Assembly: GCF_003129465.1 (NCBI RefSeq)
Contig: NZ_QFFF01000001.1
Location: forward strand, 806,001 to 870,000
DNA from: Sphingosinicella humi
Lineage (GTDB): Bacteria; Pseudomonadota; Alphaproteobacteria; Sphingomonadales; Sphingomonadaceae
DNA: 64,000 bases
Direction: 5' to 3'
The notes under the pieces are model-generated. The model did no database searches and was not told the origin of the DNA. It saw only the letters and a list, made by a program, of their open reading frames with translations. The stretch's first letter is position 1; every line of letters starts with the position of its first letter. Positions 1-64,000 of this stretch are shown here, piece by piece. The translations under genes were made by a program, and so were the position numbers.

Positions 1-336
1 CATTTCCGCGACATCGATGAAGCCCTTGGCGACCAGCCCGGCAAAACCAAGATCGGCGATGCCATCCAATATGGCGCCGGCGTCGCCTTCGCCCTCAACG
101 AGCGATCCAGCCTCAGCCTCTCCTTCACCCAGCGCTTCGGCGAGCGCGCCAGGATCCAGCGGGATGGCGGACGCAGCCAGTTCATCATTGGCAGTCAGTC
201 CAATGTCGGCATTTTCAATGTCGGCGCGACATTCTCCCTTTCCGAGAAGATCGCGCTGCTCACCAATCTCGGCGTCGGGATGACGAGCGACGCTCCGGAC
301 ATGGTGCTCAGCGTCCGCGTGCCATTCCGTTTCTGA
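1..336 (+). CDS. C-terminal part of an outer-membrane beta-barrel protein
   Basis: This frame is open from the first base and ends at TGA 334-336; the start lies outside the window. The roughly 111 visible residues alternate hydrophobic and polar positions in short strands separated by turns, and the protein ends in Arg-Val-Pro-Phe-Arg-Phe. A terminal aromatic residue after an amphipathic strand is the usual recognition signal of barrels assembled by BAM. The pattern resembles the MetA/phenol-degradation group of outer-membrane proteins, but I cannot assign a substrate from the tail alone. The next gene is on the opposite strand, so this is the last gene of its transcript. Confidence 0.6.
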   Translation, partial: HFRDIDEALGDQPGKTKIGDAIQYGAGVAFALNERSSLSLSFTQRFGERARIQRDGGRSQFIIGSQSNVGIFNVGATFSLSEKIALLTNLGVGMTSDAPDMVLSVRVPFRF

Positions 337-432
337 CGCGACCCGCGCCGCGCCGGAGGGCCGGCCGGCCTCCGACCGTCTCACCTCGTCGCTGGCAGGC
401 TGCGCCAGCCCCGAGCGGACGTTGCCGTCGCT

Positions 433-1194
433 TCAGCCGTGCCAGGAGAAGGCGAGAGCGGTCTCGCCCGCCGGCTCGCCGGTATCGTCGAAGCGCCGTT
501 CCGCGATGATCCCGCTTCCCCGATCGTCGATCGCCACGACTGTGCTGCAACGTGTTCCGTAGATCGGGTTGCGGATGAATATCGGGGAAAGCGTCGGTTC
601 TTGCGGCACATCGGACGGAAGCCCCGAGGCTATTCCCGCATCGGACAGCCTCTCGTCGCGAAGGGCGTCGAGTAGCAGTTCGGGCCGTTGGGCCCCTTTT
701 ACGATCCAATCGAGTAAGTGCGCCTTTAGCTGCAGCGTCTTGGACCAAGGTTCGTCGAGCGCGCCGTTCGACAGGCCGTAGAGGCCGGGCGCCAGGCGGC
801 TGCGGAAAGGCTTCGGCCGGTTCGACAGGAACCAGGCCTGCTCCCGATCCGCGAAAATCAGGTTGAACGGGTTGAAATCGCCAAGCTCAGTCTTCCCGAC
901 TTCGGTGACCGGCGCATCATCGACGAGCAGGCTAGTGACCAGGGCGCCGCGAGAGGTGCGGGCCGTATCGGCCGCATCATAGCCCCTGAGATTGGTGACC
1001 ACTGCGAACCGACCCCGCTCGGAGACGCCCAGCCAGGTTCCGCCCGATTGCAGGTCGCGGCCGGCGATCAGGTGATCCGCCGCCTGCCATCGCGCCAGCG
1101 GCGCGGCGGGACGGGAATGAAACTCGTCCCGATTGCCGGCCACGACCAGAGGCCATCGCGGATGGGCTCGCCAAGCAAAAGCCAGAACGCACAT
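433..1194 (-). CDS. NRDE family protein (TANGO2 homologue)
   Basis: The 253-residue product begins Met-Cys-Val-Leu-Ala-Phe and carries the Asn-Arg-Asp-Glu motif near residues 22-25, which defines the NRDE/TANGO2 family. In this family the second-position Cys resembles an N-terminal nucleophile, so I start at the ATG that puts Cys at position 2; a second ATG lies directly upstream at 1197. An open frame continues to 1398, but that part has no family features and overlaps the divergent hydrolase. TANGO2 proteins are linked to haem or lipid handling, and the bacterial role is not settled. The gene is divergent from the exported hydrolase at 1325. Confidence 0.85.
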   Translation of the reverse strand: MCVLAFAWRAHPRWPLVVAGNRDEFHSRPAAPLARWQAADHLIAGRDLQSGGTWLGVSERGRFAVVTNLRGYDAADTARTSRGALVTSLLVDDAPVTEVGKTELGDFNPFNLIFADREQAWFLSNRPKPFRSRLAPGLYGLSNGALDEPWSKTLQLKAHLLDWIVKGAQRPELLLDALRDERLSDAGIASGLPSDVPQEPTLSPIFIRNPIYGTRCSTVVAIDDRGSGIIAERRFDDTGEPAGETALAFSWHG

Positions 1195-1324
1195 CATCGA
1201 ACTATCGCCGCCCACCGGCAGCATTGGCAACGACTGATATCGCCAAGCTCGTTTGCTACGATGGCGGACTTGTGGCGGTTCGCATAGGTTCGCTAGAGCC
1301 GCCATTCGCTTTTGGGGGGTTATA

Positions 1325-2425
1325 TTGCTTCGACTGCCGTTGTTCCTTTCCGCTGTCGCACTGTGCGCCGCTCCAGTTCTGGCGGCAGCGCCGGACACGG
1401 CCGATCCCTATGCCGCGAGCCGTGACATCGTCGCGGACATAGGCCGGATCGTGACACCTGACGGGGTGCAGGAGACATTTACCGTGGAGCTGGGCGGGGC
1501 GCGCCAGGTCGTCAACGTCCGCGGCGCCGATCGCGCCAACCCGGTCCTCCTTTTCATCCATGGCGGCCCGGGCGCTGTCGAGATGCCGATCGCCTGGTCC
1601 TTCCAGCGACCGTGGGAGGACTTCTTCACCGTGGTCCAGTGGGACCAGCGGGGCGCGGGGCGCTCCTATCCGCTGAACGATCCCGAGGCGATCGCGCCGA
1701 CTATGACGTTGGAGCGCTACCGGGACGACGCGATTCAGCTGATCGAGATGCTTCGCGCCAAATACGGAAAGCGCAAGATATTCGTCCTCGGGCACAGTTG
1801 GGGCTCGGCCGTCGGCTTGGCTGTCGCTGCGAAGCGTCCAGACCTGCTCCACGCCTATGTCGGGATGGGCCAGATCATCGACTTCCGCGAGAACGAGCGC
1901 GTCGGCATGGCATGGACCGTGGAGGAGGCGCACAAGCGCGGCGACGAGGCGGCCGTTCGCGAAGTGGAGGCGCTGCGACCCTATCCCGACAGCGGCGCCT
2001 TCACGATCGATCAGGCTGACGGATGGCGCAAATGGGCGATCCGCTACGGTGCGCTGGCCGCCTACCGTCCGGACGCGAACTTCTATCTTCGTGCACCGCG
2101 GCTTTCGCCCGAATATTCCGCCGAGGATCGGCAGGCGTGGGCAGACGGCGCGGTTTTCACTGTGAAGACGCTGTTCCCTCGCCTGGCAGACCTCAGCTTC
2201 AAGGATGTGCGCCGCCTGGAGGTGCCGGTCATCATGTTGCTCGGTCGCCATGACTACGCGACACCGTCCTCGATCACCTACGAGTGGATGGGAGATCTGA
2301 GCGCACCGAAGAAACAGGTGATCTGGTTCGAGCATTCGGCACATTTGCCCATGATCGAGGAGCCGGGGCGGACGTTGAAGGCACTCATTAACGAAGTAAG
2401 GCCGCTCGGCGCCGTCTCAGATTAA
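1325..2425 (+). CDS. Exported alpha/beta hydrolase, proline iminopeptidase-like (S33)
   Basis: The product carries the oxyanion motif His-Gly-Gly-Pro-Gly at about residues 79-83, a nucleophile elbow Gly-His-Ser-Trp-Gly-Ser with Ser158, a late Asp in Gly-Arg-His-Asp, and a catalytic His in Glu-His-Ser-Ala-His. This is the layout of S33 proline iminopeptidases and related hydrolases. I chose TTG 1325 because a run of G (1314-1319) sits just upstream and the protein then begins with a clean signal peptide (hydrophobic core, Ala-rich cleavage region near residue 20). Starting further upstream at 1253 would bury that signal. It is likely a periplasmic peptidase or esterase; the substrate is unknown. 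Confidence 0.8.
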   Translation: MLRLPLFLSAVALCAAPVLAAAPDTADPYAASRDIVADIGRIVTPDGVQETFTVELGGARQVVNVRGADRANPVLLFIHGGPGAVEMPIAWSFQRPWEDFFTVVQWDQRGAGRSYPLNDPEAIAPTMTLERYRDDAIQLIEMLRAKYGKRKIFVLGHSWGSAVGLAVAAKRPDLLHAYVGMGQIIDFRENERVGMAWTVEEAHKRGDEAAVREVEALRPYPDSGAFTIDQADGWRKWAIRYGALAAYRPDANFYLRAPRLSPEYSAEDRQAWADGAVFTVKTLFPRLADLSFKDVRRLEVPVIMLLGRHDYATPSSITYEWMGDLSAPKKQVIWFEHSAHLPMIEEPGRTLKALINEVRPLGAVSD

Positions 2426-2480
2426 GCGGCGCAGGATCGGCAGCTTGCACCGTTTCACGACCTCGCCTTCTCTCGCGCGA

Positions 2481-3020
2481 TCAGGGGAAGCTGGTCCGGA
2501 TGAGCGGCTGGAAGTGGCGGGCGCATGACCAGAAATGGGTGCTGAGCGTCTCCGCCAGGCGGGGCGCGACGTGGGGGAGAATGTGGCCATAGCCGAGCTT
2601 GCGCAGGAAGAGCTTGGCGCTGGCCTGGGTCACCGGAACAATCGGGCGATCGGCTCCGCGTCCTGCGTAAAGATAGATGTTGCGGGTCGTCGCCAGCACT
2701 TCCCGGCGTCGCTGTTCGTAGCCCGCAACGAGCTCGCTCATCGGACCGACGCCGCCCCCGGCCGGCCGTGAGACGCGGCGAAGCTCGCGATCGAGCGCCC
2801 GCCGAGCCAACCAGCGGTCGAGGGCGCAGGTTTGCGCATTCACGATGCCGACGTGGACGGACCAGTAGATGAAGATCGCGCATTCGAGCGGGATTCGCTC
2901 GCTGCTCCGCAGGCGCTCCGAAGTCAGCAGCGCCCTCACATCCCGTTCGAGGGACGCGATCGCTTCGTCGATCAGCTCCAATACGCGTCGGCGTCCGCGG
3001 GTGAGCGCCAGCCAGGTCAT
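2481..3020 (-). CDS. Hypothetical protein, second gene of a TetR-linked operon
   Basis: The 179-residue protein is helical and Arg-rich with no signal peptide, and I do not recognise a family. Its ATG (3020-3018) overlaps the stop of the upstream gene by four bases (ATGA), so translation of the two is probably coupled. Both genes run away from the TetR gene at 3381, so they are candidate targets of that regulator. The N-terminal third has heptad-like spacing of hydrophobic residues, and the C-terminal third is richer in aromatic residues and His. Confidence 0.65.
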   Translation of the reverse strand: MTWLALTRGRRRVLELIDEAIASLERDVRALLTSERLRSSERIPLECAIFIYWSVHVGIVNAQTCALDRWLARRALDRELRRVSRPAGGGVGPMSELVAGYEQRRREVLATTRNIYLYAGRGADRPIVPVTQASAKLFLRKLGYGHILPHVAPRLAETLSTHFWSCARHFQPLIRTSFP

Positions 3021-3298
3021 GGGTGATAGTCCTGAGGCTCGTCTAGATCGGCGTGAGCCGGGGCTCCCGCCTCCTCGACCTCCAGGCGATAGAAGCCGCT
3101 GCGTGACCAGACGGCCGCCCCTACGACGTAGCGGCCCGCTTCTCGATCCAGCAGCGCGAAGTCTTTCGGGCGCCCCAAAGCCTCGGCGATCATCTTCGCG
3201 CCGACCGCGTGGGCGCTCTCTAGATCGGGCGCTTCAAACGCCAGCAGCCGGGGCGCCTCGTCGGCGTGCATCCAGTAACTCAGGCGGAAGGACGGCAC
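3017..3298 (-). CDS. Hypothetical small protein, first gene of a TetR-linked operon
   Basis: This 93-residue acidic protein begins at GTG 3298 with an AGGA element about nine bases upstream. It looks like a compact alpha/beta protein with alternating strands (for example Arg-Tyr-Val-Val-Gly-Ala-Ala-Val) and no membrane segment. I cannot name a family. It overlaps the next gene by four bases and is divergent from the TetR gene, with a 14-base perfect palindrome in the shared intergenic space. Confidence 0.65.
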   Translation of the reverse strand: MPSFRLSYWMHADEAPRLLAFEAPDLESAHAVGAKMIAEALGRPKDFALLDREAGRYVVGAAVWSRSGFYRLEVEEAGAPAHADLDEPQDYHP

Positions 3299-3321
3299 GA
3301 AGGATTTCCTGAAAGATTATT

Positions 3322-3335
3322 TCAACATATGTTGA
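3322..3335. promoter_or_regulatory. Perfect 14-bp palindrome, candidate TetR operator
   Basis: TCAACATATGTTGA is identical to its reverse complement. It lies in the 82-base gap between the GTG of the leftward operon (3298) and the ATG of the TetR gene (3381). Perfect short palindromes in this position are typical operators of TetR-family autoregulators. The gap is AT-rich compared with the flanks, as expected for divergent promoters. Binding is inferred. Confidence 0.6.
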
Positions 3336-3380
3336 TTAAATACCGGCCTTGTGCCAGTCAACTGGAAGAAGGGGGGCACG

Positions 3381-4013
3381 ATGCCGACGGGCGAAAAAGG
3401 CACGAGGCGAAAGCGGGGACGGCCCAGGCGCAGCGACGCGCCCGATCCGGCGGCCATCAGGACGGCGGCGCTCGCAAGATTTGCGCGCAACGGCTTTGAC
3501 GGCACCAACCTGCGCGAGATCGCCGCTGAGGCGGGGGTGGACGTTGCCTTGGTGGCGCGCCAGTTCGGATCGAAGATGGGCTTGTGGAAGTCCGTGGTCG
3601 ACACGATCGCGCAGCGGATGGCCGACGCCCAGGCGGACACTGGCGAGCTGCCGTCGGCCGGAATGCCACTCGCCGAGCGCCTCCGCCGAGCGCTCCATGG
3701 CTTCGTCGCCTTCAATGCGGCTCATCCCGAACTTGGGCAGTTTTTCGTCAACGAAGTCGCTCGGCCCGGCGAGCGGCGAGACTATGTGCTGGAGCGGCTT
3801 TGGCTGCCCAACCGGCGCGCCCTGCTCCCGCTGCTGCGGGAAGGGATCGATGGAGGCATCGTTCCGGCTGTCGATCCCGAGCTAGCGCTGCTGATGCTGA
3901 TCGGCGCCGTCGCGCTGCCCCTCATCACGGGTGAAGCGGTGTCGCAGGTATTGCGGCAAGACATGGAGGCGCGGCTGACGGAGGCAGTGACCGCCTTGTT
4001 CGTCGCGACCTAG
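3381..4013 (+). CDS. TetR/AcrR family transcriptional regulator
   Basis: This 210-residue protein has a basic N-terminus (Arg-Arg-Lys-Arg-Gly-Arg-Pro-Arg-Arg) followed by a TetR helix-turn-helix of classic form: Ala-Leu-Ala-Arg-Phe-Ala-Arg-Asn-Gly-Phe, then Thr-Asn-Leu-Arg-Glu-Ile-Ala. The C-terminal two-thirds is an all-helical ligand and dimer domain. ATG 3381 follows a strong A/G-rich ribosome site (AAGAAGGGGGG); the GTG at 3351 lacks one. It probably represses itself and the divergent pair 3298-2481. The ligand is unknown. Confidence 0.88.
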   Translation: MPTGEKGTRRKRGRPRRSDAPDPAAIRTAALARFARNGFDGTNLREIAAEAGVDVALVARQFGSKMGLWKSVVDTIAQRMADAQADTGELPSAGMPLAERLRRALHGFVAFNAAHPELGQFFVNEVARPGERRDYVLERLWLPNRRALLPLLREGIDGGIVPAVDPELALLMLIGAVALPLITGEAVSQVLRQDMEARLTEAVTALFVAT

Positions 4014-4059
4014 ACGCGCGGAAGCGGCCTCACGCCTGCCGGCGCCCCCGCTCGCGACA

Positions 4060-4758
4060 TCAACCCAGATCGTCGTCGAGTGAATAGCCGACGCCGCGGA
4101 TGGTTCGAATGAGTTCCGGTCCTTCCACCGAAGCGAGGGCCAGGCGCAGCCGCCGGATGTGGACGTCCACGGTTCGAGCATCGATGTCGCTGCTCGGGCC
4201 CCAGACATTGTGCATCAGCCGCTCCCGCGGGAAGGCCCGGCGCGGGTTCTCCATGAAGTGGCGGAGGAGACGGAACTCGGTCGGCCCGATCGATACCGAC
4301 TGGCCGCCGCGCCTGACGCGGTAGCTGGCCAGGTCCATCTCGAGATCGGCAAAGCGCAACCGCTCGGTCGCGAGAACCGGCCGAACCCGTCTCAGAACGG
4401 CGCGGACGCGGGCCAGAAGCTCCTTCGGACTGAAGGGTTTGGTGATATAATCATCCGCTCCCGTCTCTAGCGCATTGACCCGGTCGACCTCCTCTCCTCG
4501 GGCGGTCAGCATGATGATCGGGACGTTCGGATAGTCACCGCCATTTCGAAGACGGCGGCAGACCTCCAGCCCCGACAGTTCTTCGATCATCCAGTCGAGC
4601 AGGATGAGATCGGGAGACTGCTCCTGGACGAGGCGCAATGCGGTCTCGCCGCTGGGCGTGCTTTGGACTTCGAAATCGTCCTGCTCGAGGTGCCAACGCA
4701 GCAGTTCGACCAGGGCCACATCGTCCTCCACGAGGAGGATCCGGCTTGCCGTACTCAT
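4060..4758 (-). CDS. phoB: Phosphate regulon response regulator PhoB
   Basis: This 232-residue OmpR/PhoB-type regulator has a receiver domain with the acidic pair Glu-Asp-Asp near residues 11-13, phospho-acceptor Asp55 (Leu-Leu-Asp-Trp-Met), the Thr of Leu-Thr-Ala-Arg and the Lys of Thr-Lys-Pro-Phe. The winged-helix output domain follows with Arg-Thr-Val-Asp-Val-His-Ile and Thr-Ile-Arg-Gly-Val-Gly-Tyr. It starts at ATG 4758, one base after the phoU stop, so the two are one operon. No phoR or pst genes are in the window. It activates genes carrying Pho boxes when phosphate is scarce. Confidence 0.9.
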   Translation of the reverse strand: MSTASRILLVEDDVALVELLRWHLEQDDFEVQSTPSGETALRLVQEQSPDLILLDWMIEELSGLEVCRRLRNGGDYPNVPIIMLTARGEEVDRVNALETGADDYITKPFSPKELLARVRAVLRRVRPVLATERLRFADLEMDLASYRVRRGGQSVSIGPTEFRLLRHFMENPRRAFPRERLMHNVWGPSSDIDARTVDVHIRRLRLALASVEGPELIRTIRGVGYSLDDDLG

Positions 4759-4759
4759 C

Positions 4760-5461
4760 TCAGGCGGGGACCGCTTGGGCATGGGCCTGCGCCTCGGCCG
4801 CGAGGCGATCCCCTGTCGCGGCAAAGCAGACCGCATCGGCGATGTCGACGGCATGATCCGCGATGCGCTCGAGGCTTTGGGCAATGATCATGAAGTCCGT
4901 CGCGCGGCCGATCGTCGACGGGCTCTCGATCATCTCGGCGACGAGTTGACGGAAGATGGTGTGATAGAGCTGATCGACCTCTTCGTCCGCCAACGCCGTT
5001 CGCCGCGCGGCGTCGGCGTCCCGGGCGATGAAAGCATCGAGCGCCGATCTTATCATCGCGGCCACACATTCTGCCATCGTCGGAAACAATGCGACCGCCT
5101 CCGGGTCGCGACCGCTTCGAGCCGGCAAGGCGCGGCGCGCGATCTTCTTCGCATTGTCGCCGATCCGCTCGATCACGATCGACGTCTTCAAGGCCGCGAG
5201 GATCTCGCGCAGGTCATCGGCCATCGGAGCGCGGAGCGCGATCAGGCGTACGCTCTGGCGTTCTATCTCGCTTGCCAGCGCATCGATCTTGCGATCGCCG
5301 TCGACCACCTCCGCAGCAAGAGCTTCGTCCTGCATCGCCAGGGCCTGCATCGCGTTGGCGAGGGCGGCCTCCGCACGCCCGCCGATTTCGGCCACCAGCG
5401 CTCGGAGCTGCTCGAGATCCTCATCGAACGCCTTGACCGTGTGAACACCCAATTGCGCCAA
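4760..5461 (-). CDS. phoU: Phosphate signalling protein PhoU
   Basis: PhoU links the Pst transporter to PhoR signalling and keeps the Pho regulon off when phosphate is plentiful. The product has two three-helix PhoU repeats, with the Asp-rich metal-site pattern Glu-Arg-Ile-Gly-Asp-Asn-Ala in the first and Glu-Arg-Ile-Ala-Asp-His-Ala-Val-Asp in the second. I place the start at TTG 5461 (233 residues), which has AGGAG seven bases upstream and begins just before His-Thr-Val-Lys-Ala-Phe-Asp-Glu. An ATG at 5506 is possible but lies too close to the Pho-box promoter. phoB follows one base later. Confidence 0.87.
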   Translation of the reverse strand: MAQLGVHTVKAFDEDLEQLRALVAEIGGRAEAALANAMQALAMQDEALAAEVVDGDRKIDALASEIERQSVRLIALRAPMADDLREILAALKTSIVIERIGDNAKKIARRALPARSGRDPEAVALFPTMAECVAAMIRSALDAFIARDADAARRTALADEEVDQLYHTIFRQLVAEMIESPSTIGRATDFMIIAQSLERIADHAVDIADAVCFAATGDRLAAEAQAHAQAVPA

Positions 5462-5528
5462 CAGACGTCTCCTATCGATGCCCCGGGGCTTCGATACGGG
5501 TCGCATGCGTTCGTTTGGCGACAGCTGG

Positions 5529-5546
5529 GTGACGCTCTGATGACAA
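5529..5546 (-). promoter_or_regulatory. Candidate Pho box upstream of phoU-phoB
   Basis: Read on the minus strand the sequence is TTGTCATCAGAGCGTCAC. It holds two direct half-sites (TGTCA and CGTCA) 11 bases apart, matching the PhoB consensus CTGTCAT-A-A/T-A-A/T-CTGTCAC in arrangement. It sits 68 bases upstream of the TTG start chosen for phoU. That leaves room for a -10 element and a short leader, so phoU-phoB is probably autoregulated by PhoB. Confidence 0.6.
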
Positions 5547-5590
5547 ACGCCTATTAAGTGGTCGCGCAGCCGACGATCGATCGTTGCAGC

Positions 5591-5974
5591 CTATAGCGGG
5601 ACGAGCGCGCCGCAGAACTGCTGCGCGCTTTCTGACCAGCTGAAACCTTTCCCATAATGTGCGCATCGGTTCCGGCATTTGCCGGCGGCCTCCACGATGG
5701 CCCGTTCAAGATCCTCGTGCATTGCGCCGACGTCCTCCCGCAGGATGTCCGCCGGGCCCGCAACGGGGAGGGCCGCGACTGGCGTTCCGCAGGCCAGCGC
5801 CTCGATCATCACCAACCCAAATGTGTCCGTCCGGCTGGGGAAGACCAGCACGTCTGCGGCCGCATAAGCCGAGGCCAGATCCGCGCCCGACAGCACGCCC
5901 GTGAAAGACACATCGGGATAGGCCCTTTTCAACCCCTGCAGGGCCGGGCCATCGCCAACGGATCGCGTCCTCAT
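5591..5974 (-). pseudogene. C-terminal remnant of a family 4 (GT-B) glycosyltransferase
   Basis: About 127 residues remain of a GT-B retaining glycosyltransferase: Val-Gly-Asp-Gly-Pro, then Tyr-Pro-Asp-Val-Ser-Phe-Thr-Gly, then the donor-site block Phe-Pro-Ser-Arg-Thr-Asp-Thr-Phe-Gly-Leu-Val and Glu-Ala-Leu-Ala-Cys-Gly. The family is normally about 350-400 residues, so the whole acceptor domain is missing. Just upstream the sequence turns into a GHKL ATPase gene in another frame, with no proper start. The remnant lies immediately upstream of the Pho box and phoU. In related bacteria such enzymes beside Pho genes make glycolipids under phosphate limitation; that link is inference. Confidence 0.75.
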
Positions 5975-6530
5975 CCCATTCCTGTCGCGTTTCTTTAATT
6001 ACTAGTATCGTCCCGCCGTCCTTGGGAGAATCCGCATTGTAGATCTTAGGAAACGATGAAACCGAACCTAGATTTACCGAAACTGTTTGGAACTCTTTGG
6101 TGCTATCTTTCTCGAATCTGGTCCAATCCACATCGAGTTTTGTGATAGATTTTCCGCCGCTGGAACGACTATAAAGTTCTAGTTGTTCGCCTAAAGTATC
6201 ACATGCAAAACGCCCGATCCCCTTGCTTCCGGCAAACTGTCCAGCTGGCTTGATTTTATCACGGTAATTGTCCGTGGAGGCGAGCGCTTTCTCAGAATAC
6301 GCCACAAAGAGCCACTTATCGCGAATGTCGTTAGCGGTCATTCCGCGTCCATTGTCGACTATTGCAATGCTTGATTCATCGGGGTCGAACTCAATGTCGA
6401 CCTTCGTTGCTCCGGCGTCGATCGAATTCTTCACAAGTTCAAAGATGGCCACGAACTCGTTCGTCACGAGATCGCGCCCGATGATGTCCTTGAGGTGGGT
6501 ACTGATTCGGAAGGATTCTGGCGTCGTCAT
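5970..6530 (-). pseudogene. Truncated GHKL ATPase (MORC/Hsp90-like), N-terminal part only
   Basis: From ATG 6530 the protein shows all early GHKL motifs: Glu-Leu-Val-Lys-Asn-Ser-Ile-Asp-Ala-Gly-Ala (N box), Asp-Asn-Gly-Arg-Gly-Met (G1) and Gly-Ser-Lys-Gly-Ile-Gly-Arg-Phe-Ala (G2). Homology stops after about 187 residues, where the frame runs into the antisense-like frame of the glycosyltransferase remnant and ends at 5706 after about 87 unrelated residues. The intact proteins are much longer. GHKL ATPases of this kind are known beside vsr, cytosine methyltransferases and Z1 proteins in restriction-modification loci. The gene is divergent from vsr and AT-rich compared with its surroundings. 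Confidence 0.78.
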
Positions 6531-6710
6531 TCGAAGGGCTTATCTCACTCTTGCTTGATAGCGAAACAATCGCCGCGAGGATGGCTGGTTGCTCGATTCT
6601 GGTCGCTCTGCGGCGCTTGGCTGGCTCCCCGCGCTTCCTCGACGCCTCCCCCTGGCAAAGTCCGCGACTACCACCATCTAGCTGTTCGTAGCATACATCT
6701 AGGAGGCAAG

Positions 6711-7163
6711 TTGGCGGACTTCCTTGAACCAGGCGAACGATCGCGGCGCATGGGGCGCATCAGGTCTCAGGACACAAGGCCCGAAATTATCCTGAGGCGA
6801 GCATTGCACGAGCTCGGCCTACGCTTTCGTCTCGGAGGCGCAGGGCTTCCCGGTCGCCCTGATATCGTACTGCCGCGCCATCGTGCCGTGGTTTTTGTTC
6901 ATGGCTGCTTTTGGCATCGTCATCGTGGTTGTAAAGTCGCGTCAACACCAAAGTCGAACACTGGCTTTTGGACGGCAAAGTTCGACCGGAATGTCGAGCG
7001 CGATGCGAAGGTCACCCGGGAGCTGGAAGCGCTGGGTTGGCGTGTCTTCGTTGCGTGGGAGTGCGAACTCACCGTCAAGTCACGGCTGGGCTTGACTGCT
7101 GCCGGGCTGGCCAGGCGGATCCGAGGCGAACCCGGTGCGCCCGAGGTCGCGAGTACCTTCTAG
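6711..7163 (+). CDS. vsr: Very short patch repair endonuclease
   Basis: Vsr nicks DNA at T:G mismatches that arise when 5-methylcytosine deaminates. The 150-residue product has the family signature Ser-Arg-Arg-Met-Gly-Arg-Ile-Arg-Ser-Gln-Asp-Thr-Arg-Pro-Glu, then Gly-Arg-Pro-Asp-Ile-Val-Leu-Pro and Val-Phe-Val-His-Gly-Cys-Phe-Trp-His with the zinc and catalytic residues, and Lys-Phe-Asp-Arg-Asn-Val-Glu-Arg-Asp. TTG 6711 is the likely start because AGGAGG lies four bases upstream and the length then matches the family. The methyltransferase that normally accompanies vsr is absent from the window. Confidence 0.88.
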   Translation: MADFLEPGERSRRMGRIRSQDTRPEIILRRALHELGLRFRLGGAGLPGRPDIVLPRHRAVVFVHGCFWHRHRGCKVASTPKSNTGFWTAKFDRNVERDAKVTRELEALGWRVFVAWECELTVKSRLGLTAAGLARRIRGEPGAPEVASTF

Positions 7164-7264
7164 ACTCCTCGCTTCTCAACCCTGCAAATCTGACTGGGAA
7201 GATGAGGGGCGCGCCCGGATGGAAAGAACCTGATAAACCGTCTGAGCAATTGTCCTGTGACGAG

Positions 7265-7606
7265 CTATCTATGCGCCAGGATCTGGAGGACCGCCTCGGC
7301 ACCCTCATCAGATGAAACGGCTATATGAAGCGGAGTCCCTCCGCCAAGCTCATCATGGTGAGAGCGAAGGAAGTCTTCAGCTTGATCCTGACACCCATCA
7401 AACGCCTTGATGGCCGCCCTCCGCACCCGCGCCACACGCTCCCGCTGTTCGACAGCCTCCGCTGCGGCGGCCCTGAAACCCTTGAGGATATAGGCTCCGA
7501 GCAAGCCTATATCGCGGGTCTCCAGAACGTCACCGAGAGTCGGTGGTCGCGAGCGCGTCGCGAGCCACCGCTCAAGCTTCAGGAGTAGGTCGCCCTCACT
7601 CTCCAA
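7265..7606 (-). CDS. DUF2384 (MbcA/ParS/Xre antitoxin C-terminal domain) protein
   Basis: The final 50 residues match the DUF2384 toxin-binding fold: Ala-Ile-Lys-Ala-Phe, then Ala-Glu-Asp-Phe-Leu-Arg, Leu-Gly-Gly-Gly-Thr-Pro-Leu and Glu-Gly-Ala-Glu-Ala-Val-Leu. In known systems this domain sits in antitoxins paired with RES-type toxins. I start at TTG 7606, preceded by GGAGG with nine bases of spacing. The start lies inside the end of the upstream gene (11-base overlap), so the two are probably coupled. The first 60 residues are helical, with no clear Xre helix-turn-helix. No RES-like toxin is adjacent, so the partner must be one of the two upstream genes or be missing. Confidence 0.65.
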   Translation of the reverse strand: MESEGDLLLKLERWLATRSRPPTLGDVLETRDIGLLGAYILKGFRAAAAEAVEQRERVARVRRAAIKAFDGCQDQAEDFLRSHHDELGGGTPLHIAVSSDEGAEAVLQILAHR

Positions 7607-8219
7607 GGCGCACTTCCTCCCGGTGTTTCGCCCAGCTTTCGTCGATGATGGCGCGGGCCTCATCAGTGGCCAGCTTCGAGAACAGCGACCATCCGCTGGG
7701 CAAACAGGTGCGTCCCAGGAGCAGCCCGTGAAGGTGAGGCACGCCCGGGCGAGCCGCCCTACCCGGGAGGTGGAGGCAGAGCACGATCGGAGTTTGATAG
7801 GTGCGGGCCAGGCCCAAGAAATAGCTCCTGCCGATCTCCCAGACCTCGGCCAGCCGCAGAGGCGCCTCGATGAGGTCGGCTTCGGCGAATCGCACTGTGA
7901 CGTTCGTAACGATGTCGCGGATCGTGCCGAAGGACGCCTCGTCATAGGCCCTGCAGAGGGTCTGCGCGTCCATGAAGTGGTCTGGCGCTCCGGGTGGCAA
8001 CAGGACGTCGAAACGCGCGCAGGTCGGCCGGTCCCAAGGGGCAGTAGGATCTGCGGGCTTCGCGACAGGATAGAGCCGCCGGAAGACGGCCCTCTCGGCT
8101 GTCATCACCATTCCATCGGGGGCGGGATTTCGGACGACGCCGAAGCTGATCTCCGGATGCGCCCCTGTCACAGGAGCGTAGTCGCCATTCGGCATCGGGG
8201 CGTGCTTTTTGATCGACAT
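7596..8219 (-). CDS. Unrecognised 207-residue protein with an HxH motif
   Basis: This is the middle gene of a three-gene operon. It overlaps the upstream stop by one base (TGATG) and the downstream DUF2384 start by eleven. I do not recognise the family. Near the C-terminus a hydrophobic strand is followed by Pro-His-Leu-His-Gly-Leu-Leu-Leu-Gly-Arg (His162 and His164), a pattern seen in HUH nucleases. A second HUH motif with a catalytic Tyr is not obvious, so this is suggestive only. No signal peptide or membrane segment. Position before a DUF2384 protein would also fit a toxin. Confidence 0.6.
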   Translation of the reverse strand: MSIKKHAPMPNGDYAPVTGAHPEISFGVVRNPAPDGMVMTAERAVFRRLYPVAKPADPTAPWDRPTCARFDVLLPPGAPDHFMDAQTLCRAYDEASFGTIRDIVTNVTVRFAEADLIEAPLRLAEVWEIGRSYFLGLARTYQTPIVLCLHLPGRAARPGVPHLHGLLLGRTCLPSGWSLFSKLATDEARAIIDESWAKHREEVRLGE

Positions 8220-8743
8220 CAGAAGGCCTCCTCATACCGAGTGGCCCGGATCATCTTCGCGGCCGCCGCGTCGACGCCGTCGGCACGCTCCAATCGGTCG
8301 ACGAATGGTGAACAGAAGGACACTCGCGAACCGTCCGCATTGAGCTCTACGAATGGAGCCGGTCCGGGTGGAAGAAGCCAGTAGCCGTCTCCAGGCAGCC
8401 AGTAGAGAACCATGTCCTCCATGATGCGCGGGTCGCTGTCCACATGGACCAGGGCGGTAAAGGTCACCTCGTCCAAGATCTCCGGGATCGGATAGCGCCC
8501 CTGATGGGCGAGGATGATGTCTGCCCCCGTCTGGGTAGCAACGTCGAGCATCGCCTCGTTGAAGACCCCTTTGCCGCAGGGGGTTGTGGCGAGGATGAGC
8601 CTCTCCTGCTCCAGATAGATCGCCCCGGCCGGAAGCAGGTCTGGGGCGACCGAGGCCGCGCCCCCTCCCGCCGCCGCGTGGAGAAACTTGATCATTCGAC
8701 GAGCAGTGCGGGAGGTGCCGTCACCCAAAACAACGATATTCAT
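8219..8743 (-). CDS. Unrecognised 174-residue protein, first gene of the island operon
   Basis: The N-terminus (Met-Asn-Ile-Val-Val-Leu-Gly-Asp-Gly-Thr-Ser-Arg-Thr) is a hydrophobic strand followed by a Gly-rich turn, suggesting a Rossmann- or nucleotide-binding-like start, but there is no proper Walker A motif. A later block contains Asp-Ile-Ile-Leu-Ala-His-Gln-Gly-Arg and Val-His-Val-Asp-Ser-Asp-Pro. I do not recognise the family. It begins the operon 8743-7265 and is divergent from the relaxase-like gene at 9188, with 444 bases between them. Confidence 0.6.
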   Translation of the reverse strand: MNIVVLGDGTSRTARRMIKFLHAAAGGGAASVAPDLLPAGAIYLEQERLILATTPCGKGVFNEAMLDVATQTGADIILAHQGRYPIPEILDEVTFTALVHVDSDPRIMEDMVLYWLPGDGYWLLPPGPAPFVELNADGSRVSFCSPFVDRLERADGVDAAAAKMIRATRYEEAF

Positions 8744-9047
8744 AAGGAGGAACTCCGATAGCGTGAGGTCCGGCTCGTGCCGGCCTAAGCCCCCCTTCGA
8801 ATTTCATCTCAACGGGAAGCTCGCTTCTCCCCTTCCGTCCCTTGTTCTTGGCCCGCCGAAGCGCCGGCCGGCGGCGCGCTACACCCGCTGCCGGGTGGGC
8901 CAGGAGGCGCCGGCAGAGTCCGCGGCACCGGTGGGCGACAGCGTCAAGTGGCAACGCGAAGATGGCGGGAACGCTCATGGTATAGGCCGATGGCGTTGGG
9001 GCCTCCCTTCCAGGGCGCGACGCCCTGCCGCGCAGCGGGGGCGGGAT

Positions 9048-9067
9048 CCAAGGGTGCAACCACTTGG
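9048..9067. repeat. Hairpin in the oriT-like region
   Basis: CCAAG at 9048-9052 pairs with CTTGG at 9063-9067, and the inner GGT (9053-9055) can pair with ACC (9059-9061) around a short loop. The hairpin is followed at once by a G5 tract, GGGG and CCCCC. A stem followed by a GC tract upstream of a relaxase-like gene suggests a nic-region recognition structure. Confidence 0.5.
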
Positions 9068-9115
9068 CAGGGGGTTCAGGGGCGCTCCCCCGACATGCCT
9101 TTTTTTACGCAGGAA

Positions 9116-9141
9116 AAAAAGAAGAGCATGTTCTTCTTTTT
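9116..9141. repeat. 26-bp A/T-rich inverted repeat before the relaxase-like gene
   Basis: AAAAAGAAGA (9116-9125) and TCTTCTTTTT (9132-9141) are perfect reverse complements around GCATGT, whose centre CATG is itself palindromic. It lies 47 bases upstream of ATG 9188. It could be a terminator for leftward or rightward readthrough (it has A and T tracts on both sides) or an operator or relaxosome site. The function is not known. Confidence 0.65.
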
Positions 9142-9187
9142 CTGCCTTGCTACCGCTATCCTGTTTCCGGGCCGTGGGGAGGGTGTC

Positions 9188-10912
9188 ATGAAAAGTGCTG
9201 TGTCGGGTGTGGCGGGAGCTGTCCGGATCAACCAGCTCACGATGGCTGGGCTCACCCGCACTGAGCTTCACGGGAAACGCCTCGATAAGACCAGCAAGGC
9301 TCGCGTCATCAACGATGAGCCTCCCATCTCGTCGACCGGCCTGGATCTTAATGATCTTTATCAGGCTCATGTGGCGGACGCCTTCGTGCCGAGCGCGAAA
9401 TCGAAGGCAATGCACATGATTGTTCAGTTCCCGACCGATCTGGTTGACGGGAGCGATGCCGACGGGATGCTGTATCACGCCAGCGCATTCGCGAGGCGGG
9501 TGTTCGGCGACAATGCGATCTTCGCGGACCGGGTCGACCGGGACGAAAAGAGCCAGCACGTTGTCGACCTGCTCATTGCGCCGAAATATCTCAAGGCAAC
9601 CAAGCACACAGCCAAGGTGGCGGTCTCGATGACAAGAGACCTCAAGGCTCTCGCCAAGAAGTATGGCGAACCGCCAATTCCCCAGGGAACGGGTCGAGCC
9701 CTTCAGACAGCATGGTTCGAATATCTGCGTGACGAAATGGGCCTAGAAGATGTGGAACGCGGGTCCCCCAAGGAATTCGCGGGTCCGGACCACAAGTCGG
9801 CCGAGGAACTCCGGATGGAAGAACTCGACGAGCTGATTGCGAGTGCCGAGAGGGCACGCGAAGAAGCTCGAAAAGTCGGTTACGAGGAAGGTCTCGCGGC
9901 GGCCGAACAGAATCGCGCCGCGCGCGAGCGGCTTCTGGATGATAGGGAAAAGCGGATCACTATCCGGGAAGCCGATCAGATTTCGGAACGGCTTCAGATC
10001 GCCTCGGCGAAGGAAGACTTGCAGCGAGAAGCCCACGACACCCGCCGCGATGCAGATGCCTATGCGAGGGTCACGCGCGAGAATGCGGAGACCGACGCAA
10101 AGGCGGAGCGTGACAAGGCGGAGGCGGAAGCGAACGAGATCAAGGCGGCCGCCGAGCACACCGCCAGAGAGAAGGGCTTGGCCGACGCCCGGGCGTTGAT
10201 CCAAAGCGATCAGGAGGCTGCGGCGGAAGCGAGGGCAGCAGCCAAGAAGGATCGCGACGCTGCGGCAGCGGCGTTGTCGGCGGCGAACGCTGAACGGGCC
10301 CGAGCGAAGGCGGAAGGTCTCGCTGAGGCAGAGGAGGAGCTGGCATCCCGGAAAGCTTCTTTTGAAGCTCGCCAAGCGGAAATCGAGGCCCTCGCGGCGA
10401 AAGTGGCGGACGAGGGCGCCAAGGCAAGGGCGTTCAAGGCTGGCCTTGAAGCATGGGCGGCCGGCGACATCGTATTGGCGGGACGGACGAAGGATGGCGG
10501 GCCGGGGTTCAAATGGCGGGATGAAGCGACCAAACAGCGTGTCAAACCCCTGATTCTGCCTGCGTGGACCGAAGTATGGGAAGCGGTCGTCGCCCTTGCT
10601 CAGCGAGCAGCCGCGAAAGCGGCGGAGATCGAAAGCGAGGCCAAGCAGAAGGCAAGCGACCTCGTGGACACCGTGACCGAGGCGGTGAAGACCTTCATGG
10701 CACGCTACAACGCCGTCCCTGAAGTGGAGCGGGATACCCTCAGAAGAACACCGGCGTTCGAAGCAGTGGCGACTCTAGCGAACGACCCTGCCGTGCGAGC
10801 CACCGTAGCGGACTCAGAGGACAACGAGGTGGACCTGCTGCTTCAGGCGGCGGCTGCCGGGTTGGTGAAGGGAGTGAAGGTTTCTGGTTCAGGCGCTGTC
10901 CGGAAGCTATGA
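9188..10912 (+). CDS. Relaxase-like (MobV/Pre-related) coiled-coil protein with an altered HUH motif
   Basis: The 574-residue protein starts at ATG 9188 after GGGGAGGG. Residues about 75-180 resemble the MobV/Pre relaxase core, with Phe-Ala-Arg-Arg-Val-Phe-Gly-Asp-Asn and then Asp-Arg-Val-Asp-Arg-Asp-Glu-Lys-Ser-Gln-His-Val-Val (114-126). True MobV proteins have His-x-Asp-Glu-x-x-Pro-His-x-His here, so the first His and the His-x-His pair are not conserved. From about 200 to 450 it is a long Ala/Glu/Arg/Lys-rich coiled coil. It may be a mobilisation or partner protein, or a relaxase that lost catalysis. The coding frame is clear; the function is uncertain. Confidence 0.65.
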   Translation: MKSAVSGVAGAVRINQLTMAGLTRTELHGKRLDKTSKARVINDEPPISSTGLDLNDLYQAHVADAFVPSAKSKAMHMIVQFPTDLVDGSDADGMLYHASAFARRVFGDNAIFADRVDRDEKSQHVVDLLIAPKYLKATKHTAKVAVSMTRDLKALAKKYGEPPIPQGTGRALQTAWFEYLRDEMGLEDVERGSPKEFAGPDHKSAEELRMEELDELIASAERAREEARKVGYEEGLAAAEQNRAARERLLDDREKRITIREADQISERLQIASAKEDLQREAHDTRRDADAYARVTRENAETDAKAERDKAEAEANEIKAAAEHTAREKGLADARALIQSDQEAAAEARAAAKKDRDAAAAALSAANAERARAKAEGLAEAEEELASRKASFEARQAEIEALAAKVADEGAKARAFKAGLEAWAAGDIVLAGRTKDGGPGFKWRDEATKQRVKPLILPAWTEVWEAVVALAQRAAAKAAEIESEAKQKASDLVDTVTEAVKTFMARYNAVPEVERDTLRRTPAFEAVATLANDPAVRATVADSEDNEVDLLLQAAAAGLVKGVKVSGSGAVRKL

Positions 10913-10964
10913 CGGGGGAGTCGCTACACCCTCCGTCTCGAGCTTTCTTACCCGTCCCGTCGCC

Positions 10965-12923
10965 TCACTCCGCAGCTCCCGTCAAATTCTGCCCGCGGCG
11001 CGGACGAGGCCGCCGCATGGCAGCGGGAAGCAGGTGAATCTCCCGGTAATCCGGGAGATGGTCTGTGACGATGGGAATCTGGTCGACCAGCGCCTTGAGC
11101 TTGGCGAGACGGGTCGCCTTGGAATAGCGGGTGGATCCCTCGCCCTTGCCCTTGTGCCCGAGCGCGTCGTTACGGTGCTCCTCGAACACCTCGAGCTCCT
11201 TCAGCTCCGTGCTGACGGTATGACGAGCCGCATGGAGCGCTTGACCGCGCTGAAGCGTCTTCAAATGGGGAGCGACGTAGATCCACCAGAGCTTGTAAAA
11301 GGTATCACCCTTCTTGGCGCCGGCCCGTTCGGAAACCAGCTCCGGGAAAAGGGCGTCGTGGCCGGCCGTCCTTATCGCCTCGAAATACTCGACAAAGCCG
11401 AGGCGGACCAGCTCGTCCGAGATCGCGATGAGGCGTACCGCTGATCGGTTCTTGACGCGGCCGGCGGAGGTGAAGTCGATGCTGATGAACCAGATGCCGT
11501 CGACGCAGTCGACGTCGGTCACGAGGAGCTTGCAAACCTCTTCCCTGCGCATGCCCGTATACCACACGAGCAGGAGCACGAAGAACAGGCTGTCGTGATA
11601 GATCTGGTTTCCGGGTTCGAGGCGCTCCTCGACCGATCGGCAGCCGGTCCAGGGCGGGAGATTGAAGAGCTCCCGTCCCTGCTCCAGTGTGTAGGCCGCG
11701 CGGGCGTTCCGCTCGTCCTTGCGGTCCGGGACCATGAATTTTCCGAAGTCGACTTCGGCAACCGATGGGACGTGGTCGCGCAGGAAGCTGTGAATCTGGG
11801 CGAGCTTGCGGAAGTGTTTGTTGGTCGTTCCCGATAGCAAGCCGATCGCATCGGCCTCATAGTCGCCAAGTTCGATCTTCTCCTCGGCGTCCCGGCAGAT
11901 TTCCTTGAGCGTCGTCTCCGGTGACCGGTGCCACGGCGCCTTCCCGCAAGTGACCGGAAGCCGGTCGAACCACTGATCGAGTACCTTCAGGTCCCCAAAG
12001 GTGAGCGACCACAACGGTCGGCCATCCATTGACCGCTCGAGCAACGCCGCCGCCCATCGTATCTGACGGAGCGTCTGCTCGCCGACCTGCTCCTCCTTGC
12101 GCTTGCCGGTCTTGCGATGCTCGAACATCTTCGGCGTTGCAGCGATCAGCCGTTCGGCCGCCTCGGTGGCGGTGACATGGAGCCACTCGGAGGGAACGGA
12201 TGCTTCCGACCCGGCGGTCTCGTCCTGATCGTTAGCAATCCTGGCTGGCACGGAGGGGCCCGGCACAGCCCCCGTGGGGTAGGACCGCACCGCCAATTGA
12301 CGCTGTAGCGCCTCTTCGGCGTCGATATGGGCGTCCCGGAAGGCGGGATAGAGAGCGAGCTCGACCGCCCATCGCAGCATGTCGGTCGGCGCGCGACCGT
12401 GCTGACGCAACAACCCGTCGATATAGTCGGGCCGGAAGCGGGTGACGCCCTGTTCTTCGCGGAGCTTGATGATCGTCCTCAGATCCTCGATCCGCTGTGG
12501 ATCCCACCCTGCCTCCTCGGCGAGGCGCTGCTCCTCCGCCGGCAGCAGCGAGAGGTGGCCCCCGTGATCGGCCAGGCGCTGGTAATAATGGGCGAACGCC
12601 AGGTTCGAGACGCTGTGGAGCGGAGCATAGTAGGGCGTCGAGCGCTGATCCTGGCATAGCTCCGCCAACAACTGCTCGTAAGCCGTCTTTGCAATGGCCT
12701 GCAGTTCGGCCTCCGTCAGGCCTCCATCGGCTGCGACGCGCTGGTTCAACATCTCGATTACATCCCCCGACGCGGTCGTGAGAGCCGCCCCCCTGCGGCT
12801 CGCTTCAATCCGGTCGAACGTCTTCAAAGATAAGCGAATATCGAGCTTTCGGCCACCGGAGATTGGGTGGATTCGCCGCCACCAGAAAATATGGCCGCGT
12901 CGGTAGGTGTGAAGGGACGCCAT
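10965..12923 (-). CDS. Tyrosine recombinase (site-specific integrase)
   Basis: The C-terminal catalytic domain has the tyrosine recombinase residues: Arg in Thr-Gly-Met-Arg-Arg-Glu-Glu, the His-x-x-Arg box in His-Ala-Ala-Arg-His-Thr, and the nucleophile in Thr-Arg-Tyr-Ser-Lys. At 652 residues it is long because it carries a large N-terminal region before the core-binding domain, as in many island integrases. I use ATG 12923, preceded by AAAGG; an in-frame ATG at 12965 lacks such a site. The gene starts about 130 bases from the 3' end of tRNA-Gln and reads away from it, which marks it as the integrase of this island. Confidence 0.9.
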   Translation of the reverse strand: MASLHTYRRGHIFWWRRIHPISGGRKLDIRLSLKTFDRIEASRRGAALTTASGDVIEMLNQRVAADGGLTEAELQAIAKTAYEQLLAELCQDQRSTPYYAPLHSVSNLAFAHYYQRLADHGGHLSLLPAEEQRLAEEAGWDPQRIEDLRTIIKLREEQGVTRFRPDYIDGLLRQHGRAPTDMLRWAVELALYPAFRDAHIDAEEALQRQLAVRSYPTGAVPGPSVPARIANDQDETAGSEASVPSEWLHVTATEAAERLIAATPKMFEHRKTGKRKEEQVGEQTLRQIRWAAALLERSMDGRPLWSLTFGDLKVLDQWFDRLPVTCGKAPWHRSPETTLKEICRDAEEKIELGDYEADAIGLLSGTTNKHFRKLAQIHSFLRDHVPSVAEVDFGKFMVPDRKDERNARAAYTLEQGRELFNLPPWTGCRSVEERLEPGNQIYHDSLFFVLLLVWYTGMRREEVCKLLVTDVDCVDGIWFISIDFTSAGRVKNRSAVRLIAISDELVRLGFVEYFEAIRTAGHDALFPELVSERAGAKKGDTFYKLWWIYVAPHLKTLQRGQALHAARHTVSTELKELEVFEEHRNDALGHKGKGEGSTRYSKATRLAKLKALVDQIPIVTDHLPDYREIHLLPAAMRRPRPRRGQNLTGAAE

Positions 12924-12983
12924 GGCTGACCTTTCGGGCCAGCACATTGGCACACTCTGATGCACAATCAGGGGATGCCTCAG

Positions 12984-13007
12984 TGACTAGCCGACTCTAG
13001 TTAGTCA
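12984..13007. repeat. Inverted repeat between integrase and tRNA
   Basis: TGACTA (12984-12989) and TAGTCA (13002-13007) are perfect reverse complements, and each is flanked internally by a CTAG. It lies between the integrase start and the tRNA-Gln 3' end, where integrase or excisionase arm sites and the integrase promoter are expected. The role is inferred from position. Confidence 0.4.
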
Positions 13008-13032
13008 GCAATTTCAGTCACTTACAGCCACA

Positions 13033-13068
13033 TTGGCTGGGTCGGCGGATGTGCTTGGCTGGGGCGGC
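13033..13068. repeat. Tandem near-copy of the tRNA-Gln 3' end
   Basis: TTGGCTGGGTCGGC (13033-13046) repeats the tRNA terminus TTGGCTGGGGCGGC (13055-13068) with one mismatch, 22 bases away. The repeat contains the CCA end and acceptor-stem bases in reverse orientation. It may be a leftover of an attachment core or an integrase core-type site. Confidence 0.5.
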
Positions 13069-13130
13069 AGGATTCGAACCTGCGAATGGCGGCACCAAAA
13101 GCCGCTGCCTTACCACTTGGCGACGCCCCA
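13056..13130 (-). tRNA. tRNA-Gln (anticodon TTG)
   Basis: Read on the minus strand, the sequence begins TGGGGCGTCGCCAAG and ends CCCCAGCCA. The acceptor stem pairs fully, the T-loop has GGTTCGAATCC, and the anticodon stem GCGGC/GCCGC encloses the loop TTTTGGT, giving anticodon TTG for Gln. The CCA end is encoded. Its 3' end forms the right boundary of the island. Confidence 0.95.
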
Positions 13131-13188
13131 GCAGACGGCGGCCTTATAGCCGTCCTTGCCGAGAGGGAAAGCCCTCACGGCGTCCCGA

Positions 13189-14703
13189 TCAGACCGAAAA
13201 ATCAATCCCCTGGGCGAGCGGCAGATCGCGGCCGTAATTGATCGTGTTGGTAGACCTGCGCATATAGGCGCGCCAGCTATCGGAGCCGCTCTCGCGCCCG
13301 CCGCCGGTCTCCTTCTCGCCGCCGAACGCGCCGCCGATCTCGGCGCCCGACGGCCCGATATTGACGTTGACGATACCGCAATCGGAGCCCGCGGCGGAGA
13401 GGAAGCGCTCGGCTTCCCTGAGATCGGTGGTGAAGATCGAGGAGGCGAGGCCTTGCGGCACGGCGTTATGGAGGGCGATCGCCTCGTCGAAGGTGCGGTA
13501 GCGCATGACGTAGAGAATGGGCGCGAAGGTCTCTCTCTGCGTGACGGGCGTCTGACCCGGCATCTCGGCGATAGCCGGACGCACATACCAGGCGTCGGGA
13601 AAGCTGTCGGCCAGAAGCCGCTCGCCGCCCTGGACCACGCCGCCCTCGGAACGGGCGTCGTTCAGCGCTGTCTGCATGGCGTCGTAGGCGGCCTCGTCGA
13701 TCAAGGGTCCGACGAGGGCAAGGCCTTCCAGCGGATTGCCGACCTCGACCGAAGACCAGACGCGCTTGAGGCGCGGCACGAGGCGATCGTAGACATCCTC
13801 ATGAACGAACAGCCGGCGGAGCGACGTGCAGCGCTGGCCGGCGGTGCCGACGGCGGCGAAGGTGATCGCGCGTTCGGCGAGGTCGAGGTCGGCCGAGGGC
13901 GTGACGATCATGCCGTTGTTGCCGCCCAGCTCGAGCAGCGAGCGGCCGAAGCGGGCGGCGATGCGCGGCCCGACCTCGCAGCCCATGCGGGTGGAGCCGG
14001 TGGCGGAGACAAGCGCGACGCGGCGATCGTCGACCAGCGCCTCGCCGGTAGCGCGTCCACCCTGGACCAGCACCGACAGGTTCGCGGGCGCATCGCCGAA
14101 ACGCTCGACGGCGCGCTCGAACAGCGTCTGAACGGCAAGCGCCGACAGCGGCGTCTTTTCCGAAGGCTTCCAGACGACACTGTCGCCGCAGACGAAAGCG
14201 AGGCAGGCGTTCCACGCCCAGACAGCGACCGGAAAATTGAAGGCGGAGATGACGCCGACGACACCGAGAGGATGCCAGGTCTCCATCATGCGATGGTCGG
14301 GCCGCTCAGTGGTGATGGTGAGACCGTGAAGCTGCCGCGACAGGCCAACGGCGAAGTCGCAGATGTCGATCATCTCCTGGACCTCGCCGAGCGCCTCGGG
14401 GAGGATCTTCCCCGCCTCCAGACTCACCAGGCGCGCCAGAGGCTCCTTGGCCTCCCGCAAGACCTCGCCGAACAGGCGAACCAGCTCGCCGCGCCGGGGC
14501 GCCGGGACGGTGCGCCAGGCGAGGAAGCCCTCATAGGCACGGCCGATCGCCGCCTCGACCTCGTCGGGGCTTGCGGCCGCGACGCGACCGATAACCGTGC
14601 CGTCGATAGGCGAGCGCGATGCGAGGTCGCCCGACGCAATCGCCTCCTGCGGCAGCCCGAGCCTCTCGAAAAGCGTCCGGGCTTCCTGCACGGACTCGAA
14701 CAT
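13189..14703 (-). CDS. Aldehyde dehydrogenase, alpha-aminoadipic semialdehyde type (ALDH7)
   Basis: This 504-residue NAD-dependent dehydrogenase has Phe-Asn-Phe-Pro-Val-Ala, Trp-Lys-Pro-Ser-Glu-Lys-Thr, Leu-Glu-Leu-Gly-Gly-Asn-Asn and the catalytic Cys in Gly-Gln-Arg-Cys-Thr-Ser. Gly-Gly-Asn-Asn in place of the usual Gly-Gly-Lys is typical of the ALDH7 group, which oxidises 2-aminoadipate 6-semialdehyde in lysine breakdown. Its ATG (14703-14701) shares one base with the stop of the aminotransferase gene (TGATG), so translation is coupled. Longer upstream readings run into that gene and lack homology. Confidence 0.85.
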   Translation of the reverse strand: MFESVQEARTLFERLGLPQEAIASGDLASRSPIDGTVIGRVAAASPDEVEAAIGRAYEGFLAWRTVPAPRRGELVRLFGEVLREAKEPLARLVSLEAGKILPEALGEVQEMIDICDFAVGLSRQLHGLTITTERPDHRMMETWHPLGVVGVISAFNFPVAVWAWNACLAFVCGDSVVWKPSEKTPLSALAVQTLFERAVERFGDAPANLSVLVQGGRATGEALVDDRRVALVSATGSTRMGCEVGPRIAARFGRSLLELGGNNGMIVTPSADLDLAERAITFAAVGTAGQRCTSLRRLFVHEDVYDRLVPRLKRVWSSVEVGNPLEGLALVGPLIDEAAYDAMQTALNDARSEGGVVQGGERLLADSFPDAWYVRPAIAEMPGQTPVTQRETFAPILYVMRYRTFDEAIALHNAVPQGLASSIFTTDLREAERFLSAAGSDCGIVNVNIGPSGAEIGGAFGGEKETGGGRESGSDSWRAYMRRSTNTINYGRDLPLAQGIDFSV

Positions 14704-15593
14704 CAGGCGTTGGCGAGGCGGCGGTTGACGAGGTCGAGATAGTCCTGGCGGAGCTGGAGCGTGAGATCGCCCACCTCGAAGTTCCAGGGACCTGCGGACG
14801 CGACCGGCGTCACCTCGGCGGCGCTGCCGGTGAGGAAGAACTGCTCGAAGCCCTCCAGCTCCTCCGGCCAGATCGTGCGCTCGATCACGTCGATGCCGCG
14901 GCGGCGGGCAAGCTCCATGACCGTGCGCCGGGTGATGCCGTCGAGGAAGCAGTCGGGCGTCGGCGTGTGGATCGCGCCGTCCTTGACGAAGAAGGCGTTG
15001 GCGCCCGTCGCCTCCGCCACCTGGCCGCGCCAATCGAACATCAGCGCGTCGTTATAGCCCTTATTCTCCGCCGCATGCTTGGCCAGAGTGCAGATCATGT
15101 AGAGGCCGGACGCCTTGGACTGGGTCGGCGCCGTGTAGGGGGCGGGCCGGCGCCAGGGGGAAATGTCGAGGCGGATGCCCTTGCGCGCCGCTTCGTCGCC
15201 GAAATAGGCGCCCCATTCCCAGCAGGCGATCGCCATGTGCGGCTTGGTCCGCTGTGCGGCGACGCCCATCTGCTCGGAGCCGCGCCAGGCCACGGGGCGC
15301 ATATAGGCGTCTTCGAGGTTATTGGCCTTCAACGTCTCGCGACAGGCGGCATCGATCTCCTCGACCGACCAGGGCAGCTCGAAGCCGAGAAGGGAGGCGC
15401 TCCGCCTCAGCCGCGTGCTGTGCTCGGTCAGTTTGAAGATCTCGCCGCCATAAGCGCGCTGCCCCTCGAAGACCGAGGAGGCGTAATGGAGCGCGTGGGT
15501 CAGCACATGGATATTGGCCTCGCGCCAGGGCGCTAGCTTGCCGTCAAACCAGATCCACCCGTCGCGATCGTCATAGCTGCGCTGGTCCGTCAT
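14703..15593 (-). CDS. ilvE: Branched-chain amino acid aminotransferase
   Basis: This fold-type IV PLP enzyme of 296 residues catalyses the last step of Leu, Ile and Val synthesis and the first of their breakdown. It has Leu-His-Tyr-Ala-Ser-Ser-Val-Phe-Glu-Gly near residue 35, the PLP Lys160 in Pro-Thr-Gln-Ser-Lys-Ala-Ser, and Val-Ala-Glu-Ala-Thr-Gly-Ala-Asn. Start ATG 15593 gives the usual length. It is the first gene of a two-gene unit with the aldehyde dehydrogenase. That pairing may point to lysine or another amino acid as the joint substrate, which is inference. Confidence 0.9.
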   Translation of the reverse strand: MTDQRSYDDRDGWIWFDGKLAPWREANIHVLTHALHYASSVFEGQRAYGGEIFKLTEHSTRLRRSASLLGFELPWSVEEIDAACRETLKANNLEDAYMRPVAWRGSEQMGVAAQRTKPHMAIACWEWGAYFGDEAARKGIRLDISPWRRPAPYTAPTQSKASGLYMICTLAKHAAENKGYNDALMFDWRGQVAEATGANAFFVKDGAIHTPTPDCFLDGITRRTVMELARRRGIDVIERTIWPEELEGFEQFFLTGSAAEVTPVASAGPWNFEVGDLTLQLRQDYLDLVNRRLANA

Positions 15594-15670
15594 TTCGGCC
15601 CCGATTCTCCATGTGGGAAGCTGTTTCGGCGATAGGGCTGACCCGAGGGGCGGTCAACTTGGGTCGCAGG

Positions 15671-16489
15671 CTAACGCCGCGCCGCCTCGGCCAGCTCGCG
15701 GCCGCGGCCGACGGCGGCGGCCATCGTGCGTCGCATCAGCGGCCGCAGCCCCCCTTCCCCGTCGAGGACTTCCAGCCCCGCGCGGGTCGTTCCGCCCGGA
15801 CTGGCCACCCGCTCGACCAGTTGCGAGGGGCTTTCGTCGGAGGCTGCGGCCATCGCGCCTGCGCCCTCGACCGTGGCGAGCGCGAACCGCTCCGCCTGTT
15901 CGCGCGGCAGGCCCTCGGCCACCCCGGCTTCCGCCAGGGCATCGATGAAGCGGTAGAGAAAGGCGGGCGCGCTGCCGGCGAGCGCCGTCACCACGTCGAT
16001 CAGCGGCTCCTCGCTTACCCATTCCGCCCGACCGAGCGTGGACATGAGCCGCTCGACCTCCTCCCGCGGCTCGGGCCCGACAGTCTCTCCGAACAGGCCG
16101 ATCGCGCCCTTGCCAAGCCGCACCGGAAGGTTCGGCATCGCCCGCACCAGCGTCCGAGGCTTGGAAAAGCGCTGGCGAAGCGAGGCGAGCTCCACCCCGG
16201 CGAGGATCGAGATGACGACCGTTTCCGGCTCCAGGACGGGCGCGACGAAAGGGACGACCTCGTCGAGCTTCTGCGGCTTGACGCCGAGCATCACCAAGGC
16301 GGGAACCTCGTCTTCGGGCAAGCTGGTGAGGGTTCGGATGCCTTCGGCCGGCGGGCGGCCGCTCGGGCGGATGACGGTGATTTGAGAACGGTCGAGGCCG
16401 GCGGCGAGCCAGCCTTCCAGCATCGCGCCCGCCATGTTGCCGCAGCCGATCAGCCAGAAGGGTCCGGGAAGGGAAAGCGCCGCTGTCAT
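15671..16489 (-). CDS. proC: Pyrroline-5-carboxylate reductase
   Basis: ProC reduces pyrroline-5-carboxylate to proline with NADPH. The 272-residue product has the dinucleotide motif Ile-Gly-Cys-Gly-Asn-Met-Ala-Gly at residues 14-21 and the C-terminal signature region Ala-Leu-Ala-Gly-Ser-Ala-Pro-Ala-Phe followed by Ser-Pro-Gly-Gly-Thr-Thr. It is 77 bases upstream of ilvE on the same strand and may share its transcript. A palindromic repeat lies just before it. Confidence 0.92.
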   Translation of the reverse strand: MTAALSLPGPFWLIGCGNMAGAMLEGWLAAGLDRSQITVIRPSGRPPAEGIRTLTSLPEDEVPALVMLGVKPQKLDEVVPFVAPVLEPETVVISILAGVELASLRQRFSKPRTLVRAMPNLPVRLGKGAIGLFGETVGPEPREEVERLMSTLGRAEWVSEEPLIDVVTALAGSAPAFLYRFIDALAEAGVAEGLPREQAERFALATVEGAGAMAAASDESPSQLVERVASPGGTTRAGLEVLDGEGGLRPLMRRTMAAAVGRGRELAEAARR

Positions 16490-16496
16490 ATCTACT

Positions 16497-16569
16497 CCGT
16501 TCGGGCTGAGCCTGTCGAAGCCCTGCCTTAGGGAGAAGAACAGTCCTTCGACAAGCTCAGGGCGAGCGG
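16497..16569. repeat. REP-like imperfect inverted repeat (type A)
   Basis: The left arm (16497-16520, containing TCGGGCTGAGCCTGTCGAAG) and right arm (16545-16569, containing CCTTCGACAAGCTCAGGGCG) are imperfect reverse complements. Elements of the CTTCGACAAGCTCAGG type are frequent intergenic repeats in sphingomonad genomes. It lies upstream of proC and downstream of the YbjN-like gene, where it could also end transcription. Confidence 0.7.
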
Positions 16570-16576
16570 GAAGGGT

Positions 16577-17086
16577 CTAGGCTTCGCCCTGCGTCTCGAT
16601 CAGGGCGGCGGCGATGGCTTCGGCGGGGGACTTGTCGGCCCAGAGGACGAACTGGAAGACGGGGTAGAAACGCTCGCATTCCTCGATGGCGGTCTCGACC
16701 AGCGTCTCCGCCTGCTGCAAGGTCAGCGTGCCGCCCTCCTCGCCTTCCAGCAGCGCCGCATGGCGGAAAAGGACGAGGCCGGAGGTCTGCCACAGTTCGA
16801 AATGGCCGAGCCAGAGTTGCTCGTTGATGAGGCCGATCGTCTCATAGGTCTGGGCCCGCTTGTCGGCGGCGACGCGAATATCTGGAAGGGCGAGGAACTG
16901 GAGGACATTGTCGTCGTCCCGCCAGATGGCCCGCAGCTCATATTGGGCCCAGCTCCCCTGGAAGTTGGCGACGATCTCTTCGTCGCCATTTCTTTCATAG
17001 GCCCAGCCATGGGCGCTGAAATAATGTTCGAGCATGTCGATCGGGGCGCTCGTTTCGCGCTCCAGCTCAAACTCGTCCACGTTCAT
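16577..17086 (-). CDS. YbjN domain-containing protein
   Basis: The 169-residue acidic protein begins Met-Asn-Val-Asp-Glu-Phe and has the alpha/beta layout of YbjN or type III chaperone-like proteins: Asp-Met-Leu-Glu-His-Tyr-Phe, then Trp-Arg-Asp-Asp-Asp-Asn-Val-Leu-Gln-Phe. I prefer ATG 17086, with AGGA nine bases upstream, over GTG 17101, which has no ribosome site. YbjN proteins act as stress-related chaperones or regulators; the precise role here is unknown. It stands alone between a palindrome and ubiK. Confidence 0.75.
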   Translation of the reverse strand: MNVDEFELERETSAPIDMLEHYFSAHGWAYERNGDEEIVANFQGSWAQYELRAIWRDDDNVLQFLALPDIRVAADKRAQTYETIGLINEQLWLGHFELWQTSGLVLFRHAALLEGEEGGTLTLQQAETLVETAIEECERFYPVFQFVLWADKSPAEAIAAALIETQGEA

Positions 17087-17265
17087 CCTCAAGTCCTGCA
17101 CCCATATTCAACAAAAGAATCGTGCACCCGCCTTGGGGCAAGCGCAAGAGAAGCGTTGAGGACAGCGCCACAAAGTTGTGGATTAGTCGCCCTTTAACGC
17201 CAGCGGAGGAGCGGGACGACGAAAGCCATCCGTTCTCCGCTTCATCGCGGCGACGGTGGACAAAC

Positions 17266-17586
17266 CTAGTCGCCGCGGCCGGACGGCTCGCGCTTCGGCT
17301 TGGGCGGCTCGCCGGAACTCTTCTTCGCCGCGGGCTTCCTTGGCGCGGCGCCGCCTTCCAGCGCCTCGATCCGCCGCTTCAGCGCCTCATTCTCCTCGCG
17401 GGCGGCGACGGCGATGGCCTTCACCGCCTCGAACTCGTCGCGGCTCACCATGTCCATGCCGCCGACCCATTCGCGCACCCGCTCGCGGAAGTTGGCCTCG
17501 GCCTCCCGGCCCATGCCGGCGAAGGTGCCGGCGGCGCCGTTCAGCACCTTGACGAAATCGTCGAACAGGCGGTTTTCGGACTGCAT
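17266..17586 (-). CDS. ubiK: Ubiquinone biosynthesis accessory factor UbiK
   Basis: This 106-residue BMFP-domain protein starts with an amphipathic helix (Leu-Phe-Asp-Asp-Phe-Val-Lys-Val-Leu-Asn-Gly-Ala), continues into Val-Ser-Arg-Asp-Glu-Phe-Glu-Ala-Val and a C-terminal coiled coil (Arg-Glu-Glu-Asn-Glu-Ala-Leu-Lys), and ends in a Lys/Pro tail. UbiK helps assemble the aerobic ubiquinone synthesis complex. The start ATG 17586 has AGGAGA upstream. It follows tspO by 20 bases on the same strand. Confidence 0.85.
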   Translation of the reverse strand: MQSENRLFDDFVKVLNGAAGTFAGMGREAEANFRERVREWVGGMDMVSRDEFEAVKAIAVAAREENEALKRRIEALEGGAAPRKPAAKKSSGEPPKPKREPSGRGD

Positions 17587-17606
17587 GCACGTCTCTCCTA
17601 GGGCTT

Positions 17607-18161
17607 TCAGAGGCTGATATCGGCGCTCGCCGTCCCCGGCACAAGGGTTTCGGCATCGGGGTTCAGGACGACGATCTGGTAGTTGAGATAGGCCGCGAAG
17701 CAGAGCCAGGCGAGATAGGGCAGCATCAAGAGCGCCGCGGCCTTGCGGACTCGCGCCATCAGCACCGTCGCGGCGGCGGCGATCACGATCATCGCGGCGA
17801 TCAGGGTCAGCGCCGTCTCCACCTTGTGGAGCGCGAAGAAAACGGGCGACCAGGCATAGTTGAGAAGCAGCTGGATGATGAATGCGGCCAAGGCCTTCCC
17901 CCGCACCGACGCGCCGCGGGCGTGGAGGATCATCGCCAGCGCGAGACCAAGAAAGATGTAGAGCAAAGTCCAGACGACTCCGAACATCCAGCCCGGCGGC
18001 ATCGCGTCGGGCTTCACCAGCGCATCGAACCAGGGATTGCCATAGCCGCTGCCCGATGCCCGGCCGGAAAGGGTTCCGAGCAGCAGCACGAGCGGAACCG
18101 CGATCAATGCGATGCGCAGGAACGACATGCGCAGCTGTCCCTTCGACGCGATTCCGGTCAT
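17607..18161 (-). CDS. tspO: TspO/MBR family membrane protein
   Basis: The 184-residue protein has five hydrophobic segments and the family motifs Asn-Pro-Trp-Phe-Asp-Ala-Leu-Val-Lys-Pro, Pro-Pro-Gly-Trp-Met-Phe-Gly-Val-Val-Trp and Asn-Tyr-Ala-Trp-Ser-Pro. TspO binds porphyrins and steroids and is linked to stress or tetrapyrrole regulation. ATG 18161 follows a G6 run. Its start is 11 bases from the stop of the RND permease, so it may be read from the efflux transcript. Confidence 0.9.
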   Translation of the reverse strand: MTGIASKGQLRMSFLRIALIAVPLVLLLGTLSGRASGSGYGNPWFDALVKPDAMPPGWMFGVVWTLLYIFLGLALAMILHARGASVRGKALAAFIIQLLLNYAWSPVFFALHKVETALTLIAAMIVIAAAATVLMARVRKAAALLMLPYLAWLCFAAYLNYQIVVLNPDAETLVPGTASADISL

Positions 18162-18172
18162 TCTGGCCCCCC

Positions 18173-21100
18173 TTATTCGGCCGGCAGCGGCTGCGCGAGT
18201 TGCGCCTCCAGCTTGCGGCTCACTTCTTCCGGAGAGCCGGTAAAGCGCGCCAAGCGGGCGTAAAGCAAGGGAATAAGGAATAGTGTGATCGCGGTGGCGA
18301 TCGACACGCCCCAGACGATGACGACGCCGATCGTGGAGCGCGCCGCCGCGCCGGCGCCGGTCGCGATCATCAGCGGCACCGCGCCGGCAACGGTGGCGAT
18401 CGAGGTCATGAGGATCGGGCGGAGGCGCCGCTTCGAGGCTTCGCGGATGGCGGTGTCGATGTCCTTGCCGGCATCGCGCAGCTGGTTGGCGAATTCGACG
18501 ATCAGGATGCCGTTCTTGGCGGCCAGGCCCACCAGCATGACGATGCCGACCTGACTGTAGAGATTGAGCGTCTGCCCCATTACGGCAAGGCCGATGATGC
18601 CGCCGGCGACGGCGAGCGGCACGGTGGTGATGATCACGGCCGGATGGACGAAGCTTTCGAACTGGGCGGCGAGCAGCAGATAGACGATCAGGATGGTGAG
18701 CAGGAAGACGACGGCGATGGAGCCGCCAGTGTCCTTGAACGACTTGCTCTCGCCCCGATAGCCGATCGCCGTCACCTCGGGCGAGGCCAGCGCCTGCGTC
18801 TCCAGCCATTCGAGCGCCGCGCCGAGCGAATAGCCGGGCGCGAGGCCGCCCTCGAGCGTGATCGCGCGGATCTTGTTGAAGCGGCCGAGCTCCCGCGCAC
18901 CCGCCGTCTCCCGCGTCGTGACGAGGTTCGACAGCGGCACCAGGACGCCGGTCCGGCTGCGCACGTAGATGGAGGCGAGATCGGCCTTGGTCGCCCGCTC
19001 CGGCCCCTCGGCCTGGACGACGACGCGATACTCCTCGCCGCGGTCGATATAGGTGGTGACGCGGCGCGACCCGAGCAGGGTCTGGAGCGCCTGGCTCACC
19101 TCGTTCACCGAGACGCCGAGATCGCCCGCCCGCGTCGTATCGACCTCGATGCGCAGCTGGGGCTTGGTTTCCTTGTAATCGGAATCGAGGTTGATGATGC
19201 CGGGATTGCTCTGCGCGGCGGCGAGGATGCGATCGCGCGCCACGACCAGATCCTCATAGGTGTTTCCGGCGATGACGAAGCTGATCGGCTGGCCGCGTCC
19301 CCGCCCGAGCGAGGAGCGCACCGAGGCGTTGCCGCGCACGGCCGGCAAGGTGCCCAAACGCCGGTTCACCTCGTCGACCACGTCCTGCGTCGTCTCCTCG
19401 CGGTCCTCCCAGGGCTTCAAAAAGACGGTGATGGCGCCGCTGTTGAAATCGTCGCTGGCGCCGAAGCCGCCCGGCGTGCGGGTGATCACCGTGCGAACCG
19501 CGCCGTCGCCGAGGAGCGGCAGCAGCTTGTCCTGCGCGGCCAGCACATATTGGTCCATCTGCTCGAAGCCGGTGCCGAGCGGCGCCGAGATATTGGCGGA
19601 AAGGACGCCGACATCCTCGGCCGGCGCGAGCTCAGACTCCGAAGTCAGGAACAGAACGCCCGCGAGGGCGAGCATGCCGCCAACGGCTGCCATCGGAATA
19701 AGCGGCCGGGTGAGAACGGCGTCGAGCCGCCGGGCATACCAGGCCTCGAGCCGCTTGAAGCGATCGTCGATCCAGTGGGCGAGCTTCCCCCGCTTCTCCT
19801 TGCGGAGGAGCTTGGAGCAAAGCATCGGCGCGAGACTGAGCGCGAGAAAACCCGAAAAGGCCACCGCTCCGATCATCGCCGCCGCGAGCTCGCGGAACAA
19901 TAGGCCCGTGGTTCCGGCGATGAACATGACGGGCACGAACACCGCGCAGACGACCAGGGTGGTCGACACGATCGCGAACGCCACCTGCCGCGCGCCCTGA
20001 TAGGCGGCGAGGAGCGGCGGATCGCCCTCCTCGATGCGGTGGTAGATGTTCTCCAGCATGACGATGGCGTCGTCGACGACAATGCCGATCGACAGCACCA
20101 GCGCCAGCAGGGTGAGCAGGTTGATCGAATAGCCGAGCATCCACAGGACGGCGAAGCTCGCCAGCATGCAGATCGGCACCGTCACCGCCGGGATCAAAGT
20201 CGCGCGCCAGCTTCCCAGAAACAGGAAGATGACCAGCACGACCAGCACCGCGGCTTCGGCCAGGGTCACCCACACCTTCTCGATGGCGCGATTGATGAAC
20301 TCGGAATCGTCGGAGCCGACCGTGATGGTCATGCCCTCGGGCAGGGTCGGCGCGATATCCGCCGCCGTCTGCTTGGCGGCCTCGGCCACTCCCAGCGTAT
20401 TGGCGCCCGACTGGCGGACGATGCCGAGCCCGACCGCCGGCTGGCCGTTCGCACGAAAGGCGGCATAGGGATTTTCCGGCCCCTCCTCGATGCGGGCGAC
20501 GTCGCCCAGCCGCACCAGATAGCCGTCGCTGCCGCGGCCGATGATGAGCGAGGCGAACTCCGCCGGCGTGGAGAAGGGGCGGTCGACGCGAAGCGTGACA
20601 TTCTGCGCGGCGGATTCGAGCCGCCCCGCCGGCAGCTCGACATTCTGGGTGCGCAGCGCATTTTCGACGTCGGCCGGCGTCAGGGCGTAGGCGGCGAGGC
20701 GGCCCGGCTGGAGCCAGATGCGCATGGCCGGCCGGGCGTCGCCGGCAACGAACACCCGCGCGACGCCGTCGATCGAGGAGAAGCGGTCGACGATGTTGCG
20801 GTCGACATAGTCGCTGAGGCGAAGGCGATCCCAACCCGGCTTCGAGATGACCAGGAACATGATCGGCGAGGAGCTGGAATCCGCCTTGCGCACTTCCGGC
20901 GGCCGCGCCTCGTCCGGAAGATCGTCGGCAGCGCTGCCGATGCGATCGCGCACGTCGTTCGCGGCGACGTCGACATCCCGGCCGGGGGCGAACTCCAGGG
21001 TGATGTCCGATCGGCCGTCCTCGGAACGCGAGGTGATCGTCTCCAGGCCTTCGATGCCGGAGAGCCTTTCCTCCAGCACCTGGGTAACCCGGCTTTCGAC

Positions 21101-21274
21101 GACGCTGGCCGCCGCCCCGGTGTAGACGGTGTCGACCGACACCACCGGCGGATCGACGTCCGGATATTCGCGGATGGAGAGGCTGAAGAAGCCGACAATT
21201 CCGACCACCATGGTCAGCATCGCCAGGACCGCAGCGAAGACGGGGCGTTTGACCGAGACGTCGGATAGCTTCAT
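18173..21274 (-). CDS. RND efflux pump, inner-membrane permease
   Basis: This 1033-residue AcrB-type permease of the HAE1 class has twelve predicted membrane helices and two large periplasmic loops. The proton-relay pair Asp-Asp lies in Gly-Ile-Val-Val-Asp-Asp-Ala-Ile in helix 4, and Gly-Leu-Ala-Ala-Lys-Asn-Gly-Ile is in helix 10. The start is ATG 21274, matching the canonical [11 protein letters not shown]. It lies 10 bases after the adaptor gene, and no outer-membrane TolC partner is adjacent. The substrate cannot be told from the sequence. Confidence 0.93.
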
Positions 21275-21284
21275 CGCCGCCTCA

Positions 21285-22355
21285 CTATCCGCCCTTTGCC
21301 GTGCGACCGACCCCGGGCGGCTCGGCATTGCGCGTGCCCGCCAGCTGGACCTTCATGCCGTCGGTCAGCTTTACCACACCTTCGGTCACGACGCGCTGGC
21401 CGGGGCGCAATCCGTCGACGATTTCGATGCGTCCGCCGGAACGGATGCCCGTCTTCACCTCGGTGCGCCGGGCGACCTCGTCCTCGCCGACGACGAAGAC
21501 GAAGCGGGCGTCGCCCTCGCCGATCACGGCGAGCTCCGGCACGGACAGCGACATGCGCGGCGCGGTCTCGATCGCGACCGTCAGCAGCATGCCGGGCTTG
21601 AGCTTCCGGTCCGGATTGGGAAGGCGCGCACGCACCGTCACCGCCCGGGTGGCCGGATCGATGACCGGATCGATCGTGTTGATCTGGCCGCGGAACGGCT
21701 GGCCGGGCCAAGCCGCCGCCTGGGCTACGATCGGCTGCCCCGGCCGGATCGCCGACAGCATCGTCTCCGGCACCGGGAAATCGAGCTTGATCGAGCTGAT
21801 GTCGCTGATGGTGACGATCTCGGTGCCGGCGTTGACCACGGCGCCTGGCGAGATGGTGCGGAGCGACACCCAGCCCGAGAAAGGCGCCGTGACGATGCGG
21901 TCGCCGATCTGCGCCCGGGCGCCGGCGGCGGAGGCCCGCGCCTGGGCGGCGAGCGCGGCCTGCGCGTCGAGGCTGCTCTGGGTGGCGAAGCCGCGCTCCT
22001 TCAGCGCCTCGATCCGTTCCAGCTGCTGCTGCGCCTCGCGCGCGCGCGCCTGGGCCTCGTTGAGTTGCGCACCCTCCTCGGCGGCGGCGAGCATCGCGAT
22101 GGTCTGGCCGCGCGTCACATAGTCGCCGTCGTCGAAGTTCAGCCGCACCAGCCGTTCTGTCACCGGGGCCGAAAGCGTGACCTGTTCTGCAGCGCGGGCG
22201 GTGCCGACCGCCTGGATCGCCTCGACGAAACGCATGGTCGTGGCCGGCGCGGCACTGACCACTGGCGCGGCCCGCTCGCGCTCGGCGCCTTCGCCGTTGC
22301 TGCAGGCGGCAAGTCCCAGCAGCGCAAAGGAAATGATATTCCTCAACCTGTTCAC
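21285..22355 (-). CDS. RND efflux pump, periplasmic adaptor lipoprotein
   Basis: This 356-residue HlyD/AcrA-type membrane-fusion protein starts with a lipoprotein signal (lipobox Leu-Ala-Ala-Cys near residue 18), followed by a biotinyl-lipoyl half-domain (Phe-Asp-Asp-Gly-Asp-Tyr-Val), a helical hairpin with Gln/Ala/Arg repeats (residues about 95-150) and beta-barrel domains. It bridges the permease that follows to an outer-membrane channel. The two genes form one operon. Confidence 0.9.
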
Positions 22356-22386
22356 CGGAGGCCGCTACCTTGTGGTTCGTCGCCGA

Positions 22387-23121
22387 TCAAGTGCGGTTTG
22401 CCGCAATCAGGAACTCGACATTCCCCTCCGGTCCGGTGATCGGGCTTCGTGTCAGGCCTTGCACCGTCCAGCCTCGTGATTCGAGCCATTTAGCGGCCTG
22501 CGCGCAAACCCGTTCGTGCACGGCCGCGTCCTTCACAACACCGCCCTTGCCGATCTCGTTCCGCTCGGCTTCGAACTGGGGCTTGATGAGCGCGATCAGC
22601 CGTCCGTCGGGCTTGGCGAGATCGAGCGCGGCGTTGAGCACCTTGGCCAGCGAGATGAAGCTCGCATCGCAGACGATGAGATCGACCGGCTCGGTGACGG
22701 TTTCAGAAGTCAAATACCGCGCATTGGTTTTTTCGTGGACGACGACGCGCGGGTCCTGCCTCAATTTCCAGGCGAGCTGGTTGGTGCCGCTGTCGACCGC
22801 GAATACCTTGGCCGCGCCCCTTTGCAGGAGAACGTTCGTGAAACCGCCGGTGGACGAGCCCACGTCGAGCGCCACTGCGCCTTCCACGTTCCAGCCGAAA
22901 TGTTCGAGCGCATGGGCCAGCTTGATTCCGCCGCGCGAAACCCAGGGATGCTCCCGTCCCCTCACCTCCAGCGGCGCATCGGCGGCCAGTGCCTGGCCGG
23001 CCTTGTCGATCTTCCGCTCATTCGAGAAGACGAGCCCCGCCAGAATCAGAGCCTGCGCCCGGGCGCGACTTTCGGCGAGGCCACGTTCGACGAGAAGCTG
23101 ATCGGCTCGCTGCTTTGACAT
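22387..23121 (-). CDS. tlyA: TlyA family RNA methyltransferase/haemolysin-like protein
   Basis: The N-terminal S4 domain begins Arg-Ala-Asp-Gln-Leu-Leu-Val-Glu-Arg-Gly, and the FtsJ-like methyltransferase domain holds Ala-Leu-Asp-Val-Gly-Ser-Ser-Thr-Gly-Gly-Phe-Thr (SAM site) and Lys-Pro-Gln-Phe-Glu. TlyA proteins 2'-O-methylate rRNA. The 244-residue length is normal. Next on the strand comes the efflux adaptor, 32 bases away; dxs precedes it by 133 bases. Confidence 0.9.
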   Translation of the reverse strand: MSKQRADQLLVERGLAESRARAQALILAGLVFSNERKIDKAGQALAADAPLEVRGREHPWVSRGGIKLAHALEHFGWNVEGAVALDVGSSTGGFTNVLLQRGAAKVFAVDSGTNQLAWKLRQDPRVVVHEKTNARYLTSETVTEPVDLIVCDASFISLAKVLNAALDLAKPDGRLIALIKPQFEAERNEIGKGGVVKDAAVHERVCAQAAKWLESRGWTVQGLTRSPITGPEGNVEFLIAANRT

Positions 23122-23253
23122 AAAATCAGTGGCCCGTGCCCGCTCGGCAGGTGAAATGACGATCCCGCAATCCTATATCGGTTTTTGCTCGAGAGTGAGG
23201 GCGGTATCGGGCGGCTCCGCCGCTTTTCCCCTTTCGCGGCGGAGCCTTCCTTT

Positions 23254-25179
23254 TCAGGCTCGCGCGCCCTCGACGACGCTGGCGCTGTTATGGCGCAGCG
23301 CTTTCAGCACCGTGTCGACGATCGCTTCGGCGTCCAGCCCGGCTTCCGAATATTGCTTTTCCGGTTTGTCCTGGTCCTGGAAACGGTCGGGAAGACGCAT
23401 GGTGCGCAGCTTGAGGCCGGCATCGGTGAGGCCTGCGTCGCTGGCGAGCGTAAGAACATGTGCGCCGAAGCCGCCGACGGCGCCCTCCTCCACGGTGACC
23501 GCCACTTCGTGGCTGGTGAGCAGGCGGCGGATCAGCGCCTCGTCCAGAGGCTTGGCGAAGCGGAGATCGGCCACGGTGGTCGAAAGACCCTTGCCCTCCA
23601 GAGCCTCGGCGGCCTTCAGCGCCTCCTCCAGCCGCGTCCCGAGCGACAGGATGGCGACCTTCTTGCCTTCGCGGACGATCCGGCCCTTGCCAATCTCCAG
23701 CTTCTGCGGCGTCTCCGGCAGCGGCACGCCGGTGCCGTTGCCGCGCGGGTAGCGGACGGCGATGGGGCCGCTATCGTGCAGCGCCATGGTGTGGACCATG
23801 TGGACCAGCTCCGCCTCGTCCGCCGCCGCCATCACCACGAAGTTGGGAAGCGTGCAGAGATAGGCGAGATCGAAGCTGCCGGCATGGGTCTGCCCATCGG
23901 CACCGACCAGCCCCGCGCGATCCATGGCGAAACGGACCGGAAGGTTCTGGATCGCGACGTCGTGCACGACCTGATCGTAGGCCCGCTGCAGGAAGGTCGA
24001 ATAGATGGCGGCAAAGGGCCGGTAGCCTTGCGCGGCGAGGCCGGCGGCGAAGGTGACCGCGTGCTGCTCGGCAATGCCGACGTCGAAGGTGCGGTCGGGG
24101 AATTTCGCCTGGAACTTGTCCAGCCCGGTGCCGGCCGGCATGGCGGCGGTAATCGCCACCACCCTGTCGTCCCGCTGCGCCTCGGCGACGAGGGCCTTGG
24201 CGAAGACCGAGGTGTAGCTCGGCGGCCCGGCCGGCGCCTTGGCCTGCACGCCGGAGACGACGTCGAACTTCTGGACGCCGTGGTATTTGTCGGCCGCCGC
24301 CTCGGCCGGGCCGTAGCCCTTGCCCTTCTTGGTGACGACATGGACGAGCATCGGCCCTTCGTCGGCATCGCGGACATTTTCGAGGATATCGACCAACCGC
24401 TCGACGTCGTGGCCGTCGACGGGGCCGACATAATAAAAGCCGAGCTCTTCGAAGAGGGTGCCGCCGGTGACCATGCCGCGGGCATATTCCTCGGCCTTGC
24501 GGGCGGCATTGTGGAGCGGCTGCGGCAGGCGACGGGCGAAGCGCTGCGCCAGGTGCCGCACCGACAGATATTTGTTCGAGCTGACGAGCCGGGCCAGATA
24601 GTGCGACAGGCCGCCCACCGGCGGCGCGATCGACATGTCGTTGTCGTTGAGGATGACGACCAGCCGATTTCCCGCCTGCTCGGCGTTGTTCATCGCTTCA
24701 TAGGCCATGCCGGCGCTCATCGCGCCGTCGCCGATCACCGCCACCGCCTTCCCCGGTGCGCCGGCGAGCTTGTTCGCGACGGCGAAGCCAAGGGCTGCCG
24801 AGATGGAGGTCGAGCTGTGGGCGGCGCCGAACGGGTCGTATTCGCTCTCGGACCGCTTGGTGAAACCGGACAGGCCGCCGCCCATGCGCAGGGTGCGGAT
24901 CCGGTCGCGGCGCCCGGTGATGATCTTGTGCGGATAGCATTGATGTCCGACGTCCCAGACCAGCCGGTCGCGCGGCGTATCGAACACATAATGGAGCGCC
25001 ACCGTCAGCTCGACCACGCCGAGGCCGGCGCCGAGATGGCCGCCGGTCACAGAGACAGCCGAGATGGTTTCGGCGCGCAGCTCATCGGCGAACTGGCGCA
25101 GCCGATCCTTGGGAAGCGCGCGGAGCTGGTCGGGCGTCTGGACGGTGTCGAGGAGCGGGGTGCTGGGTCGGTCGGTCAT
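23254..25179 (-). CDS. dxs: 1-deoxy-D-xylulose-5-phosphate synthase
   Basis: Dxs makes DXP from pyruvate and glyceraldehyde 3-phosphate with thiamine diphosphate, opening the MEP isoprenoid pathway. The 641-residue protein has Gly-Gly-His-Leu-Gly near residue 47, His-Gln-Cys-Tyr-Pro-His-Lys, the ThDP motif Gly-Asp-Gly-Ala-Met-Ser-Ala-Gly ending with the Asn-Asp-Asn-Asp region, and the transketolase pyrimidine-binding block Ala-Glu-Gln-His-Ala-Val-Thr. Start ATG 25179 gives the standard length. Confidence 0.95.
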
Positions 25180-25251
25180 GAAAATGCGTGGTCCTTCTCG
25201 GCCGCCGCTCTTAGACCGGCAACCCCGCGCTGTCGAATATTAGCTGGCGCC

Positions 25252-25713
25252 TTAGTCGGCTTCGCAATGGCTGCAGCGGCCCCGGACCTCGATCACCGGC
25301 CGCTCCGGCGCGAAACCGGCCTGCCGCGCGGCGTCCCGGACGCCGCCTGCCAGCAGGTCGTCGTCTATATGAGTTGCCTGCCCGCACTGGTCGCAGATGA
25401 GGAAGATGCAGTCGTGCAGGCAATCGGGATGCTCGTTGGCGACGTAGGCGTTGGCGCTTTCCACCCGATGGGCGAGGTTGGCGCCGACGAACAGGTCGAG
25501 GATGCGGTAGACGCTGTTGGCCGCGACCCGCCGTCCCTGGTTCTTCGAAACCCGATCGGCGATGTCATAGGCCGAGGCCGGCTTTTGGAAGCTGGACAAC
25601 GCGTCGAACACGGCGGCGCGCATCGCCGTCCATTGCTCTCCGGACCGCTCCATCGTCGCCTGGGCGGCCTGGGCCAGCGATTTGCCGGCATGAACTGAGT
25701 GAACATGGGCCAT
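25252..25713 (-). CDS. zur: Fur family regulator, Zur-like
   Basis: The 153-residue protein has the Fur winged helix (Asn-Ser-Val-Tyr-Arg-Ile-Leu-Asp) and two Cys-x-x-Cys pairs, Cys-Asp-Gln-Cys and Cys-Ser-His-Cys near the end, which bind structural zinc. His/Cys-rich sequence between them supports the zinc-sensing Zur branch rather than iron-sensing Fur; this is a judgement from the motifs. Zur represses zinc uptake when zinc is sufficient. The neighbouring MerC-type gene is a possible target. Confidence 0.82.
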   Translation of the reverse strand: MAHVHSVHAGKSLAQAAQATMERSGEQWTAMRAAVFDALSSFQKPASAYDIADRVSKNQGRRVAANSVYRILDLFVGANLAHRVESANAYVANEHPDCLHDCIFLICDQCGQATHIDDDLLAGGVRDAARQAGFAPERPVIEVRGRCSHCEAD

Positions 25714-25786
25714 GGCTGCGATTTAGGCCTATATGACGGTCGGGACAAGCAGTGGCTGCGCCGGCTGGGGCCGGACGCCCGAGTCG

Positions 25787-26155
25787 CTAGACGGCCGCCC
25801 GCCGGTTGAGATCGTGACCAAGGGCGAGGATCGCCACGCCGATGATGGTGTAGAGCACCTCGCTGCCATCGTGCGGCATGCCGAGCGCCCCCGCCATCAC
25901 GCCGAGGCCGAGCCCGCCGACCGCTGCCGGCATCATGAAACCATGCTGGACGACCCCGCGCCCGAGAGCGAGAATGCCGAGCCCGATCGCGAGCAGTAGG
26001 CCCACCTCGTGGATCATCGGGCTCAGAAGCAGCCCACCGGCGGAGGCCAGTACGGCGAGCAGCACCGCGCTCGCGAGACAATGGACGAGGCACAGGCCGG
26101 ACAGGCCGATGGCCCACCGGTCGAGCGTTCCTCCTCTTGCCGTTTCCGCGAACAT
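25787..26155 (-). CDS. MerC domain membrane protein
   Basis: This 122-residue protein has four membrane helices and a paired Cys in the first (Cys-Leu-Val-His-Cys), as in MerC metal transporters, with a His-Asp and His tail. No other mer genes are nearby, so a mercury role is doubtful. Its place next to a Zur-like regulator suggests zinc or another soft metal. ATG 26155 begins 53 bases downstream of a palindrome (26208-26224), and the zur gene follows on the same strand. Confidence 0.8.
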   Translation of the reverse strand: MFAETARGGTLDRWAIGLSGLCLVHCLASAVLLAVLASAGGLLLSPMIHEVGLLLAIGLGILALGRGVVQHGFMMPAAVGGLGLGVMAGALGMPHDGSEVLYTIIGVAILALGHDLNRRAAV

Positions 26156-26207
26156 TCTTCGATCGTCCTTGCTTGCGCTCGTTTATAATATGGCGGGCGT
26201 GAAGTTA

Positions 26208-26224
26208 CAACATCACATGTGTTG
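26208..26224. promoter_or_regulatory. Palindrome in the merC-ctaA divergent region, candidate metal operator
   Basis: CAACA (26208-26212) and TGTTG (26220-26224) are perfect reverse complements around seven bases, with CACATGTG palindromic inside. It overlaps the probable -35 region of the MerC gene (minus strand TTGTAA with TTATAA sixteen bases on). Alphaproteobacterial Zur sites are AT-rich with TGTTA-type arms, so this is a plausible but imperfect match. A second regulator could equally bind. Confidence 0.4.
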
Positions 26225-26271
26225 AAAAGTACGAGTTGGCAAGTGCCGCCGACGGGGCCATATCGCCCGCC

Positions 26272-27324
26272 ATGGCTTCCCAGGCACAATCCACCGCTCC
26301 CGCGGCCGCGGGACGCGCGCGACCGGGTGCGATCTCCAACTGGCTGTTCGCAGTCGCGGCGCTCGTCCTGCTGATGATCGTCGTCGGCGGAATCACGCGA
26401 CTGACCGAGTCCGGCCTGTCCATGGTGCGCTGGGAGCCGGTGTCGGGCGCCATCCCGCCGCTCGACGCCGAGGCCTGGCAGGCGGAGTTCGACGCCTATC
26501 GCCAGAGCCCCCAATATCAGCAGGTGAACCGGGGCATGACGATGGCCGAGTTCAAGGAGATATTCTTCTGGGAATATGTCCACCGGCTGCTCGGCCGCAT
26601 CATCGGCCTCGCCTTCGCGCTGCCGCTGCTCTGGTTCTGGATCAAGCGCGCGATTCCGGCCGGCCACGGCTGGCGCCTCCTCGTGCTCCTGGGGTTGGGC
26701 GGACTGCAGGGCGCGATCGGCTGGTGGATGGTCGCCTCTGGTCTCGTCGACCGGCCGGAAGTCAGCCACATCCGCCTTGCCGTGCACCTGCTGGCGGCGC
26801 TGCTCATCTTTGCGGCGCTGATCTGGGCCGCGCTCGACCTTCGGCAGCTCGCCCGCGACCCTGACGCGAGGCCGGCGCGGATGCCGACGCTCGCCATCTG
26901 GACTTTGTCGATCCTGGCGCTGCAGCTTCTGTTCGGCGCCTATACCGCCGGTCTCGAGGCGGGATACGCCTTCTCCAGTTGGCCCAAGATGGGCGACGAA
27001 TGGTTCCCCGGCGGCACGCCGATGCTGGAGCCCTTCGTCCGCAACTTCGTGGATAATCCAATCGTGGTCCAGTTCGTGCACCGCTGGCTGGCCTTCGCGG
27101 TCGCGGCGGTGGTCGGCATTCTCGCCGCCGAGGCGTGGCGGCGGGGCAAGCGCACCGAGGCAGTCGTCCTCGTAGCCGCGGTTCTCCTCCAGATCGTCCT
27201 CGGCATCGTGACTCTACTCACCGGCGTTCATATCCATGTCGCCGTCGCCCATCAGGGCATGGCCGCCATCCTCCTCGGGAGCGTCGTCTGGACGGCGCAT
27301 CGCCTCGGCGAGCGACGGGCGTGA
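26272..27324 (+). CDS. ctaA: Haem A synthase (COX15/CtaA type)
   Basis: CtaA converts haem O to haem A for the aa3 cytochrome oxidase. It has eight membrane helices, Gly-Gly-Ile-Thr-Arg-Leu-Thr-Glu-Ser-Gly-Leu near the start, Glu-Tyr-Val-His-Arg, Gln-Phe-Val-His-Arg and Ala-His-Gln-Gly with the haem-ligand His residues. ATG 26272 is preferred; TTG 26236 would add 12 residues. Its stop overlaps the cutA start by three bases. Confidence 0.9.
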   Translation: MASQAQSTAPAAAGRARPGAISNWLFAVAALVLLMIVVGGITRLTESGLSMVRWEPVSGAIPPLDAEAWQAEFDAYRQSPQYQQVNRGMTMAEFKEIFFWEYVHRLLGRIIGLAFALPLLWFWIKRAIPAGHGWRLLVLLGLGGLQGAIGWWMVASGLVDRPEVSHIRLAVHLLAALLIFAALIWAALDLRQLARDPDARPARMPTLAIWTLSILALQLLFGAYTAGLEAGYAFSSWPKMGDEWFPGGTPMLEPFVRNFVDNPIVVQFVHRWLAFAVAAVVGILAAEAWRRGKRTEAVVLVAAVLLQIVLGIVTLLTGVHIHVAVAHQGMAAILLGSVVWTAHRLGERRA

Positions 27325-27653
27325 CCACGCTTCCCAAGACGGAGACGGTATCGGTCTACGTCGTCTTCGGCTCCGACGATGAGGCCCGACGCATCGGCCG
27401 GGAGATGGTCGAGCGCCGCCTCGCCGCCTGCGTCAACATCCTCGGCCCCTGCCATTCCGTCTATCGGTGGCAAGACGCGGTCGAGGAAGCCACCGAAGTG
27501 GCGGCGATCTTCAAGACCAGCTGGGAATCGAGCGAATCCCTCGCTGCCGCCATCGTCGAGAGCCACAGCTACGACGTTCCGGCCATTGCGATCTGGCCCA
27601 TCGCGGCCACGACCCTGGCCTACCAGTCTTGGGTGCTGGACAATAGCCGGTAA
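27321..27653 (+). CDS. cutA: Divalent-cation tolerance protein CutA
   Basis: The 110-residue CutA1 protein has Glu-Arg-Arg-Leu-Ala-Ala-Cys-Val-Asn-Ile, Tyr-Arg-Trp-Gln-Asp and His-Ser-Tyr-Asp-Val-Pro-Ala-Ile, the strongest family motifs. The start is GTG 27321, whose last two bases and next base form the ctaA stop (GTGA overlap). CutA forms trimers and is tied to copper tolerance, but the mechanism is unknown. Confidence 0.92.
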   Translation: MTTLPKTETVSVYVVFGSDDEARRIGREMVERRLAACVNILGPCHSVYRWQDAVEEATEVAAIFKTSWESSESLAAAIVESHSYDVPAIAIWPIAATTLAYQSWVLDNSR

Positions 27654-27659
27654 TATATT

Positions 27660-27713
27660 ACCTTCCAGGAAGGTCGCGGATTTATTGACTTTCCGCCCTG
27701 CCGCTGCCATTTG
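27660..27713 (+). promoter_or_regulatory. Palindrome and possible promoter ahead of rplM
   Basis: ACCTTCC (27660-27666) and GGAAGGT (27668-27674) form a perfect 7-base inverted repeat with a one-base centre just after the cutA stop. A TTGACT box (27685-27690) follows, with a weak -10 (CATTTG) after 17 bases. This is where an rplM-rpsI promoter is expected. No recognised regulator binds this sequence. Confidence 0.3.
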
Positions 27714-27773
27714 GCCGCCCGTCGGCGCCGCTCCAGCACGGGCGGCGCGAATCGTTTAAAAGAGGTCTGCCCC

Positions 27774-28253
27774 ATGAAGGCGCTGATGAAGACCACCAAG
27801 TCGGCGAAGCCCGCCGAGGTGGAGAAGAAGTGGCATCTGATCGATGCCGACGGGCTGGTGGTCGGGCGTCTCGCCACGATCGTCGCCAACATCCTGCGCG
27901 GCAAGCACAAGCCGAGCTACACCCCGCACGTCGATTGCGGCGACCATGTCGTCATCATCAACGCCGACAAGGTGAAGTTCACCGGCAAGAAGCTCGCCGA
28001 CAAGGTCTATTACAAGCACACCGGCTATGCCGGCGGCATCAAGGGGATCACCGCGGGCAAGGTGCTCGAGGGCCGCTTCCCCGAGCGCGTGCTTGAAAAG
28101 GCCATCGAGCGCATGATCCCGCGCGGCCCGCTCGGCCGCGACCAGATGCGCGCGCTGCACCTTTATGCCGGCGCCGAGCACCCGCACGGCGGCCAGAACC
28201 CCGAAACTCTCGATGTCGCGGCGATGAACCGCAAGAACAAGGTGGGTGCCTGA
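27774..28253 (+). CDS. rplM: 50S ribosomal protein L13
   Basis: The 159-residue L13 protein has Trp-His-Leu-Ile-Asp-Ala-Asp-Gly, Gly-Arg-Leu-Ala-Thr, Asp-His-Val-Val-Ile-Ile-Asn-Ala and Arg-Gly-Pro-Leu-Gly-Arg. ATG 27774 follows GAGGT and gives the family N-terminus with a short extension. Its stop shares one base with the rpsI start (TGATG), so L13 and S9 are coupled as in most bacteria. Confidence 0.96.
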
Positions 28254-28792
28254 TGTCCGATACCCGTCAATCCCTGTCCGACCTGAAGGACCTCGCCCAG
28301 GGCGCAGGTGCCGCTCCGGCGGCCGCCACGGCTCCGGCTGAAGGCGAGACTCCGGTCCAGCCGGCCCAGCCCGAAGCGCCGCTGCGCGAGCAGCAGCTCG
28401 ACGCCCATGGCCGCGCCTACGCGACCGGCCGCCGCAAGGACGCCGTCGCCCGCGTGTGGCTGAAGCCGGGCACCGGCCAGATCACCGTCAACGGCCGCGA
28501 CCAGGCGATCTATTTCGCGCGTCCGACGCTGCGTCTCGTCATCAACCAGGTGTTCGACATCACCGAGCGCCGCGGCCAGTATGACGTCGTTGCCACCGTC
28601 ACCGGCGGCGGCCTTTCCGGCCAGGCCGGCGCGGTGAAGCACGGCATCAGCCAGGCGCTCACCCGCTACGAGCCGGCGCTGCGCACCACCGTCAAGCGCG
28701 CGGGCTTCCTTACCCGCGACAGCCGCGTGGTCGAGCGCAAGAAGTACGGCAAGGCCAAGGCCCGCCGCAGCTTCCAGTTCTCGAAGCGCTGA
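28253..28792 (+). CDS. rpsI: 30S ribosomal protein S9
   Basis: The C-terminal 130 residues are a normal S9, with [11 protein letters not shown] and the tail Ser-Phe-Gln-Phe-Ser-Lys-Arg that touches P-site tRNA. About 50 extra residues at the front are Ala/Pro-rich. The extension keeps frame without interruption, so it is probably real and not a wrong start. Confidence 0.96.
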
Positions 28793-28813
28793 TCGGACCC
28801 TGTTCGACCATGG

Positions 28814-28849
28814 AAAGGGCGGTGCCGAAAGGCGCCGCCCTTTCTGTTT
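28814..28849 (+). terminator. Rho-independent terminator of rplM-rpsI
   Basis: AAAGGGCGGTGCC (28814-28826) pairs with GGCGCCGCCCTTT (28831-28843), giving a 13-bp stem with one G-U pair around a GAAA loop, followed by a T-rich run. It starts 22 bases after the rpsI stop. Confidence 0.85.
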
Positions 28850-28939
28850 GCGCGAAGAGCGGCGGCTCCTTCTCCCGTCGACGCCTTCCAATTCTGCCGT
28901 TGATGGCTAAATCGATAAAGGATCTGCGAATTTGACGAG

Positions 28940-29356
28940 GTGCACAGGAAGGTGACGGCGAAGCCGCGAGTGGAGAGAGGGTGGACCGGGAGCTTGCTCA
29001 CGCTCCTCACCGCCTGGCTCGGGCTCGGTCTACTCGCGCTGCAGCTCCCTGCACCGGCTCCGGCGCCGACCTCGCTTTCCGCGCCGGCGAGCCTGAGCGA
29101 AGCGCCGCCATTGGCGATCGCGCCGCGCGCCGCCCTCGCCGATGTTCGCGACACCGGGCGCCTCGCCAGTCTTCGCGGCACGCATTCACAGGACGACCAG
29201 CCTGGCTTCGACGGCGCCGGCGGCCTGGGCTCGGCCCCCATTGTCCAACTCCCGCAGGCCTACGCGGCGAAGCCATTCGGCTTCGACACTCAAATCCCTC
29301 CGCGCCAACGCCCGTGGCAGGGCGTCCGTGCCCGGGCGCCGCCATCCATCGCCTGA
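28940..29356 (+). CDS. Hypothetical secreted or membrane protein
   Basis: The 138-residue frame starts at GTG 28940 (GTG 28952 is also possible). It has one hydrophobic segment near residues 18-36 and then a Pro/Ala-rich tail without a clear fold. I do not recognise a family. The start codon is weak and there is no strong ribosome site, so it may be shorter or absent. Confidence 0.4.
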   Translation: MHRKVTAKPRVERGWTGSLLTLLTAWLGLGLLALQLPAPAPAPTSLSAPASLSEAPPLAIAPRAALADVRDTGRLASLRGTHSQDDQPGFDGAGGLGSAPIVQLPQAYAAKPFGFDTQIPPRQRPWQGVRARAPPSIA

Positions 29357-29464
29357 CCGCCCGCCGCCGCTTCGGCGGCGACTATCGGAAAATCGCCAGC
29401 GCCCGGCGCCGCTCCTTCGCCTGAAGGGGCGGGCTGCGGCGCGGCACGGCAATGGAAAATCATC

Positions 29465-29764
29465 ATGACGAATACGAAGCTCTCGCCTCTCGCCAAGAGA
29501 TGCGAGCAACTGCTCTTGCGCTATCCGGACATCGACGCGGACGAAACCGATGAGATCGTCCAGTTCCTGAAGAAAGGCAGCCATCTCGAGATCGGCCTGC
29601 TCGGTGCGCGCGAAGGCGTTCGCCCCCGCATCGAGACGTTCAAACGCGATCATCGCAAGCGTTTCGCGCTCGGGCCCAAGGAATATGCACTGTTCCTGCT
29701 GATGACGCTGACACCGTTCGCCGCCATCTGCTGGTACGTGTGGGGCCGGGTGAATGCCGCCTAG
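29465..29764 (+). CDS. Hypothetical small membrane protein
   Basis: The 99-residue protein has a cytoplasmic acidic domain (Arg-Tyr-Pro-Asp-Ile-Asp-Ala-Asp-Glu-Thr) and one membrane helix near the C-terminus (Leu-Phe-Leu-Leu-Met-Thr-Leu-Thr-Pro-Phe). I cannot name a family. It lies 67 bases before a second small membrane protein on the same strand. Confidence 0.6.
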   Translation: MTNTKLSPLAKRCEQLLLRYPDIDADETDEIVQFLKKGSHLEIGLLGAREGVRPRIETFKRDHRKRFALGPKEYALFLLMTLTPFAAICWYVWGRVNAA

Positions 29765-29830
29765 TCCGCGGCAAGCTGGAAGGGGAGCCGGTCCGTTGAA
29801 AGGCGACGGCATCGATGCGAGGATCGCCAG

Positions 29831-30106
29831 GTGGACCTGATAGACGATATCTGGCTCGACGCCGTCGTAAGCCTGGTCGCGATCATCGCGCTCCCCTTCT
29901 ACATCGGCTATCTCGATTCCCGGTTCGAGGATCTGCTGGCCTATGCGCTGGTCGCGGGCATCTGTCTCGCGACCGGCGAGCGCATCCTCTACAAATATTA
30001 CCGGGACGACGGCATCGGGGAGTTCCTTGTCAACGCGGTGTTGCGCTCGGCGGCGGTGATCATCTGGGGCGGTTTCGCCTTCGGCCTCGGTATCTGGCTG
30101 ATCTGA
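29831..30106 (+). CDS. Hypothetical membrane protein with three hydrophobic segments
   Basis: The 91-residue protein starts at GTG 29831 with GAGGA about ten bases upstream. Hydrophobic segments lie at about 10-25, 36-48 and 70-90, and Tyr-Tyr-Arg-Asp-Asp-Gly links the second and third. The family is not recognised. It may be read together with the preceding small gene. Confidence 0.6.
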   Translation: MDLIDDIWLDAVVSLVAIIALPFYIGYLDSRFEDLLAYALVAGICLATGERILYKYYRDDGIGEFLVNAVLRSAAVIIWGGFAFGLGIWLI

Positions 30107-30111
30107 CGCGG

Positions 30112-31116
30112 TTAGCGGCGCCCTGAGCCGGTGGGTTCACCGAACGCTGCCGCCACCTCGTCCAGCATCCGCAGTTCCTCGCCCTCATATTTGGGCGAGA
30201 AATGGAAGGGCTCCAACCGGCGAACCCCAGCCGCGCGGCCGATTTCGCCGGCCGCCGTCGTGGTGAGGTGAGCCCGATCGCGCGCCCGTTCGACATCGAT
30301 CGCGGCGAAGCGGCTCTCGATGAAGAGCAGGTCCGCGTCGGCCGCGAGGCGGACAATGGCGTTTCGATTGGACGCCGTGTCGGCGACGTCGGTGACATAG
30401 GCGATCTTCTGGCCGCGCGAGACGCTGACGAGCGGGCGCAATTCGCCGAGGGGCGCGGAGCCGCCGTCCGGCAGCGCGACCGGATGGTCGTCGCCGCGCC
30501 CCTCCAGCACGGCTTGCTTCAGCGCCTGCAGCCACGGCCCGGTTGGAAGGCCGCGTTCGTCCAGCCGGTTCCTCCAGACGTTGACGTGCGCCCGCTCGGC
30601 AACCGTGAAGCCGAGGCACGGGCCGTGATGATCGAGCGTTACGGCGCGGACCTGGAAATCGGGCTCGTCCGCAACCACGCCATCCGCCATCGCCCGCTCT
30701 CCTTCGTCTCCCCGAGCGAAGGCATGGCTGAATCGGAAGGATGCCGAAGCGGCCCGGCCATCGGCCATGAGCTCGGTGACATGGAAGGCGAGTTCGGTAT
30801 CGTAGCGGCCGACCAGGTCCCAATCATAGGCTTGGAGCTTGTGCCAGACCCGGTCCCGGAAGCCGACCGGACCGACCAGCGTCACGCTCTTCTCCCGCCC
30901 CACCGACACGCGGAGCAGCGCATCGAAGCCGATGAAATGGTCCATGTGGCAATGCGTCACGAAGACATGGCTGACGCGCAGCAGGTCCCGGGCGCTGAGC
31001 GGGGCCAGGTCGCCGAGGTCGAACAGAAGCGCGCCCCGGTGGTGGAGCCGCTCGACGAACAAGGCCGGATCGCCGAAGCGCCCGTTAACGAGCGAAGGAT
31101 GAAGGCTGGGCCGCAT
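30112..31116 (-). CDS. MBL-fold metallohydrolase (RNase Z-like)
   Basis: The 334-residue protein has the zinc-binding motif Thr-His-Cys-His-Met-Asp-His near residues 54-60, a second metal His in Ser-His-Ala-Phe, Thr-Leu-Asp-His-His-Gly-Pro and a C-terminal Glu-Pro-Phe-His-Phe-Ser. ATG 31116 is the sensible start; reading further upstream would enter the next gene's shadow. It resembles RNase Z-type beta-lactamase folds, but the substrate (tRNA or small molecule) cannot be read from the sequence. Confidence 0.75.
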   Translation of the reverse strand: MRPSLHPSLVNGRFGDPALFVERLHHRGALLFDLGDLAPLSARDLLRVSHVFVTHCHMDHFIGFDALLRVSVGREKSVTLVGPVGFRDRVWHKLQAYDWDLVGRYDTELAFHVTELMADGRAASASFRFSHAFARGDEGERAMADGVVADEPDFQVRAVTLDHHGPCLGFTVAERAHVNVWRNRLDERGLPTGPWLQALKQAVLEGRGDDHPVALPDGGSAPLGELRPLVSVSRGQKIAYVTDVADTASNRNAIVRLAADADLLFIESRFAAIDVERARDRAHLTTTAAGEIGRAAGVRRLEPFHFSPKYEGEELRMLDEVAAAFGEPTGSGRR

Positions 31117-31148
31117 GTCGCTGCAACGCGCGGGGCCCGGGCGTTGGT

Positions 31149-31925
31149 TCAGCCCTGCCGCAGATCCTCCAGGAAGTTCCGGATTCGATCGGCGTTGACG
31201 CCAAGGTCGCTGACGCCGACGCGGCTGACGGAGCGCATGTCCACGAAGCTGCCGCCGGCCGGGTTGGGTGTCACGCGGATCACGACATCGTCCTTGAAGC
31301 CGAAGAAGGTGCTGGTGTCGGTCGCCTCGACGACTCCTCTCGGGTCGGCGCTGGCGATCTCCCATCCGCGATCGCGCGCCAACGCCTCGGCACGCCGCAC
31401 CGTCTCTTCGACGTTCCACGGCACTTCGGCGGTGCGAAGGTCGCCATAGGCCCGGGCGTGAAGCATTCGCCAGCGCTCGACCGGCGCCATTCGCATCAGC
31501 CGCGGATCGCCCTGGGCGGGGACGACGTCGAAATTGTCCTCGCGAAGGGCGAGGCGGAAGAAGCGCGGCACGCTCTCCAAATTGGTGGTGACGTCGTGAA
31601 TCGGCGGCACGCTCCGCGCGGCAATCGCGAGGCTGGCGACATAGCCGGCAAACAGCAGCGCGATGATCAGCGCGGCGAGATTGACGGCCGCGAGCGAGCC
31701 GGCCGCCCGCCGCGCCATCAACCAGGCGGCGATCGCCAGCAGGCCGCCGGCCACGGCCGCGTAGAACGCCCACCTCAGAATCAGGAAGCCGTCGCTGAAG
31801 TGCCAGGCGCCTTCGCGGGTGCCGAGAGCAGCGATCAGCGCCGCCGCCACCGCACCAACGCTCAGCGCCAGCGCCGTCCAGCTGAGCCTTGCCGTCCAAA
31901 CCCGCCTGCGAAGAGCCTCGGCCAT
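31149..31925 (-). CDS. DUF1499 domain membrane protein
   Basis: The 258-residue protein has three or four N-terminal helices (residues about 10-115), then a soluble domain with Thr-Asn-Leu-Glu-Ser-Val-Pro, Ala-Tyr-Gly-Asp-Leu, Thr-Ser-Thr-Phe-Phe-Gly-Phe-Lys-Asp-Asp and Asp-Met-Arg-Ser-Val-Ser-Arg-Val-Gly, the conserved core of DUF1499. The function is unknown. The hydrolase gene follows 32 bases later on the same strand. Confidence 0.82.
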   Translation of the reverse strand: MAEALRRRVWTARLSWTALALSVGAVAAALIAALGTREGAWHFSDGFLILRWAFYAAVAGGLLAIAAWLMARRAAGSLAAVNLAALIIALLFAGYVASLAIAARSVPPIHDVTTNLESVPRFFRLALREDNFDVVPAQGDPRLMRMAPVERWRMLHARAYGDLRTAEVPWNVEETVRRAEALARDRGWEIASADPRGVVEATDTSTFFGFKDDVVIRVTPNPAGGSFVDMRSVSRVGVSDLGVNADRIRNFLEDLRQG

Positions 31926-32017
31926 GGTCCGTCTCCTCTGTGCTGCGTGACGCCGCTTTTGATCCTGATCGAGCCTCTCGACAAGCCCCGCCACGCTTTC
32001 TAGATATCGGGCCGCGA

Positions 32018-32091
32018 GCGGGTGTAGCTCAATGGTAGAGCAGAAGCTTCCCAAGCTTACGACGAGGGTTCGATTCCCTTCACCCGCTCCA
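32018..32091 (+). tRNA. tRNA-Gly (anticodon CCC)
   Basis: The sequence runs from GCGGGTGTAGCTCAATGG to CACCCGCTCCA with an encoded CCA. The acceptor stem GCGGGTG/CACCCGC pairs fully and the T-arm has GGTTCGATTCC. The anticodon stem is GAAGC/GCTTA around TTCCCAA, giving anticodon CCC. It stands alone between a DUF1499 gene and a diguanylate cyclase. Confidence 0.93.
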
Positions 32092-32141
32092 GCTTTCCAC
32101 ACAGTTGATTTCCGGTTACTCCATGGGAGTGGGGGAGCGTT

Positions 32142-33155
32142 GTGACAGGCAAATCCGAAGCAGAGCAGGATCGCCGGCGTCTGTACGAGCGCATCGGCCA
32201 ATTCCTGTTCGATCACCGTCTGGAGCCCAGCCCCGCCAACTATATGCTCGTCCACATGCTGGTGACGGGCAGCAACGCCTCCGCCGTCGCCGCCGTCGAA
32301 GAAGCGACCGAAGACGGCCTGCGCCTGAGCCAGGACGAAGCCGATCGCATCCTGGCGATGATCGGCGAGGCCCCGCCGGCGCCTCCCTCCCCCGCGGCCG
32401 ACGCGGCGATCAAGGAAGTGCGGCGGCAGATGGACGACTTTGCCGGCATCGTCGACACCACCCGCGCCGAAGTGAAGGTCTATGGGCGCGACCTCAAATC
32501 GGGCGCCGCGCAGCTCGCCGCCGCAGCCGGTGCTGAATCCATCGCCGAGCTCATCCGCGTCACCGGCACGATGATCGAGCGCACGCGCGCGGCCGAGGGC
32601 CGGCTCGAAGCGGCCACCGGCGAGGCAAGGGCGCTGAGGGCGCGCCTCGCAAGCGCGGAGGAGGAGGCGCGTCGCGACCCCCTCACCGGCCTTCCCAACC
32701 GGCGCGCCTTCGGCGATCGATTCGCCGCCTTGTCGAACGAGGGCACGCCGTTCGCGGTCGCGCTTTGCGATATCGACCGGTTCAAGCGCATCAACGACAG
32801 CCATGGCCACGCCGTCGGCGACCGCGTGTTGAAGACCGTCGCCAGCATCTTGCAGCAAAGCTGCGAGGGCGCGACGGTCGCCCGCTATGGTGGCGAGGAA
32901 TTCGCCATCCTCTTCCCCGCCAAGGAAGCCGCCGCCGCCGCGGCGATCGTCGATGCGGCGCGGGAGGCGGTGGCGGAGCGCCAGTTTACGGTCCGCGAAA
33001 CCGACGCGCCGCTCGGCCGCGTCGCCTTCTCGGCCGGTGTGGTCGCTGCCGCCAAGGGCGAGGCCTATGAAACGATCATGCAGCGGGCCGACGCCCTGCT
33101 CTACAAAGCGAAGCATGAGGGCCGGAACCGCGTCGAAACGGAGCCTTCGGCCTAG
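32142..33155 (+). CDS. Diguanylate cyclase with GGDEF domain
   Basis: The 337-residue cytosolic protein has a helical N-terminal region (1-180) and a C-terminal GGDEF domain with the active variant Gly-Gly-Glu-Glu-Phe at 250-254 and Asp-Pro-Leu-Thr-Gly-Leu-Pro-Asn-Arg-Arg. The inhibitory RxxD site five residues before GGEEF is absent (Cys-Glu-Gly-Ala), so product feedback is probably lost. No membrane segment. GTG 32142 follows GGGGGAG. It makes cyclic di-GMP. Its stop and that of the next gene share the tetranucleotide CTAG. Confidence 0.88.
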   Translation: MTGKSEAEQDRRRLYERIGQFLFDHRLEPSPANYMLVHMLVTGSNASAVAAVEEATEDGLRLSQDEADRILAMIGEAPPAPPSPAADAAIKEVRRQMDDFAGIVDTTRAEVKVYGRDLKSGAAQLAAAAGAESIAELIRVTGTMIERTRAAEGRLEAATGEARALRARLASAEEEARRDPLTGLPNRRAFGDRFAALSNEGTPFAVALCDIDRFKRINDSHGHAVGDRVLKTVASILQQSCEGATVARYGGEEFAILFPAKEAAAAAAIVDAAREAVAERQFTVRETDAPLGRVAFSAGVVAAAKGEAYETIMQRADALLYKAKHEGRNRVETEPSA

Positions 33156-33910
33156 ATCCCGCCCCTGACGACCGGCCTTCCCGTCTCCTCAAGTCGCGCG
33201 ACGAGATCGGCGGCGCAGGCCTCCAGCGCGGCCTCGTCCGGGCTGCGGATCACGAAATTGGCGCCGACCCCGCCCTCGCGGAAGAAGGGATAGCTGCCGA
33301 TCCGGCATCCGTCATGCGCCCTTTCCGTCGCCGCCAGCAGATCGGCGACCTCGCTTTCCGGCACCCAGCAGCCGATCGTGCGCGACAGGAGCGGCCGGCC
33401 GCCTTCCAGCGTCCCCGTCAAAGCCTCCAGCATCTGCGCCGCAATGTGCGGCACTCCGGCCAGCATGAATATATTGCCGCACCTGATCCCGGGGGCGCCC
33501 GACCGAATGTTCTCGATCAGCTCCGCGCCGGCAGGCACCCGCGCCATCCGGAGCCGGACCTCGGTGAGCCCGCCCCGGCCGGCATAATGCGCCTCCAGCA
33601 TCGCCCGCGCCGCCGGATGCACCTCCACCGCCACGCCCAGCGCCGCCGCTACCGCGTCGACGGTGATGTCGTCGTGGGTGGGGCCGATGCCGCCGGTGGT
33701 GAAGAGATAATCGTTGCTTCCCCCAAGCGCCCTCACCGCGTCGACGATCCGCGGCTCGAGGTCGGGAACCACCCGCACTTCCGTGAGGCGTATGCCCTGC
33801 AGATTGAGCCATGTGGCGATCGGCGCCACGTTGCGATCCTGGACGCGGCCCGAAAGGATCTCGTCGCCGATGATCAGCAGGGCCGCCGTCCAGATCCGCT
33901 CGCTCCTCAT
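33152..33910 (-). CDS. CinA-like molybdopterin-binding protein
   Basis: The 252-residue protein is the MoCF-biosynthesis (MoeA/MogA-type) domain of the CinA family: Gly-Asp-Glu-Ile-Leu-Ser-Gly near residue 15, Thr-Thr-Gly-Gly-Ile-Gly-Pro-Thr-His-Asp-Asp and Leu-Ala-Gly-Val-Pro. The C-terminal nicotinamide deamidase domain of full CinA is missing, as in many short homologues. It is divergent from map. The exact substrate is uncertain. Confidence 0.82.
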   Translation of the reverse strand: MRSERIWTAALLIIGDEILSGRVQDRNVAPIATWLNLQGIRLTEVRVVPDLEPRIVDAVRALGGSNDYLFTTGGIGPTHDDITVDAVAAALGVAVEVHPAARAMLEAHYAGRGGLTEVRLRMARVPAGAELIENIRSGAPGIRCGNIFMLAGVPHIAAQMLEALTGTLEGGRPLLSRTIGCWVPESEVADLLAATERAHDGCRIGSYPFFREGGVGANFVIRSPDEAALEACAADLVARLEETGRPVVRGGI

Positions 33911-33973
33911 GGCCGCTCAGTGCCACAGGTGCCGGGGGTCGCCAAGCCGCGGCCGACGACCTATATCGCGACG

Positions 33974-34804
33974 ATGACCGAATATGTGACCGTTGACCAT
34001 GCCGACGCCGGCAATGCGCGGAGCGGCGCCATCAAGCTGCACGGCCCCGAAGCCTTTGCAGGCATGCGCGCCGCCGGCCGCCTCGCCGCCGAGATACTCG
34101 ACGCGCTCGTCCCGCACGTCGTTCCGGGCGTGACCACCGCCGAGCTCGACGCGATCGTAGCCCGCATGACCCGCGAGGCCGGCGCGGTGCCCGCCACGCT
34201 CGGCTATCGCGGCTATACCCACAGCTGCTGCGTCTCGATCAACCATGTCGTCTGCCACGGCATCCCCAGCGATCGCGCACTGAAGGACGGCGACATCCTC
34301 AATATCGACGTGACTCCGCTCTTGAATGGCTGGCACGGCGATTCCAGCCGCATGTATCTGTGCGGCGATGTGCCCATCAAGGCGAAGAAGCTCGTTCAGG
34401 TTACCTATGAGTGCCTGATGCTGGGCCTTGAGCAGGCCAAGCCCGGCAATCACCTCGGCGACATTTCCCACGCCATCCAGACCCATGCCGAGAAGCATCG
34501 CTACGGCGTCGTCCGCGACTTCTGCGGCCATGGCGTCGGCCGCAATTTCCACGACGCGCCTGAGGTCGTCCATGTCGGCAGACCCGGCACCGGACCGGAG
34601 CTGCGCCCCGGCATGTTCTTCACCGTCGAACCGATGATCAACATCGGCAAGCCCGCCTGCAAGGTGCTCGATGACGGCTGGACCGCGGTCACCCGCGACC
34701 GCAGCCTCTCCGCCCAGTTCGAGCATTCGATCGGCATCACCGAGGACGGCTGCGAGATCTTTACCAAGAGCCCCCAAGGTCTCGACGCGCCGCCCTATAG
34801 GTGA
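33974..34804 (+). CDS. map: Methionine aminopeptidase, type I
   Basis: Map removes the N-terminal Met from new proteins. The 276-residue product has the five metal ligands in order: Asp in Asn-Ile-Asp-Val-Thr, Asp in His-Gly-Asp-Ser-Ser, His in Cys-Gly-His-Gly-Val-Gly, Glu in Val-Glu-Pro-Met and Glu in Phe-Glu-His-Ser. ATG 33974 is the natural start; the frame upstream lacks homology. Confidence 0.95.
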   Translation: MTEYVTVDHADAGNARSGAIKLHGPEAFAGMRAAGRLAAEILDALVPHVVPGVTTAELDAIVARMTREAGAVPATLGYRGYTHSCCVSINHVVCHGIPSDRALKDGDILNIDVTPLLNGWHGDSSRMYLCGDVPIKAKKLVQVTYECLMLGLEQAKPGNHLGDISHAIQTHAEKHRYGVVRDFCGHGVGRNFHDAPEVVHVGRPGTGPELRPGMFFTVEPMINIGKPACKVLDDGWTAVTRDRSLSAQFEHSIGITEDGCEIFTKSPQGLDAPPYR

Positions 34805-34819
34805 CGGCGCGTCGATCGG

Positions 34820-36424
34820 TCAGCGGGCCGCCGCAAAGGTGCGGCCGCCCCATTGGGCCAGCTGAGCCGCGTCCCGGTCATAGGCATCCTCCCGGAAGGC
34901 GATGCCGTTCTCGGACGGCGCGGCCGTGAAATAGGTGATGTAGACCGGCACCGGATTGGCCAGGTTCACATGCTTTTCGGTGCCGACCGACGGGATCTTC
35001 AGCGGCTGCCCGAACAGCCATTTCGCCAGTCTCTGCGCATCCTCCACCCGGACGCAGCCCGAGCTGAAGCGCCGGTGCTCGTCCTTGAAGAGATGCCGGT
35101 CCGGCGTGTCGTGAAGATAGACGCCATATTCGTTGGGGAACATGAACTTCATCTTCCCCATCGCATTGCCGTCGCCGGGTAGCTGACGGACGCGCAGGCT
35201 CGTGTCGCCCGAGGCGACCGCGGCCCAATCGATTTCCGCCGGATCGAGCGTGCGGGCATGGGCCGTCCAGTCGGACAGCGCCTCGTAGCGCATCCGCTTC
35301 ATATAGGAGGGACCCTCCTTCAACACTTTGGGTGCGATATTGTCGCGGACCAGGTCCGGCGGGACATTCCAATAAGGGTTGATCGCGACATACCGCATCA
35401 GCCCGACCAGCATCGGCGTCGGCTGGTCCGGCTTGCCCACGACGACCTTCATGGTGTCGACGGGACGGCCATTCTCATAGAGCCAGAGCCGCGCAGCGGC
35501 CGCGTCCACCACGATATGCCGCCCGCCGGGATTCGCCGGCAGCGCGCGGGCGCGCTCCATGTTGAGCCGGATCAGCTGCTCGTGATGGCCGGGACCCCGA
35601 TTCAACGCCGCGAGCGTCGTCGGCCCGACCAGCCCGTCGACAGGGAGGCCATGATCGGCCTGGAAGGCGCGCACCTTCTCGGCGAGGTCCTTGTCGAAGG
35701 TGGAACCGCCCGGCACGCCCAGCCTCGTGCGTAGCAGTCGCACCCGATCGCCCTTGGAGCCCGGGCGCAGGATCGGCCCGGCGGGAAGGGCAAATTGCGG
35801 AAGGTTGCCCCAGCGGCGGCGGTGCTCCAGCAAGCCTTCGCGCAGCCCCGCGTAGACGGGATTCACCCACCGACCTTCGTCGATATAGTCGATGAGCGAC
35901 GGGGCGGCCGCTGCCGCACGGATCACCGCAGCGGCACTCGGACGTGCCGGCTCCAGCGCCTCGTCCAGATAGGCGATGTCGACATCGGTCGGCCGGCGCA
36001 CGTCGCGCACATAATCGATGAAGGTCTTGGAAAGCTCGATCTCGGCCCTGGCCAGCGCCTCGGGCGATCCGCCCCGCGCCCGTTCGATCCATCGGCGAAG
36101 GTCGTCCGGGTCGTAGTCGCCGGGGTCGAGGCCGTCGAGCTCCGCCGTCGAGACCAGCTCGATCAGCCGGTCGGCCGCCGGTCCGGGCCGGCCGTTCTCG
36201 ATCCACAGCGGGCGGTAACCTCGCGCCTTGTAGACCGATTTCAGCGTTCGGTTGAGCTTGCCGGACGAGCGTATCTCGGCCTGGACCTGTTGCGGGCTCG
36301 CATAGGAGGCCGCCAGCGCCGGCGCGGGCATTGCCGCGAGCGCGAGAGCCGCGAGGCAAGCGTGTATAAAGGGTAGGCGCGCCGGCGGACGCGGTCCGCC
36401 GGCGCATCGACTAGAAGGCATCAA
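34820..36424 (-). CDS. L,D-transpeptidase (YcbB-like) with peptidoglycan-binding domain
   Basis: The 534-residue exported protein has a signal peptide (Leu-Ala-Ala-Leu-Ala-Leu-Ala-Ala-Met-Pro), a helical scaffold domain, a peptidoglycan-binding domain (Phe-Gln-Ala-Asp-His-Gly-Leu-Pro-Val-Asp-Gly) and the YkuD catalytic domain. The active site is His-Arg-Arg-Phe-Ser-Ser-Gly-Cys-Val-Arg with Cys457. It forms 3-3 cross-links in the cell wall. The start is ATG 36424 or 36421. A lipoprotein gene follows upstream on the same strand. Confidence 0.9.
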   Translation of the reverse strand: MMPSSRCAGGPRPPARLPFIHACLAALALAAMPAPALAASYASPQQVQAEIRSSGKLNRTLKSVYKARGYRPLWIENGRPGPAADRLIELVSTAELDGLDPGDYDPDDLRRWIERARGGSPEALARAEIELSKTFIDYVRDVRRPTDVDIAYLDEALEPARPSAAAVIRAAAAAPSLIDYIDEGRWVNPVYAGLREGLLEHRRRWGNLPQFALPAGPILRPGSKGDRVRLLRTRLGVPGGSTFDKDLAEKVRAFQADHGLPVDGLVGPTTLAALNRGPGHHEQLIRLNMERARALPANPGGRHIVVDAAAARLWLYENGRPVDTMKVVVGKPDQPTPMLVGLMRYVAINPYWNVPPDLVRDNIAPKVLKEGPSYMKRMRYEALSDWTAHARTLDPAEIDWAAVASGDTSLRVRQLPGDGNAMGKMKFMFPNEYGVYLHDTPDRHLFKDEHRRFSSGCVRVEDAQRLAKWLFGQPLKIPSVGTEKHVNLANPVPVYITYFTAAPSENGIAFREDAYDRDAAQLAQWGGRTFAAAR

Positions 36425-36439
36425 TCCGCGTCGAGGGCG

Positions 36440-36784
36440 TCAGCCCCGCTCCCCGGACTGATAGGCCGGCGGCGGCGCCTGGGTCGGCGGCGGAGGCGGC
36501 GCCTGGTAGGGGTAGTAGGTGCCATCCTGCGTGTAATAGCCGTCGGCCCGGCCGTCATTGTCGCGGTCCGCCGCGATCGTGCCGGCGATCGCGCCGACAG
36601 CCGCGCCGGCAAGCGCGCCCTCAATCGGGCTGACGCCAGGAACGACGGCGCCGACACCGGCACCCGCCGCTGCGCCAATCGCCGCGCCGGTGCCGGCGCT
36701 CTCCAGCGTATCGTCATTGTAGGTCGAGCACGCACCAAGGGTCACGGTGCCCGCCATCAGGACAACCAATATCTTCCTGTTCAT
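36440..36784 (-). CDS. Glycine-zipper lipoprotein
   Basis: The 114-residue protein starts with a lipoprotein signal peptide (lipobox Leu-Gly-Ala-Cys). A glycine-zipper stretch follows (Gly-Ala-Ala-Ile-Gly-Ala-Ala-Ala-Gly-Ala-Gly-Val-Gly) and then a repeat of it, with a Pro-rich tail (Pro-Pro-Pro-Pro-Pro-Thr-Gln). Such proteins insert in the outer membrane as SmpA/OmpA-like linkers. ATG 36784 gives the clean signal peptide; an ATG upstream at 36826 does not. Confidence 0.8.
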   Translation of the reverse strand: MNRKILVVLMAGTVTLGACSTYNDDTLESAGTGAAIGAAAGAGVGAVVPGVSPIEGALAGAAVGAIAGTIAADRDNDGRADGYYTQDGTYYPYQAPPPPPTQAPPPAYQSGERG

Positions 36785-36888
36785 GTCAGTCTCCCTGAAA
36801 GGCCGCGAGAAGGGCTGCTGCGGCATACCGGCCTCGGCACGCGAGCGAGGGCAACCCGTGTTCGCAATCGATCAAACGACAGGTTTGA

Positions 36889-37359
<471 letters not shown>

Positions 37360-37371
37360 CGGCCCGACCGA

Positions 37372-37413
37372 CGTCACCCCGGCGCCGAGATCCCGGCCTT
37401 CGCCGGGATGACG
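37372..37413. repeat. REP-like imperfect inverted repeat (type B)
   Basis: CGTCACCCCGGCG (37372-37384) and CGCCGGGATGACG (37401-37413) are near reverse complements around a CCGAGATCCCGGCCTT centre that also pairs with itself. Elements of this CCCGGCCTTCGCCGGG type are common spacer repeats. It lies between glnB and the HTH gene. Confidence 0.65.
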
Positions 37414-37434
37414 AGTTAAGCTAAAGCCCGAGCC

Positions 37435-37644
37435 ATGGACGATCCCCGCCTGGCCTCCATGTCGCCGCAAGAGCTTCGCTCCGCCATGCGGACGCTGGGC
37501 TACCGGACGCAGAACGACCTCGCCAATGGGATCGGCGTCAGCCGTTCCGCGGTCAGCCTCTGGTTGGAGGGCAAGGTCGGCGTGCCCCGGCCCGTAGCGA
37601 TGCTACTGAGAATGCTGATCGCGGCGCAGCGGCGCCAGTTCTGA
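37435..37644 (+). CDS. Small HTH (XRE-type) DNA-binding protein
   Basis: The 69-residue protein is almost only a helix-turn-helix: Asp-Leu-Ala-Asn-Gly-Ile-Gly-Val-Ser-Arg-Ser-Ala-Val-Ser-Leu-Trp-Leu-Glu-Gly. It lies between glnB and glnA on the same strand, an unusual place that suggests local regulation. The target sites are unknown. Confidence 0.75.
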   Translation: MDDPRLASMSPQELRSAMRTLGYRTQNDLANGIGVSRSAVSLWLEGKVGVPRPVAMLLRMLIAAQRRQF

Positions 37645-37751
37645 TCATCCATGTGAAATATTCACGCCGGCGCGCCCGCCCCTAGACGACTCGCGGCCCC
37701 TTCGGGAATGGAGGGGGCGAGGGCAACTTCCGACAGTAAGGAATATTTCCG

Positions 37752-39164
37752 ATGGCGAACGACGCGGGCAAGATCCTGAGCATGATCAAGGAGCAGGAGA
37801 TCGAGTGGGTGGACCTCCGCTTCACCGATCCCAAGGGCAAGTGGCAGCATCTGTCGATGGTCGCCAGCCTCATCGACGAGGAACAGCTCACCGACGGCTT
37901 CATGTTCGACGGCTCGTCCATCGCCGGCTGGAAGGCGATCAACGAAAGCGACATGCTCCTGAAGCCGGACCTCGACGCCGTCTATGTCGACCCGTTCAGC
38001 GCGACGCCGATGCTGATCCTCTTCTGCGACGTGGTCGATCCGGGCACCGGCGAGCTCTACGCCCGCGATCCCCGCTCCACCGCCAAGCGCGCCGAGGCGT
38101 ATCTCAAATCCATCGGCATCGGCGACACCATCTATGTCGGGCCGGAAGCCGAATTCTTCATGTTCGACGACGTCCGCTTCGAGGACAGCTACAACACCTC
38201 CTACTACCGCCTCGACGATATCGAGCTGCCAACCAATTCGGGCCGGGAATATGAGGTCGGCAATCTGGGCCACCGGCCGCGCGCCAAGGGCGGCTACTTC
38301 CCCGTCGCGCCCGTCGACAGCGCCATGGACATTCGCGGCGAGATGGTCTCGACGATGCTCGAAATGGGCCTCCCCATGGATAAGCATCATCACGAGGTCG
38401 CCGCCGGCCAGCATGAGCTCGGCATGACCTACGGCAGCCTGGTCGAGACCGCCGACCGCATGCAGATCTACAAATATGTCGTGCACATGGTCGCCCACGC
38501 CTATGGCAAGACCGCGACCTTCATGCCCAAGCCGATCAAGGGCGACAACGGCTCGGGCATGCACGTGCATCTTTCGATCTGGAACCAGGGCAAGCCGCTT
38601 TTCGCCGGCAACGGCTATGCCGGCCTCAGCGAAACCGCGCTCTACTTCATCGGCGGCATCATCAAGCACGCCAAGGCCTGCAACGCCTTCACCAACCCGA
38701 CGACCAACAGCTACAAGCGCCTGGTGCCGGGCTTCGAGGCGCCGGTGCTGCTCGCTTATTCGAGCCGCAACCGCTCCGCCTCCTGCCGCATTCCCTATGG
38801 CGCCGGCGAGAAGGCGAAGCGCGTCGAGTGCCGGTTCCCGGACCCGCTCGCCAACCCCTATCTCGCATATTCGGCGCTGGTCATGGCGGGCCTCGACGGC
38901 ATCCAAAACCGCATCCATCCGGGCGAGGCGATCGACAAGAATCTCTACGACCTGCCGCCGGCCGAGCTGGTCGACGTGCCGACCGTCGCCGGTAGCCTGC
39001 GCGAAGCGCTCATCGCCCTCCAGAACGACCGCGAGTTCCTGACCCGGGGCGACGTCTTCTCCGACGACCAGCTCGATGCCTATATCGACCTCAAATGGGA
39101 AGAGCAGCTCCGCTGGGAGACCACCCCGAGTCCGGTCGAATACGACATGTACTATTCGAGCTGA
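37752..39164 (+). CDS. glnA: Glutamine synthetase, type I
   Basis: The 470-residue enzyme makes glutamine from glutamate and ammonia. It has Phe-Asp-Gly-Ser-Ser-Ile, Glu-Ala-Glu-Phe-Phe-Met-Phe-Asp, Asn-Gly-Ser-Gly-Met-His-Val-His and the adenylylation loop Asn-Leu-Tyr-Asp-Leu-Pro-Pro. The Tyr implies control by GlnE, and the PII protein upstream fits that circuit. ATG 37752 has AATATTTCCG before it. The stop is 6 bases from the convergent sulfatase-like gene. Confidence 0.96.
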
Positions 39165-39170
39165 GACGCG

Positions 39171-40718
39171 TCAGTTCAGCTCCCGCGTCACGTCCTTGAA
39201 GCGGTACAGCGCCGCGTCACTCTCGAATACATAGTGGCGCGGCGCGGGTTCGACGCCTTTGCCGCTGAAATAGGCGTTTATGATCTGGGGGTAGACGTTG
39301 ATAGGGCTTGCCGGAGCAGGCGCCGGTGCTCCATCGACATGGCGGATTGCCATCAGAATGCCCATCTTCTCCGCAAGCTGCCTCGCATTGAGGCCGGCCC
39401 AATCGACGGCGACGGGATCGCGGCCGAGGAAGCGCTCGTCGCCGACGAACGGCTCGGGCCACGGGCCTTCGTCGGAATGGAGCACGATCACCGCCGGACG
39501 CGGCCCAGCGAGGATGGCGTCGATCAGGCGCAGCGCCTCGCGATTGGCATATTCTATCTGCGCCACATAATTGTCCCGCCGGCTCGACGCAGTCGCCTTC
39601 GCCAGCGAGCGGCAGCTGCCGTCGGCGTTGAGGACGAACGGCGGATGCGGCACCAGGAAATGCGCGAACACATATTTGCGTGAGCCCTCGTCCGCCAGCT
39701 CGCGCAGCTGCTCGAACTTATAGGTAGCGCGGCGGCACTGATCGCCCCGCCCGTCGCCATACGCAAGTCCCGTCTGGGCGAGCGCGAAGCCGATGGCTGA
39801 CTGGCCGAGGACGAGCCTGCCCAGCTCGGGCACGGCGCGGTAGTTAATGTTGCGATCGGCAAGACCGCTCCGGCGTGTCGGATTCCACCAGGAGCCGGCG
39901 AAAACCGTCTCATACCCCTGGCGCTCGAAGAAGCGCAGCGCCTGGCTGGAAGTCAACGACCGGTAGATCGGTACCCAGTCTGCCGCCTGAGCCGAACTTG
40001 AGAGCCGATCGAGATAGGAGGCATTCAGCGTGGAGGCGACGGAATGGCCGGTGCGCTGGTAGTTGGAGAAAGCCTCCTCATTCACCGCGAAGCCGCGCTT
40101 CCGCAGGGCGGAGAGGAAGGCGCTGTTGTCGTAACCGTAGGCGCCACCGAGCGTGGCATTGTTTCCGTAGCGGTCGAAGATCAGGTGCCAGACGTCCGGG
40201 CTTGTCGCTGAGGCCTCGCCGTCGAAGGCGGCAAACGCCTGATCAGGCGCGGGCCGGTGCCGTTCCAGATCAATCTGCCGGAGCAACACAACGCCGGCGA
40301 TACCGATCACGATGGGCACGAGGATGAGGTTGATCTTGCGGTTCACGGCCAGGACGCCCGGGGCCTCGCGCGGTATGCGCCGGGCCGCCAGCACCGCCGC
40401 CACGCCCCCCATCAGCAGCAGCCCCCCACGCATCCAGGCCGAAGGCGAGACCGCGAAGACAGCCACCGGAAGATAGAGGATGTAGACGGCGGCGACCCCG
40501 GACATCAGTCCGGCCCGCGCCCAGCCGCCGGCTACCAAACGCAAGGCCAGCACCGCGAGTCCCACCAGCGCTAGGACGGCGCCTACCGTAGGCAGCGCAT
40601 CTTCGTAGGGCACCCGGCTCATGTTGGAGAGCCATAGGGTCAGCGTCACGACTAGGGCGACGGCGCCACCGGCGAGCGGCAACCGCGACAGCCAGGATGC
40701 TTCTGGCGTGGCGGTCAA
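39171..40718 (-). CDS. Membrane sulfatase/phosphoglycerol transferase-like protein
   Basis: The 515-residue protein has about five N-terminal membrane helices (residues 10-145) and a large C-terminal alkaline-phosphatase-superfamily domain: Pro-Asp-Val-Trp-His-Leu-Ile-Phe-Asp-Arg-Tyr-Gly, a Thr-Gly-His-Ser-Val-Ala-Ser-Thr region where the nucleophile is expected, and Ile-Val-Leu-His-Ser-Asp-Glu-Gly with metal residues. Its start overlaps the methyltransferase stop by four bases (ATGA). It may add phosphoglycerol-, phosphoethanolamine- or sulfate-like groups to a surface polymer. The donor is unknown. Confidence 0.75.
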   Translation of the reverse strand: MTATPEASWLSRLPLAGGAVALVVTLTLWLSNMSRVPYEDALPTVGAVLALVGLAVLALRLVAGGWARAGLMSGVAAVYILYLPVAVFAVSPSAWMRGGLLLMGGVAAVLAARRIPREAPGVLAVNRKINLILVPIVIGIAGVVLLRQIDLERHRPAPDQAFAAFDGEASATSPDVWHLIFDRYGNNATLGGAYGYDNSAFLSALRKRGFAVNEEAFSNYQRTGHSVASTLNASYLDRLSSSAQAADWVPIYRSLTSSQALRFFERQGYETVFAGSWWNPTRRSGLADRNINYRAVPELGRLVLGQSAIGFALAQTGLAYGDGRGDQCRRATYKFEQLRELADEGSRKYVFAHFLVPHPPFVLNADGSCRSLAKATASSRRDNYVAQIEYANREALRLIDAILAGPRPAVIVLHSDEGPWPEPFVGDERFLGRDPVAVDWAGLNARQLAEKMGILMAIRHVDGAPAPAPASPINVYPQIINAYFSGKGVEPAPRHYVFESDAALYRFKDVTRELN

Positions 40719-42100
40719 TGCCGGCGGTCGTAAACTATGAGCAGCCGGCCGTTATCCCCGAGCCGGCTCTGGTCTGTGATAGCGCCGCGCGCCTTCACAT
40801 GCGCGAGGAACGCCTCCTCGCCATAATCGGGGAAGATGTCGCGGCGGCCACGCAGTAGCTCGCGCACCATCGGGTCGCTCTTGGACGGGAATTCGATGAC
40901 GCCGGTCGGGGCCAGGCTCATCAGCCAGTCCACCACCATGTCGAGCGGTACGTTCTTGGCGATCGCTAGGTGATGGATGACGGCGAGCGCCAGCACCGCA
41001 TCCGCCCCCTTCCGCTCCGCCAGGCTCTTGCGCTCCGCGCTGGCCCAGCCTTGCGACGGGCTTGGGTTGGTCGCGTCAAGCCAGAGCGGCAGCATGCGGC
41101 GGCCGTCACGGTTGAAGCGCGCATAGGCCCGTTCGAGAGCGCCGAAATCGAAGTCGAATCCGACCACGGACCGGGCACCATGGTCAAGCGCCGTGCGGCT
41201 GAAGTCACCGCTGTTGCAGCCTAAATCGAAAAGGAGTCCGGGGCTGGAGGAGTTGACGAAGCGGGCGACGAACTCGTGCTTGGCCCGGCGGCGCTCCTCG
41301 TCATAGCTGTTGCTGCCGGCATAATCAGCCCAGATAGTTTTTTGGGCTGGAAGCCGCAGCCCTTCTGTAAAGCCGCGCAAGCCGCGTAGGATAGCGACGA
41401 GCCCCTTCTTCGAAAGTCGTGCCTCGGTACCTTTCCGGCGCTCCAGCCCCTTGGCGACACTGCGGCGATGGATGTAGGTCGGGCCGACAATATGGGCGAG
41501 CACCGTGAACGAAAGCTTGTCGCGCACGCGAAGCACCCGTGCCACGTCCTCGGGCGTCAGCCCTTCACCGCTGCCGCGATACCAAGCATTCGGCGCCAGG
41601 CCGCGCTTCGACCAGAGCAGCAGAGGAGCCAGGAATTGCATGGCGAACTGGCGCTGCCCGGCCCAGAGCGCTCCCTCCTCGTAGCGGACAATGGAAAGAT
41701 GGTCGATGAAGACCGGCTTCGTGCCTTCGAACTGCACGTTGTACGCCGTGGCATCCGACAGGGTGAAGTCATCATCCAGCAGATCGAGATGGAAATCGAG
41801 ATGGAGCAACGCCGCTGCCTTGAGCGCGGAGAAAGTCCATTCATAAGGATAGGAGACAAAGTCGATTCGCGGATGTTCCAGCAGGTAGCGCGGCTTAGCA
41901 GCCGGTCCTTCCAGAGCTCCGGGCTGGCGCTCGTACAGACCGATCAGATGGCCCCGATTAATTGCCTTGCCGAACACCCCAGCGTCTCGTGCTGCCTCGT
42001 AATGGCCGCTGCCTGCGTCGAATACGGCGCGGAACACGCGGCCGTCGGCATGAAGAACTCGTCCCGCAGGATCGCGGAATGAGCCAGGATCGAACTTCAT
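40715..42100 (-). CDS. SAM-dependent methyltransferase, NoeA-like
   Basis: The 461-residue protein has an N-terminal region (1-270) with Asp-Phe-His-Leu-Asp-Leu-Leu-Asp-Asp-Asp and Asn-Val-Gln-Phe-Glu-Gly, followed by a class I methyltransferase domain with motif I Leu-Phe-Asp-Leu-Gly-Cys-Asn-Ser-Gly-Asp-Phe. The combination resembles nodulation protein NoeA-type methyltransferases; that comparison is from memory. ATG 42100 follows GAGG with ten bases between; a TTG nine bases before lacks spacing. It is the middle gene of a three-gene operon. Confidence 0.72.
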   Translation of the reverse strand: MKFDPGSFRDPAGRVLHADGRVFRAVFDAGSGHYEAARDAGVFGKAINRGHLIGLYERQPGALEGPAAKPRYLLEHPRIDFVSYPYEWTFSALKAAALLHLDFHLDLLDDDFTLSDATAYNVQFEGTKPVFIDHLSIVRYEEGALWAGQRQFAMQFLAPLLLWSKRGLAPNAWYRGSGEGLTPEDVARVLRVRDKLSFTVLAHIVGPTYIHRRSVAKGLERRKGTEARLSKKGLVAILRGLRGFTEGLRLPAQKTIWADYAGSNSYDEERRRAKHEFVARFVNSSSPGLLFDLGCNSGDFSRTALDHGARSVVGFDFDFGALERAYARFNRDGRRMLPLWLDATNPSPSQGWASAERKSLAERKGADAVLALAVIHHLAIAKNVPLDMVVDWLMSLAPTGVIEFPSKSDPMVRELLRGRRDIFPDYGEEAFLAHVKARGAITDQSRLGDNGRLLIVYDRRH

Positions 42101-42105
42101 GGGGT

Positions 42106-42333
42106 TCAATCCTCGTGGCTGTCCCGCGCGGAGGTGGGTGGAGGACCGCGCCTGAACAGGCTGACGATCCGGGCCAGTTGGACCTTACCAAACAGCAGCA
42201 CGCCCGCGACAACGCCGGTCGCCATCTGCAGCGCCAGGCTGATTGTTCCTGAATCGAGATAAGCATAGGCCGGGGCGGCGGTGAGCACTGATGCCATCCC
42301 AAGTGCGAAAAGGAGGTCTGAGAGGCGCTTCAT
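42106..42333 (-). CDS. Small membrane protein leading the surface-modification operon
   Basis: The 75-residue protein starts at ATG 42333. It has a signal-like segment (Leu-Phe-Ala-Leu-Gly-Met-Ala-Ser-Val-Leu) and a second hydrophobic segment (Ala-Thr-Gly-Val-Val-Ala-Gly-Val-Leu-Leu-Phe). Its stop is 5 bases from the methyltransferase ATG. It may anchor or recruit the enzyme. No family was recognised. Confidence 0.6.
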   Translation of the reverse strand: MKRLSDLLFALGMASVLTAAPAYAYLDSGTISLALQMATGVVAGVLLFGKVQLARIVSLFRRGPPPTSARDSHED

Positions 42334-42382
42334 CGACTTCGGATCCTCTTGTTCGGAGAAGATCCGATGTGCACGGGAATGG

Positions 42383-42868
42383 TTAAGAAGCCGTTGAGTC
42401 CCGCTCAAGTCCTCGCATCTGGTAGCGCGCGGCAATCAGGGCGATTGGCAGGCCGACGAAGAAGAGCTGGAACGCCAGCGACAGCAGCACGCTCGAGGGG
42501 GTCGTGATCGGAAAGATGGCGGGCCAGCGGGCCGGCAGCACGATCCAGTACATCACGATATAGGTAAGGGCCCCGTAGGCGAGGCCGATCGGGACCGGAT
42601 GCCGGACGAGGGCCGGCCTGGCGCGGGCGGCGATCATGAACACCGCCGCTATCACCGCCATGATGCCATAATGGATGATGAGGCCGGCCAGGGCGGCGAG
42701 GGGACCGCCGTCGCGCATCACGTCGCCGAACGGCCCGGCGGCGATACCGCGCAGCACGTCCCCGGCCGACTGCCCCTTCAAGATCCAGGCTGACAGGATT
42801 GCCGCCGAAAGGTCCAAGGTGCCCGCAACGACCGTCCCGACGGCAATCGGCTCAGCGATCCCCTTCAT
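42383..42868 (-). CDS. Four-helix membrane protein, function unknown
   Basis: The 161-residue protein has four membrane helices and charged loops (Asp-Val-Met-Arg-Asp-Gly-Gly, Ala-Arg-Ala-Arg-Pro). It resembles small YagU-like proteins but not strongly. ATG 42868 has AGGAGG before it. It lies between the permease stop and the surface-modification operon, all on the minus strand. Confidence 0.65.
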   Translation of the reverse strand: MKGIAEPIAVGTVVAGTLDLSAAILSAWILKGQSAGDVLRGIAAGPFGDVMRDGGPLAALAGLIIHYGIMAVIAAVFMIAARARPALVRHPVPIGLAYGALTYIVMYWIVLPARWPAIFPITTPSSVLLSLAFQLFFVGLPIALIAARYQMRGLERDSTAS

Positions 42869-42944
42869 TGTCCCCTCCTGCAGCGCAGTCCGGAACCTAT
42901 CCCGCGACGGCCGCCGGAAGACCGCTCTTCGACGAACGACCCGT

Positions 42945-42968
42945 GCCTTCGACGAGCGGCTCGAAGGC
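42945..42968. repeat. Hairpin at the end of the permease gene
   Basis: GCCTTCGA (42945-42952) and TCGAAGGC (42961-42968) are perfect reverse complements around CGAGCGGC. It overlaps the first base of the permease stop codon on the minus strand. No T tract follows on the minus strand, so termination is uncertain. Confidence 0.4.
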
Positions 42969-44371
42969 TAGGCGGCAGGCGACGTTCGCCGGCTCCCATA
43001 GAGCAGGTAGATTACCAGCCCCACGACATGGGCCGCGAGGAAAAAGAGCTGGGTCTTCTGCGGCAGGCTGATGAACAGATAAATGCAGCCGCCGATCGCA
43101 ACCGGACCGATCAGCCAGTAGAGCGGCGTCCTGAACTGGCGCGGCGCGTCGGGCTCGCGGCGGCGCATGATCAGCATGCAGAGCGCCACCGCCATGAAGG
43201 CGGTGAGGGTCCCGGCATTGGCGAGCGCGGCGAGATCGGCGAGCGGGATGAATCCCGCCAGGATGCCGACGACAACCGCCGTGAAGATGGTGATCCGCAC
43301 CGGCGTGCCGCGCCCTGAAACCGTCGCGAGACCCCGCGGCAGGAGACCGTCGCGCGCCATCACGAAGAAGATGCGGCTCTGTCCGTAGAAGAAGGCGAGG
43401 ATGACGGTCGGCAGTGCGATGACCGCGGAGGCGGCCAGGTAGGTCGCCGCGCCCGGCTGGCCGAGCTCGCGAAGGATGAGCGCCAGCGGCTCGGGGCTAT
43501 TGGCGAATTCCGTATAGTGAACGGCGCCGACGGCCGCGATCGCAACCGCCATGTAGATGACGACGCAGGCGATCATCGATCCAACGATGCCGAATTTTAG
43601 GTCGCGGTTGGGATTCTTCGTCTCTTCCGCCGCGGTGGCGATGGCGTCGAAGCCGTAGAAGGCGAAGAAGATGATCGCCGCCGCCGCCATCACGCCGCGC
43701 TCCACCCCGCCCGCGTCCATGGTCTTGCCGAAGCCGTAAGGCGAGAAGGGCTCCAGGTTGGCGGCATTGAAATAGGGTAGCGCCACTATGACGAAGACGA
43801 TCAGGGCGAGGATCTTCACCACCACCAGCGCCGCGTTGAGGGTCGCGCTTTCCTTGGTGCCGACCATCAACAGTCCCGCGACCACGGCGATGATGAAGAT
43901 GGCGGGCAGGTTGATGATGCCGCCCAGCTCCGGCCCCTGCATCAGCGCCATCGGCACACCGAGCCAGGCCTGGAGCAACGGCGCGGCATAGCCAGACCAG
44001 CCGACCGCCACCGCGCTCACCACCAGCGAATATTCGAGAATGAGGCTCCAGCCGACGATCCAGGCGACCAGCTCGCCGATCACGACATAGCTATAGGTGT
44101 AGGCGCTGCCCGAGGCGGGGATCATCGTCGCCATCTCGGCGTAGGCGAGCGCGGCGCAAGCACAGATGACGCCGGCGATGACGAAGGAGAGAATGACCGC
44201 TGGCCCCGCCTTGTCGGCGCCGACGCCGATCAGGGTAAGGATGCCCGTGCCGACGATCGCGCCGACGCCCAGCGCGATCAGATGCGGCCAGGAAAGGCTC
44301 CGGGTCAGCCGGTGCTCGGGCAGGAGCTCCTCGCTCATGATGATGCGCTTGCGCGCGTTCCAGTTCTTCAT
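42968..44371 (-). CDS. APC family amino acid permease
   Basis: The 467-residue protein has twelve predicted helices, and the family motif Gly-Val-Gly-Ala-Ile-Val-Gly-Thr-Gly-Ile-Leu in helix 1. ATG 44371 has GGAGGGG before it. It takes up amino acids or polyamines by proton or antiport coupling; the substrate is not visible. It is divergent from the MgtC-like gene. Confidence 0.88.
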   Translation of the reverse strand: MKNWNARKRIIMSEELLPEHRLTRSLSWPHLIALGVGAIVGTGILTLIGVGADKAGPAVILSFVIAGVICACAALAYAEMATMIPASGSAYTYSYVVIGELVAWIVGWSLILEYSLVVSAVAVGWSGYAAPLLQAWLGVPMALMQGPELGGIINLPAIFIIAVVAGLLMVGTKESATLNAALVVVKILALIVFVIVALPYFNAANLEPFSPYGFGKTMDAGGVERGVMAAAAIIFFAFYGFDAIATAAEETKNPNRDLKFGIVGSMIACVVIYMAVAIAAVGAVHYTEFANSPEPLALILRELGQPGAATYLAASAVIALPTVILAFFYGQSRIFFVMARDGLLPRGLATVSGRGTPVRITIFTAVVVGILAGFIPLADLAALANAGTLTAFMAVALCMLIMRRREPDAPRQFRTPLYWLIGPVAIGGCIYLFISLPQKTQLFFLAAHVVGLVIYLLYGSRRTSPAA

Positions 44372-44500
44372 GGCGACCCCTCCCCCTTCGATTGCGCGCA
44401 ACCATGTCGGCTCGTCGCGTATTCCATCGAGAGGGCGTGGCCGGCAAGCCCGATCGTTCGTTATGCTGGCTTTTCCAACCCGTAGAGGTAAGCCGGACGC

Positions 44501-44989
44501 ATGGTTGAGCAGCTGTTTGGACCCGACGACTTCAACATCCTGCCGCACCTCGTGGCGCTCGCCGTGGCCTATGCGCTCGCCTTCCCGATCGGCTGGAACC
44601 GCGAGCGCGAAGAGCGCAGCGCGGGCCTACGCACCTTTCCCCTGGTGGCGGTGGCGACCTGCGGCTTCATCCAGGCCGCCGAGACGCTGACGGCCGACAG
44701 CCCGGAGGCGATGGCGCGGATCATCGAAGGCCTGATCACCGGCATGGGCTTCATCGGCGGCGGCGCTATCCTGAGGCAGGAAAAATCCGTGAAGGGCACC
44801 GCGACCGCCGCCAGCCTCTGGATCACGGGCGCGATTGGTGTTGCATCGGGCCTCGGCAGCTTCGACGTCGCCCTGATGCTTTCGCTCGCGACCATCGTGA
44901 CCTTGTGGATACTCTCGCCCGCCAACCGGATCGGCCGAGGCGTCCGCGACGACACGAATGACGAGGCGCCGAGGGCGTCGCGCGACTAG
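44501..44989 (+). CDS. MgtC/SapB family membrane protein
   Basis: The 162-residue protein has four membrane helices and the core motif Ile-Gly-Trp-Asn-Arg-Glu-Arg-Glu-Glu-Arg, then Gly-Leu-Arg-Thr-Phe-Pro-Leu and Gly-Met-Gly-Phe-Ile-Gly-Gly-Gly-Ala-Ile. The C-terminal regulatory domain of MgtC is absent, as in SapB-type proteins. In pathogens it helps at low magnesium; here the role is open. Confidence 0.85.
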   Translation: MVEQLFGPDDFNILPHLVALAVAYALAFPIGWNREREERSAGLRTFPLVAVATCGFIQAAETLTADSPEAMARIIEGLITGMGFIGGGAILRQEKSVKGTATAASLWITGAIGVASGLGSFDVALMLSLATIVTLWILSPANRIGRGVRDDTNDEAPRASRD

Positions 44990-45020
44990 ATCAGGGGCCG
45001 ACGGCCCGCCGACCGCGTGC

Positions 45021-48000
45021 TCAATAATCCTTCGACACCCGCACGTTGATGCTTTCGCGGCCGATGGTGGAGATGCTCGACAGCAGCGAGAGCCAGCGCG
45101 TGATCTGATATTCGACCTGGGTGGCCGAATAGCCGCGGCCGTCGGTGATCACCTCCACATAGACGCGGCGGCCGATATATTTGCCGGCGGCGATCGAGGT
45201 GCCCTGGCCGGTGGCGATGTCGGCGGGGAGGATGCGGAGCCGGTCGAGGCCGGTGGCGGCGCGCACGGCGTTGATCGGATCGAGGCCGTCGCCGCTTTCG
45301 TTGAGCGACGCCACCGCCGCCGCGAGCTGCAGCGCCTCGGGCGCCGACAGGTTGGTGATCGACGTGCCGAAGAGGAGGCGGCTCAGCAGCTCATCCTGCG
45401 GCAAGGCGGGCGTGCTGGTGAAGGCGATCTCGGGCTTCTGGCCCCGGCCGGTGACGCGGATGGTGGCGTTGAGACCCTGGAGGCCGCCCTCTGCTACGAT
45501 GTCGAGCACCGGGTTGATCGGCGACTCGCCCTGGAAGCGGATGATGCCGCGCTCCAGGTCGAAGCGGCGGCCGGCGAAATCGTAGGTGCCGCGGATGAGG
45601 TCGGCGCGGCCGTTGATGCGCGGCTGCGTCACGGTGCCGCCGACGTCCAGGTTGGCGCCCCATTCGCTGTTGATGCCAAGGCCGGTGACGGTGAGGCGAT
45701 TGTCGGCTCGCACCTTGAGGTCGAGCTTCCAGGGCGCGGTCGGCTCCTCGGGGGCCGCCTCGTCCGCCGGGCGGTTCACCTCGGTGACGGCGAGGCGGGG
45801 CACCTCGGCGGCGGCGGTCGCGCTGCCGAGCTTGAAGCTGCCCCTGACCAGCTCGACATTGCCGGCGATGGTGCCGCCCGACCCGTCGGAGCGGATGGTG
45901 ATCGGGCCCGTCACGTCGGCCTTGATATCGTCCCGATCGATCAGCAGCGCCGATTGAGCCTCGACCGCCACATCCATGCCGACGCCCCGTGTCGCGGAGA
46001 GATCGAAGGCGGCGCGGCCAGAGACGCGGCCGGCGCCCTTGGTCGTGCCGGCGAAGCGATCGATCACCAGCCGCGAGCCGCCGAAGCGCCCGCTCGCCTG
46101 GATATTCTCGATCACGGTGCCGGTGACCGCGCTTTCGAGCCTCGCCTGCTCCGTGCGGAGGGACCCTTGAATCCGCGGGTTCTCCAGCGTGCCGCGGGCA
46201 TCCGCGCCGATCGCGACCGGACCGCTGAAATCAAGCAGATCGAGCCCGGTCAGCCGCCAAAGCGTGTCGGCGGGACCGTTGTAGCGGAGCTGAGCGAAGA
46301 GCGGCGCGCTCGCCAGCCGCTCACCGATATCCCCGCTGGTGCCGATCGGCGACAGCCGCGCCTGCGCCCGGCCGATCATGCGCCCCTCGCTTACCGCCAC
46401 CGCCCGCATGGCGGCGTTGCGGCCGTCGAGCCGGGCGATGACGCCCACGTCGACCGGCCGCGAGGACAGCACCAGCCCGGAGCGGGTGAGACCCCGGATG
46501 CGGAGATTGACATCGCCGGTGGGAGCGACGCCGTCCCTGGGCGAGCGGTAGCCGAAGGTGCCCGAGGCGATGCCGCCGAGCCCCAGCTCCGGCCAGGCAA
46601 TGTCGAGCACAGTGAGCGGCATCCGCTCCATCCTCGCGTTCACCTCGGTGGCGTCCGGACCCCACAGGCCGGAGACGGTGGCGGTGCCGCCGGCGAAGGC
46701 GAGGAACGTCGGCGCCAGGCGCCAGGCCTCGCCCACTCTCGTGAACTCCGCCGCTTCGCTGAGCTTGATCGGACGGCGATCGACCGTGCCTTCGCCGCTG
46801 AGCCTCACCCGGTCCGGCGCGACGTCGGCGACAGTGCGGAAGACGAAGTCCCGTCCGCGGGTGCCGGCGATGTCGGCGCGTATCCGGCCGCTGCCGCCGC
46901 GGAGGCTGGCTTCGGCGGTGACCCGGGCGAGCGAGAGCGGCCCGCGGCTGAGGCCGCTCGCGGTCAGCTTGCCTTCGATGGAGGTGGCGCCCGGATTGAG
47001 GAGGATGACGCCGTCGAGCTTGCCGCGCCGGATGGCGATCGGGGGCGGGCCGGCGAAGCGCGCGTCGCGCGCCGTCAGATGCGCCTCGATCCGCTGCACT
47101 TCACCGACCGGATTGAACAGCAGGGCGCCGTCCAGCCCGCCGCCGGCGACGTCGAGCCGTCCGGTGAAGCCGCCGGGATCGGAGCGCAAGCTGCCCGAAG
47201 CCGTCGTGCCGGATACGTCGATCGCCGCCACCTGGATCACCGCCGGCTGCCCGTCCGGCAGCAAGATGGCACCGCGCGAAGTGAAGGGGCCGAGCAGCGA
47301 CATCCCTTCGGCGCCGTAGGCGAAGCCCTCATCGGTCGGATCGAGGTTCAGCAACACGTCCGCGAGGCCGAGCGCGTCGTTCGGCCGTTCGAGCCGGATC
47401 GCGAGCTTAGGCCGCTCGATCCGTCCGTCGAGCGTCATCGCGAAGGGGCCATATTCGGCCTGGTTTCCCGACCCTTCGAACCAGAAGGTGCCGTCCCGCC
47501 GCCGGTAGCCATTGCCGGCAATGCTGATGGACGGCGCGGTGAGCCTTAGATTGCGGAAGTGGAGCACCTTGTCGGGCCCGCGGACGAGGTCGGTCTCGAT
47601 CTCCGGCAATCCGCCGGCGAGGCCGGCCAGGAACTTGTTGTCGAACCGCCTGACCCAGGCCCGGCCCTTGCCGGTGACCACTGTACCGCGTCCGCCGGGC
47701 CCTTCGACGACGCGCAATTCGCTGGTCACGTCGACGATGCCGAGGCCGGGAATGAGATAACGGGTAAGGCCGCCCGAGAGGATCACCTGATAGTCGCCGT
47801 TGACGAGGTCGACGAACAGGCTGAGCTTGCCCTTCAGCTTGTCGGAGGTGAGCGTCAGCCCCTCCCCCGTCAGCCGCCGCGCCGTCACCTTCAGCAAGCC
47901 CTGGACACGAAGATTGGCGAGGATGCCGCCCGCCACGTCGCCGACGCCGGTCACCCGCCGCGCCGTCACCAGCACGGGGACGCTCACCGGCTCCTTGGAA

Positions 48001-49214
48001 AGCTGCCCCCGCCCTTCCGCCCGCACATCGTCGAATCCGGTGTCGTCGAACGCGACGCGCGGCGACGTGATGCGGTAGGCGAAGCGGGCGGTGCGGAACG
48101 GCCCGTTGAGCAGCATCGTCGCCCGCACGCGCTGGCCCGTCATGTTGGGGAACAAGGCGGGCGGGCGGAGGAGATCGGCGGCGATGCGGACATCGTCGAA
48201 GCTGCTGGTGGCGAGGTCGATGATGCCCCGGCTCTCGATCCTCAGCGCCGCGGAGCGAAGCGAAACCTCCCCGTCCAGCCGCCTGTCCTTGAGCGTCGCC
48301 GTGGCGCCGACGTTTATGCGCGGCGCGCTCAGCCGCGCCTGCTTGCCCTTGAGGAACTGCGAAGGCGCCATCCAGCCCGAGAGGCTGTAACGGCCCTCCT
48401 CCGCGCGCAGCGCCAGCTCCACAGCGCGGCGGCCGGAGAGGTCCAGGCGCGCCGTGCCCGCCCATCGGCTCCAGCTGCCGTCGCCCTGGATATCGAGCCG
48501 GATCGGCCGCTTGGTGCCGACGATGGCGCCGACGACGCTGTCGGCGGGGGCATTGAGGCCGACATCGATGTCGAATCGATCGCGGTCGGGCTCGGCGTCG
48601 ATCAGCAGCGAAAGCGCATCGCCGCCGCCCGGGACCGTCGCCCTCAGCTTCACCAACGCCCTGCCGGAGCGGATGTCCGCCTCGCCCGAGACCCGCGCCA
48701 CCCGCCGCTCGCCCGTCACGTCCTTCTCGAAGCGGAGCTGGTCGATCTGGAGCCGTCCGATGCGGATGTCGAAATCGGGCAGTATCGGCTTCGGCTCCTC
48801 GCTGGGGCGGAGCTTCGGCAGGCGATGGACGATGACCAGCTCGGAGGTGAGCTCGTCGATGATGAGGCGATTGCCGACCCAGGCGGTGGGCTGCCAGTCG
48901 AGCTCGATCAGCGGGGATTCGGCGAACAGCCCCTCGGGATCGTAGACGCGCACGTCGCGCAGGCGCGTGTCGCCCCAGATGGAGCCTTCGATCCGCCCGA
49001 TCCTGACCTTGAGGCCGGAGGAGGGGCTGAACGCGGCGATGCGGTCGGTGATGAAGCGGTGCCCCGCATCGGTGTCGAGAAAGACGACGAGCGCGCCGAG
49101 CGCGACTAGCAGGGCGATGACCAGGCCGAGAAGGAGCTTGGCCCCTCCGGTGAGCCAGCGACGGCGTCGAGGCCGAGACGGCTCGGCGACCTCGACGAGC
49201 GCCTCCGTCGCCAT
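45021..49214 (-). CDS. tamB: Translocation and assembly module inner-membrane component TamB
   Basis: This very long protein (1397 residues) has one N-terminal membrane helix (Leu-Leu-Leu-Gly-Leu-Val-Ile-Ala-Leu-Leu-Val), a long series of beta-helix repeats and a C-terminal DUF490 domain with Arg-Gly-Thr-Tyr-Asp-Phe-Ala-Gly and a final Arg-Val-Ser-Lys-Asp-Tyr. It spans the periplasm and passes substrates or lipids to TamA. Its ATG shares one base with the TamA stop. Confidence 0.93.
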   Translation of the reverse strand: MATEALVEVAEPSRPRRRRWLTGGAKLLLGLVIALLVALGALVVFLDTDAGHRFITDRIAAFSPSSGLKVRIGRIEGSIWGDTRLRDVRVYDPEGLFAESPLIELDWQPTAWVGNRLIIDELTSELVIVHRLPKLRPSEEPKPILPDFDIRIGRLQIDQLRFEKDVTGERRVARVSGEADIRSGRALVKLRATVPGGGDALSLLIDAEPDRDRFDIDVGLNAPADSVVGAIVGTKRPIRLDIQGDGSWSRWAGTARLDLSGRRAVELALRAEEGRYSLSGWMAPSQFLKGKQARLSAPRINVGATATLKDRRLDGEVSLRSAALRIESRGIIDLATSSFDDVRIAADLLRPPALFPNMTGQRVRATMLLNGPFRTARFAYRITSPRVAFDDTGFDDVRAEGRGQLSKEPVSVPVLVTARRVTGVGDVAGGILANLRVQGLLKVTARRLTGEGLTLTSDKLKGKLSLFVDLVNGDYQVILSGGLTRYLIPGLGIVDVTSELRVVEGPGGRGTVVTGKGRAWVRRFDNKFLAGLAGGLPEIETDLVRGPDKVLHFRNLRLTAPSISIAGNGYRRRDGTFWFEGSGNQAEYGPFAMTLDGRIERPKLAIRLERPNDALGLADVLLNLDPTDEGFAYGAEGMSLLGPFTSRGAILLPDGQPAVIQVAAIDVSGTTASGSLRSDPGGFTGRLDVAGGGLDGALLFNPVGEVQRIEAHLTARDARFAGPPPIAIRRGKLDGVILLNPGATSIEGKLTASGLSRGPLSLARVTAEASLRGGSGRIRADIAGTRGRDFVFRTVADVAPDRVRLSGEGTVDRRPIKLSEAAEFTRVGEAWRLAPTFLAFAGGTATVSGLWGPDATEVNARMERMPLTVLDIAWPELGLGGIASGTFGYRSPRDGVAPTGDVNLRIRGLTRSGLVLSSRPVDVGVIARLDGRNAAMRAVAVSEGRMIGRAQARLSPIGTSGDIGERLASAPLFAQLRYNGPADTLWRLTGLDLLDFSGPVAIGADARGTLENPRIQGSLRTEQARLESAVTGTVIENIQASGRFGGSRLVIDRFAGTTKGAGRVSGRAAFDLSATRGVGMDVAVEAQSALLIDRDDIKADVTGPITIRSDGSGGTIAGNVELVRGSFKLGSATAAAEVPRLAVTEVNRPADEAAPEEPTAPWKLDLKVRADNRLTVTGLGINSEWGANLDVGGTVTQPRINGRADLIRGTYDFAGRRFDLERGIIRFQGESPINPVLDIVAEGGLQGLNATIRVTGRGQKPEIAFTSTPALPQDELLSRLLFGTSITNLSAPEALQLAAAVASLNESGDGLDPINAVRAATGLDRLRILPADIATGQGTSIAAGKYIGRRVYVEVITDGRGYSATQVEYQITRWLSLLSSISTIGRESINVRVSKDY

Positions 49215-51184
49215 CAGAAGGCCTGCCCCAGCGATACGTAGACGGCGACACGGGGATCGCCTCTGCGCCGATTGAGCGGAGTGCCGACATCGACGCGGAT
49301 CGGCCCGAAATTAGTGTGATAGCGAACCCCGAGGCCGGCGCCGAAGCGAAGGTCGTCCAACTCCGGCAGGGAGGATTCATAGATATTGCCGGCGTCGAGA
49401 AACGGCACGATGCCGAAATCGCCGACCCGCACCCGCGCCTCCAGCGCGAATTCGGCGAGGCTGCGGCCGCCGATGGGATCGTCGAAGATCGGGTCGCGCG
49501 GCCCCAGCCGCTGGAAGCCATAGCCCCGCACCGAGCCCCCGCCGCCGGCATAGAAGCGCCGCGACGGCGCGATCCGATCGCGGGCAGCGCCGACGATGGA
49601 GCCGAGCCGCGCCCGCCCCGCGAACGTCACTTTGTCCGAAACCGGCTGATAGACGCTGCCGTCGATCTGGGCGCGCGCATAGAAGAAGGTCCCGTCCTGC
49701 AGCGAGGCTTCGGGCGAGAAGCGGCCGGACAGGCGGAAGCCCTCGGTAGGATCGAGCAGGTCGTTGGAGCCGTCGTACGACAAGGTCGCCGGCAGCGCGC
49801 CGATGAAGAAGGTGCGGCGGCGCGTCATGCCGCTGTCGATGTCGACGTCGCGCTCGTCGGTGGCGATGAGGTCGGCGCCCACTGCCCAGGTCCATTTCTT
49901 CTGCCAGATGATATTGGTCTGCCGCTCGATGCCGCCGCCGACGAGGAAGGTGTTCGCCTCATAGGCGTCGCGCTCGACATGGCTGGCGGCGACCTGGGCG
50001 GTGAGGACCTGGTCGCGTTCGATGAAATTGTTGCGGCGAAGGGTGGCGGAGACGAGCTGCTCGCGAGTCCCGGCGACGCCGCGGAAGGTGACGGCCCCTT
50101 CGGGCTTGATCAGGTTTCTGTGCTGCCAGCTCGCCTCCAGGCGGACGCCCTCGCCCGTGCCGTAACCCGCCGCGCCGGCGATGGTGCGCATCGGCGCCGG
50201 CTCCAGCGCGACGGCGATGTCGACGGTGCGGCTGTCGGGATCGTCGATGGGGCGGATGGCGACCGAGGAGACGAGACCGGTGGCGACAAGGGCTCGGCGC
50301 AGATCGTCGAGCAGCGGCGCCTCATATTCGTCGCCGGGTTCGAAGCGGGCGATGCGCTCGATATGGCGGGCGCTGAACAGCGGCGTCCCCTCGACGACGA
50401 TGCGGCCGAACCGACGCTCCCCGTTCGGCTCGACCGGCAGCACCAGGGTCGCCGTCCGGGTGTCGTGATCGACCTTTATGTCGAGCTCGCCGACCTCGGC
50501 GAAGGCATAGCCCCGCCTGCCAAGCTCCAGCCGGAGCGCCGCCTCGCCGGTGGTGACGGCGGCGGCATCGATCGGCGCCCCCACCTCCACGCCAAACGCC
50601 TCCCGCAGGGCAGCCGCATCCTCGCCCGCCGCTTCCAGGCCCGGCAGGCTGACCTCGGCGAAACTATATTGCGGCCCCGGCTCGACCTCCAGCGTCACTA
50701 CGAACCGGTTGGCGGTCTCGGTCCGCTCCACCCGGGTCCGGACCAGCGCGTCATAATAGCCATAGGCCCGAAGCAGCTCGGCCATCAGCTCTTCGTCCTC
50801 GCGCGCGCGCCGGTCGACCTGGGCGGCGTTGGCGGGATCCTCGCGATTGGCCTGGAGCGTCGACAGCTCGGCGAACTGGTCGAGCAGGCCGGCCGCGCCG
50901 ATGCCCTCCAGCCCCTCGACCCGAACGACATAGGTCCGTTCGCCCGCCGCATCGGCGATGCTGGCATCGGGCGCGACGGCGATGTCGTCGCCGCTCTCCT
51001 GCTCCATGTCCGGCCAGGGAACCCCGAGCCCCGGCAGCGGATCGAGCGGCGCCGAGGGGTCGAGCGGGGCATCCAGCTCGCCAAATGGGTCGGAATCCTG
51101 CGCGAGGGCATGACCGTGGCAAAGAATAAGGGACAGGGCGGCGAGCCTCGCCGCCACACGCCGCCCCGCAGCGACTTGCGACAT
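49214..51184 (-). CDS. tamA: Translocation and assembly module outer-membrane component TamA
   Basis: The 656-residue Omp85 protein has a signal peptide (cleavage after Gly-His-Ala-Leu-Ala), POTRA domains (residues about 80-330) and a 16-strand barrel with the lid-lock motif Gly-Ser-Val-Arg-Gly-Tyr-Gly-Phe and the terminal Phe. It pairs with TamB to insert autotransporters and related proteins. It heads the tamA-tamB operon. Confidence 0.92.
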   Translation of the reverse strand: MSQVAAGRRVAARLAALSLILCHGHALAQDSDPFGELDAPLDPSAPLDPLPGLGVPWPDMEQESGDDIAVAPDASIADAAGERTYVVRVEGLEGIGAAGLLDQFAELSTLQANREDPANAAQVDRRAREDEELMAELLRAYGYYDALVRTRVERTETANRFVVTLEVEPGPQYSFAEVSLPGLEAAGEDAAALREAFGVEVGAPIDAAAVTTGEAALRLELGRRGYAFAEVGELDIKVDHDTRTATLVLPVEPNGERRFGRIVVEGTPLFSARHIERIARFEPGDEYEAPLLDDLRRALVATGLVSSVAIRPIDDPDSRTVDIAVALEPAPMRTIAGAAGYGTGEGVRLEASWQHRNLIKPEGAVTFRGVAGTREQLVSATLRRNNFIERDQVLTAQVAASHVERDAYEANTFLVGGGIERQTNIIWQKKWTWAVGADLIATDERDVDIDSGMTRRRTFFIGALPATLSYDGSNDLLDPTEGFRLSGRFSPEASLQDGTFFYARAQIDGSVYQPVSDKVTFAGRARLGSIVGAARDRIAPSRRFYAGGGGSVRGYGFQRLGPRDPIFDDPIGGRSLAEFALEARVRVGDFGIVPFLDAGNIYESSLPELDDLRFGAGLGVRYHTNFGPIRVDVGTPLNRRRGDPRVAVYVSLGQAF

Positions 51185-51242
51185 AAAGGGAAACTAGCGG
51201 CCGGCACCCCGACGCGCCAGCACGGAAATCTCGGTCGGATCG

Positions 51243-51524
51243 CTAATGAACCGTGTCCGTCACATCCTTGCCACTAAGCATCTCGATGGTCCGTTCGACC
51301 TGGCGCCAGCGGCAGAAATGGATGACATTGCCGAGAGAGCGGCTGCGGTCGGCGCGGTTGGCGGCCTCGACCACCGCCAGTTCGCCATATTCCGCGATCA
51401 GCGCGCTCGCTTCCAGGAAGGCGGCGCGATCGGCAACATGAACATAGTGTCGCAAGTTAAGCGCCCCTACCCTTAAGCAACATCGCCCCCTGACGTAGCG
51501 GGTCGGCCTTTCAAATTGGCGCAT
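51243..51524 (-). CDS. Small conserved hypothetical protein
   Basis: The 93-residue protein begins at ATG 51524 with GAGGAA six bases upstream. The core Ala-Glu-Tyr-Gly-Glu-Leu-Ala-Val-Val-Glu-Ala-Ala-Asn-Arg-Ala-Asp-Arg-Ser is of a type I associate with small sphingomonad proteins of unknown function (DUF6961-like, from memory). It is divergent from a small membrane protein. Confidence 0.65.
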   Translation of the reverse strand: MRQFERPTRYVRGRCCLRVGALNLRHYVHVADRAAFLEASALIAEYGELAVVEAANRADRSRSLGNVIHFCRWRQVERTIEMLSGKDVTDTVH

Positions 51525-51590
51525 CGGCTTCCTCAACGGTGCGTTCACCAAGATGCTGGCGCGAGCCATGCGGGCATGCCATGGGGAGCC

Positions 51591-51767
51591 ATGGCCCAAG
51601 ACAGCTCCAACTCTTCCCAGGGCGGCGGATTTCTGATCGCCGCCGCCGTTCTCATCGGCGCCGTGGGCGGTGTCATCGCCGGCCAGCCGAGCGCGGGTTT
51701 CGTTATCGGCATTACGGTCGGCGTCGCCGGCGCCCTGCTGTTGTGGTGGCGGGATCGGCGGCGCTAG
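51591..51767 (+). CDS. 58-residue small membrane protein
   Basis: ATG 51591 follows GGGGAGCC. After ten polar residues come two hydrophobic segments (Phe-Leu-Ile-Ala-Ala-Ala-Val-Leu and Phe-Val-Ile-Gly-Ile-Thr-Val-Gly-Val) and a basic tail. The stop TAG abuts the stop of the S24 regulator on the other strand. The function is unknown. Confidence 0.6.
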   Translation: MAQDSSNSSQGGGFLIAAAVLIGAVGGVIAGQPSAGFVIGITVGVAGALLLWWRDRRR

Positions 51768-52409
51768 CTAGCCGATCCGTCGCCCGGCCCAGACGACGCG
51801 CCCCACGATGTCGATGGCGCTCAAGGGGCAGTCGGGCCAGCCGGGATAGGCTTCGTTGTCGCTGCAAATCGACACCGTGCGAGCCGCGGGATTGACCGAC
51901 AGGCGCTTGACGATCAGCGCATCGTCCATCCGCAGCACATAGATGCCGTCGCGGAGGCGCTCGGCGACGTCGCTCCGGTCGACCAGTATCTCGTCGCCGT
52001 CGGCCAGCGTCGGCATCATCGAATCGCCCTCGACTCGAATGGTCGAGAGTTGGCGCACGTCTCCGGCACCTAGGCGGCGGAGCCATTGCGCGTCGAAAGC
52101 GACGTGGGAACGAAGCCGTTCTCCGTCCGCGAAAGCGCCGGGGCCGGCGCTGGCGCCGATATCGAGCTGCGGCACGACGACATGGCTTTCCGCAACGTCC
52201 GGCCGCGCGGGCGGGCCGCCTAGCAGCGCCTCCGGCACTCCGAAATAACGCGCCAGCAGCCGCCGGTCCTCCTCGGCCAGCCGCCTCGGGATGCCGCGCT
52301 TGATATATTGCTGCACATAGGCGGCGTTGCGCCCGATGAGGCGCGACAGGCCGGCATAATCCTCCCCCCGCTCCCTGATCAGCCGCTCCAGCTGTGCGCG
52401 CGTGTCCAT
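51768..52409 (-). CDS. HTH-S24 (LexA/cI-like) self-cleaving repressor
   Basis: The 213-residue protein has an N-terminal helix-turn-helix (Gly-Leu-Ser-Arg-Leu-Ile-Gly-Arg-Asn-Ala-Ala-Tyr-Val-Gln-Gln-Tyr) and a C-terminal S24 peptidase with Ser130 in Gly-Asp-Ser-Met-Met-Pro-Thr and Lys168 in Ile-Val-Lys-Arg-Leu. The candidate cleavage pair Ala-Gly lies near residues 88-89. Such proteins respond to DNA damage by cleaving themselves. Its start is 8 bases from operator O1, so it likely represses itself. Confidence 0.85.
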   Translation of the reverse strand: MDTRAQLERLIRERGEDYAGLSRLIGRNAAYVQQYIKRGIPRRLAEEDRRLLARYFGVPEALLGGPPARPDVAESHVVVPQLDIGASAGPGAFADGERLRSHVAFDAQWLRRLGAGDVRQLSTIRVEGDSMMPTLADGDEILVDRSDVAERLRDGIYVLRMDDALIVKRLSVNPAARTVSICSDNEAYPGWPDCPLSAIDIVGRVVWAGRRIG

Positions 52410-52416
52410 CTTCTCA

Positions 52417-52430
52417 TCCTACGGATAGGT
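52417..52430. promoter_or_regulatory. Candidate operator O1 of the S24 repressor
   Basis: TCCTA (52417-52421) and TAGGT (52426-52430) form a near-perfect dyad with four bases between. It is 8 bases from the repressor start codon, so binding would block translation or transcription start. The same TCCTA/TAGGA half-sites occur in the neighbouring O2. Confidence 0.5.
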
Positions 52431-52434
52431 TTTT

Positions 52435-52450
52435 TCCTAGACAAGTAGGA
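52435..52450. promoter_or_regulatory. Candidate operator O2 of the S24 repressor
   Basis: TCCTA (52435-52439) and TAGGA (52446-52450) are perfect reverse complements with six bases between. O2 lies between the divergent repressor (start 52409) and the small gene at 52508, so it could control both. Two adjacent sites of one half-site type are typical of cI-like switches. Confidence 0.6.
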
Positions 52451-52507
52451 TTTCTCCTTCGAACATGAACATATCAGGAACATCAATGAGTCGAAAGGAG
52501 CCGCAAA

Positions 52508-52705
52508 ATGCATCTGCTGAGACGAGTCGAACGCTATCTGAGGCGCAGCGGCACGGCCCCGACGAGGTTCGGCCGCGATGCGGTCAGCGATCCTCGTTTC
52601 GTCTTCGACTTGCGCAACGGCCGCGAGCCGCGACCGGCGACGGCCGCCCGAGTCGCGGCCTTCCTCGAGGCTCGGGAAGACGGGAGGGCATCATGCAGCC
52701 GCTGA
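52508..52705 (+). CDS. 65-residue basic protein opposite the S24 repressor
   Basis: ATG 52508 follows AAAGGAG. The protein is Arg-rich (Arg-Arg-Val-Glu-Arg-Tyr-Leu-Arg-Arg-Ser-Gly), with Phe-Gly-Arg-Asp-Ala-Val and Asp-Pro-Arg-Phe-Val-Phe-Asp-Leu that could form a small HTH. It overlaps the next gene by 13 bases. The placement beside the repressor suggests it is a regulated partner; the function is unknown. Confidence 0.6.
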   Translation: MHLLRRVERYLRRSGTAPTRFGRDAVSDPRFVFDLRNGREPRPATAARVAAFLEAREDGRASCSR

Positions 52706-53031
52706 CCAACGACGCCACCACGGCGCTGCTACGTGCGCTACGGGCAAGCTTTGTCCGCTTCGGCGGCGTTGCCTTCGAGGATATCGCCAGCCGCAGCTGG
52801 GCCAGCATCACCTTCACCGGCGCCCGCCACGAGATCATGCTCCGGCTCGACGGCGACCAAGCGGATGCCGCCGCGACGGCTTTCCTGTCCAATCTCGAAG
52901 CCGCCGAGTTCAGGCTGCGCGGCCATATATTGGCGGACATCGCGCTGTTATCCGAGGAACGGAGTGTCGGACCGGGTGGGTCGCCGCGCGTCAGGATGAG
53001 GTTGGAGGCGCTGACCGTCGAGGACGGTTGA
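52693..53031 (+). CDS. Hypothetical protein, second gene beside the S24 repressor
   Basis: The 112-residue acidic protein starts at ATG 52693 with GGGAGGG upstream, inside the end of the previous gene. It has alternating strands and helices and a core Trp-Ala-Ser-Ile-Thr-Phe-Thr-Gly-Ala-Arg. No family is recognised. It is probably coupled to the preceding 65-residue protein. Confidence 0.55.
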   Translation: MQPLTNDATTALLRALRASFVRFGGVAFEDIASRSWASITFTGARHEIMLRLDGDQADAAATAFLSNLEAAEFRLRGHILADIALLSEERSVGPGGSPRVRMRLEALTVEDG

Positions 53032-53037
53032 GGCAGC

Positions 53038-53739
53038 TCAGGCGCTGCGGGCGGCCATCGTCCGCAGATCGTCGAGCGCGCTCCGCAGCCGGTCGTCCAG
53101 CGGCGGCGGCGTGTCGGCCACGGCCGGCTCGTCGCGGCGGATCGAGAACGGCCTTGCCTCTTGCTGGCGACGGCTGAGGCCGGCCTCGAGGCGCTGCACA
53201 AGCTGGGCGATGCTCGGTTCCTCAAGTTCCAGCGGCGGCTCGGCAAAGGGGGCGACGCTATCGTCCTCCACCGCCTCATCCTCGATGGGCCGCTCCCATT
53301 CCGGGAACACATTGGTCTCGAGAACCGGCGAGACCGCTTCGGGCTCGCCCAGTTCGATGCCGGCGAGCAGCGGTTGGCGCGAGGGCGCGTCGGGGTGCGC
53401 GTCGGCGCGGCGGAGCCGAAGCGGCGAGGCCTGCACCTCCTGCGCTTTCGTTCGCCCGCGCATCGGCGACGCTCCGTTAAGCGAGCGCAGCAGCAACCAG
53501 GCCGTCAGGAAGGTTCCGATCGCAGCTAAAATGACGACGCCCAGTCGCGCGGTCGTTCCGAGCGGAGGCTGCGCCGCCGGAAGCAGCGAGGGCAGTCCGC
53601 TCGCGGCGACCAGATCGGTGAAGAGGGCATCGGGCATCGCGAACGCTACGAAGCCGACGGACACCGCCGCCAACGCCGCCATCGGCACGTCGAGCGCGGA
53701 AGCCCGGTTCCGTTTCAGGATGATCTTGTCCGTCGTCAC
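53038..53739 (-). CDS. Hypothetical membrane protein after the glycosyltransferase
   Basis: The 233-residue protein has two or three hydrophobic segments in the first 85 residues (Ala-Ala-Leu-Ala-Ala-Val-Ser-Val-Gly-Phe and Gly-Val-Val-Ile-Leu-Ala-Ala) and a long acidic, Pro-rich, disordered tail. Its ATG overlaps the stop of the glycosyltransferase (ATGA). No family is recognised; it may serve as an accessory in polysaccharide export. Confidence 0.6.
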   Translation of the reverse strand: MTTDKIILKRNRASALDVPMAALAAVSVGFVAFAMPDALFTDLVAASGLPSLLPAAQPPLGTTARLGVVILAAIGTFLTAWLLLRSLNGASPMRGRTKAQEVQASPLRLRRADAHPDAPSRQPLLAGIELGEPEAVSPVLETNVFPEWERPIEDEAVEDDSVAPFAEPPLELEEPSIAQLVQRLEAGLSRRQQEARPFSIRRDEPAVADTPPPLDDRLRSALDDLRTMAARSA

Positions 53740-54938
53740 AGCGCTTTGCTCGCCAGCCCCAGATAGGCCGGGATGTAGCGGGCAATGTTTGACGACCAGT
53801 TACGATCGGTCTCGACGAAGCGGCGGGCGACGTCGCGGCGCTCGTCCCACCGCTCGCGTCCGGAAAAGAGATCGCCCAGCGCCGTCGCGATCGCCGCGGG
53901 ATCGCCGGGCGGGAACAAGGTGCCGGTGACTCCGTCCTCGATCAGCTCACGATGCCCTCCGACGTTCGACGCGGCGACGAGCTTCATCTGCGCCATCGCC
54001 TCAAGCGGCTTCAGCGGCGTGACCAGCTCGGTCAGCCGCATCGCCTTTCTCGGATAAGCGAGGATGTCGATCAGCGCATAATAGCGGTCGACCTCCTCGT
54101 GCGGCACGCGGCCGGCGAAATGGATGCGATCCGCGACCGGCGAGCGCTCCGCCTGGGCTTTCAGCGCCGCCTCCATCGGCCCGCCGCCAACCAGGAGCAG
54201 GTGCGCCTTCGGGCGTTTCTCAACCAGCGCCGGCATCGCGGCGATGAGGTCGTCCAGCCCTTCATAATCGTAGAATGAGCCGATGAACCCGACCACCTCG
54301 GCTCCGGCAAGGCCCAGCTCGGCTGCAAAAAGGGGATCGGGCGCCGGCGGGTTGCCGAACAGCTCCATGTCGACCCCGTTCGGAGCGACGATGATCTTCT
54401 CCGACGCTATGCCGCGCCCGACGAGGTCCTGGCGCAGGCCTTCGCAGATGACCGCGACCGCATCGGCTCGCCGCGCCGCATGGGTTTCCAGCATACGCGT
54501 CAGCCGGTAGCGGACGGAGCCTTCGCGGCCCGTGCCGTTGCCCACCGCCGCATCTTCCCAGAAGGCCCGGATTTCATAGACCAGCGGCAGTCGCCGCCGC
54601 CGCGCCACGCGCAGCGCCGCCAGCGCGTTCAAGGCCGGCGAGTGGGCATGGATGCGATCCGGCTTCCATTCGTCGACAAGCCGGTCGAGCCGTTCCGCCA
54701 GCGCCCCGACCTCGCGCCATTCGCGCAGCGGCGACGGTGCATCCGGGATGGGCGGCGTGCGGTAGAAGGTGAGGCCGTCGATCGTCTCGGGATCGGCGCC
54801 GCCGGTCTTGTGGCGGACACCGGTGAGGCCGGCGACCTTCCATCCGCGCGCCACCTGCGCCTTCAGGATCGCCCGGGTCCTGAAAGTATAGCCGCTGTGC
54901 AGCGGCAGGCTGTGGTCGAGCACGTGGAGGATGCGCAT
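53736..54938 (-). CDS. Exosortase A-associated glycosyltransferase, family 4
   Basis: The 400-residue GT-B enzyme has Asp-His-Ser-Leu-Pro-Leu-His-Ser-Gly-Tyr-Thr near the start, Glu-Ile-Arg-Ala-Phe-Trp-Glu-Asp, Ala-Pro-Asn-Gly-Val-Asp and Pro-Leu-Lys-Pro-Leu-Glu-Ala-Met-Ala. This matches the PEP-CTERM/exosortase-A glycosyltransferase group (Daro_2409 type). It adds a sugar to a lipid-linked exopolysaccharide unit. The ligase on the opposite strand is part of the same pathway. Confidence 0.82.
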   Translation of the reverse strand: MRILHVLDHSLPLHSGYTFRTRAILKAQVARGWKVAGLTGVRHKTGGADPETIDGLTFYRTPPIPDAPSPLREWREVGALAERLDRLVDEWKPDRIHAHSPALNALAALRVARRRRLPLVYEIRAFWEDAAVGNGTGREGSVRYRLTRMLETHAARRADAVAVICEGLRQDLVGRGIASEKIIVAPNGVDMELFGNPPAPDPLFAAELGLAGAEVVGFIGSFYDYEGLDDLIAAMPALVEKRPKAHLLLVGGGPMEAALKAQAERSPVADRIHFAGRVPHEEVDRYYALIDILAYPRKAMRLTELVTPLKPLEAMAQMKLVAASNVGGHRELIEDGVTGTLFPPGDPAAIATALGDLFSGRERWDERRDVARRFVETDRNWSSNIARYIPAYLGLASKAL

Positions 54939-55022
54939 CGGCTTCGCTCTGCCACGACAAGCTTAACGGCGCGTCAACCGGTGCGGTCTAAGACGGACAC
55001 GAAGCAGCGCGGGGACCGCCAC

Positions 55023-55178
55023 ATGATCGATCATTTCGCGCTCGCGCTCACCCATGGGTTGATGCTGCTCGCCGCCTGGCGGCTCCTTTCCCGTCCCGAT
55101 CTCGACGACGACCAGGCGCCCGCCGCCGCGCCCGACCGCCGCATCCTCCGCAAGAGCGAGAGGCGCCCAGGTGCGTGA
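55023..55178 (+). CDS. 51-residue single-helix membrane peptide
   Basis: ATG 55023 begins a peptide with one hydrophobic helix (His-Gly-Leu-Met-Leu-Leu-Ala-Ala-Trp-Arg) and a basic tail. It overlaps the ligase start by 8 bases, so the two are coupled. It is short, but the overlap and strand suggest a real gene of the same pathway. The function is unknown. Confidence 0.5.
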   Translation: MIDHFALALTHGLMLLAAWRLLSRPDLDDDQAPAAAPDRRILRKSERRPGA

Positions 55179-56529
55179 TCTCGCCCTCATCGGCTTCCTG
55201 ACGGCGCTGCTCGGCCTCGGCCTCAAGCGGCCGTTCCTGTTCGTCCTCGCTTATGCCTATGTCGACATCGTCTCGCCGCAGCGCCTGTCCTATTATCTGC
55301 TGAACAGCATCCCCGTCTCGATGATCGTCGCCGGTCTCGCCTTCGCCGGCTGGCTGATCGCCGACGACAAGCGCCACTTGAAAGTGACGGGGCGGCAGTG
55401 GCTGATGCTGGTCCTGCTCGCCTATGCCGGCTGGACCACGCTCCGCGCCGACCTCTATGTCGAGGCGCTCTCCAAATGGGACTGGGTGTGGAAGGCGATG
55501 GCCTGGGCCATCTTCCTGCCGCTCACCCTGCGCACGCGCCTCAGGATCGAAGCCTATCTGCTGTTCATGATCCTGTCCGCTGCCGCGATCGTCATCGTCG
55601 GCGGCATCAAGACCCTGCTCTCGGGCGGCGGCTATGGCGTGCTCCACCTGATGGTCGACAATAATAGCGGCCTCTACGAAGGCAGCACTATCGCCACCGT
55701 CGCCATCGCGATCATCCCCGTCATCCTCTGGCTCGCCCGCTTCGGCACCGTCTACGCGCGCGACTGGCGGGTGCGCCTGTTCGCCTCTGCGCTGATCCTC
55801 GCCTGCCTGCTGATCCCGGTCGGGACGGAGGCGCGCACCGGCCTCGTCTGCGCCGGCGCCCTCGCCATCTTCCTGCTGCGCGAAGCGAAGAACCGCATCG
55901 CCTATATGGCCATGATCGCCCTGGCCGTGGTCGTCGCCGTGCCCTTCCTTCCGCAAAGCTTCACCGGCCGGATGAGCACCATCCAGACCTATGAGGCCGA
56001 CGCCTCTGCCAGCACCCGGCTCGCCGTCTGGGCCTGGACCTGGGACTATGCGAAAGAGAATCCGCTGGGCGGCGGGTTCGAGGCTTATCGCCAGAACTCG
56101 CTGCGCGTGAAAATGGTGTCCTCCGAGAATGTGGGCGTCGTCGAGTTGGTCGATCGCAGCGTGGTCGAGGACCAGGGCCGGGCCTATCACAGCAGCTATT
56201 TCGAGATGCTAGGCGAGCAGGGCTTCCCGGGTCTCATCCTTTTCCTCCTCATCCACGGCATCGGCCTCATCCGCATGGAGGTACTGAGGCGGCGCCATAG
56301 AGGGGCGGAAGGAGACCAGGCCTGGATTTCGCCGCTCGCGACCGCACTCCAGAACGGCCACCTCGTCTATCTGGTCGGCAGCCTCTTCATTGGCATCGCC
56401 TGGCAGCCCTTCATCTACATGTTGATCGCGGTGCAGATCGGCTTCGACACCTATGTGTCGCGCAGGGCCAATGAAGGCACGCGGCGGCCATGGAGGAAGG
56501 CGCCTCTCGCCGCATCGCCAGCGGTATAG
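55171..56529 (+). CDS. Exosortase A-associated O-glycosylation ligase (Wzy/WaaL-like)
   Basis: The 452-residue protein has about eleven membrane helices and a large periplasmic loop with Asn-Pro-Leu-Gly-Gly-Gly-Phe-Glu-Ala-Tyr and His-Ser-Ser-Tyr-Phe-Glu-Met-Leu-Gly-Glu, typical of O-antigen ligase-type proteins linked to exosortase A. GTG 55171 lies after CCCAG. It likely joins or polymerises repeat units of the exopolysaccharide. Confidence 0.82.
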   Translation: MRDLALIGFLTALLGLGLKRPFLFVLAYAYVDIVSPQRLSYYLLNSIPVSMIVAGLAFAGWLIADDKRHLKVTGRQWLMLVLLAYAGWTTLRADLYVEALSKWDWVWKAMAWAIFLPLTLRTRLRIEAYLLFMILSAAAIVIVGGIKTLLSGGGYGVLHLMVDNNSGLYEGSTIATVAIAIIPVILWLARFGTVYARDWRVRLFASALILACLLIPVGTEARTGLVCAGALAIFLLREAKNRIAYMAMIALAVVVAVPFLPQSFTGRMSTIQTYEADASASTRLAVWAWTWDYAKENPLGGGFEAYRQNSLRVKMVSSENVGVVELVDRSVVEDQGRAYHSSYFEMLGEQGFPGLILFLLIHGIGLIRMEVLRRRHRGAEGDQAWISPLATALQNGHLVYLVGSLFIGIAWQPFIYMLIAVQIGFDTYVSRRANEGTRRPWRKAPLAASPAV

Positions 56530-56534
56530 TTCTG

Positions 56535-57083
56535 TCAGGCGGTCGCCATCGGCGCTTCGACGCTCTCCACCAGCTGGATGAAGGCTTCCGTGAAGGCCGG
56601 AATGTCCTCCGGCTTGCGGCTGGTTACGAGATTGCCGTCCGTCACAGCTTCCTTGTCCACGACCTCGGCGCCGGCATTCCTCAAATCGGTGCGGATCGAG
56701 GGCCAACTGGTGACGGTGCGTCCGCGGATCACGTCGGCTTCGACGAGCAGCCAGGGCCCGTGGCAGATGGCGCCAACCGGCTTTCCGGCATCGATGAACT
56801 TCCTCACCGTATAGACCACCTGCTCATCCATCCTGAGCTTGTCCGGATTCTTGGTGCCGCCGGGGAGCAGCAGCGCGTCGAAGGCCTTGCTGTCGATCTG
56901 GTCGACGGCGCAGTCGGGCGTGATCTTGGTCCCGTTGTCGCCCGCGATTTCCTTGGTGTCGAGGGAGGCGAGGGTCACCTGCGCGCCCCGATCGATCAGG
57001 GTCTGGCGCGGGTCCATGAGCTCCGAATCCTCGAACCCATCGGTGGCGATGATAAGTATTCGGGCGTCCGAAATGGTCGGCAT
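56535..57083 (-). CDS. DJ-1/PfpI family protein
   Basis: The 182-residue protein has Gly-Phe-Glu-Asp-Ser-Glu-Leu near the start and the nucleophile elbow Ala-Ile-Cys-His-Gly-Pro with Cys107. PfpI-type proteins act as proteases, glyoxalases or deglycases. It is only 5 bases from the ligase stop, convergent. Start ATG 57083 has AGGAGC before it. Confidence 0.9.
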   Translation of the reverse strand: MPTISDARILIIATDGFEDSELMDPRQTLIDRGAQVTLASLDTKEIAGDNGTKITPDCAVDQIDSKAFDALLLPGGTKNPDKLRMDEQVVYTVRKFIDAGKPVGAICHGPWLLVEADVIRGRTVTSWPSIRTDLRNAGAEVVDKEAVTDGNLVTSRKPEDIPAFTEAFIQLVESVEAPMATA

Positions 57084-57206
57084 GGCAGCTGCTCCTTGGG
57101 AAGTCTAGCTATCGGCCGACCAACGGCGCGCCACCCGCACCGTTCCGGAACGAAGCGGCGGCGCGTGGATTTATCGCGCTGTTACGCAAGGGAAAGTTTC
57201 GCCTCC

Positions 57207-58214
57207 ATGCTCTGCTTTGTCGACGACGCGCTGCCAGGGATCACGCGCAAGCGCCGGGGCCGCTACTGGCAGTATTTCGACGCCAAGGGCGAGCGCATCA
57301 CCGATCGCGACGAGATCGACCGGCTGAACGCCGTCGGCCTTCCTCCGGCCTATAAGAATGCCTGGTACTGCCCCTCGCCGGAAGGCCATATCCAGGCGAT
57401 CGGCTATGACGACAAGGGACGGAAACAATATCGCTATCACGAAGATTTCCGCGCCCAGCAGGAGGCCGCCAAATATGACGGCTGCGCCGATTTCGGCCGC
57501 GCCCTGCCGCTCCTTCGGGCACGGGTCGAGGAGGATATGGCGGGGCGCAAGCTCGACCGCGACACCGTCGTCGCCGCCGTCGTCCGCCTTCTCGACCTGG
57601 GCCATCTCCGCGTCGGCAACGAAAGCTACGCCAAGGAGAATAAGAGCTTCGGCGCGACCACGCTTCGCACCCGCCATGCCCGGGTGAAGGGCAAGACGGT
57701 CAAGATGCGCTTCAAGGGCAAGTCCGGACAGCTCCAGGAGGTGTCGGTCACCGACCGCAATCTCACCCGCCTCGTCAAACGCTGCCAGGATTTGCCGGGC
57801 CAGCAGCTATTCCAGTTCGTCGACGAGGAGGGGGAGCCGCGCGCCGTCGGCTCCAGCGACGTCAACGCCTACATCAAGGAGGCGATGGGCGAAGCGTTCA
57901 CCGCCAAGCATTTCCGCACCTGGGGCGCGAGCCGCATAGCCTTCGAGCAAATCTGCGCGGCCGGAGAAGACGGCATCAGCCTCAAGGAGATGCTGGAGCC
58001 CGTCGCGGAGGCGCTCGGCAACACGCCGGCGATCAGCCGCAAATCCTATGTCCATCCCGCACTCATCGAAGCGGTGAAGCGGAACCCCCGCGATCCGCTC
58101 GGCGGGTTGCAATGTCCTCGTGCAACCAAATATCTATCGAGCGCCGAGCGCGGCCTGATCGAGTTTCTTGATAATGAGGCCGCCAGAACAGAAACCGAAG
58201 CCAAGGCGGCTTGA
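57207..58214 (+). CDS. DNA topoisomerase IB
   Basis: The 335-residue bacterial/poxvirus-type topoisomerase IB has Arg-Leu-Leu-Asp-Leu-Gly-His-Leu-Arg-Val-Gly-Asn-Glu, Lys-Gly-Lys-Ser-Gly, His-Phe-Arg-Thr-Trp-Gly-Ala-Ser and the catalytic Tyr in Ser-Arg-Lys-Ser-Tyr-Val-His-Pro. ATG 57207 is the start; the frame upstream is unrelated. It relaxes supercoils through a 3'-phosphotyrosine. Its stop shares a base with the MscS start. Confidence 0.92.
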   Translation: MLCFVDDALPGITRKRRGRYWQYFDAKGERITDRDEIDRLNAVGLPPAYKNAWYCPSPEGHIQAIGYDDKGRKQYRYHEDFRAQQEAAKYDGCADFGRALPLLRARVEEDMAGRKLDRDTVVAAVVRLLDLGHLRVGNESYAKENKSFGATTLRTRHARVKGKTVKMRFKGKSGQLQEVSVTDRNLTRLVKRCQDLPGQQLFQFVDEEGEPRAVGSSDVNAYIKEAMGEAFTAKHFRTWGASRIAFEQICAAGEDGISLKEMLEPVAEALGNTPAISRKSYVHPALIEAVKRNPRDPLGGLQCPRATKYLSSAERGLIEFLDNEAARTETEAKAA

Positions 58215-59374
58215 TGGCTAATGCAAATAACGCGAGCGTCGCCGACGCCGCGGAGAACCTGTCGGAGGCGAGCCTCGATCTCGTCGGCGAAACCGCGCGC
58301 TGGATCACCAGCAACGGCGTCGACATCCTGATCGGCGGCGCGGTGGCCGCCGTCATCGCGCTGATCCTCCTTGGCCTCAGGGCTTTCGGAGACCGCATGA
58401 TCGGCGACACCTCGGCGGACCAGAAGTGGCGGACCATCTTCGGCCGCGTCCTCTCCAAGACCAACCTGTTCTTCATCGTCATGGTCGCGGCAACCCTGGT
58501 CGTCGACAATACGGAAACGCCAGCGCTGCTCACGCGCGTCGTCAATTTCCTGTTCGTCGTGTCGGCGGCGTTCCAGGCGGCGATCTGGGCGCGCGAGTTG
58601 ATCCTCGGCCTCGTCTATCACCGCGTCGGGGTGGCGGATGAAAGCAGCACCCTGGGCTCCGCCATCGGCATCATCCACCTGCTGGTGACCGTCGGGCTGT
58701 TCGCGATCGCGATCATCCTCATCCTCGATAATCTCGGCGTCAACGTCACCGGCCTGGTCGCTGGTCTCGGCATCGGCGGCATCGCCATCGGCCTCGCCGC
58801 GCAGGGCATCTTCTCCGACCTCTTCGCCGCCCTCTCGATCATCTTCGACAAGCCCTTTCGCCGGGGCGACGGCATCCGCTTCGACACGGTCAGCGGCACG
58901 GTCGAGCATATCGGCCTCAAAACCACGCGAATCCGCGCCCTGGACGGCGAGGAAGTGGTCGTCTCCAACGCCAATCTCCTCAACAAGGAAGTACATAATT
59001 TCGCCAATCTGGAGCATCGCCGCTTCGTGCTGAAGCTGGGCGTGATCTACCAGACTCCGGTCGACGTGCTGGCCGGCATTCCCGAGATGATCCGCGACCT
59101 GGTCGAATCGCATCCCGACACCAAGATGATCCGCTGCGGCATGGTCGGCTTCGGCCCCTCGAGCCTGGATTTCGAGCTTCAGTTCGACATCCACTCCACC
59201 GATTATGAGCTCGCATTCCTGACGCGGAGCGCCATCTGCCTCGAGATATTGGAGGCGTTCAACGATGCGGGGATCGAGTTCGCCTATCCCACCCAGACCA
59301 CCTTCACCGCGGCGCCCGACGGGCGGATGGTCATGCCCTATGCCGACGTAAAGCTGGTCGCGGCGAAGGACTAG
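58214..59374 (+). CDS. Small-conductance mechanosensitive channel (MscS)
   Basis: The 386-residue protein has an N-terminal helix bundle and the MscS pore and beta domain: Gly-Leu-Gly-Ile-Gly-Gly-Ile-Ala-Ile-Gly-Leu-Ala-Ala-Gln, Phe-Asp-Lys-Pro-Phe-Arg-Arg-Gly-Asp and Thr-Arg-Ile-Arg-Ala-Leu-Asp-Gly. ATG 58214 overlaps the topoisomerase stop by one base (TGATG). It releases solutes under osmotic shock. Confidence 0.9.
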   Translation: MANANNASVADAAENLSEASLDLVGETARWITSNGVDILIGGAVAAVIALILLGLRAFGDRMIGDTSADQKWRTIFGRVLSKTNLFFIVMVAATLVVDNTETPALLTRVVNFLFVVSAAFQAAIWARELILGLVYHRVGVADESSTLGSAIGIIHLLVTVGLFAIAIILILDNLGVNVTGLVAGLGIGGIAIGLAAQGIFSDLFAALSIIFDKPFRRGDGIRFDTVSGTVEHIGLKTTRIRALDGEEVVVSNANLLNKEVHNFANLEHRRFVLKLGVIYQTPVDVLAGIPEMIRDLVESHPDTKMIRCGMVGFGPSSLDFELQFDIHSTDYELAFLTRSAICLEILEAFNDAGIEFAYPTQTTFTAAPDGRMVMPYADVKLVAAKD

Positions 59375-59390
59375 GGAAGCAAGACCTTCC

Positions 59391-59466
59391 CGTCATTGCG
59401 AGCGGAGCGAAGCAATCCAGCGGCATGGAACTGGATTGCCGCGTCGCTCCGTTCCTCGCAATGACG
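59391..59466. repeat. REP-like imperfect inverted repeat (type C), convergent spacer
   Basis: The left arm (59391-59420, starting CGTCATTGCGAGCGGAG) and right arm (59431-59466, ending CCTCGCAATGACG) are reverse complements with a few extra bases on the right. It fills the gap between the MscS stop (59374) and the putA stop (59471), so it could act as a two-way terminator. Confidence 0.7.
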
Positions 59467-59470
59467 AACC

Positions 59471-62452
59471 CTAGATCCCCACGTCGTCGAGCGACAGCAA
59501 AGTCGCATTGCCGCCTGACGAGGTCGTGTCCGTGCTCGTCACCCGCTCGGCGCAGAATCGCGGCAGGTAATGCGGGCCGCCCGCCTTGGGGCCGGTGCCG
59601 GACTGGCCCTCGCCGCCAAAGGGCTGGGAGCCGACGATGGCGCCGATCATCGAGCGATTGACGTAGAGATTGCCGACCTTCGCCACATCCTCCACCGCAT
59701 CGGCCGCGCGGGCGATGCGGCTGTGGAGCCCCATGGTGAGGCCGAAGCCGCTCGCATTGACCCGGGCGACCGTTTCACCCAGCTCGCCCGCCTTCCAGCT
59801 GGTGACGTGGAGGATCGGACCGAACCATTCGCGGCGCACGTCCTCGATCGTGTCGACCTCTATGGCGGTCGGGGGCACGAACAGGCCGTCCTGCGGAACG
59901 TCGACGGTCTTGATCCAGCGATTCTGACTGGCGGCGCGGTGGCCCATCAGCTTGTCATAGGCCGCCTGATCGATCACCGGGCCGACGTCGGTGCGCGGAT
60001 CGGCCGGATCGCCGACGATCAGCGTGTCCATCGCGCCTGAGAGCATCTCCAGGGTGCGGTCGGCGATCTCCTCCTGGAGCAGCAGCACGCGCAGCGCCGA
60101 GCAGCGCTGGCCGGCCGAGCGGAAGGCCGACGTGACGACATCCTGCACCACCTGTTCGGGCAGCGCCGTGGAATCGACGATCATCGCGTTGATGCCGCCC
60201 GTCTCGGCGATCAGCGGCACGATCGGCCGCTCGTCGTCGGCGAGCAGGGTGCGCGCGATGCGCTTGGCGGTGGCGGTGGAGCCGGTGAAGGCGACGCCGG
60301 CGATGCGCGTGTCCTCGACCAGCGCCTGACCCATCTCGGGACCGCCGATCGCCAGCACCAGCGCGTCCTCGGGGATGCCGGCGCTATGGGCGAGCCCGAC
60401 GGCATAGGCGGCGATTTCCGGCGTCTGCGGTGCCGGCTTCGCGATGACCGTGTTGCCGGTCACCAGCGCCGCCGTCACCTGGCCGAGGAAGATGGCCAGC
60501 GGGAAGTTCCACGGCGCGATGCAGAGCCAGGCCCCGCGCCCTTCCATGCGCAGCAGGTTGCGCTCGCCGGTGGGCCCGGGCAGCTCGATGGGCTGCAATC
60601 CGGTCCGCGCCTGCGCGGCATAATAGCGGCAGAAATCGACCGCCTCTCGCACTTCGCCGAGCGCGTCGGGAATAGTCTTCTTCGCTTCCTGGACGGCGAT
60701 CGCCATCAAGGTGTCGCGATGCTCTTCCAGCAGGTTGCCCAGCCGATCGAGGCATGCCGCACGCTCCTCGATGCTGCGCGCGGACCAACCGGCGAAGCCG
60801 CCGACGGCGCGATCGACGGCCTCTTTCGCGCCGAGCGTCGCCTGGGTCGGCTTCCAGTTGAGCGGCGTCGAGACCTTGGTGGCAACGCGGCCCAGAATCG
60901 TGCGGTCGTTGAGATCGATGCCTTCGCTGTTCTTGCGGCTTTCGCCGAACAGGTCTTCCGGGAGGGGAATGCCCGGATGCCGAGTGCCGCCCACCGCCGC
61001 GATCTTGGCGACCGGATCGGCGAGGATGTCGGCGTCGGTCAGCGTCTCGTCGGCGAGCTGGTGGACGAAGCTCGAATTGGCGCCATTCTCCAGCAGCCGC
61101 CGGACGAGATAGGCGAGGAGGTCGCGATGCCCGCCGACGGGCGCGTAGATGCGGGTGTGATAGCCTTCTTCGCGGACCATCCGCTCGTAAAGCCCCTCAC
61201 CCATGCCGTGGAGGCGCTGGAACTCGAAGTCGCGGCTGTCGCCCGCCCATTCGAGGATGGTGGCGACGGTGAGCGCGTTGTGGGTCGCGAAGGCGGGATA
61301 GATATTCTTCGCCTTCAGCATGTCCCTGGCGCAGGCGAGGTAGGAGACGTCGGTCGCCGCCTTGCGCGTGAAGAGCGGGTATTCGCTCAGCCCCTGCTCC
61401 TGGGCGTGCTTGATCTCGCTGTCCCAATAGGCGCCCTTCACCAGCCGCGCGGCGATGCGACGGCCGGTCTTCTCGCCGACGGCGTTGGCCCAGGCGATCG
61501 TCGGCCGCGCCCGCTTGCCATAGGACTGGATCGCCATGCCGAGCCCGTCCCAGCCCTTGAGCGCCGGAAGGCCGGCCACCGCCTCGATGATGTCGAGGCT
61601 CATCTCCAGCCGCTCGGTTTCCTCGGCGTCGATGGTGAAGGCGATGCCGACGTCCTTCGCCAGGGTCGCCAGCGCCTCAACCTGCTCGATCAAGGAGGTG
61701 ACGCAGCGGTCGTACTGCGCGACTTCGTAGCGCGGGTGGAGCGCCGAGAGCTTGACGGAGATGGAGTGCCCCTCCTCCGCCACCTGGCCGACGGCGCGGA
61801 TCGCACCCTCATAGGCGCGATAATAGCGCTCCGCATCGGGGAAGGTGCGCGCCGCCTCGCCCAGCATGTCGAAGCTGGCGGTGAAGCCGCGATTCTCCTT
61901 CTTCCGCATCCGCGCGATGGCTTCCTCGATGGTGCGGCCCATGACGAAGATCTCGCCCATCATCCGCATCGCCGCGCCCACGGCCTGGCGGACGAACGGC
62001 TCGCCCGCGCGCGCGATCAGCTTCTTCAAGGCGCTCGCCTGCTGGCTCTCGCTGACCAGGGCGCGGCCGATGACGAGGCCCCAGGTGGCCGAGTTGACCA
62101 AGGTCGAATTGGATTTGCCGGCATGCGCCCGCCAGTCGGCATTGCCGAGCTTGTCGGCGATCAGCATGTCGGCCGTCGCGGGATCGGGGACGCGCAGGAA
62201 GGCTTCCGCCAGCGACAGCAGCGCGATGCCCTCGGACGTGTTCAGCCGATATTCCTGGAGGAACTGGTTGACCCAGCCGGAAGCTTGGGCGGCGCGCAGC
62301 TCGGCCAGCATGCCGAGAGCCCTGTTCTCCACCCGTCGCCGCGATTCGGGGTTGAGCTTCGCGTCCTTCAGAAGAGGCGCCAGAACGTCGGGCTCCGGTG
62401 CCCGATGCAATCGAGAAATTTCCGCGCGCGCCGTTGCCGTAGCGTCCGCCAT
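59471..62452 (-). CDS. putA: Bifunctional proline dehydrogenase / P5C dehydrogenase PutA
   Basis: The 993-residue enzyme oxidises proline to glutamate in two steps. The FAD domain has Lys-Leu-Ser-Ala-Leu-His-Pro-Arg-Tyr, Ala-Arg-Leu-Val-Lys-Gly-Ala-Tyr-Trp and Ala-Thr-His-Asn, and the aldehyde dehydrogenase half has Pro-Trp-Asn-Phe-Pro-Leu and the catalytic Cys in Gly-Gln-Arg-Cys-Ser-Ala. The ribbon-helix-helix DNA-binding domain of E. coli PutA is missing, so it does not repress itself. ATG 62452 removes a short unrelated leader. Confidence 0.93.
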   Translation of the reverse strand: MADATATARAEISRLHRAPEPDVLAPLLKDAKLNPESRRRVENRALGMLAELRAAQASGWVNQFLQEYRLNTSEGIALLSLAEAFLRVPDPATADMLIADKLGNADWRAHAGKSNSTLVNSATWGLVIGRALVSESQQASALKKLIARAGEPFVRQAVGAAMRMMGEIFVMGRTIEEAIARMRKKENRGFTASFDMLGEAARTFPDAERYYRAYEGAIRAVGQVAEEGHSISVKLSALHPRYEVAQYDRCVTSLIEQVEALATLAKDVGIAFTIDAEETERLEMSLDIIEAVAGLPALKGWDGLGMAIQSYGKRARPTIAWANAVGEKTGRRIAARLVKGAYWDSEIKHAQEQGLSEYPLFTRKAATDVSYLACARDMLKAKNIYPAFATHNALTVATILEWAGDSRDFEFQRLHGMGEGLYERMVREEGYHTRIYAPVGGHRDLLAYLVRRLLENGANSSFVHQLADETLTDADILADPVAKIAAVGGTRHPGIPLPEDLFGESRKNSEGIDLNDRTILGRVATKVSTPLNWKPTQATLGAKEAVDRAVGGFAGWSARSIEERAACLDRLGNLLEEHRDTLMAIAVQEAKKTIPDALGEVREAVDFCRYYAAQARTGLQPIELPGPTGERNLLRMEGRGAWLCIAPWNFPLAIFLGQVTAALVTGNTVIAKPAPQTPEIAAYAVGLAHSAGIPEDALVLAIGGPEMGQALVEDTRIAGVAFTGSTATAKRIARTLLADDERPIVPLIAETGGINAMIVDSTALPEQVVQDVVTSAFRSAGQRCSALRVLLLQEEIADRTLEMLSGAMDTLIVGDPADPRTDVGPVIDQAAYDKLMGHRAASQNRWIKTVDVPQDGLFVPPTAIEVDTIEDVRREWFGPILHVTSWKAGELGETVARVNASGFGLTMGLHSRIARAADAVEDVAKVGNLYVNRSMIGAIVGSQPFGGEGQSGTGPKAGGPHYLPRFCAERVTSTDTTSSGGNATLLSLDDVGI

Positions 62453-62549
62453 CTTTGCTGCTCCCGAGGGGCTTGAGTATCGCCGCGACGCGGCTCTAGA
62501 CCGGCCCCTAGCCGAGCGGCGAGGCCGCGACAATCATCGGGAAATACCA

Positions 62550-63005
62550 ATGCCGCTCGCGAGTCTCGAGGAAATCAAGGGAAAATTGGGAAGCGCCATC
62601 GGCGTCTCGTCCTGGATCGAAGTCGCCCAGCGCGACATCGACACTTTCGCTGCCGTGACCGGCGATCATCAGTTCATTCACGTCGATCCCAAAGCCGCGT
62701 CGAAGACGCCCTTTGGCGGCACCATCGCCCACGGCTTTCTCACTCTGTCGTTGCTGAGCCAGATGGCAGCGGGGGTGATGCTGCTGCCGGAAACCACGCG
62801 CATGGTCGTCAACTACGGCTTCGACAAGGTCCGCTTCCTCGCCCCGGTCCGCTCCGGAAAGCGCGTGCGCGGACATTTCACCCTGGCGGGGATCGAGGAG
62901 AAGCGCCCCGGCCAATGGCAACTTATCCATTCTGTCACGGTCGAAATCGAGGGCGAGGACAAGCCCGCATTGCAGGCCGACTGGATCGGCCTCATCTTCA
63001 CCTAA
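62550..63005 (+). CDS. MaoC family hydratase
   Basis: The 151-residue hot-dog protein has the hydratase-2 motif Gly-Asp-His-Gln-Phe-Ile-His-Val-Asp with the catalytic Asp and His, then Phe-Gly-Gly-Thr-Ile-Ala-His-Gly-Phe. It hydrates enoyl-CoA. ATG 62550 is the start. The thiolase follows 16 bases later, so the two form a beta-oxidation-like pair. Confidence 0.9.
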   Translation: MPLASLEEIKGKLGSAIGVSSWIEVAQRDIDTFAAVTGDHQFIHVDPKAASKTPFGGTIAHGFLTLSLLSQMAAGVMLLPETTRMVVNYGFDKVRFLAPVRSGKRVRGHFTLAGIEEKRPGQWQLIHSVTVEIEGEDKPALQADWIGLIFT

Positions 63006-63021
63006 AGGATCGGAGAACAAC

Positions 63022-64000
63022 ATGACCCGCGACGCCGTTATCGTTTCCACCGCCCGCACGCCGATCGGCAAGGCCTATCGGGGCGCGTTCAATGCCACCC
63101 CCTCCCCCACCCTCGCCGCCCACGCCATCCGCGCCGCCGTCGAGCGCGCCGGCGTCGATCCCGGCGAGGTCGAGGACGTGATCATGGGTGCCGCGCTCCA
63201 GCAGGGCGTGCAGGCGACGATCGGCCGCACGGCCGCGCTTCGCGCCGGCCTTCCCGTCACCGTCGCCGGCATGTCGATCGACCGCCAATGCGCCTCAGGC
63301 CTGATGGCGATCGCGACCGCGGCCAAGCAGGTGATCGTGGACCGCATGGATATCTGCGTCGCCGGCGGCGTCGAGAGCATCAGCCTGGTGCAGACGCCGG
63401 AAATACGGCTTGGGCCCGATCCGGAGCTGCTGGCCATGCACAAGGACGTCTACATGCCGATGATCGGCACGGCCGAGGTGGTCGCGAAGCGGTACGGGAT
63501 CGGCCGCGATCGTCAGGACGCCTATGCGCTCCAGTCGCAGCAGCGCACCGCCGCCGCCCAGGTTGCGGGCCGGTTCGATGACGAGATCATTCCCGTCACG
63601 GCCACGATGATGGTGAAGGACAAGGCCACCGGCGAGACCTCGAAGCAGCAGGTGACGGCGACGAAGGACGAGGGCAATCGGCCCGACACCACGGCGGAAG
63701 GCCTCGCATCGCTCCAGCCCGTCATGGGTCCTGACGCGGTCATCACCGCCGGCAATGCCAGCCAGCTTTCCGACGGCGCCTCGGTGTGCGTGGTGATGGA
63801 AGCCGGCCTCGCCGCCGAGCGCGGCCTCCAGCCGCTCGGCCGCTATGTCGGCATGGCCGTCGCCGGCACCGAGCCCGACGAGATGGGCATCGGCCCCGTC
63901 TTCGCCGTGCCCAAGCTGCTGAAGCGTTTCGGCCTCACCATCGACGACATCGACCTGTGGGAGCTGAACGAGGCCTTCGCCGTCCAGGTCCTCTACTGCC
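63022..64000 (+). CDS. Acetyl-CoA C-acyltransferase (thiolase), 3' end outside the window
   Basis: From ATG 63022 (GGAGA upstream) 326 codons are visible before the window ends. The protein has Thr-Ala-Arg-Thr-Pro-Ile-Gly at residues 10-16, the acylated Cys90 in Asp-Arg-Gln-Cys-Ala-Ser-Gly, and Glu-Leu-Asn-Glu-Ala-Phe-Ala near the end. The His and second Cys of the active site lie beyond the window. It degrades or condenses acyl-CoA together with the MaoC hydratase. Confidence 0.92.

Follow-up and report, generated by a model that had tools for sequence, protein, structure and literature searches.

A putative operon in a Sphingosinicella humi island joins a relaxase-type HUH domain, apparently without the nucleophilic tyrosine, to a partner protein and a DUF2384 protein

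A genomic island of Sphingosinicella humi carries a three-gene operon, A-B-C, whose middle product is identified by sequence profile and predicted fold as a MobA/MobL-type HUH domain that keeps the metal-binding histidines. The nucleophilic tyrosine of relaxases appears, from the alignments, to be absent from this protein and from most of its aligned relatives. Genes A and B recur together, often directly behind complete relaxase genes, and may tune DNA transfer rather than form a classical toxin–antitoxin pair. The window, that is, the whole stretch of 64,000 nucleotides that was analysed, contains the following features:

7265..7606, minus strand: gene C, with TTG as start codon, 113 aa; DUF2384 (Xre/MbcA/ParS C-terminal) domain, no HTH detected
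7596..8219, minus strand: gene B, 207 aa; MobA/MobL-type HUH domain that stands alone, the relaxase tyrosine apparently missing
7728..7772, minus strand: codons 150–164 of B, with the HUH metal triad His150, His162 and His164
8219..8743, minus strand: gene A, 174 aa; of no known family, regularly paired with B
9188..10912, plus strand: divergent mobilisation gene, MobV/Pre-like by a motif seen by eye and one annotated relative; the open frame extends back to 8948, with the likely start at 9188
10965..12965, minus strand: tyrosine recombinase (integrase) of the island, PF00589 at 5.4e-9
13056..13130, minus strand: tRNA-Gln, likely attachment site and right end of the island

The first-pass annotation had described A, B and C as one operon, and its coordinates, strand and overlaps are exact. 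The stop codon of A and the start codon of B share a single base in TGATG, and 11 bases are common to B and C. SD-like stretches precede all three genes, namely, GGAG 9 bases ahead of A, GAGGAGG 7 bases ahead of B and GGGAGGAAG 6 bases ahead of C. The GC content of third codon positions is 0.75 in A, 0.77 in B and 0.64 in C, versus 0.85–0.89 in three core genes, so that codon usage marks A and B well as coding and C only weakly. A promoter and terminator scan yielded no promoter-like site, and terminators were at chance level.

B matches no entry of Pfam, PADLOC, PHROGs or NCBIfam with an E value of 1 or lower, and those of its plasmid copies that were found are annotated as 'hypothetical protein'. 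Its assignment to the MobA/MobL superfamily comes from a profile comparison with PDB sequences, in which its histidine triad aligns with the histidines of NES and MobA, and from the predicted structure, which has the relaxase fold at a mean pLDDT of 49.9. The His162-Leu-His164 pair pointed out in the first-pass annotation is indeed present and, together with His150, is invariant in all 26 aligned members. B thus has the HUH histidines in the same order as the MobA/MobL relaxases (MobA of R1162 and NES of S. aureus; MOBQ), but differs from them in its length of about 207 aa without the C-terminal part, in its pairing with A and in the seemingly missing tyrosine. It also differs from the MobV/Pre (MobM) relaxases, since the B profile matches NES and MobA, whereas MobM is not among the PDB sequence matches of B.

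The likely nucleophile column of the 26 members, the register of which may be off by one or two residues even after joint alignment with the neighbouring relaxases, contains Phe in 11 sequences, Tyr in four, Ala in four, Trp in three and Leu, Thr or His in the remaining four, and the following column contains no Tyr at all. Most members, including that of the window, therefore look unable to form the phosphotyrosine link. At the aligned place the window protein has Ala44 or Val45, with no nucleophilic tyrosine recognised near the N-terminus; Tyr50, a few residues on, is shared only with L031. Phe in place of the relaxase tyrosine is the usual laboratory dead mutant, and the NES structure 4ht4 is presumably a Tyr25Phe mutant. 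Judging from the alignment, the four B proteins with Tyr may be active relaxases; one of them, L059, reaches the Pfam MobA_MobL cut-off, so that working relaxases may exist in the family. According to the first-pass annotation, strong matches to known plasmid families would speak against a new system; this objection holds by half, given that B belongs to the MobA/MobL superfamily but seems to be without the tyrosine that defines a working relaxase.

The apparent loss of the tyrosine could also mean that B is a decaying, functionless remnant of a relaxase gene, in line with the truncated-looking gene at the left side of the island (5706–6530) and with broken copies at other loci (two frames in L065, a disrupted gene in L067, a short one in L058). 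We consider this highly improbable: the His triad and Arg/Lys at position 48 are kept in 26 of 26 members that are 19–50% identical to the window protein, none of 33 matched stretches contains an inner stop, and the pairing with A is regular.

For A, no family in Pfam, PADLOC or PHROGs reaches an E value of 1, NCBIfam gives one chance match (0.22), and nothing among PDB sequences is significant, the best being ribosomal eS12 at 0.057. The Gly-rich, nucleotide-like start ascribed to it earlier is not conserved in its family, and A was accordingly discarded as a nucleotide-binding protein. In its weak structural model (pLDDT 55.4), Foldseek and VIA favour PD-(D/E)XK nuclease folds, with scores that may reflect only a common arrangement, and the 21-row alignment of A has no column set corresponding to a conserved D-(D/E)-K catalytic triad. 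We regard the PD-(D/E)XK-like fold predicted for A as a lead.

The recurrence of A-B was analysed in 31 loci, window included, with about 5 kb inspected on each side; neighbouring genes were chosen by a length and GC rule, by which wrong frames are possible. An A-family gene is found directly upstream of B in 26 of the 31 loci, and among the other five, L045 has a sub-threshold match (0.024). A and B recur at many loci as genes that overlap or abut, more than chance would give. Eight loci (L043, L047, L048, L049, L052, L056, L058 and L060) have more than one A-family gene around a single B, the two or three genes being located on both sides of B or in tandem upstream of it; these may correspond to a hetero-oligomer.

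Directly upstream of A-B and on the same strand, 11 of the 31 loci encode a relaxase, MobA/MobL-like in seven cases (the call at L045 was made by our own HMM only, and the third His is missing there) and VirD2/TraI-like in four. Pfam Relaxase marks places in L034, L036, L041 and L051, and three of 93 neighbour proteins, that of L034 among them, match Pfam Relaxase, LPD7 and TraI_middle. In addition, L060 has a relaxase-like gene downstream, and the window and L053 each have a MobV-like gene close by. None of these relaxases is found within about 5 kb on each side at 17 loci, suggesting that A-B also travels alone, and defence genes are present beside A-B in some loci. In 13 genomes, which were picked for carrying B and hence provide context rather than an unbiased test, there are 0–4 matches per relaxase family, some of them B itself.

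A class-wide profile search, with up to eight candidates scored per genome and misses thus possible, matched at least 18 of 385 genomes, including that of S. humi; of the 27 matches outside this genome, 19 lie in relaxase-looking frames of more than 450 aa and eight in shorter frames. Plasmid matches from Shinella (H5) and Rhizorhabdus (H13) were rejected as B genes, being part of long relaxase-like frames instead. Scans of viral contigs with three B-family alignments and one A-family alignment found no relatives. The search of genome contigs gave no loci with P0002 alone and four with alignment A3, three of which are in copies of genomes already sampled; the complete A-B-DUF2384 arrangement was recovered there from Altericroceibacterium endophyticum and Sphingomonas sp. 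ID1715.

The DUF2384 domain recognised in C by eye holds up, with a PF09722 match at 2.3e-6, above the gathering score. An N-terminal Xre-like HTH is not found in C by PF20432, which is matched by the DUF2384 genes of some relatives. Five of the 31 loci (L031, L032, L033, L053 and the window) have a DUF2384 gene no more than 200 bp behind B and in the same orientation, and the complete trio, for which recurrence in other islands had been asked, is present in four (window, L032, L033 and L053). In L033 (= L063) and L053, a second DUF2384 gene comes after C and has an HTH, which in L053 is just under the cut-off; in L032, the only DUF2384 gene bears the HTH itself. Loci L035, L036, L055, L057 and L058 have an alternative third-gene family instead of DUF2384, with no significant Pfam match in the three of them that were scanned. 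Members of this family are about 165 aa long (L035 5498–6025, L057 5405–5908, L058 5411–5914 and L069 6408–6896), and the family HMM recognises the third gene of L053 (4528–4983) too, a gene that ends in DUF2384. In plasmid pLA5, A, B, the ~165-aa third gene and a DUF2384 gene occur in a row. C is thus one of several plug-in third genes, and A-B is a unit of its own rather than a C-dependent toxin.

The genome of S. humi has three DUF2384 matches and, as the first-pass annotation had supposed from the neighbouring genes, no RES partner for C, with no RES match in the whole genome (G000). Elsewhere, RES matches are found in 16 of 22 other genomes with a B match (4/5 and 12/17), yet the only one close behind the operon is an ORF of L053, located on the same strand about 0.55 kb after the DUF2384 genes; it is partial (positions 30–137 of 157) and lies beside apparent IS fragments, as seen by eye. 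Following an antitoxin pair, it is the one close hint of a RES system. In G210 contig 3, a RES match precedes the A genes of L060 by about 1.6 kb. A second A-B pair of the S. humi genome (L037 4261–5561, C1 ~2434.1–2435.4 kb) is preceded at a distance of about 3 kb, on the same strand, by an HTH-type DUF2384 gene (984–1403) and has no RES.

These observations bear on the earlier suggestion of a new toxin–antitoxin or defence type, in which A and/or B would be toxic, for example as a metal-dependent DNA-binding protein, and C would neutralise them through DUF2384. The overlapping operon, the DUF2384 domain, the missing RES partner and the recurrence have stood, and the HTH-bearing genes of L063, L053 and L032 together with the L053 RES match would fit such a system. 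However, 26 of the 31 loci lack a DUF2384 gene immediately after A-B, the L053 match is the fragment described above, the S. humi genome is without a RES match, and C comes last rather than first in its operon, making a new toxin–antitoxin system unlikely. Compared with the Xre/MbcA/ParS-RES systems, C shares the toxin-binding domain, but no HTH is detected in it and no RES match in its genome.

Relaxases are thought of as cutters. Our best explanation, which we hold with slightly less than even confidence, is that mobilisable elements, to date chiefly those of sphingomonads, carry A-B(-C) as an accessory cassette that acts as a non-cutting relaxosome component that tunes element transfer, with C as adaptor or regulator. 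Sequence comparison and modelling show the operon, the HUH domain, its triad, the pairing with A and the linkage to relaxases. B would still bind DNA, either an oriT hairpin or the transferred single strand, or else an active relaxase, and in its metal-bound form would be unable to nick and carry DNA. Binding without nicking would make B, together with A, a non-cutting component of the relaxosome, and the two would help or restrain the active relaxase, changing transfer; here, the MobV-like protein encoded next to the operon would play the part of that relaxase. C would serve as a DUF2384 adaptor or regulator, and the HTH-bearing DUF2384 gene of some relatives would supply operator binding. 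Against this explanation we count the 17 of 31 loci without a relaxase nearby and the defence genes beside some, the low pLDDT of B, the four tyrosines in a column of uncertain register, the L059 match and the weak L045 call.

The defence-type neighbours at some loci also keep in play an anti-plasmid or anti-conjugation function, in which B would be a relaxase decoy or a sensor of single strands entering the cell or of foreign relaxases, and A, perhaps with its PD-(D/E)XK-like fold, the effector; we give this reading a low probability. Somewhat less doubtful, and still improbable, is an undescribed class of conjugation control, in which the non-cutting HUH domain and A would recognise relaxosomes or incoming single strands and the third genes, DUF2384 or other, would switch transfer or a toxic response. 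Conserved proteins that retain the metal site but for the most part not the nucleophile, and that are encoded immediately after relaxases of two families, would be naturally suited to act as brake, helper or decoy in horizontal gene transfer, and orphan DUF2384 proteins would gain a role open to direct testing. Known Xre-RES systems are described in PMC2701414 and PMC12204516, and in the portions covered of one open-access library, PMC, no description of the A-B(-C) cassette or of a tyrosine-poor stand-alone family with its partner was found. The HUH fold and DUF2384 themselves are already known.

The island has a GC content of 0.615, versus 0.663 for the whole window. In five genus relatives, the window sequence left of tRNA-Gln is absent over 18 kb around the same tRNA, apart from one 34-bp match inside the integrase gene; no second copy of the tRNA-Gln end was found as a direct repeat. 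The MobV/Pre name of the 9188–10912 gene is tentative because it has no Pfam match above threshold. Its relatives occur in 32 plasmid records from Acetobacter, Paracoccus, Bartonella and other hosts; among the 20 listed, 16 are annotated as hypothetical, three are not annotated and one is a 'plasmid recombination protein'. The HUH-like motif of its product looks degenerate by eye (DRDEKSQHVVDLL). At the other side, a lone Vsr endonuclease gene (6495–7163) adjoins the GHKL ATPase gene (5706–6530, GC 0.49), which looks truncated and continues into the remains of a glycosyltransferase; the island probably has its left end, in damaged form, here. Beyond the right end, an aldehyde dehydrogenase gene is located between tRNA-Gln and a branched-chain aminotransferase gene (window 13056–14702), and the latter two are nearly adjacent in several genus relatives.
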